23,126 nucleotides of DNA from a virus: the IMG/VR virus record IMGVR_UViG_3300008050_000335, positions 1 to 23,126 of that record, one strand, 5' to 3'. The notes under the pieces were generated by a model. It worked only from the letters and a program-made list of their open reading frames with translations, was not told the DNA's origin and made no database searches. The stretch's first letter is position 1, and the number at the start of each line of letters is the position of its first letter. This document shows positions 1-23,126 of the stretch, in pieces. The position numbers and the translations under genes are program-made.

Positions 1-63
1 ACGTTTCTAAAGATTCAAGCCGTTAACAGGTGAAAGTTAGAAACCGTCGCCGTAGGTAGCACG

Positions 64-96
64 CACACACACACACACACACGCACACACACACAC
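64..96. repeat. CA dinucleotide microsatellite
   Basis: Two runs of alternating CA, about 64-82 and 84-96, separated by a single G. Such runs are uncommon in compact phage genomes and prone to slippage, so copy number may vary between isolates or be misassembled. Confidence 0.9.
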
Positions 97-104
97 GAGC
101 GCAT

Positions 105-125
105 ACGCGTGACGCGTGACGCGTG
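105..125. repeat. 7-bp tandem repeat, ACGCGTG x3
   Basis: Three perfect contiguous copies of ACGCGTG. Each contains the palindrome ACGCGT. The array begins a few bases after the CA microsatellite and lies 11 bases before a second tandem array. Confidence 0.9.
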
Positions 126-136
126 ACATGGCGCAC

Positions 137-172
137 CACAATACCCACAATACCCACAATACCCACAATACC
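137..172. repeat. 9-bp tandem repeat, CACAATACC x4
   Basis: Four perfect contiguous copies of CACAATACC with no spacers. Short head-to-tail repeats of this size resemble replication iterons or the product of strand slippage. They are too short and regular for a CRISPR array. Confidence 0.9.
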
Positions 173-440
173 CGTAAACGTTGTACTGCTAGCCTATTGT
201 CCATAGAGGCCTCTCACAGGCCGCTCAGGACGTTTGACCCCTTATCCGTGTCTAGACATAGGGTGGCCTATATTCGGAGATGTCGAGGATCGTGCATATG
301 TAGGTGCGCCTGGAAAGAGCTCGCAGTTCCTGCGGAGCGAGGGGGGGTGGGGGGAAGGGGGTGCCCGACCGTAGGGAGGAGGACCCCTTTTCTCCCCCGA
401 CAATTTTTGCTATCCCCCAAAACTACCAGCAAACCATCCG

Positions 441-710
441 GACCCGATGGGTCACAGGGTGGGTCACACTATTGGGTCGGCTACCTATACAACGGTTTGA
501 CCCGACTTGACCCGATGACCCGACCATTTCGGAAAACTCTTAAAACTAATCTTTACTCTGTAGGAAATATATAGTAAATACCCCTTTTTGGTTATGTTAC
601 TAAATGATTGGGTCATTGGGTCATAATATAGAATATAGTAGTTAGTAAGGAGTTTTTTTTCGACCTGACCCGATTTGACCCGATAGGTTTTAGTTGGGTC
701 ATTTGGGTCA
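441..710. repeat. Array of GGGTCA/TGACCC hexamers in alternating orientation
   Basis: GGGTCA (or GGGTCG) is seen at 449, 461, 474, 610, 618, 696 and 705. Its complement TGACCC is seen at 498, 508, 516, 666 and 676, with a partial GACCC at 441. Copies form blocks of like orientation: three plus, three minus, two plus, two minus, two plus. Spacing within blocks is 8-13 bases. Many minus copies read TTGACCCGA and several plus copies TTGGGTCA. The last two blocks (666-683 and 694-710) face each other as an imperfect inverted repeat. AT-rich DNA lies between and after the blocks. The likely role is a binding array for an initiator or for the RHH protein encoded just downstream. Confidence 0.8.
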
Positions 711-748
711 ACTATACACATATATTTTTTTAGAAAAAGAGCGTTGCT

Positions 749-766
749 GGCAAATTATTATTTGCC
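749..766. promoter_or_regulatory. Perfect 7-bp-arm palindrome, candidate operator
   Basis: GGCAAAT, four bases, then ATTTGCC, ending 46 bases before the start codon of the RHH gene. There is no T-tract after it, so it is not an intrinsic terminator. RHH repressors often bind palindromes or repeats in their own promoters, so autoregulation is a reasonable guess. No clear sigma70 promoter could be placed with confidence in the AT-rich DNA around it. Confidence 0.4.
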
Positions 767-812
767 TTAACCCATAGATGAGTTAATTAGATTACTGCAA
801 AGGAGTTATGAA

Positions 813-1109
813 ATGGCACACGATAGTACTCATAAAATCCCCCAGCTTGAACGGGCTGCGGCAATCCTATTGGCTCAAGCGAAGATTATGAAGGGGGAAT
901 TACCGGAGTATGACAAGCGAGAAGTACGGGATCACAAGTTCACCCTGGTTCTCTCAGAGGCAGAACTGAGCAGACTTGAAGTCATAGCAGGGGCTACTGG
1001 GCAGTCTATGGCATCTGTTTTGAGAAAAGGCATGGACAAGGTCATACCCTCTGAATTAGAACAGTCTGTGGTTGAGCACGCGAATCTAGGAGGGTTCTTC
1101 GATGAGTAA
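813..1109 (+). CDS. Ribbon-helix-helix (CopG/Arc-like) DNA-binding protein
   Basis: A 98-residue protein. Residues about 41-80 fit a ribbon-helix-helix fold: a short beta strand (HKFTLVLS), a first helix (EAELSRLEVIAGATG), then a second helix (SMASVLRKGMDKVI) beginning with the usual small and hydroxyl residues. Such proteins dimerise and bind DNA through the strand, typically repressing their own operon or controlling plasmid copy number and partition. The start is supported by AAGGAG at 800-805, seven bases before the ATG. The gene sits directly after the GGGTCA array and palindrome, which are candidate targets. It overlaps the primase-helicase gene by 8 bases, so the two are probably translationally coupled. 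The fold assignment is by eye; the regulatory role is inferred. Confidence 0.72.
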   Translation: MAHDSTHKIPQLERAAAILLAQAKIMKGELPEYDKREVRDHKFTLVLSEAELSRLEVIAGATGQSMASVLRKGMDKVIPSELEQSVVEHANLGGFFDE

Positions 1110-3378
1110 TAGGTATGCACACCTGCCTGCAGTTGAAGATCTCACCTCTCAGGAATGGGTCTACAGAGACAGAACCTACACCACAGCGGAGGAGGCAAAC
1201 GCTGAATACCTCACTACCGGACTCTTCGAGAAGACCGGAACCATTAAGAAGCGGGACTGTAAAGCAGTAGGAACCCTTCTCCTGGACTTCGACCTCAAAG
1301 ACTGGCTCGTACACAAGTCCGATAAGTCGGAAGCCACCGTTAAGGAGATGCTGAGAAACTCCAGCGACAAAGCCTTAATGGACAAGCTGACAGAGTTCTG
1401 GGGATTCATTCAAGAGAACTTACCCATTGCCCCGACCACTGTTGTCTGCTCAGGCTACGGCTTTCACTGCTACTTCTGGCTCGACTACGAAGTAGACTCC
1501 TTCCCCGAAGTTTCAACAGTGCAGGATACAAACCGCAATCTCGTTGAATATATAAACGCTGCAGTAGACTTCGACCTCTGTGACACCGCTGTTGTTAACC
1601 CCGGAGAGCGCGTCACTCGGGCACCAGGCTCCTTCAACACCAAAGGCGGCAGCAAGAGACTCGTTAAGTTGGTTGCGGAGAAAGACTTTAAGTACAAGAT
1701 GGATGCCTTCAAAGCCTTCCGGATAAAGAAGGATGACCTATCGAACGGGGCCACCAAGGTAAAAGCCGCGACCTATGAGCAGGTTACCGTTGACTTTGAC
1801 GAAGTCGGAGACATTAAGTTCAAGGGAGGAAAGCTCAAAGACCTCGGAGAAGTTTCCGCTGCGCTCATAGAAGCAGTGAAAGAGGGACGCAGGGACCCTG
1901 GTGAGCATCTCCGGTGTGCCTGCCCCTTCCACTCGGGCAAGAGTGACGACTCCGCTTTCCTCCGACTGGGGCGTGACAACCAGCCTATGCTGAGTTGCTC
2001 GGGCTGCAAGATGACTTGGAGAGATAGCAGGTTCTCCAACGGAATGAGAATTGACGCAGCAGTGGCTGAACTACTCGACCGGACTGATAAAGGTAAGGTT
2101 AAGCCCTCCGCCAAGAACGTCACTATCGTTCTACGGCACGATAAACTCCTACGGGACAAGATCTACTTCAACGAAATGGACCACAACCCTTGGTTACTGG
2201 AAGATTGCTCGTCCCTATTTGCCCCCACAGGAGGCAGGCCAGAGGGTAGACCTTGGCAAGATGATGACGAATGCCTCCTTCGGGCATACATCCGAGACAC
2301 CTATAATGTAGAAATCGGTTTGACAAAGGTCTTTGAAGGTTGCAAGGAGGTCGCCCTGCGGAATCCTCGCCACCCCCTACGAGATTCTCTAGTTGCAGCA
2401 CGCAAGCACTGGATAGACTCAGGAAGGCCTACTGTACTAGACACTTGGTTCCGAAATGTATTCCCAGAAGTAGTTGACAATGACCTCCATAGGGCTTATG
2501 CACGGCGTTTTTTGCTCGGAATGGTATCTAGAATCTTCAAGCCAGGCACTAAGTTTGATAATATTCTGATCCTAGTAGGCGAACAGGGCGCAAGAAAGTC
2601 CACCTTCGTCCGAGAACTGGCAGGAGACTCCTACGCTGGAGAATCTCACCTCGACTTCCAGAACAATCGCAGTTGTGTGGAGCAGATATCAGGGTCTTGG
2701 CTCTACGAAGTCGCAGAATTTGACCGCTATGGGCCTAAAGAGCAGGCACTATTGAAGGGATTCCTCAGTGTTCAAGAGGATAAAGTGCGTAGAGCCTACG
2801 GTAGGCACGCAACTATCGCCCCTAGGACTACCTGTTTCGTCGGTACGTCAAACAAACAAGACATTTTGGTAGATGAAACGGGATCTCGCCGCTACTGGGT
2901 CATCGAAGTAGGCGAAAAAGTGAACATCGAGTGGCTCCGTGCCCATAGGGATGAACTTTTAGGCGAGGCTACGGACTGTTATATGCGCAGAAAGGGCGAA
3001 AACTACTTCCTGCACCTCACTCCAGAGCTTGAAGCGCAGAGGAATCAGCACAATGAGGACCAATTCAAGGCTACTCACGAACTTGCGCCTACGATTGCAC
3101 AGGCATTTAGCGTTAAGTCTATGATTATGCACCGGTTAGACCCCTCAAAGTTCACTGCATCGGAGGTTGCTGACGCTATGGGCATCTCTATCCGAGATCA
3201 GAAGTTAAGAAAGTACGCTATTCCGAATGCTTTGCGCGAATTAGGCTGCACTAAGAGCAAAAACAAGGTCAAACACAAGGGGATTCGCGTCAGAGTGTGG
3301 ACTTATCAAGCCGCAGCGGACGCATACACCCCCCAAGAGGGCGAGGGCTTCACGCTCGAGGGCGTAATCAGTGCTTGA
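1102..3378 (+). CDS. Bifunctional PrimPol primase-VirE/D5-type helicase
   Basis: A 758-residue replication protein. Residues about 1-210 look like an archaeo-eukaryotic primase (PrimPol) domain: an acidic motif LLDFDLKD (D62, D64), then SGYGFHCYF with H122, and a third motif around DFDLCD followed by RAPGSFNTKGG, the form common in phage and plasmid primases. Residues 272-302 carry a zinc-finger pattern, CACPFH then CSGC (C272, C274, H277, C299, C302). The C-terminal part is a VirE-like superfamily 3 ATPase: Walker A GEQGARKST (493-501, K499), an acidic LYEVAEFD (534-541) in the Walker B position, and TGSRRYW (593-599) with probable arginine fingers. It would synthesise primers and unwind the origin. 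It follows the repeat array and the RHH gene. The start ATG lies inside the preceding gene's end. Confidence 0.9.
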   Translation: MSNRYAHLPAVEDLTSQEWVYRDRTYTTAEEANAEYLTTGLFEKTGTIKKRDCKAVGTLLLDFDLKDWLVHKSDKSEATVKEMLRNSSDKALMDKLTEFWGFIQENLPIAPTTVVCSGYGFHCYFWLDYEVDSFPEVSTVQDTNRNLVEYINAAVDFDLCDTAVVNPGERVTRAPGSFNTKGGSKRLVKLVAEKDFKYKMDAFKAFRIKKDDLSNGATKVKAATYEQVTVDFDEVGDIKFKGGKLKDLGEVSAALIEAVKEGRRDPGEHLRCACPFHSGKSDDSAFLRLGRDNQPMLSCSGCKMTWRDSRFSNGMRIDAAVAELLDRTDKGKVKPSAKNVTIVLRHDKLLRDKIYFNEMDHNPWLLEDCSSLFAPTGGRPEGRPWQDDDECLLRAYIRDTYNVEIGLTKVFEGCKEVALRNPRHPLRDSLVAARKHWIDSGRPTVLDTWFRNVFPEVVDNDLHRAYARRFLLGMVSRIFKPGTKFDNILILVGEQGARKSTFVRELAGDSYAGESHLDFQNNRSCVEQISGSWLYEVAEFDRYGPKEQALLKGFLSVQEDKVRRAYGRHATIAPRTTCFVGTSNKQDILVDETGSRRYWVIEVGEKVNIEWLRAHRDELLGEATDCYMRRKGENYFLHLTPELEAQRNQHNEDQFKATHELAPTIAQAFSVKSMIMHRLDPSKFTASEVADAMGISIRDQKLRKYAIPNALRELGCTKSKNKVKHKGIRVRVWTYQAAADAYTPQEGEGFTLEGVISA

Positions 3379-4117
3379 CAACAAACTATATGGGAGACCT
3401 AGGCCCCACGCCCCCGTATATCTGGAGTACTGCAACCTCTACCCCTTCAAAGGGTCCCGGTTAGACGAACTTTGTGAGTTTATGGGGCGTTGGAAGGGCA
3501 AACCTTCGGGATTTTTGTACGGACATATGCGTTCTAAGGCCTTTTTCATGGTAACTCCGCCCTACTGGCCCCATTTTGCCAAGGATACACTGGCCAGGCT
3601 GGGCAATATCGGCTTCGGGCCCTATGATGTAGCGTGTGCGGCCCTCTTATCCCCCCCTCCTAGCAGTGAAAACAAGAAATCCTACTGGATGTGCAGGACT
3701 GTGCAGCTGGTTAAGGCCTATTGCTTGGGACTTCCGGTAGCTTGGCCTAAGAAAAGGCAACCACTTTGCCAAGAAGAGGACGTTGAGTACGCATATCAAC
3801 GCGATTTCATCCTAGGATTGGAGTTGTTGAGCAAATATCTGCCGTTTTTGAGCCACGTCTGGGGCGTAAACTACCGTTTGGTGCCCTCTATCATCGGATA
3901 TCAGGACAGATACCTAGAACGGTACGAATTAAAGCAGCGTCTTAGCGACGAACCCCTCTGGATTACCCTAAAAGAGTTGAAAGAGCTCCCTGTAATCCCA
4001 AAAAAGTACATAGAGTCCCCCCAGAGTTTGAGATATCTAGGCGCAACCCCCCGAGCCACCCTTAATAAATTCACTGAAGCAGCAAAACCCTACAAGGAGT
4101 TGATACATGGCACTTAA
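3371..4117 (+). CDS. Conserved-looking protein of unknown function
   Basis: A 248-residue protein that I do not recognise. It is rich in aromatic residues and proline (for example TPPYWPHF and GVNYRL) and has scattered cysteines, without a zinc-binding pattern, signal peptide or clear membrane segment. The proposed start is a GTG inside the last codons of the primase-helicase gene, giving an 8-base overlap. The next in-frame ATG is about 38 residues in and would discard a protein-like segment. Its end overlaps the next gene by 11 bases. Its place between the replication and packaging genes, tightly coupled to both, says it is real and co-expressed with them but does not reveal its job. Confidence 0.8.
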   Translation: MLDNKLYGRPRPHAPVYLEYCNLYPFKGSRLDELCEFMGRWKGKPSGFLYGHMRSKAFFMVTPPYWPHFAKDTLARLGNIGFGPYDVACAALLSPPPSSENKKSYWMCRTVQLVKAYCLGLPVAWPKKRQPLCQEEDVEYAYQRDFILGLELLSKYLPFLSHVWGVNYRLVPSIIGYQDRYLERYELKQRLSDEPLWITLKELKELPVIPKKYIESPQSLRYLGATPRATLNKFTEAAKPYKELIHGT

Positions 4118-4517
4118 GAAGCAGAAGAAGAGCGCAGTCGCGGTTTCTACAGACCCAAATGAAGAGTATATCACTTGGCTTACCTTAGTTCCCGCTAAGG
4201 AAAGGAACCGTATGTCGGAAATGATAAAGAATCACCCGCTAGATTCGTTTGGTGACCTATCAGAACTGACCAAAAAGATCACTGCAGAGGTTCTAGCAGG
4301 CACGTTAAGCCCTTCTGTGGCCAAGACTATACTAGACTTCGTCCAAACGCTATTCACTTGCATAGGGGCCGCCTCAGCGGAAACCTCAAGGACAGGCGGC
4401 GGCTCTGCGGAGTTGTCTGCGCTAGAAACTTTAGCAGAAAGTTCTCAGCAAATACAGGACACTGTCATAGACTTTGCTACAGTAGACGTAACCCCATCAA
4501 TTTTTAACAAGAACTAG
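4107..4517 (+). CDS. Probable terminase small subunit
   Basis: A 136-residue protein placed immediately before the large terminase. It has a lysine-rich N-terminus (ALKKQKKS), a helical central region (about 20-95) including LSELTKKITAEVLAGTLSP and a hydrophobic helix VAKTILDFVQTLF, and an acidic, serine-rich tail. Small terminases are short DNA-binding oligomers that recognise the packaging site and stimulate the large subunit. Length and position fit, but I see no decisive helix-turn-helix motif, so the function is inferred mainly from gene order. AAGGAG at 4094-4099 supports the ATG. The start overlaps the previous gene by 11 bases, and the stop TAG is part of the SD of TerL. Confidence 0.5.
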   Translation: MALKKQKKSAVAVSTDPNEEYITWLTLVPAKERNRMSEMIKNHPLDSFGDLSELTKKITAEVLAGTLSPSVAKTILDFVQTLFTCIGAASAETSRTGGGSAELSALETLAESSQQIQDTVIDFATVDVTPSIFNKN

Positions 4518-4525
4518 GAGGTAGA

Positions 4526-6286
4526 GTGGCTAAAAAGAAGGAAGAGGCGGTAGTCCAGACCATCGATTGGACGAAAGCCTCCCCTCAAATCGTAGATCTT
4601 ATGAAGGACCCTGCTATATCCCTGCCTCGGTACGGCTATGTCGTAGACCAGAAGACGAATGGTACGATTCGGTATGATCCTTACCGGATTACGCACAATA
4701 TGCAGGCTACCATCATCAAGTTCTTCTCGGACTCCCCGCAAACGCAGCATAATCAGGACGTTTGGCTTAATGTTCTGAAGTATCGGCAGGGAGGCGCGTC
4801 TACTACCGCAGTGTTCGCGGCATTCCCCGAAACTGCGTGGTCACCCGGCTCAGACCTTGTTGTTATCGCGGATAATAAGGAGCGTGCGAAGTACTTGCAG
4901 CACAGGCTCCACCAACTCTACACATTCTGGCCAGATGAGGTAAAGCCTGCGAAGGTTCCCCAGTCTGAACGCAACCAGATGACCTTCGACTCGCGTGTTG
5001 GCGGAAAAATTCGCGTGCTTTCAGCGGAACAAGGCGCAGTTGGTATCGGTCAGTCACCGTCTGCTATGGTCGCGTCTGAGATTCCCTTCTGGCCCAACGC
5101 TGATGAGGCTCTTGGACTCATTACCCCATCAATGATTAATAGGGACAGAGGTAAGATGCTATGGGAGTCCACTCCCGCACCGGCTAACGCACCCTCGGTA
5201 GATGCTTGGAGAAATCTCTACGAAGACGGCAAGAGGGGGGACGGTCGCTGGCGTTCAGTCTTCTTCCCCTACTGGGATGGGAAGTTATGCGCTAGGGCCT
5301 GGCGGTCTGACTGGAGTCTCACCAATGAAGAGGCTCGTATGATGGAGCGGTACGGCGATCAAGGGCTGCAGCTATGCAACCTTGCATTCCGACGCTATAT
5401 CATGGACACTGTCCCCGAGTTCAGGCGCGTCCCAGAACTGTTCAACGTATACTACCCATCGGACGATGTCACCTGCTGGATGGCTTCGGACAATGCCGTG
5501 CTCGGGCAGCATCTGCTCGAACGGCACGCAAAGGCTAAGTTATTGGAGTGGAAAGGGCCCTACATGGAGTACGAGCAGCCCGAAGCAGCGGCTCAGTACG
5601 TCATCGGGGTTGATCCCGCCGGTCATGCAGCGCGAGATCACGCATCGTTTCAAGTGCTAAAGGTCTATGAGGGCGAATGGACTCAGGTCGCTTGTTATGC
5701 TGCACATACAGACCCTCTAGCGTTTACTAATAAGTTGCACGCAGTAGGGCTTAAGTATAACAAGGCCAGACTAGCCATCGAGTCCAACGGTGTTGGGCAA
5801 GGTACTATCACACTGCTCAGACAACTGGGCTACCCCGAGATTATCTATGAGAAACCCTTTAGGCCTGGAATTACATCTACTCTCCAGAGCAAAGACAAGA
5901 TGCTCGCAGGGCTTCAAGACGCGCTGCTCGATACCCTTGAGCTTCGGGACCTTGATACTCTCAGCCAACTTCAGACTTACGGCCATGACAAAAAAATCGA
6001 AGAAGCGTCCAGCGCGGTGCAACTAAGAGGCAAGGTAGGGAAGGGCCGACGTGAGCGTCATCACTGGGATAAGGTATCAGCGTTGATGCTAGGTATCGAA
6101 GGTGCCAGGGAGTGGATGCCCCGCAGGTTCAAGCCTAAGCCTCCCGAGGAAGAAAAGCAAGTTTTAAATTTCTCTGAATATAGTTATAATCAAATTCAAG
6201 AATTTAAAAAGCAACAAGGGGACACTGAGATAAAGGATAAGAGGGCAGGCCACACCAAAACTCGCTATAGGAAGCAAAGGAGATAA
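4526..6286 (+). CDS. Terminase large subunit (packaging ATPase and nuclease)
   Basis: A 586-residue motor that translocates and cuts DNA at the portal. The ATPase half shows a displaced-lysine Walker A, LKYRQGGAST (84-93, K85). This form occurs in several phage terminases in place of GxxxxGKT. A Walker B-like strand MVASEIPFW follows, with E185 the likely catalytic glutamate and serine where aspartate is usual. The coupling motif is LWESTPAP (212-219). The nuclease half has the RNase H-like acidic triad: D363 in VIGVDPAG, E419 in LAIESNG and D515 in HHWDKVSAL. The start is GTG with AGGAGG at 4516-4521; that SD contains the previous gene's amber stop. The tail beyond about 530 is charged and low in complexity, as is common in this family. 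Confidence 0.95.
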   Translation: MAKKKEEAVVQTIDWTKASPQIVDLMKDPAISLPRYGYVVDQKTNGTIRYDPYRITHNMQATIIKFFSDSPQTQHNQDVWLNVLKYRQGGASTTAVFAAFPETAWSPGSDLVVIADNKERAKYLQHRLHQLYTFWPDEVKPAKVPQSERNQMTFDSRVGGKIRVLSAEQGAVGIGQSPSAMVASEIPFWPNADEALGLITPSMINRDRGKMLWESTPAPANAPSVDAWRNLYEDGKRGDGRWRSVFFPYWDGKLCARAWRSDWSLTNEEARMMERYGDQGLQLCNLAFRRYIMDTVPEFRRVPELFNVYYPSDDVTCWMASDNAVLGQHLLERHAKAKLLEWKGPYMEYEQPEAAAQYVIGVDPAGHAARDHASFQVLKVYEGEWTQVACYAAHTDPLAFTNKLHAVGLKYNKARLAIESNGVGQGTITLLRQLGYPEIIYEKPFRPGITSTLQSKDKMLAGLQDALLDTLELRDLDTLSQLQTYGHDKKIEEASSAVQLRGKVGKGRRERHHWDKVSALMLGIEGAREWMPRRFKPKPPEEEKQVLNFSEYSYNQIQEFKKQQGDTEIKDKRAGHTKTRYRKQRR

Positions 6287-6289
6287 TCG

Positions 6290-8206
6290 ATGGCTCTTAC
6301 GGACACCCAGATCAACGAATTGATTCACGCACACCGCAAACGGGCGGAATCAGAGAACACTACTTTTGATAAGTATCGGGCGTTCTACCGCTCAGAGTAC
6401 TGGTCCTCTCAGGGGGTAGAAGCTCAAAATGTTTTAGGCGGAGTAAATGAGCGGGAGGGTACTCCTGTCACTGAGGTGAACTATGCCTATGCCTACGTCG
6501 ATACAATGGTTGCTTCCGTCGTCCCTCCCAACCCCGCAGTTACAATTCTACCAAAGAAAGAGGCACTGCGCAATCAGGCAAAGCGAAGAGAGATGCTTGT
6601 CAATGACCTATTTGACAGAACTGAGATCGTTGAACAACTCTGGGAAGCAGCAACTCTCGCAGGTGTCTGTGGTCGTTCCTTCTTCAAAGCCTTCTGGTCA
6701 GAGCGTCACAACCGTCCAGAATTTTCAGTCGTAGACCCTAAGTTTGTTTGGTTCGACCGCGAGGCTAAGAAGTGGGATGATGTTCGTTATGTCGCTCAAG
6801 TTACGGTTAAGACTAAGGAAGAGTTCGAGTCTATCGTAAAGGAGCAACTAGAGGCGTGCGCTGGAAAACTTCAAGACCTTCAAATGAAAGAGGGAGAGAT
6901 TGAAAAAGACATGGCAGAAGACCTGATGGAAGAGATGCCACAGGTTGATGCTGTCTCTGTAGATATTCAGACCAGCGAAGAGGGCAAGATTCTGGATAAG
7001 ATTCGGAAGCTAGAAGATATCCTAGAGCGCACGGATTACAACGCTTACCCTAAGTGGCTATCGGATAAGGCTCAGACTGGAAACTATATGTCTGACACAG
7101 CACGGGAAGTATTTAAGTGGGTAGTTGTATATGAGTTCTACGACTTCGTAGGGGACGGAAGGTTCCACATGATTGTAGACGGGCAGTCTACTCCTTTCTA
7201 CTCAGAAGAACTCCCTTACCGGCACCTTAAGAATCCTTTCCGCTTGCTCACCTTCAACTCAAACTTAGAAGATGTTGCGGGACTGAGCGATGTTAAACTC
7301 ATCGCCCCCATGCTAGAAGAATTGAACGAGGTTGAAAGCCTGCGCCTTTGGTTCATGAAATCTTCTATCCCTGTCATGACTCTGAACAAAGGACTCTGTG
7401 ATAACTCCGCTGATGTCAAGTCTGCTTTCGAGACTTTGAATGTTGGTGACCTACTTGAAGTCGAGGGCCGACAGAGTGCGCCTATTGAGCACATCATCGG
7501 CATGATGCAGACCCCTTCCCTATCCCCTGACTTTGCAAACGTAACTAACAGATTGGAGGCTTCTATTGAGCAGACTCTTGGTTTATCTAAGTATTCTCGT
7601 GGTGGTGTTGGTAATACGGATGTTGCAACGGAAGTAGCGTTAGCAGACGCTGCGAACCGTACTCGTAATGGCCGCCGCCAAAAGAAAATCTACTCGGCAT
7701 TAAGCTGGATGACCACTAGCGCAATGAGACTGTGGGAAGAGAACCTAAGCGATGATGATCTTCTCATGGTTAGAGTTGACGAGTTGGCCCCGTATGAGGA
7801 GATTAACAGGGATGGGATGGGCATGGTAGGCGTGGAGGAAGTAGACCACACTGAGTCTGTTGAAATGTACGCATACGAGGCTGTCCCCTACTCCGCTGCG
7901 GACAACAACCGAGTTGTGCAACTCCAGCAGATGCAGCAGTGGATGGCTCCGCTAACAGGCAACCCTGCTATTGCGCCGTTCGTTGACGGGGCAAAGTTGG
8001 CGCGTAGGATGCTAGAACTCTTAGAAGTTCCCGAAGTGTTTGCAACTCCACAGCCACAGGCGCAGCAACCGATGGGGCAGGGCTTAGGCACGCCACCGGG
8101 TGTCGAAGAAGGAGCACCTCCAGGAGGGCTCGCTGGCGCAGAGGCTCCGCTACAAGAGGCCCCAGAAGGGCTACCTATTTTAGACGGGTCATCACCAGCA
8201 ATTTAG
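6290..8206 (+). CDS. Portal protein
   Basis: A 638-residue protein three bases after TerL, the usual place for a portal. Its twelve-fold ring would form the DNA entry and exit channel at one capsid vertex and dock the terminase. The N-terminal helices (RKRAESENTTFDKYRAFY), the following YAYVDTMVASVVPPNP segment, the long acidic helical insert (about 180-245) and the later GLSKYSRGGVGNTDVATE region followed by long helices suit podovirus-type portals. The last 40 residues are rich in Pro, Gly and Gln. No single catalytic motif exists for portals, so the call rests on length, position and overall pattern. AAGGAG precedes the ATG. The amber stop is nested in the next gene's SD. Confidence 0.87.
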   Translation: MALTDTQINELIHAHRKRAESENTTFDKYRAFYRSEYWSSQGVEAQNVLGGVNEREGTPVTEVNYAYAYVDTMVASVVPPNPAVTILPKKEALRNQAKRREMLVNDLFDRTEIVEQLWEAATLAGVCGRSFFKAFWSERHNRPEFSVVDPKFVWFDREAKKWDDVRYVAQVTVKTKEEFESIVKEQLEACAGKLQDLQMKEGEIEKDMAEDLMEEMPQVDAVSVDIQTSEEGKILDKIRKLEDILERTDYNAYPKWLSDKAQTGNYMSDTAREVFKWVVVYEFYDFVGDGRFHMIVDGQSTPFYSEELPYRHLKNPFRLLTFNSNLEDVAGLSDVKLIAPMLEELNEVESLRLWFMKSSIPVMTLNKGLCDNSADVKSAFETLNVGDLLEVEGRQSAPIEHIIGMMQTPSLSPDFANVTNRLEASIEQTLGLSKYSRGGVGNTDVATEVALADAANRTRNGRRQKKIYSALSWMTTSAMRLWEENLSDDDLLMVRVDELAPYEEINRDGMGMVGVEEVDHTESVEMYAYEAVPYSAADNNRVVQLQQMQQWMAPLTGNPAIAPFVDGAKLARRMLELLEVPEVFATPQPQAQQPMGQGLGTPPGVEEGAPPGGLAGAEAPLQEAPEGLPILDGSSPAI

Positions 8207-8214
8207 GAGGGAAA

Positions 8215-8445
8215 ATGGGTGTAAAAGAGTTTGAGATAGAAGAGACAGACATTCCGGTAATCTACTTAGTAAGCATTCCGGGAGCGATTCTGTACAGGCA
8301 CTCTCAGAAAGATAAGTTGATTATCGAAGTGAAGGGTCATGTGGTAGGCGAAGTATCCCGACTGGCTGTAGCCTCTGGGCTCGTTGACCTCGATGAGATG
8401 GGGCACTATATTGAATCACCCTCTAATGTCATCCCGGAGGTCTAG
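8215..8445 (+). CDS. Small hypothetical protein in the head module
   Basis: A 76-residue protein that I do not recognise. It appears to be mostly beta strand (IPVIYLVSIPGAILYRH, KLIIEVKGHVVGEVSRLAV), with an acidic start and no cysteines. Its ATG follows AGGAGG (8205-8210), which shares bases with the portal's TAG stop. The next gene begins immediately after its own stop. Its place between portal and scaffold suggests a minor head or assembly role, which is inferred only from context. Confidence 0.8.
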   Translation: MGVKEFEIEETDIPVIYLVSIPGAILYRHSQKDKLIIEVKGHVVGEVSRLAVASGLVDLDEMGHYIESPSNVIPEV

Positions 8446-8880
8446 ATGCCCCTCTATGACACGGAGTGTTCAGGCTGCGGCTTGGTGGATGAATACTTCT
8501 GCTCTCTTGAAGGGTACAAAGAGCTCCAAGCAGGAAAAGTCGGATGCGACTGTGGAGGTTACCTTAGTATTTTGATACGTCCCGTAATGTTCGTGGGCCC
8601 AAGGTGTGACCGTCCCCTAAACATCCCCAATGCAGGCAAGGCCTTCACGGACCCTGGCCAACTACGGGAATGGAAAAAGGCTAATCCAGACCAGCAAATC
8701 TATGGCCCCAACGATAAAGTTTGGCAGCATCAGAAAGAAAAACTGGAAGAGAAAGTAACAAAAAAACTGCAAAAGCGGGGTTACCGAGATAGGCACCATT
8801 ACAGTGAGACAAGAAAGGCCGAGAAGGCTCGAGAGGCTCTAGTTAACTCCGGTGAGGCCGGGGTCAAGAAGTTCTTTTAG
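8446..8880 (+). CDS. FmdB-like zinc-ribbon protein
   Basis: A 144-residue protein. Its start, MPLYDTECSGCG, matches the N-terminus typical of the FmdB zinc-ribbon family, with C8 and C11 as the first knuckle and CDCGG (C34, C36) as the second. The second pair is CxC, whereas the family usually has CxxC, so metal binding is likely but not certain. The remainder (about 60-144) is a basic, helical, lysine-rich region (KEKLEEKVTKKLQKRG). FmdB-like ribbons occur in many phage genomes near head genes with no settled function; nucleic-acid or protein binding is plausible. The ATG abuts the previous gene's TAG, with GGAGG 10-14 bases upstream. Confidence 0.7.
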   Translation: MPLYDTECSGCGLVDEYFCSLEGYKELQAGKVGCDCGGYLSILIRPVMFVGPRCDRPLNIPNAGKAFTDPGQLREWKKANPDQQIYGPNDKVWQHQKEKLEEKVTKKLQKRGYRDRHHYSETRKAEKAREALVNSGEAGVKKFF

Positions 8881-8927
8881 TTTGACAACAACAACCCGCC
8901 ACATTAGGCACAAAGCAGGAGTACGTA

Positions 8928-9779
8928 ATGGGTGATACCATTGAGGCTAACATAGAGAGCGCACCAAGCGAGTCGGCACCCGTCGAGGCAGCAGTTGAAA
9001 CTGCGCCAGAGTCGGAAGCATCGACCCCTGCAGAGGTTGCTCCCCAAGTAGAGGCCGCACCGGCAACCCCAGAACCCTCCTTTTCTTACCCCAGTACTAA
9101 GGACTTTAAGTTCAAGGACTGGAACGGCAAGGTTGAGGAGTTCCCCGAAGATTCGCGAGAGTTTATCTCGGCACTATGGGGACACCACAACCAGTCGAAG
9201 CAGGCCCACCTCACGGAACTTTCTGATCTTCGTCAGTTGTGGGAGTCTAAGGCAGAAGACCCTAGAGTTGCAGAACTAACCAACTCAGCAAGTGAGTGGG
9301 AGACTAAGTATAACGAACTTAATACTAAGTCTCAGCAACGGGAAGAAGCAATAGAAGCAGCAATTAAGGCTGACGTGGACCGCTACGAAGAGCGTTTCCG
9401 CCGTCGCCATCCAGATTTATTCACTAATGAGAAGTTGGGCAAGACTATGTCTGCGCTTCTCACAGAGGGTTGGGAGCCCGAGGCCGCTGCAGAGTTGGCC
9501 AAAAACCCCGCGCTTAAAGCCGCAGCAGTGAACTTTAAGTTACGCGGAACTCCCGATGAATTGGCAGTGGACCTCGCACGAGGTCAAGTAGAAGGTGGCA
9601 AATCTTCAATAGGTGTTGGCTCGAAGCCTACCCCGCGTCCCGCAGCCGCTAAGGTTGCTGGGGTGCAGGGTGCGCGAAGTGCTAGCTCTGTTGAGGGACT
9701 TGGGAAACAACGCAGTTGGGAGACTATGCGCGATGTTGCGCTTAATCGTGCCCAGAAGCGGTTCAACCTTCCAGACTAG
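8928..9779 (+). CDS. Capsid scaffold / assembly protein
   Basis: A 283-residue protein directly before the capsid gene. The first 60 or so residues are a low-complexity Ala/Glu/Pro/Ser stretch. A highly charged, coiled-coil-like helical region follows (about 95-165, with KADVDRYEERFRRRHPDLF). The C-terminus is a basic helix ending ALNRAQKRFNLPD. Acidic, helical proteins with a basic C-terminal helix that grips coat protein are typical of podovirus scaffolds, which guide procapsid assembly and then leave. No protease motif is visible. The call rests on composition and position. SD AGGAG lies at 8917-8921. The 47-base gap before the gene is the largest in the head cluster. The TAG stop is nested in the SD of the next gene. 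Confidence 0.75.
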   Translation: MGDTIEANIESAPSESAPVEAAVETAPESEASTPAEVAPQVEAAPATPEPSFSYPSTKDFKFKDWNGKVEEFPEDSREFISALWGHHNQSKQAHLTELSDLRQLWESKAEDPRVAELTNSASEWETKYNELNTKSQQREEAIEAAIKADVDRYEERFRRRHPDLFTNEKLGKTMSALLTEGWEPEAAAELAKNPALKAAAVNFKLRGTPDELAVDLARGQVEGGKSSIGVGSKPTPRPAAAKVAGVQGARSASSVEGLGKQRSWETMRDVALNRAQKRFNLPD

Positions 9780-9788
9780 GAGACAATA

Positions 9789-10856
9789 ATGGCTATTAGC
9801 CCCGACGTTCTTGCTTCTACCCTTACGGACCTGCTTCCGGGGTATAGTGAGACATTTACAAAGTGGCATCCGCTTCTCGACGCAATCGTGACGGGTGGTA
9901 ATCTCAGCAAAAAGAAACTTGAGGGTCCTTCCCGCGAGTTCACCGTCGTAACAGGCGGTCCTGGACAAGTTACTCACATTCAAAGTGGTAACGAGGTCAT
10001 CAACGGTGGTCGTAAGCAGCTTGCTGTTCGCGGTAACGAAGTTGCACCTCGCTTGATCTATGCATTTGACGTGCCCCGTAAGGACATGGCAGAAGCAAAC
10101 GGTAAGCAAGACCTTGCTAAACTCATCAAAACATACCCAGAGCGTGCTCTTCATGACTTCTACGAGATGCTTTCACAGCAACTCGCAATCGGTGATGGTG
10201 CAAACGGCGTTGGCGGTTTCTTCACCCTCAACGGTGATGCTCAGTACTCACCCGACGGCACAGCACGTTGGGGCCTGTTAAACCCCTCTGCTTCAACTGA
10301 CGCTCGCTCAGTCCACGGCTTAAACTCTGCAGGCACTCCAGGCTGGCAAAACCAGTACGCACACACCACTGGCTTCAGTGTTGATGGCGTTCGCAAGATG
10401 CGCGAAGTTTACTTCAAGTGTCAACGTGAAGGTCGTGTTGCTGATGGTACAGTCGATATGATGTTCGGTGATGAGGTTTCTTTCCTCAACTACATGGACA
10501 GCTTGCAAGAGCACGTCCGTACTGGACAAATCGAGTCTACCGATGGTAAGAACTACGGTCGTCAATCTATCAAGTTTGTCGATTCTGACTTCTACCTCGA
10601 GGATTCAATCGACCTCACCCAACTCTCAGCCGGAACTTCAGCGGACGGTTGTATTTACATGCTCAACTCATCTTCCTTTGAAGCGTTTACCCTCGGGCAA
10701 AACGCATCTATGGAAGGAAAGGGCTTCTTCGACCAAGGTGCGCCAATGCGTATTCCTGATCTTGATGCTTACCGCTACGAGCTTATCCTTTATTTCGGTC
10801 TACATACTGTTCAGCGTCGTGCTAACGGTATCGTGACTGGCACAGCGTTGAGCTAG
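9789..10856 (+). CDS. Major capsid protein
   Basis: A 355-residue protein after the scaffold, with the mixed alpha/beta, glycine-rich character of HK97-fold coat proteins: an N-terminal helical stretch (PDVLASTLTDLLPGYSETF), a long central helix region (LIKTYPERALHDFYEMLSQQ), then the GDGANGVGGFF loop and strand-rich C-terminal half. It would build the icosahedral shell. I assign it from order, length and composition, not from a signature motif. Codon use sets it apart: all 18 arginines are CGT or CGC, while neighbouring genes use AGA and AGG freely. This fits the most abundant virion protein. SD AGGAG overlaps the scaffold stop. No slippery sequence for an extended form was seen at the 3' end. 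Confidence 0.85.
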   Translation: MAISPDVLASTLTDLLPGYSETFTKWHPLLDAIVTGGNLSKKKLEGPSREFTVVTGGPGQVTHIQSGNEVINGGRKQLAVRGNEVAPRLIYAFDVPRKDMAEANGKQDLAKLIKTYPERALHDFYEMLSQQLAIGDGANGVGGFFTLNGDAQYSPDGTARWGLLNPSASTDARSVHGLNSAGTPGWQNQYAHTTGFSVDGVRKMREVYFKCQREGRVADGTVDMMFGDEVSFLNYMDSLQEHVRTGQIESTDGKNYGRQSIKFVDSDFYLEDSIDLTQLSAGTSADGCIYMLNSSSFEAFTLGQNASMEGKGFFDQGAPMRIPDLDAYRYELILYFGLHTVQRRANGIVTGTALS

Positions 10857-10865
10857 GAGGTTCAT

Positions 10866-11342
10866 ATGCGCGTAGTTTCTGGTATAGAAGTAACAACAGT
10901 ATCCGCAACGGCACAGTTTCCAGTAGGAGGTAAGTTCTCAGTAGCTAGCCCTGCAGGTAGCACTCAAGCCCAAGAATGGATTTACGTCAAAGCTAGCACG
11001 GGCCTAACTGTAGTGGGAACATTAGTATCCCGCGCAGCAGGCTCAGGCACTTGCGATGCTTGTGTGGCAACTCCAAACAGTGACTCGACCCTTCGAGTTA
11101 TCGGTGTAGTACAACACGCTATTGCAGACGGATCTTTCGGTTTCGTTCAGTGCAAGGGCATTGGTACAGTCCTGATCGAGACAGGCGTTAGTGCTAACGC
11201 AGGCCTCCAAGTCGGTAACACTACAGACGGACGAGCAGACGCTCTGACTGCTGCAATTACAGGCATGGGCATGGGCTTCTCCCTAGCCGTTATCGGCACA
11301 GGCGAGACAGGCCAAGCTTGGATTAACTGCCCCGGTGCTTAA
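10866..11342 (+). CDS. Small beta-rich protein, probable head decoration protein
   Basis: A 158-residue protein rich in Gly, Ala, Thr and Val with few charged residues, consistent with an all-beta fold. It has a CDAC pair (about residues 59-62) and repeated strand-like stretches such as TLRVIGVVQHAI and GTVLIETGV. A protein of this size and composition just after the major capsid gene is commonly a capsid-stabilising decoration protein. That role is inferred, and a head-fibre or minor capsid role is also possible. AGGAGG (10855-10860) shares bases with the capsid gene's amber stop, so the two are probably translated in tandem. A strong terminator follows within 30 bases. Confidence 0.62.
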   Translation: MRVVSGIEVTTVSATAQFPVGGKFSVASPAGSTQAQEWIYVKASTGLTVVGTLVSRAAGSGTCDACVATPNSDSTLRVIGVVQHAIADGSFGFVQCKGIGTVLIETGVSANAGLQVGNTTDGRADALTAAITGMGMGFSLAVIGTGETGQAWINCPGA

Positions 11343-11369
11343 TCACTGAGTCTTGGCGTAACTGCCATC

Positions 11370-11412
11370 GGGGGGTTAGGAGTTTTCTAGCTCCTAGCCC
11401 CCCTTTTCTTTT
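11370..11412 (+). terminator. Strong rho-independent terminator after the head module
   Basis: A 13-bp stem pairs 11370-11382 (GGGGGGTTAGGAG) with 11391-11403 (CTCCTAGCCCCCC), with one G-U pair, an 8-base loop and the tract TTTTCTTTT after it. It lies between the decoration-like gene and the adaptor-like gene. It would end or attenuate the capsid transcript so that head proteins outnumber tail proteins. Confidence 0.93.
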
Positions 11413-11424
11413 ATAGGTGCAAAA

Positions 11425-12957
11425 ATGAATCTGAGTGATATCTACCAAAGAGTCTTCGACTTGGCAGACTGGAACCCCTCTTCCTCTCCCGAGGCTAAGG
11501 CTAGAGTCATACGGTTCATTAATATGTCGTACTTTCAGATGGCATTGGATGCGCCTTACCTATTTTTTGAAGGTATGGTTGACATGGCTACAGAGCCTGA
11601 TGTTGATCAATTTAGTGCACTGGACACGTTATCAGTGTACACAAGCGGTTCAGATGCGGACCCTTGGGTGCTTAAGCGTATTCTCCCGAGTACCCACCCC
11701 TCGGCACGTACAGACTGGAAAGTAGACGGTACATGGAACGGCAGAAAGATTCAAGTTCAGGACAGCGACGGTAATTGGCACATTCACACTATCCGAGATG
11801 TGTGGACAACTGGTGATTACCAGTATGTTTCTTTACTGCGCCCATTCCCAGATACCACTCAGACCGCAATGAAGTATAAGATCTTCACGGACTACTACTA
11901 CCTCCCGCCAGAGGTAATGCGGGTGAATCATGCTCGTACAGTAGACGGGTCTATCCACTCTAACTGGGAGCCTATCTCGCAGTCAGAGGCAGAGGCGTAC
12001 TACCTGCCTACTAACCCTACAGACTCAGCAGTATCTGGTTATCCTACCCAGTACTTCCGCAGGCCGCCTGGAAGTTTACCTGCGCCGAACTGGACACCGG
12101 TTGCGGATGTGTCAGGAGATTCGTGGGTAGGGCCTGAACCTGAAGGTACGTTTGAATACAAGATTACCTATGTCTGGGGCAAGCAAGACGTAGAGTTAGG
12201 CTCCCCTGGCCCCTTGTCTCAGATATCGGGGCTTGCGTCAGGCCCCGGCACAAATAGGCTTAAACCCCGTCTTGAGTCAGCCCCCAGCCCCGTGTCTAAC
12301 CAGAAGGCTGTAGAAGTCTCTACCATAAAAACAGCAATAAGCGTATCTTTACCGGACATAGAGTTCATGCAAGGATTTGGGGAGGGAGAAGCTACTCTAG
12401 CAAGAGGCGGACACTCAGGTTGGACTAAGCGTATTTATCGCCGCCGCCTGACTTCTACAGCAAACCCTACAGCCGCCTCAGCCCCTTCAGACTACACTAA
12501 TATTGAAACTTCGGATACTTTTTACCTACTAACTGAAGTAGCCGGAGCAACTGCTGAATTTGTGGATGATGGGTCACTTACGCCAGACTATCTCTCACCC
12601 TTGAGAGAGAGCAATCTGCACGAAGCAATTCAGATACATCCACGGCCTGATAGCCGGATACGGTTTGAACTTCGCTGTTTGATGCGCCCGACTAAACTCG
12701 TCAGTGACACGGACGCGCCACTGCTAAAAGTAGAAGGCATCCCTGCCCTTATCGAGGCTGTTATCGCTAAGGTACTACGTGCCGAAGGCGACGGGGCAGA
12801 GGCAGCAGTTTGTGAGGGTAGATATGAAGACTGGCTCGCTAGGCTCGCAAAGCGTTATGATAGTTTGCGCCCTGCGAGTAAACCTACCCGAAGACGCGCT
12901 TGCTCCCCAAGGAGGGGACATCGAGCTTATGCTCGTAATTGGAAGAATGATCTATAG
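11425..12957 (+). CDS. Probable head-tail adaptor / neck protein
   Basis: A 510-residue virion protein, first after the terminator. The N-terminal 50 residues (IYQRVFDLADWN, then RVIRFINMSYFQMALDAPYLF) and a helical segment near the C-terminus (about 440-480, IPALIEAVIAKVLRAEG and YEDWLARLAKRYD) bracket a strand-rich middle. That middle contains a segment at about 240-268 (TFEYKITYVWGKQDVELGSPG) resembling an immunoglobulin- or fibronectin-like domain. A helical core split by a large beta insertion is a known layout of podovirus adaptors, but no family could be fixed by eye. The C-terminal 30 residues are arginine-rich (PTRRRACSPRRGHRAYARNW). The SD is weak (AGGTG). Its amber stop is nested in the SD of the next gene. 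Confidence 0.5.
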   Translation: MNLSDIYQRVFDLADWNPSSSPEAKARVIRFINMSYFQMALDAPYLFFEGMVDMATEPDVDQFSALDTLSVYTSGSDADPWVLKRILPSTHPSARTDWKVDGTWNGRKIQVQDSDGNWHIHTIRDVWTTGDYQYVSLLRPFPDTTQTAMKYKIFTDYYYLPPEVMRVNHARTVDGSIHSNWEPISQSEAEAYYLPTNPTDSAVSGYPTQYFRRPPGSLPAPNWTPVADVSGDSWVGPEPEGTFEYKITYVWGKQDVELGSPGPLSQISGLASGPGTNRLKPRLESAPSPVSNQKAVEVSTIKTAISVSLPDIEFMQGFGEGEATLARGGHSGWTKRIYRRRLTSTANPTAASAPSDYTNIETSDTFYLLTEVAGATAEFVDDGSLTPDYLSPLRESNLHEAIQIHPRPDSRIRFELRCLMRPTKLVSDTDAPLLKVEGIPALIEAVIAKVLRAEGDGAEAAVCEGRYEDWLARLAKRYDSLRPASKPTRRRACSPRRGHRAYARNWKNDL

Positions 12958-12965
12958 GAGGCAAT

Positions 12966-13229
12966 ATGCCACGTAAGAAGACAGCAAAGACAGTAGAAAA
13001 AGCAATTAAAGAAGTCGTAGAGGCGGTCGAGGAGGGAGACACCCCTCTTAGGTCGGGCGGAGTCTATCGCAAGATGGCTTCCGGTGGAGCAACCCTAGAG
13101 GCTACTGTTCTTTGCACTAAAGAAAGTTCGAGTGGCGGCAAGGAAGGTATTATCCATATCTTCTGGGAAGCACCTCGCATGATAGTTGAGGGCTCTGACG
13201 AACTCAATCAGTGGAAACTGATTAACTAG
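12966..13229 (+). CDS. Small hypothetical protein in the neck/tail module
   Basis: An 87-residue protein that I do not recognise. It starts with a basic segment (PRKKTAKTVEKAIK), followed by an acidic helix and a strand-rich half (YRKMASGGATLEATVLC, GIIHIFWEAPRMIVEG). AGGAGG at 12956-12961 gives a good start; both its own amber stop and the upstream one are fused to SD sequences. The location between adaptor-like and nozzle-like genes suggests a minor structural or assembly role, inferred from context only. Confidence 0.78.
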   Translation: MPRKKTAKTVEKAIKEVVEAVEEGDTPLRSGGVYRKMASGGATLEATVLCTKESSSGGKEGIIHIFWEAPRMIVEGSDELNQWKLIN

Positions 13230-13237
13230 GAGTAGGC

Positions 13238-15406
13238 GTGCCTAAGAATCGGATTACCACAGGGATACTTCAGCCTCGGGAAGAAACGGGTAAGTTACTT
13301 ACTCCAGACAACCTTGCAGGCGAAGTATTCAATATGCGTATTACCGAGGAGGGCACGCTACGCTCACTGGAAGGCCCCACCCCGTGGCTGCCTGCAACAA
13401 GCGGTCAGGGTAGCCTTGTGTATCCTTCCCCACAGAAGGAAATGCATGGTATTTACCACCACGCATTTGATAATAGGGATATGCTCCTCCTGCACTCAGG
13501 GGCCGCAGTCTATGTATTTGAGGGGTGGAAAAAACGCTGGGGCGGAGGGGTTCCCGGTAAAGACGAACTTCTTAAAGACGATACTTCGGCGTTGCTACAA
13601 ACTCGCGTACCGAACTTTAAGGGGGTATGTGCGCCGACTCAGTTCGAGGGTGTGCCTAATGGTGTGGTCATCGTTCCGCAGGAAGGACGTGCTTACTTTT
13701 TCGATGGAGAAGCAGTTGGGGCGTTGGGTTACTCTAATGCTCCTAGTTCTCCCGTGGGCAATGGGCCGCCTGCTTACAATCATACTGTGGATAGTATGTT
13801 TGCGGATGAGTTTTCGAGGGTTCCTTTCGGTTTTGGGAGAGTAGGTACAGTATCTCCATATGGAGGTCAGACCTCAGGGGCAACAGCGGTAGGTATGCGC
13901 CTTAAGGGTTCCTACATGGCTGCCACTCGATGGATAGACCGTTGGGGAAACATGAGCCCTATGAGTGCCCCTTCGTCTGAGATTCTAATCCCTAGTAAGT
14001 TCTCCCGTGGGACTTTATGGAATGACCCTGCAGCCGCCGAAGACCAACACATGGATTGGACTCCTTCCCATATACTCTGGGAAAGTATTGAAGTAGACGA
14101 TGCCCCTGATTCCCATACAATAGGACGTATCCTTTACCGGACAAAAGATACGAAGAACTCAGGACAGGCGGGACTGTTTGAAGTACCTGCGAATGCAGGC
14201 TCGGGGGCTTTATACTATGCCACAATGCCCGATAACATATCTTCTATGTTCCCCGATAACACTCCAGACGAGCAATTATTAACAACACCTACTCAGACTA
14301 TTGCTATCCCAGAGTTTAGGTACTGTAAGTTGGCCTTCGGGGTGCTGTTTATTGCGGATAAGCAGACGGTTAGGTGGTCACGGCCCAGTCTCTGGGGCAC
14401 GTTTGACGAGCACTCTTGGCTAGTTCCAGATGCTAGTGGGGCAGAGATTACAGGATTTGCTAACACGCCGTCAGGCCTTATTGTATTTACGGAGTCATCT
14501 ACCTTTCGCATTAACCAAAACCAAGATGGAACGGGATACACTCATCAGACCTTGAGTTCTTCTGCAGGGTGTGTCGCCCCTAGTAGCATTCAGGTTTCGG
14601 CAGACGGTACTGCAATCTGGTTAGGGCGAGAAGGATTTTACGGACTGGCTGCTGGAGGCCAACCGACGCTACTAAGTGCGGATATCCAGACTAAAACTCG
14701 CTACATCAATTCGGCACGGGCTATTCAAGCCACTTCAGTACTTGACCCTAAGACTGGAGAGTATAGATGCTGGGTGCCCTTCCAAGGTTCTAGGTCCAAC
14801 AATAGGTGCTTTATCTTTGCCGGGGGGAGTTGGAAAGAGTCTCAGGTGCTCACTGAGGTAAAGGCGGCTTGTGTGACGAAAGACCACAGAGCCTACACAC
14901 TCGTCGCGGGGACAACGAGAGGGACTACTACAGTAGGGACCTCGTCTGATACTGCCTCTACCACAGGGGTTTATTTACTCGACCACGAGGTTTTCTCCTT
15001 CAAGCCTCAGGCTCGGGAGTCTAAGGTAAGAACAACTTGGATAGGCTCTGCAGACGCGACAAGAAAGAGCCCCAAGAGAGTTACGATTTGGTTAAGGGAG
15101 TGCCATTCATCCCCACTTACGGTCACACTGTACCGAGATTGGCGTAAAAAAGCAGTTCAAACAGATACTAGTACAGTCAAACTCTACAGCACAGAGGATG
15201 TCCCTCCTTTTTGGGGAAGTACTAAACTCGATGGAGATTCTAGTTGGAAGAAAAGGCGGCCTTACTGGACTAAGGTTGATATTGCTGTACCATCTTGTGA
15301 GGTATTCTCTGTTGAACTAAGCATGAACTCTACTACTGCTTGGGAGTTTGTCGGACTAGAAGTCGAAGAGGTTATACATAGTTCATCACATCGGATTCCG
15401 AGGTAG
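13238..15406 (+). CDS. Nozzle-like tail tube protein (beta-propeller type)
   Basis: A 722-residue protein, overwhelmingly beta-rich. The N-terminal stretch, with LAGEVFNMRITEEGTLRSLEG at about 26-46, matches the opening style of podovirus nozzle proteins. The centre has propeller-like features: FIADKQTVRWSRPSLWGTF, then SGLIVFTESSTFRIN, then GCVAPSSIQVSADGTAIWLG and GREGFYGLAAGG, then GEYRCWVPFQG. This 'seen on screen, start position, wall-like strand' pattern is familiar from nozzle proteins such as the P22 gp10 and T7 gp12 classes. Its hexamer would extend the channel below the adaptor and carry tail fibres. The start is GTG with AGGAG at 13228-13232 overlapping the previous TAG. The family call is by pattern, not alignment. 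Confidence 0.75.
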   Translation: MPKNRITTGILQPREETGKLLTPDNLAGEVFNMRITEEGTLRSLEGPTPWLPATSGQGSLVYPSPQKEMHGIYHHAFDNRDMLLLHSGAAVYVFEGWKKRWGGGVPGKDELLKDDTSALLQTRVPNFKGVCAPTQFEGVPNGVVIVPQEGRAYFFDGEAVGALGYSNAPSSPVGNGPPAYNHTVDSMFADEFSRVPFGFGRVGTVSPYGGQTSGATAVGMRLKGSYMAATRWIDRWGNMSPMSAPSSEILIPSKFSRGTLWNDPAAAEDQHMDWTPSHILWESIEVDDAPDSHTIGRILYRTKDTKNSGQAGLFEVPANAGSGALYYATMPDNISSMFPDNTPDEQLLTTPTQTIAIPEFRYCKLAFGVLFIADKQTVRWSRPSLWGTFDEHSWLVPDASGAEITGFANTPSGLIVFTESSTFRINQNQDGTGYTHQTLSSSAGCVAPSSIQVSADGTAIWLGREGFYGLAAGGQPTLLSADIQTKTRYINSARAIQATSVLDPKTGEYRCWVPFQGSRSNNRCFIFAGGSWKESQVLTEVKAACVTKDHRAYTLVAGTTRGTTTVGTSSDTASTTGVYLLDHEVFSFKPQARESKVRTTWIGSADATRKSPKRVTIWLRECHSSPLTVTLYRDWRKKAVQTDTSTVKLYSTEDVPPFWGSTKLDGDSSWKKRRPYWTKVDIAVPSCEVFSVELSMNSTTAWEFVGLEVEEVIHSSSHRIPR

Positions 15407-15408
15407 GT

Positions 15409-16104
15409 ATGGGTTATCGCTTTCCACCAAACAGGTTAAAAGACACCGAAGTCATAGACATTGAAAGGACTAATGAGAACTTTCAGGCGGTCGCAGAAGA
15501 GGCTTCCTCTAATCTAAACGAGCATAACTGGGAAGACGGGGCGTTTGTCAGTGCTACTCAAGTTAAGGCGGACAGAGATGTCTTTGAGAATACAGCAGCC
15601 TACAGACTATTTAGGGAGTCCGTCATTAGCGAGAGGGTTTTGGACCCAGCGGATGGTACTATCGGAACATCAGGCGACGTAGAAGAGTCACAAGCGTGGG
15701 CTACCGTACCCGACCTAACAAAGACCTTTACCTCTGAGGGGGGGATGGTTTACGTCCTAGGGAGTTGTGGAGTTTATAACTATGTGGCCAGCAGTGCCCC
15801 TCGGCCTGACCGAGGCAATCATTTCGCTATCCGGCTAGACGGGCAAGTAATTAACGAAAGCATTGTCGGAGGTGAAGAGCCAGGCCAAGAGGACTTGAAC
15901 CGGACGGAGGAATCTAGCTTGCACGCTTTCGGTCAACGCAGGTTCTCTTTTCCTGTATGCGTGGAGGCCATAATGATGCTAACTCCCGGTGTACACACCG
16001 TAGAGATGGTCATTCGGTCTGACGTTTCCACTAAGAGGTCCGGCATCAACGTGAACTGCCGAGAGCTTGATGTTATCTACCTTACGACTGCGAGGACGAT
16101 GTAA
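15409..16104 (+). CDS. Tail-associated protein, fibre-like paralogue A
   Basis: A 231-residue protein, first of three consecutive similar genes. The N-terminus has an IERTNENFQAV helix followed by a LNEHNWEDG turn, a form seen in anchor regions of small phage fibre and fibre-adaptor proteins. The C-terminal half looks like a beta sandwich: FAIRLDGQVINESIV, then GVHTVEMVIRSDVSTKRSG and a final strand RELDVIYL. These last segments have counterparts in the gene at 16913. No enzymatic motif is seen. It would be a virion surface or tail protein. The ATG follows the nozzle stop by two bases, and its own TAA overlaps the next ATG as TAATG, so coupling is tight. Confidence 0.72.
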   Translation: MGYRFPPNRLKDTEVIDIERTNENFQAVAEEASSNLNEHNWEDGAFVSATQVKADRDVFENTAAYRLFRESVISERVLDPADGTIGTSGDVEESQAWATVPDLTKTFTSEGGMVYVLGSCGVYNYVASSAPRPDRGNHFAIRLDGQVINESIVGGEEPGQEDLNRTEESSLHAFGQRRFSFPVCVEAIMMLTPGVHTVEMVIRSDVSTKRSGINVNCRELDVIYLTTARTM

Positions 16105-16913
16105 TGAGTACGATAGATTACGATCCTCTGGATGAAGAAGAGGCATTCACCGCTGCATCCCTAAACGCAGGCTTTACCGAAATAGCCTCCGGAATCAACT
16201 CAATAGATATGGATGTGGTAAAAAGGCACTCTTTGCGTAGTGAGCATCAGCCTAGCCTAACTCCCGCAGCGGAGCATCCAGGCTTGACTTGGACAAAAGA
16301 ATTAACGACCTCTCCTGCTACGGATACAGGGACTAAGTTAACCAGTACATCCAATACCCCAGTCACGGCGGGGGGTGATGATTTGGAAGTCCTGTTTCCT
16401 TCTGGGATAACACTAGGAATGGCTGACACAGATAGAATCGGAGCCCTACTGGTGCTGGCTAATGTCCGCATTGGTGGAATGTTTACACTGGGCACACCTA
16501 TGAGCAAGAATAATCTTGTAGTACTTACGGTAGCTATAAAAGGCGCGGGGAGCAGTTGGTACAATATAAAAAGAACACGCCGTTCCCTATCCATGCCCGA
16601 CACACTCGAACTAAGCTACAGAGCCACAGGCGCATCTGCCGACGAAACAGACCCTGCGAAGTCCTTCCAAGAGAGTGTAAATTTCGACATCCCCCTAAGA
16701 ACATTAGTAGATGTAGAAGATTTACCTGACGGGGAGACTACCATCTACGGAGTTAAAATTAATATAAGGGGGTCGCAGGCTAACACGGGCCTCCCAATCG
16801 GCGGTAGTTGGGTAGACAACTTAAACCTAGGGTCTACTCCTGCCGCTTACTACTCTGTAGCCCAAGCCAATCTTTCTGTAATCCCTTTCCATGCATTAGC
16901 GGTGATGAACTAA
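16104..16913 (+). CDS. Tail-associated protein, fibre-like paralogue B
   Basis: A 269-residue protein, second of the trio. It opens with MSTIDYDPLDEEEAFTAASL, then NAGFTEIASGINSIDMDVV, the same acidic-strand, N-x-x-F helix, IN-turn layout as its neighbours. The middle and C-terminal parts are strand-rich (VLLVLTVAI-like segment near 133-140; ETTIYGVKINIRGS) and end in ANLSVIPFHALAV. It is the most divergent of the three. The start is fixed by TAATG overlap with the upstream stop, and its own stop overlaps the next start in the same way. Function is inferred as a structural tail or fibre component. Confidence 0.68.
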   Translation: MSTIDYDPLDEEEAFTAASLNAGFTEIASGINSIDMDVVKRHSLRSEHQPSLTPAAEHPGLTWTKELTTSPATDTGTKLTSTSNTPVTAGGDDLEVLFPSGITLGMADTDRIGALLVLANVRIGGMFTLGTPMSKNNLVVLTVAIKGAGSSWYNIKRTRRSLSMPDTLELSYRATGASADETDPAKSFQESVNFDIPLRTLVDVEDLPDGETTIYGVKINIRGSQANTGLPIGGSWVDNLNLGSTPAAYYSVAQANLSVIPFHALAVMN

Positions 16914-17596
16914 TGGCCGATATCACCTTATCTAATACTTGGACTGACACGGACACCCCTACTGGGGATGAAGTCTCTAAGAATTTCAACACTATGGACT
17001 CAGCAAACTCTTTCTCTGAGATCAATGGTGCCCTAGACGTGGAGAATCTTGCAGGGACGGAGACGATTGACACCGAGCATTTACAGTTAGGCTCCCAGAC
17101 TCATGCTAAGATGGTAGGGTCTACTGCCAACACAGACTACTTTAAAGACGTGTTTAACCCAGAGAACGACGGCACCATTCCTGCGAGTGGAGGGGCTCCA
17201 ATACCCGGTGCAGGCTTAACCTACAACCTTCCTTACTCTCCTCGCTTCCTCCTAGTAACTTGGCAGATAATGGTAACGCATGACTCAGGAGATGAGGAGT
17301 ACACAGGATACGCCGATGCAGCACCTAAGAACGCCTATATCCGACTCTACCATGACGGCGTTAAGAATCAATCGTCCCAAAGGACTATACCTTCCCACCT
17401 GTACAAGACTATAAACGGCGGAACAGATAATGGCGAGTATGTTAGATTCAGCGCACAGAGGCAACGCGCATACTCAGGGCACGTTCTTATCGAGAACCCT
17501 GCGGCAGGCAAACACTCAACAGGATTAAGGATTCATTCGGAAGCAGACCAAACAAGGGTGCGAGTTCGCGGCTTTCGAGTTATCGCGTTTAAGTAA
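16913..17596 (+). CDS. Tail-associated protein, fibre-like paralogue C
   Basis: A 227-residue protein, third of the trio. The start chosen is the ATG at 16913, joined to the previous stop as TAATG and reading MADITLSNTWTDTDTPTGDE. A longer in-frame extension would run back into the preceding gene and lacks support. The N-terminus has the helix VSKNFNTMDSANSF and the turn INGALDVENLAG. The C-terminal sandwich has AYIRLYHDGVKNQSS, GKHSTGLRIHSEADQTR and the final strand RGFRVIAF, matching the order of elements in the gene at 15409. A tail fibre, fibre adaptor or head-surface protein is likely; receptor binding is possible but not shown. Confidence 0.7.
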   Translation: MADITLSNTWTDTDTPTGDEVSKNFNTMDSANSFSEINGALDVENLAGTETIDTEHLQLGSQTHAKMVGSTANTDYFKDVFNPENDGTIPASGGAPIPGAGLTYNLPYSPRFLLVTWQIMVTHDSGDEEYTGYADAAPKNAYIRLYHDGVKNQSSQRTIPSHLYKTINGGTDNGEYVRFSAQRQRAYSGHVLIENPAAGKHSTGLRIHSEADQTRVRVRGFRVIAFK

Positions 17597-17608
17597 AGGA
17601 TTTTTATC

Positions 17609-19279
17609 ATGGCCATCGACTGGAAAGAGCGCGACCTCATCGTAGAAAGAAGATACGCAGAGTTTGAGGCTGCGGCTAGAGATCGTAGGGAAGCCGCTCA
17701 AAGAGAGGCTGCTAAGAAATCTAATGAGGAAGCGGAAGCCCTGGCAGCGCAGGCCGAGGCCGAAGCCGAGTACCCCGACTTTGAGGCGGGGGAACTTTAT
17801 CCAGAGTCAGATTCAGAGACAGGCGAGCCTATGGACTATGACGGGGCTGAGTTATCCACTCAAGTGAGGGACAGCGCACGCACACAGTCAGAGGACAGTT
17901 TAGGCGGAAAGCCGTCTGTAGCAACTCAGATAGCCTCGGACAGAGAGGATACTCCTGAAAAAGGGCCACAGCCTGTGTACACCCCTGACGGGCCTAGAGT
18001 CTCGTTCGGAGGCCACTCCGAGAGAAAGTCAGCGGCTGGAGCAAGAGCCAAGGCTTCAGACGGCGGGGGGCTACTAGGCCCCAGAAGAGGCCGTCAAATA
18101 AAACAAGGCATTGGAAGGATCTGGTATGGTTTAACTAGACAAGACGAGAAACAGGCAGGAATTATAGCCTCGCAAGAAAGTCAAGACCTACGGGGTAAAG
18201 CAGTCAAGGCTGGGCTCGTTACGCCAGATGAGGTTAGAGATGAGGTTACTGCGGATACATTGTTAGCCAATGCTATCCAGTACTTGAACCCATCTATTCC
18301 TGCCCACAAGCGTGGAGACATAGGGACTCCACGCTTGTGGGCATTGGCTAAAAGGAAAGAGGACCTAGCCCGTAGAATTATTACGCAGGCGCGTAATAGA
18401 AGCGAGTCAGCATTGGGAGATGCGTGGAAACACGTACCCGAAGATCTCCGTGAGGGTGCCCACAAAGCCCTAGGGCTCGAGTACGATGCAGTCTCTCCTG
18501 CAGAACGAGCAGCGGGAGGCGGCGAAGAAACTACTGCGGTATCTACAGAGACTGACAAAGAGCAGTACATTTACGACACACGGGCGGAAGTACCTTCTCC
18601 CAACCCCAAGACCGATACCCCAGAACAAACAGCCGCTTGGGATACTTATATGCAGGCCATCGCTGACGGCGACTTGGACGATCAATTTGAGGCTTCTCAT
18701 GCAGTACGGAGAGCGTTCGGCAGGCCAGTCTTCTCTCAGGAGAAGGCAGCGGCAGGGGCTTCTGACAGTCCTACTGAAGAGCCTGCATCTGCGAGAGTAG
18801 ACCCCGCAAAACTTTCTGCGGAGGTCGCTGATTCTATCATATACATAGAAAGTAAAGGCAAAGCGGATGCTAAGAATCCTAAGAGTTCTGCAACGGGACT
18901 CTATCAGTTTGTAGATGGTACTTGGCTGGAGATGATCAATAAGTACCGACCAGACCTCAAAGAGGGTAAGAATGAGCAAGAGATCTTAGACTTGAGGCTA
19001 GACCCAGCAATATCACGAGAGATAGGACTTAAATTCACCGAGGGTAACATTAAGGGGATGCAGAGTGCAGGCATCAAGGTGACTCGCGGCAAGGTCTATC
19101 TTGCGCACTTCTTAGGTCTAGGGGGGGCTAAAAGACTTTTAACTGCGAACCCCAACGCCCGTGTTGATACTGTAATGAGTCGCGCAGCAATGAAAAACAA
19201 TAGGAGTCTCCTCGTGAAAAACGGGAAGGCAATTACTGTACAACAGTTTATCGACTGGGCCGAAAAGAAAATGGCATAA
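17609..19279 (+). CDS. Virion protein with C-terminal lytic transglycosylase domain
   Basis: A 556-residue protein. Residues about 1-400 are charged and low in complexity, with an Ala/Glu coiled-coil start (RDRREAAQREAAKKSNEEAE). The last 155 residues form a soluble lytic transglycosylase-like domain: IIYIESKGKADAKNP with E414 as likely catalytic acid, then SSATGLYQFVDGTW (426-439), then VYLAHFLGLGGAKRLL (496-511), all in the order typical of phage peptidoglycan-cleaving virion enzymes. It would be packed inside the head or tail and cut glycan strands as DNA enters the cell. The lack of holin or other lysis genes nearby argues against a lysis endolysin. SD AAAGGA precedes the ATG. A perfect 17-bp inverted repeat lies inside the gene (18301-18343). 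Confidence 0.85.
   Translation: MAIDWKERDLIVERRYAEFEAAARDRREAAQREAAKKSNEEAEALAAQAEAEAEYPDFEAGELYPESDSETGEPMDYDGAELSTQVRDSARTQSEDSLGGKPSVATQIASDREDTPEKGPQPVYTPDGPRVSFGGHSERKSAAGARAKASDGGGLLGPRRGRQIKQGIGRIWYGLTRQDEKQAGIIASQESQDLRGKAVKAGLVTPDEVRDEVTADTLLANAIQYLNPSIPAHKRGDIGTPRLWALAKRKEDLARRIITQARNRSESALGDAWKHVPEDLREGAHKALGLEYDAVSPAERAAGGGEETTAVSTETDKEQYIYDTRAEVPSPNPKTDTPEQTAAWDTYMQAIADGDLDDQFEASHAVRRAFGRPVFSQEKAAAGASDSPTEEPASARVDPAKLSAEVADSIIYIESKGKADAKNPKSSATGLYQFVDGTWLEMINKYRPDLKEGKNEQEILDLRLDPAISREIGLKFTEGNIKGMQSAGIKVTRGKVYLAHFLGLGGAKRLLTANPNARVDTVMSRAAMKNNRSLLVKNGKAITVQQFIDWAEKKMA
18301..18343. repeat. Perfect 17-bp inverted repeat inside a coding sequence
   Basis: TGCCCACAAGCGTGGAG at 18301-18317 is exactly the reverse complement of 18327-18343, with a 9-base loop between. 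It encodes roughly residues 231-245 of the transglycosylase protein (AHKRGDIGTPRLWA). There is no T-tract, so it is not an intrinsic terminator. The mRNA would form a very stable GC-rich hairpin. Confidence 0.97.
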
Positions 19280-19299
19280 GCCTCTAAGGAGAAATAATC

Positions 19300-19665
19300 A
19301 TGGCAAAGAAATCATCATTCGACGAAGAAGCAAAGAAGAAAGCAATAGATAAGGCTATGCCTGCGAAACCCACTATGGAGGGTGACACGCTGGTAATGCC
19401 CCCGATGGAGGTTGGGGGAGTCCCTCCAAAGAAGAAGGAACGCCCTAAGAAGGGGTCCGTCAAGCACATAGCAGGGAAACTGGGGAACATTGCGGCGAGG
19501 GGTTTGCACAAAGTGTTCACACCACCCACTTCGACAACTCCTGTAGATGCCGCTATAACGGCAGGTAAGTCTTTCAAGGAAACCTTCAAGAATCAAAGCA
19601 AGCGTGGACTGGAACAGGAGCACCCTCGCCTTGCAGAACAAGTCAAGAAAGAACAAGGGAAGTAA
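19300..19665 (+). CDS. Small basic hypothetical virion-cluster protein
   Basis: A 121-residue lysine-rich protein that I do not recognise. It has three parts: a charged start (SSFDEEAKKKAIDKA), a proline-rich middle (PPMEVGGVPPKKKERPKK) and a helical second half (VKHIAGKLGNIAARGLHKVF, then a basic tail). No signal peptide or membrane segment is visible. It sits between the transglycosylase and the Gln/Ala-rich gene, in what looks like an internal virion protein cluster; a DNA-associated or ejected protein would fit its charge. SD AAGGAG is well placed before the ATG. Confidence 0.78.
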   Translation: MAKKSSFDEEAKKKAIDKAMPAKPTMEGDTLVMPPMEVGGVPPKKKERPKKGSVKHIAGKLGNIAARGLHKVFTPPTSTTPVDAAITAGKSFKETFKNQSKRGLEQEHPRLAEQVKKEQGK

Positions 19666-19667
19666 TC

Positions 19668-20150
19668 ATGGCATTTTCTCTGAACCCATACCGAGATATG
19701 CAGAACAAGGATGTAAAGGCTAGTGCGGAAAAGTTAGGCACTGCAGGCTTATCCGAACAGCAGAAGTCTCAGCAGCGTGCTCAGGCTATGCAGGCTGCGG
19801 GACAACAGGCTCAGGTGCAGCAGTCAGGCCTGAACCGTGCGATGATGGCACAAGGCGGCCAGATGCAGGGGGCATACGCCCAGCAGGCGAACCAGTTAGC
19901 AAACGCTGGTGCCCAAGCAGGTGCGCAAGCAGGGTTCCAAGCAGAGCAAATGAGCCAACAGATTGCACAGGCTCGTGATGCTCAAATTCGTGCGGGAATA
20001 AAGGATGCAGCAGATCAGCGCACTGCGCAACTGAATAAAGCAGTAGACACAGGGCTGGCATTGCAGGGTTTGGGCCAACAGGGGGAGAAGCTCGAGACTG
20101 ACGCGAAGATGGCCGAGGCTGCACTACTTAAGGCCCAAGCAGGGTACTAG
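19668..20150 (+). CDS. Ala/Gln-rich protein, probable internal virion protein
   Basis: A 160-residue protein dominated by alanine and glutamine, with short quasi-repeats such as AQAMQAAGQQAQVQQ and ANAGAQAGAQAGFQAEQ. It is predicted to be almost wholly helical. Proteins of this composition occur among phage ejection proteins, including the smaller internal core proteins of podoviruses, but no specific family was recognised. The ATG lies two bases after the previous stop (AAGTAATCATGG), with AAGGGAAG as a modest SD. Its job is inferred from neighbours and composition. Confidence 0.75.
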   Translation: MAFSLNPYRDMQNKDVKASAEKLGTAGLSEQQKSQQRAQAMQAAGQQAQVQQSGLNRAMMAQGGQMQGAYAQQANQLANAGAQAGAQAGFQAEQMSQQIAQARDAQIRAGIKDAADQRTAQLNKAVDTGLALQGLGQQGEKLETDAKMAEAALLKAQAGY

Positions 20151-20163
20151 ACGGAGATTTAAG

Positions 20164-22056
20164 ATGGCTGAACTAAACTTATCAGAGCAACTACGACAGG
20201 TTAGGTCCCAACAGAGGAGGGAAAAACTTGCACCTTGGTTGGACGCAGCCACAACAGCGGGAGATATTTTCACAGGCGGCGCGATTGGCCGTGCTAGGAG
20301 AAGAAAAGAAAGCGCACAGGACAAGCCTCTTACTTTAAGGGAGAAAATAGCGACGGCACGGTCCCAAGCGAAACTGCAGTCTCAAGAGAAGCTAAACAAC
20401 CGCAGAGCCCAGCAGCAAGGCGAGATCTCAGATAAGGCCCAGAAGAAGCTTGAAGCATTGCGTGCGTCTAGACAAAGGAAACTAGCAGGAAAGACAGAGG
20501 AAGGTGTGAGAAACAAATGGGCCACTTGGATGGCTAAGGAACGGGGAAAGTGGACTGATGTTTTTGTCGGGGAGTTCTTAGAGGACTTAGCAAAACTAGA
20601 TCCAACTCAAGCTAGACTTATTATGCAGATGGTAGATCCTACCTTGCTGGAACAGTTGAACAAGAATGAATTTCCAGCACTCGGCAAAGATAAGCGCGGC
20701 ATATATGACAAAATAAACAGAGCAGAACTCGCGGACGCAAATTTAGAACTACAGATTCAAGAGCAAGAACGGATAGCTGAACAGGCGGACGCTAAGTTAG
20801 CCGAGATAGAAAGTTCCAGAGCAGTAGGTGCCGGTGGGAATGCTGCTGGGATATATGATGCGGCTGCCCATGTCAGAGAACTCATGGAGGTAGTCCCCGA
20901 CTCCCGTAAGAAGTCTGTGCAACAAATTTCAAGCCTCATGAAGGATGAACAACTTATCGAAATGGCAGAGAACATGGGCGTAGACGCAGAGAACGATACT
21001 CAAATGCGCCACTTTGTTAAGACAGTAATAAAGGCGCAGAAAAGAGCCGATAAGATTCTGAAACTAGCAGCCAAAAATGGATGGACTGCGGACGAACTTG
21101 CGGATCGCTACTGGGAGAAGCCAACACCTGAAGACTATGAAGGGATGATGACCGACGAACAGCAGCTAAATAGGGCGAAGTGGATACTTATGGGCATTGA
21201 TGATCCTGCGTACCTAGCAGCAAAGGATCAGTTGGTTGCGGGTGAGTTTGAGGAAGTCATGTCCTTTAACGCTGATGAGTATACTCCTAGTATGGACCTA
21301 GATCCAGATACTGAGGGAATCCAAGAGCCTCAAAGATTAATTGACGCTCGCAAAGCAAGAGAAGCCGAGGAAGTTCCAGAGGGCGAAGTTTCAGAGGAAT
21401 CACTGCAGGTTTCTGGAGAAGTAGGAGTAGACCCTGACGCGCTGTCCGATGAAGAGTTCCTTGAACGCTACGGCATGACTAGGGAAGAAGCAGAAGACTC
21501 GGACAAGGGATTCACAGAGGCTCAAGAGCGGTCGCAACTTAGAGAAATCGAACAGGGTCAACTTGAAGAAACCGACGCCGATGTAACCGCTATGATGGCG
21601 GAAGAAGAGTTTGCCCCAGCCGTTGAACATGGCCACGCGAATTGGACCCCAGAACGCATAGCCGCTAGAGATGCTTATATTAAAGCCCAGGAAAGCGGCA
21701 GAAAAGCCGAGGCTCTTATAGCAGCTAATGAAGTACGAAGACTAGATGGGAAGCCGCTTATCCCACAGGCGAAGATTGATGCAGCTGCGGCGCAGGACGC
21801 TAAACGACAGAACCAAGCTCAACTTAGAGAAACCGACGATGCTGTAACCGATATGATAGAAGCTGAGGAATTTAAACCTTTAAGTTTCACCGCCCCTAGA
21901 GTCCGTGCCCTACAAAAAAGTCTAACTAGAGAACAAGAGATGGCTGAGGCTTTAGCGGATGCGCCCGAGAGTCCACCAAAGACTCCGGAGCAACTAGAGC
22001 AGGAGAGGAAAGCGAAGAATACTACCGTTGCCGGAGCGGCTGCTGCTCTCCAGTAA
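20164..22056 (+). CDS. Large charged helical protein, probable internal virion protein
   Basis: A 630-residue protein, mostly charged helix. Residues about 50-115 and 185-220 look coiled-coil-like. Residues about 260-370 are a mixed helical region with aromatic residues (ADRYWEKPTPEDYEG). Residues 380-600 are very acidic. A segment occurs twice: QLEETDADVTAMMAEEEFAP at 466-485 and QLRETDDAVTDMIEAEEFKP at 553-572. A hydrophobic stretch near the start (DAATTAGDIFTGGAIG) is short and not a clear membrane segment. Large, helical, low-complexity proteins after the tail genes are usually ejection proteins of podoviruses, and I infer that role here. No enzyme motif was found. Codon use is AGA/AGG-rich, unlike the capsid gene. 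Confidence 0.72.
   Translation: MAELNLSEQLRQVRSQQRREKLAPWLDAATTAGDIFTGGAIGRARRRKESAQDKPLTLREKIATARSQAKLQSQEKLNNRRAQQQGEISDKAQKKLEALRASRQRKLAGKTEEGVRNKWATWMAKERGKWTDVFVGEFLEDLAKLDPTQARLIMQMVDPTLLEQLNKNEFPALGKDKRGIYDKINRAELADANLELQIQEQERIAEQADAKLAEIESSRAVGAGGNAAGIYDAAAHVRELMEVVPDSRKKSVQQISSLMKDEQLIEMAENMGVDAENDTQMRHFVKTVIKAQKRADKILKLAAKNGWTADELADRYWEKPTPEDYEGMMTDEQQLNRAKWILMGIDDPAYLAAKDQLVAGEFEEVMSFNADEYTPSMDLDPDTEGIQEPQRLIDARKAREAEEVPEGEVSEESLQVSGEVGVDPDALSDEEFLERYGMTREEAEDSDKGFTEAQERSQLREIEQGQLEETDADVTAMMAEEEFAPAVEHGHANWTPERIAARDAYIKAQESGRKAEALIAANEVRRLDGKPLIPQAKIDAAAAQDAKRQNQAQLRETDDAVTDMIEAEEFKPLSFTAPRVRALQKSLTREQEMAEALADAPESPPKTPEQLEQERKAKNTTVAGAAAALQ
21559..21879 (+). repeat. Internal duplication of a 20-residue segment
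   Basis: Two copies of a 60-base unit, at 21559-21618 and 21820-21879, within the 630-residue protein. They share GAAACCGACG and a similar codon order, and 12 of 20 residues match. Divergence at both DNA and protein level shows an old or selected duplication. Confidence 0.8.
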
Positions 22057-22077
22057 TCTTGGACGTGCATCTAATCC

Positions 22078-22106
22078 CCTACTAGGTTACGGAAGTTCCT
22101 AGTAGG
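22078..22106. promoter_or_regulatory. Intergenic hairpin upstream of the last gene
   Basis: CCTACTAGG (22078-22086) and CCTAGTAGG (22098-22106) are perfect complements around an 11-base loop. No T-tract follows, so a terminator is unlikely. The right arm ends 10 bases before the ATG at 22117 and runs into the purine-rich SD (AGGTGGAG), so folding could limit ribosome access. A transcript-processing site is another option. Confidence 0.5.
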
Positions 22107-22116
22107 TGGAGTTAAG

Positions 22117-23126
22117 ATGTCCAAAGCGTTGTCCAGCCAGCTAAGGCTCATACAGAAACGTCGGAGTGCATTGAACGCAGGAGATATGGACGAGTACAAT
22201 AGGTTAACCTATGAGTCCTCCAAACTAGAAAAAGGCTTAGAAGAGGAAGATTCTACTGAGCCCACCGACACTGATTTTGTCATTGAAGAGGAGAGTCCGG
22301 AGGAGGTTTCTTCCTCTTTACCCCCTACTGAGCCTCTTGAGCCTCTGCCACCCTTACCAGAAGAGGACCTTCAACTAGGGGAGATACCTGGCGCAGGCTC
22401 CCCAACTTGGGTCGAGTTATCCGAAATGCGGGGAGAAGGAGCCTTCCGTACTGCCTTTGCTCACCTGCAAGACTTTGTACTGGAGAATGCACGAGAGGGC
22501 GGCATCAGAGCGGCTACTCCCCTAAAGGAACGGAAGGGAGAGTCCCTACTAGGGTCAGCGGAGAATGTAGGAATAGCCGGAGCAATAGCCTCAAAAGGGC
22601 ACCCCTATATCGCGGGAGCGGCGGGAGCAGCCGCATTGTACCCTACGATACTAACTCTTTCAGATGAGGTGCTCGGTACAAACTTCGGAGAGCGCGGAAC
22701 AGGTTTTGGTGGAGATCCCCTAGACCCTACACAATGGTTAGGTGGAATAATATTTCCGAGAACTACAGCGCAAGACATCCAAGACCAGAAAGATCGTAAG
22801 ATACTCAAAACTTTTGCTAAAGACTCTCTCGTGGCAAGAGCCGCAGCAGAGCGGTTAAAGGTCACTGAGACTTCTGATATCATTGCGGAAGTCGTGCAAC
22901 TTAACAACCCTGGAGAGATTGCTGCTGGTCACTTCAACGATAGAGCCTACGCTGAGGACTTCCTTAACGCATCGGAGCAGATGGAAGATTCAGGGCGTAA
23001 GGACCAGACTCTGGAAATGGCTGAAGATCTTGAAGCTGCCAATGAGGCTATCCGAAACCGTTTCTCAGGCTTCATAGACCGCGACAAACTTGAGCCTCTG
23101 TTTTGGCAAACAGACTTTATGGGACG
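22117..23126 (+). CDS. Probable internal virion protein, cut by the window edge
   Basis: The frame is open from the ATG at 22117 to the right edge, at least 336 residues, with no stop seen. It begins with a helix (SKALSSQLRLIQKRRSALNA), then a very acidic Glu/Pro/Ser linker (about 40-90). A small-residue hydrophobic stretch follows (about 150-180, VGIAGAIASKGHPYIAGAAG), which could be a membrane-inserting segment, then charged helices to the edge. This layout and place after the other low-complexity genes suit a large ejection protein that inserts into or crosses the cell envelope. The function is inferred. SD is GGTGGAG, partly shared with a hairpin. Only the N-terminal part is visible, so length and any C-terminal domain are unknown. 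Confidence 0.75.
   Translation, partial: MSKALSSQLRLIQKRRSALNAGDMDEYNRLTYESSKLEKGLEEEDSTEPTDTDFVIEEESPEEVSSSLPPTEPLEPLPPLPEEDLQLGEIPGAGSPTWVELSEMRGEGAFRTAFAHLQDFVLENAREGGIRAATPLKERKGESLLGSAENVGIAGAIASKGHPYIAGAAGAAALYPTILTLSDEVLGTNFGERGTGFGGDPLDPTQWLGGIIFPRTTAQDIQDQKDRKILKTFAKDSLVARAAAERLKVTETSDIIAEVVQLNNPGEIAAGHFNDRAYAEDFLNASEQMEDSGRKDQTLEMAEDLEAANEAIRNRFSGFIDRDKLEPLFWQTDFMG

Follow-up and report, generated by a model that had tools for sequence, protein, structure and literature searches.

The array of GGGTCA hexamers at positions 440-710 of the window, i.e. the whole 23,126-b stretch of DNA analysed here (an IMG/VR virus record classed as linear; 49.5% AT overall), is probably the replication origin of a tailed phage, in which the repeats would serve as iterons bound by the PrimPol-VapE primase-helicase encoded downstream. 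This assignment is based on the sequence and on analogy with characterized systems. The origin is most likely of a known type, the iteron type, placed here 5' of the initiator operon instead of 3' of it.

Structure of the repeat array

The array consists of 13 GGGTC cores in both orientations with the consensus (A/G)T(T/C)GGGTCA, 11 of which are exact GGGTCA copies lying within 449-710. A degenerate copy on the minus strand (440-445, GGACCC on the plus strand) is followed by three plus-strand repeats (449-454, 461-466 and the variant GGGTCG at 474-479), three on the minus strand (498-503, 508-513 and 516-521), two on the plus strand (610-615 and 618-623), two on the minus strand (666-671 and 676-681) and two on the plus strand (696-701 and 705-710). 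The initial annotation, which was made from the sequence alone, had reported 12 full copies in blocks of three plus, three minus, two plus, two minus and two plus. The dense array and the block pattern were confirmed, but the count of exact copies had to be lowered to 11, the supposed third plus copy being GGGTCG, and the minus-strand GGACCC at 440-445 had to be added. Neighbouring repeats of the same orientation follow each other within the blocks in steps of 8, 9, 10, 12 or 13 b, and long spacers lie between. The repeats thus form two sets, 440-521 and 610-710, on either side of a stretch with 72% AT (522-609), an arrangement also present in the origins of the SaPI/PICI type. By analogy with PICI origins, where AT-rich DNA lies between two sets of iterons (PMC6092414), this spacer is a candidate melting region. 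A second AT-rich spacer (624-665; 74% AT) contains a T8 tract, which is kept in the related locus L007 of the genome G001 described below; the array is split by these two spacers, in line with the initial annotation. A G-rich tract, GGGGGGGTGGGGGGAAGGGGG, is located directly 5' of the array at 340-361; it is also kept in L007 and could form an unusual DNA structure.

GGGTCA occurs 21 times on both strands of the whole window, compared with 10.3 copies expected. The 10 copies outside the array are scattered over about 22.9 kb, i.e. 1 per 2.3 kb, which agrees with the initial estimate of about one per 2 kb by chance. To define the chance level of clustering, the window was shuffled 100 times with its dinucleotide content preserved, and mixed-orientation hexamers were counted in stretches of 300 b. 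The best count in the shuffled sequences was 3.9 on average and 6 at most, whereas the array reached 11 and the second-strongest real hexamer array of the window 5.

Conservation of the array and genomic context

A single relative carrying this region, G001 (54,184 b), was found, with 88% identity at the DNA level, 97% in the ribbon-helix-helix (RHH)-like protein and about 92% in the primase-helicase. The last approximately 165 b of G001 are the same as its first, one homopolymer base apart, and the genome closes at about 54.0 kb. The identity between the window and G001 was about 95% in the repeat columns, 81% in the spacers and 71% in the 5' flank of the array, with one variant repeat registered one base off in this comparison, which affects at most two columns. 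The higher identity of the repeat columns than of the spacers indicates that the array is under constraint. In G001, just as in the window, it is by far the strongest hexamer array. The initial annotation had proposed that loss of the array in close relatives that keep both neighbouring genes would argue against its reading; G001 possesses both genes and the array.

On the closed map of G001, the array is located where the leftward and rightward gene arms diverge. The rightward arm comprises the RHH, primase-helicase and virion genes, whereas the leftward arm includes genes for a Cas4-like nuclease and for a fusion of a uracil-DNA-glycosylase domain with a family A DNA polymerase (locus L014, 15876-18419). 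The cumulative GC skew of G001 also turns at the array; this is not independent evidence, since the skew follows the gene strand. In the window, matches to terminase, portal and virion genes were found downstream of the primase-helicase gene. The virion arm of G001 contains an ORF of 3025 aa (21943-31020; L013/L014), and the window ends inside its counterpart. The left end of the window (60-173) is made up of (CA)n, 3.3 copies of ACGCGTG and 4.2 copies of CCACAATAC in tandem, and the contig probably broke in assembly at these repeats. A perfect 17-b inverted repeat with a 9-b loop was observed at 18301-18343 within the ORF 17609-19279.

The putative initiator

The genes adjoining the array, for the RHH-like protein (813-1109) and for the primase-helicase (1102-3378), both on the plus strand, were found as initially annotated. 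The 758-aa primase-helicase has PrimPol-like motifs and an SF3 helicase domain of the VapE type (PF05272, E = 1.6e-59). When its structural model was compared with the PDB, the top match was SaPI PriRep1 on DNA (7pds), which covers nearly the whole chain with E of about 1e-22, compared with 1e-8 for the next family. The C-terminal residues 661-735 (3082-3306, plus strand) are winged-helix-like in the model, at moderate confidence (pLDDT about 57-87). SaPI Rep reads iterons through its C-terminal domain, and by analogy with the C-terminal domains of SaPI Rep and Cch2 (PMC7581432) we propose that residues 661-735 may form the iteron-reading domain. Between the PrimPol and helicase domains, at residues about 271-302, the motif C-x-C-P-F-H...C-x-x-C was noticed, which resembles a primase zinc finger.

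Arrays at the genes of VapE homologues

The strongest evidence for the proposed origin comes from 80 loci of viral contigs, with 79 VapE homologues, which were fetched by protein alone, without regard to any motif. Each locus was scanned for its strongest array of mixed-orientation hexamers. After near-identical loci had been merged, 69 clusters remained, and arrays of at least 7 copies were present in 36 of them. In 29 of these 36 clusters, the array adjoined the VapE gene at its 3' end, whereas 3.4 would be expected from length (p about 8e-24). The repeated words vary by lineage and include TGGTAACA, GGCAACA, TGGACA, GGATACA, GGGACA and others. Arrays at the gene edge with lineage-specific words are what is expected of the binding sites of cognate initiators. 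These results, namely the occurrence of arrays at the edge of VapE genes far above chance and the change of the hexamer with lineage, together with the SaPI PriRep1 fold as the closest one, support the initial suggestion of an iteron-type origin with the primase-helicase as the initiator.

The position of the array 5' of the operon speaks against the origin function, since the array lies 3' of the gene in most VapE phages. There is no space for an array 3' of the primase-helicase gene of the window because the next gene overlaps that end. Moreover, the 5' layout recurs in a clade related to the window. A small RHH-like gene precedes the VapE gene in L605, L606, L610, L617, L651, L653 and L665, and an inverted AGTGCAGGGT array is located upstream of the operon in L606, L610, L617, L651 and L653. 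In the helicase-domain tree, the window falls into a group of 15 rows together with the L605/L606/L610 clade (support 98/95), the branches being long. The nearest homologue by tree path outside the window's own lineage, L643, which was found by protein, has six copies of GGGTCA in its 3' array, three on the minus strand followed by three on the plus strand, with AT-rich DNA between them.

Arrays at the genes of other primase-helicases

Motif-only scans were run on viral and bacterial collections, and their results are biased by selection through the motif itself. The scan of the bacterial collection yielded almost no true arrays. One bacterial contig, L489 from a Saprospiraceae MAG, carries seven plus and then seven minus GGGTCA copies at 7077-7310, mostly 10 or 20 b apart. 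Among the matches listed, mixed-orientation arrays of at least 8 copies were found at 71 of 122 loci for GGGTCA and at 17 of 119 for the control hexamer ACTGGG, these rates being rough. GGGTCA is thus not unique as an array word, although it is apparently the commoner one. Of the 27 ACTGGG loci that had an array, 18 also contained a VapE or AAA_25 gene, always with the array on the 3' side of the gene (18 of 18); such a gene was present in 2 of 92 ACTGGG loci without an array, again among the matches listed.

GGGTCA arrays in 35 other contigs among the matches listed were located on the 3' side of the gene for a TOPRIM-AAA_25 primase-helicase, at a median distance of 24 b and in some cases more than 1 kb away. 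In the phages Salicola CGphi29, Idiomarinaceae 1N2-2 and Alteromonas PB15 and XX1924, which were chosen by protein, an array likewise adjoins the primase-helicase gene at its 3' end, with the words GGGACA, GGTACA or GGTTCA; a fifth homologue, L603, has no array at the 3' end of this gene. In these TOPRIM-AAA_25 phages, as in the window, a mixed-orientation array of GGNNCA hexamers abuts the primase-helicase gene, and a small DNA-binding gene is located directly upstream; they differ from the window in their non-homologous helicase and primase, in the 3' position of the array and in having an HTH instead of an RHH gene. In L600 and L601, this small HTH gene (XRE or YdaS-Cro-like) overlaps or abuts the TOPRIM-AAA_25 gene, which parallels the RHH-PrimPol pair.

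Many of the words from both groups fit the theme GG-(1 to 3 bases)-CA. Defined after the data had been seen, this theme fits 18 of the 26 motif-blind VapE arrays, a proportion reached in none of 2000 letter shuffles, and in the AAA_25 phages it is represented by GGGTCA, GGGACA, GGTACA and GGTTCA. We tentatively suggest, while considering it rather doubtful, that mixed-orientation arrays of such hexamers might be a common origin signature across the non-homologous PrimPol-VapE SF3 and TOPRIM-AAA_25 primase-helicases.

The RHH-like protein and alternative functions of the array

The RHH-like protein is a small putative DNA-binding protein of 98 aa and a candidate repressor of the operon. Its residues 41-78 resemble the strand-helix-helix succession of a ribbon-helix-helix fold. 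The sole database match was a weak one to phrog_876 (transcriptional repressor; E = 5e-4), no match to Pfam was obtained, and the two-sequence AlphaFold model showed the two-helix pattern with a poor pLDDT of 49.5. A search of viral contigs with this protein returned only the relative G001. The start codon is located about 100 b from the end of the array, and the RHH gene overlaps the primase-helicase gene by 8 b. The palindrome GGCAAAT-TATT-ATTTGCC is located between the array and the gene at 749-766; its core is unchanged in G001 (L007, 435-450), whereas its 5' neighbours vary. Judged from the sequence, this palindrome is the likelier operator for the RHH protein and a candidate site of autoregulation. 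By analogy with the small first gene of the pRN1 operon (PMC4234260), the protein is probably a repressor of its own operon; it is perhaps also a brake on initiation. Scans for promoters and terminators gave nothing beyond chance level.

The initial annotation had suggested that the RHH protein reads the array. This part of it was not borne out: the steps of 8-13 b provide no fixed register of the kind found in omega-type operators, an adjacent RHH gene is missing from many phages that have such arrays, and the conserved palindrome is a better operator candidate. One way in which the RHH protein could still act at the array, which we consider rather unlikely, is that the helicase initiates at the iterons and the RHH protein competes there as a copy-number brake. 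A precedent is PrpA, an antitoxin of the RHH type that binds to the iterons of a plasmid and blocks RepB (PMC7848731), and RHH-like genes recur next to this VapE subgroup, but the sequence gives no sign that the RHH protein binds GGGTCA, and the homologies are weak. An improbable function of the array is that of an omega- or CopG-like operator without any role as an origin, at which the bound RHH protein would silence the RHH-PrimPol operon. The array does end about where the operon promoter would be expected, and the orf56/orf904 operon of pRN1 provides a known case of an RHH repressor of a primase-helicase operon (PMC4234260). However, the array lacks the contiguous repeats of constant register that are typical of omega/CopG-type operators, equal arrays are found in many VapE and AAA_25 phages on the opposite side of the gene, away from the promoter, and the separate conserved palindrome lies nearer to the RHH gene.

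It is very improbable that the array serves for packaging, as a pac/cos site recognised by the small terminase. The contigs of both the window and G001 start near the array, and another phage group has GGGTCA arrays adjoining the genes for the small and large terminases; the array of the window, however, adjoins the primase operon, with the terminase genes beginning 3.4-3.8 kb away, and the contig ends look like assembly breaks since they are located in low-complexity sequence and G001 can be closed into a circle. In that other group (L161, L215, L249, L188, L223 and about 30 more), the arrays consist of TTTGGGTCATTTGGGTCA doublets, and a DUF5906 primase is encoded about 2.4 kb from them; these arrays may be an origin, a pac site or both. 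A partition (centromere-like) site, also considered in the initial annotation, is extremely unlikely: the centromeres of some plasmids do contain repeat arrays that are read by RHH proteins, but the scanned proteins of the window and G001 (a subset of the ORFs) included no recognisable ParA-like ATPase.

Comparison with known systems and proposed mechanism

The closest parallels to the proposed origin are those of SaPI/PICI elements with Pri-Rep proteins (PMC6092414, PMC7581432; 7pds), which share the VapE-type SF3 initiator, the two repeat sets around AT-rich DNA and an origin adjoining the initiator gene. In contrast to the window, their origin is located directly 3' of the rep gene, and they are satellites without a capsid and tail set of their own, whereas the window belongs to a phage of the 54-kb class with PolA and structural genes, whose operon is headed by an RHH gene. 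In SCCmec, the C-terminal domain of the D5/VapE-related helicase Cch2 similarly binds short repeats (AAGTG) adjoining its gene, but these are three repeats on the 3' side and the polymerase-primase is separate (PMC7581432). The alpha protein of satellite phage P4 primes, unwinds and reads repeats (ori and crr) through a C-terminal winged helix, according to the account of Ziegelin and Lanka (1995) and Yeo et al. (2002) cited in PMC4234260; we propose the same union of priming, unwinding and repeat reading for the protein of the window. P4 alpha differs in its TOPRIM-type primase, its repeat sequences and its genome. The pRN1 operon orf56-orf904 likewise has a gene for a small DNA-binding repressor followed by one for a primase-polymerase-helicase with a C-terminal winged helix, but its origin, on the 3' side of the operon, consists of a stem-loop and has no iterons (PMC4234260).

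On the basis of these analogies, initiation at the iteron array might proceed as follows. The subunits of the primase-helicase would bind the GGGTC(A/G) iterons by their C-terminal winged-helix domain, and the iteron sets 440-521 and 610-710, with repeats in both orientations, could hold two helicase rings that flank the AT-rich spacer 522-609, which would then melt. The PrimPol domain would synthesize primers on the opened DNA, which the phage's own family A polymerase may then extend. The RHH protein would repress the operon, acting mainly at the palindrome 749-766, and would perhaps also slow down initiation.

Most origins of environmental phages are unmapped, and in this case the putative origin, its initiator and the likely regulator can all be named from the sequence. 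Similar arrangements appear to be frequent in other viral contigs, some of which may be satellites. The survey suggests a rule according to which a dense array of mixed-orientation hexamers bordering a primase-helicase gene could place the origins in many phages. If the GG-(1 to 3 bases)-CA theme is true, the C-terminal winged helices would read related words that drift with the lineage, and phage origins and their initiators would become predictable from sequence alone.
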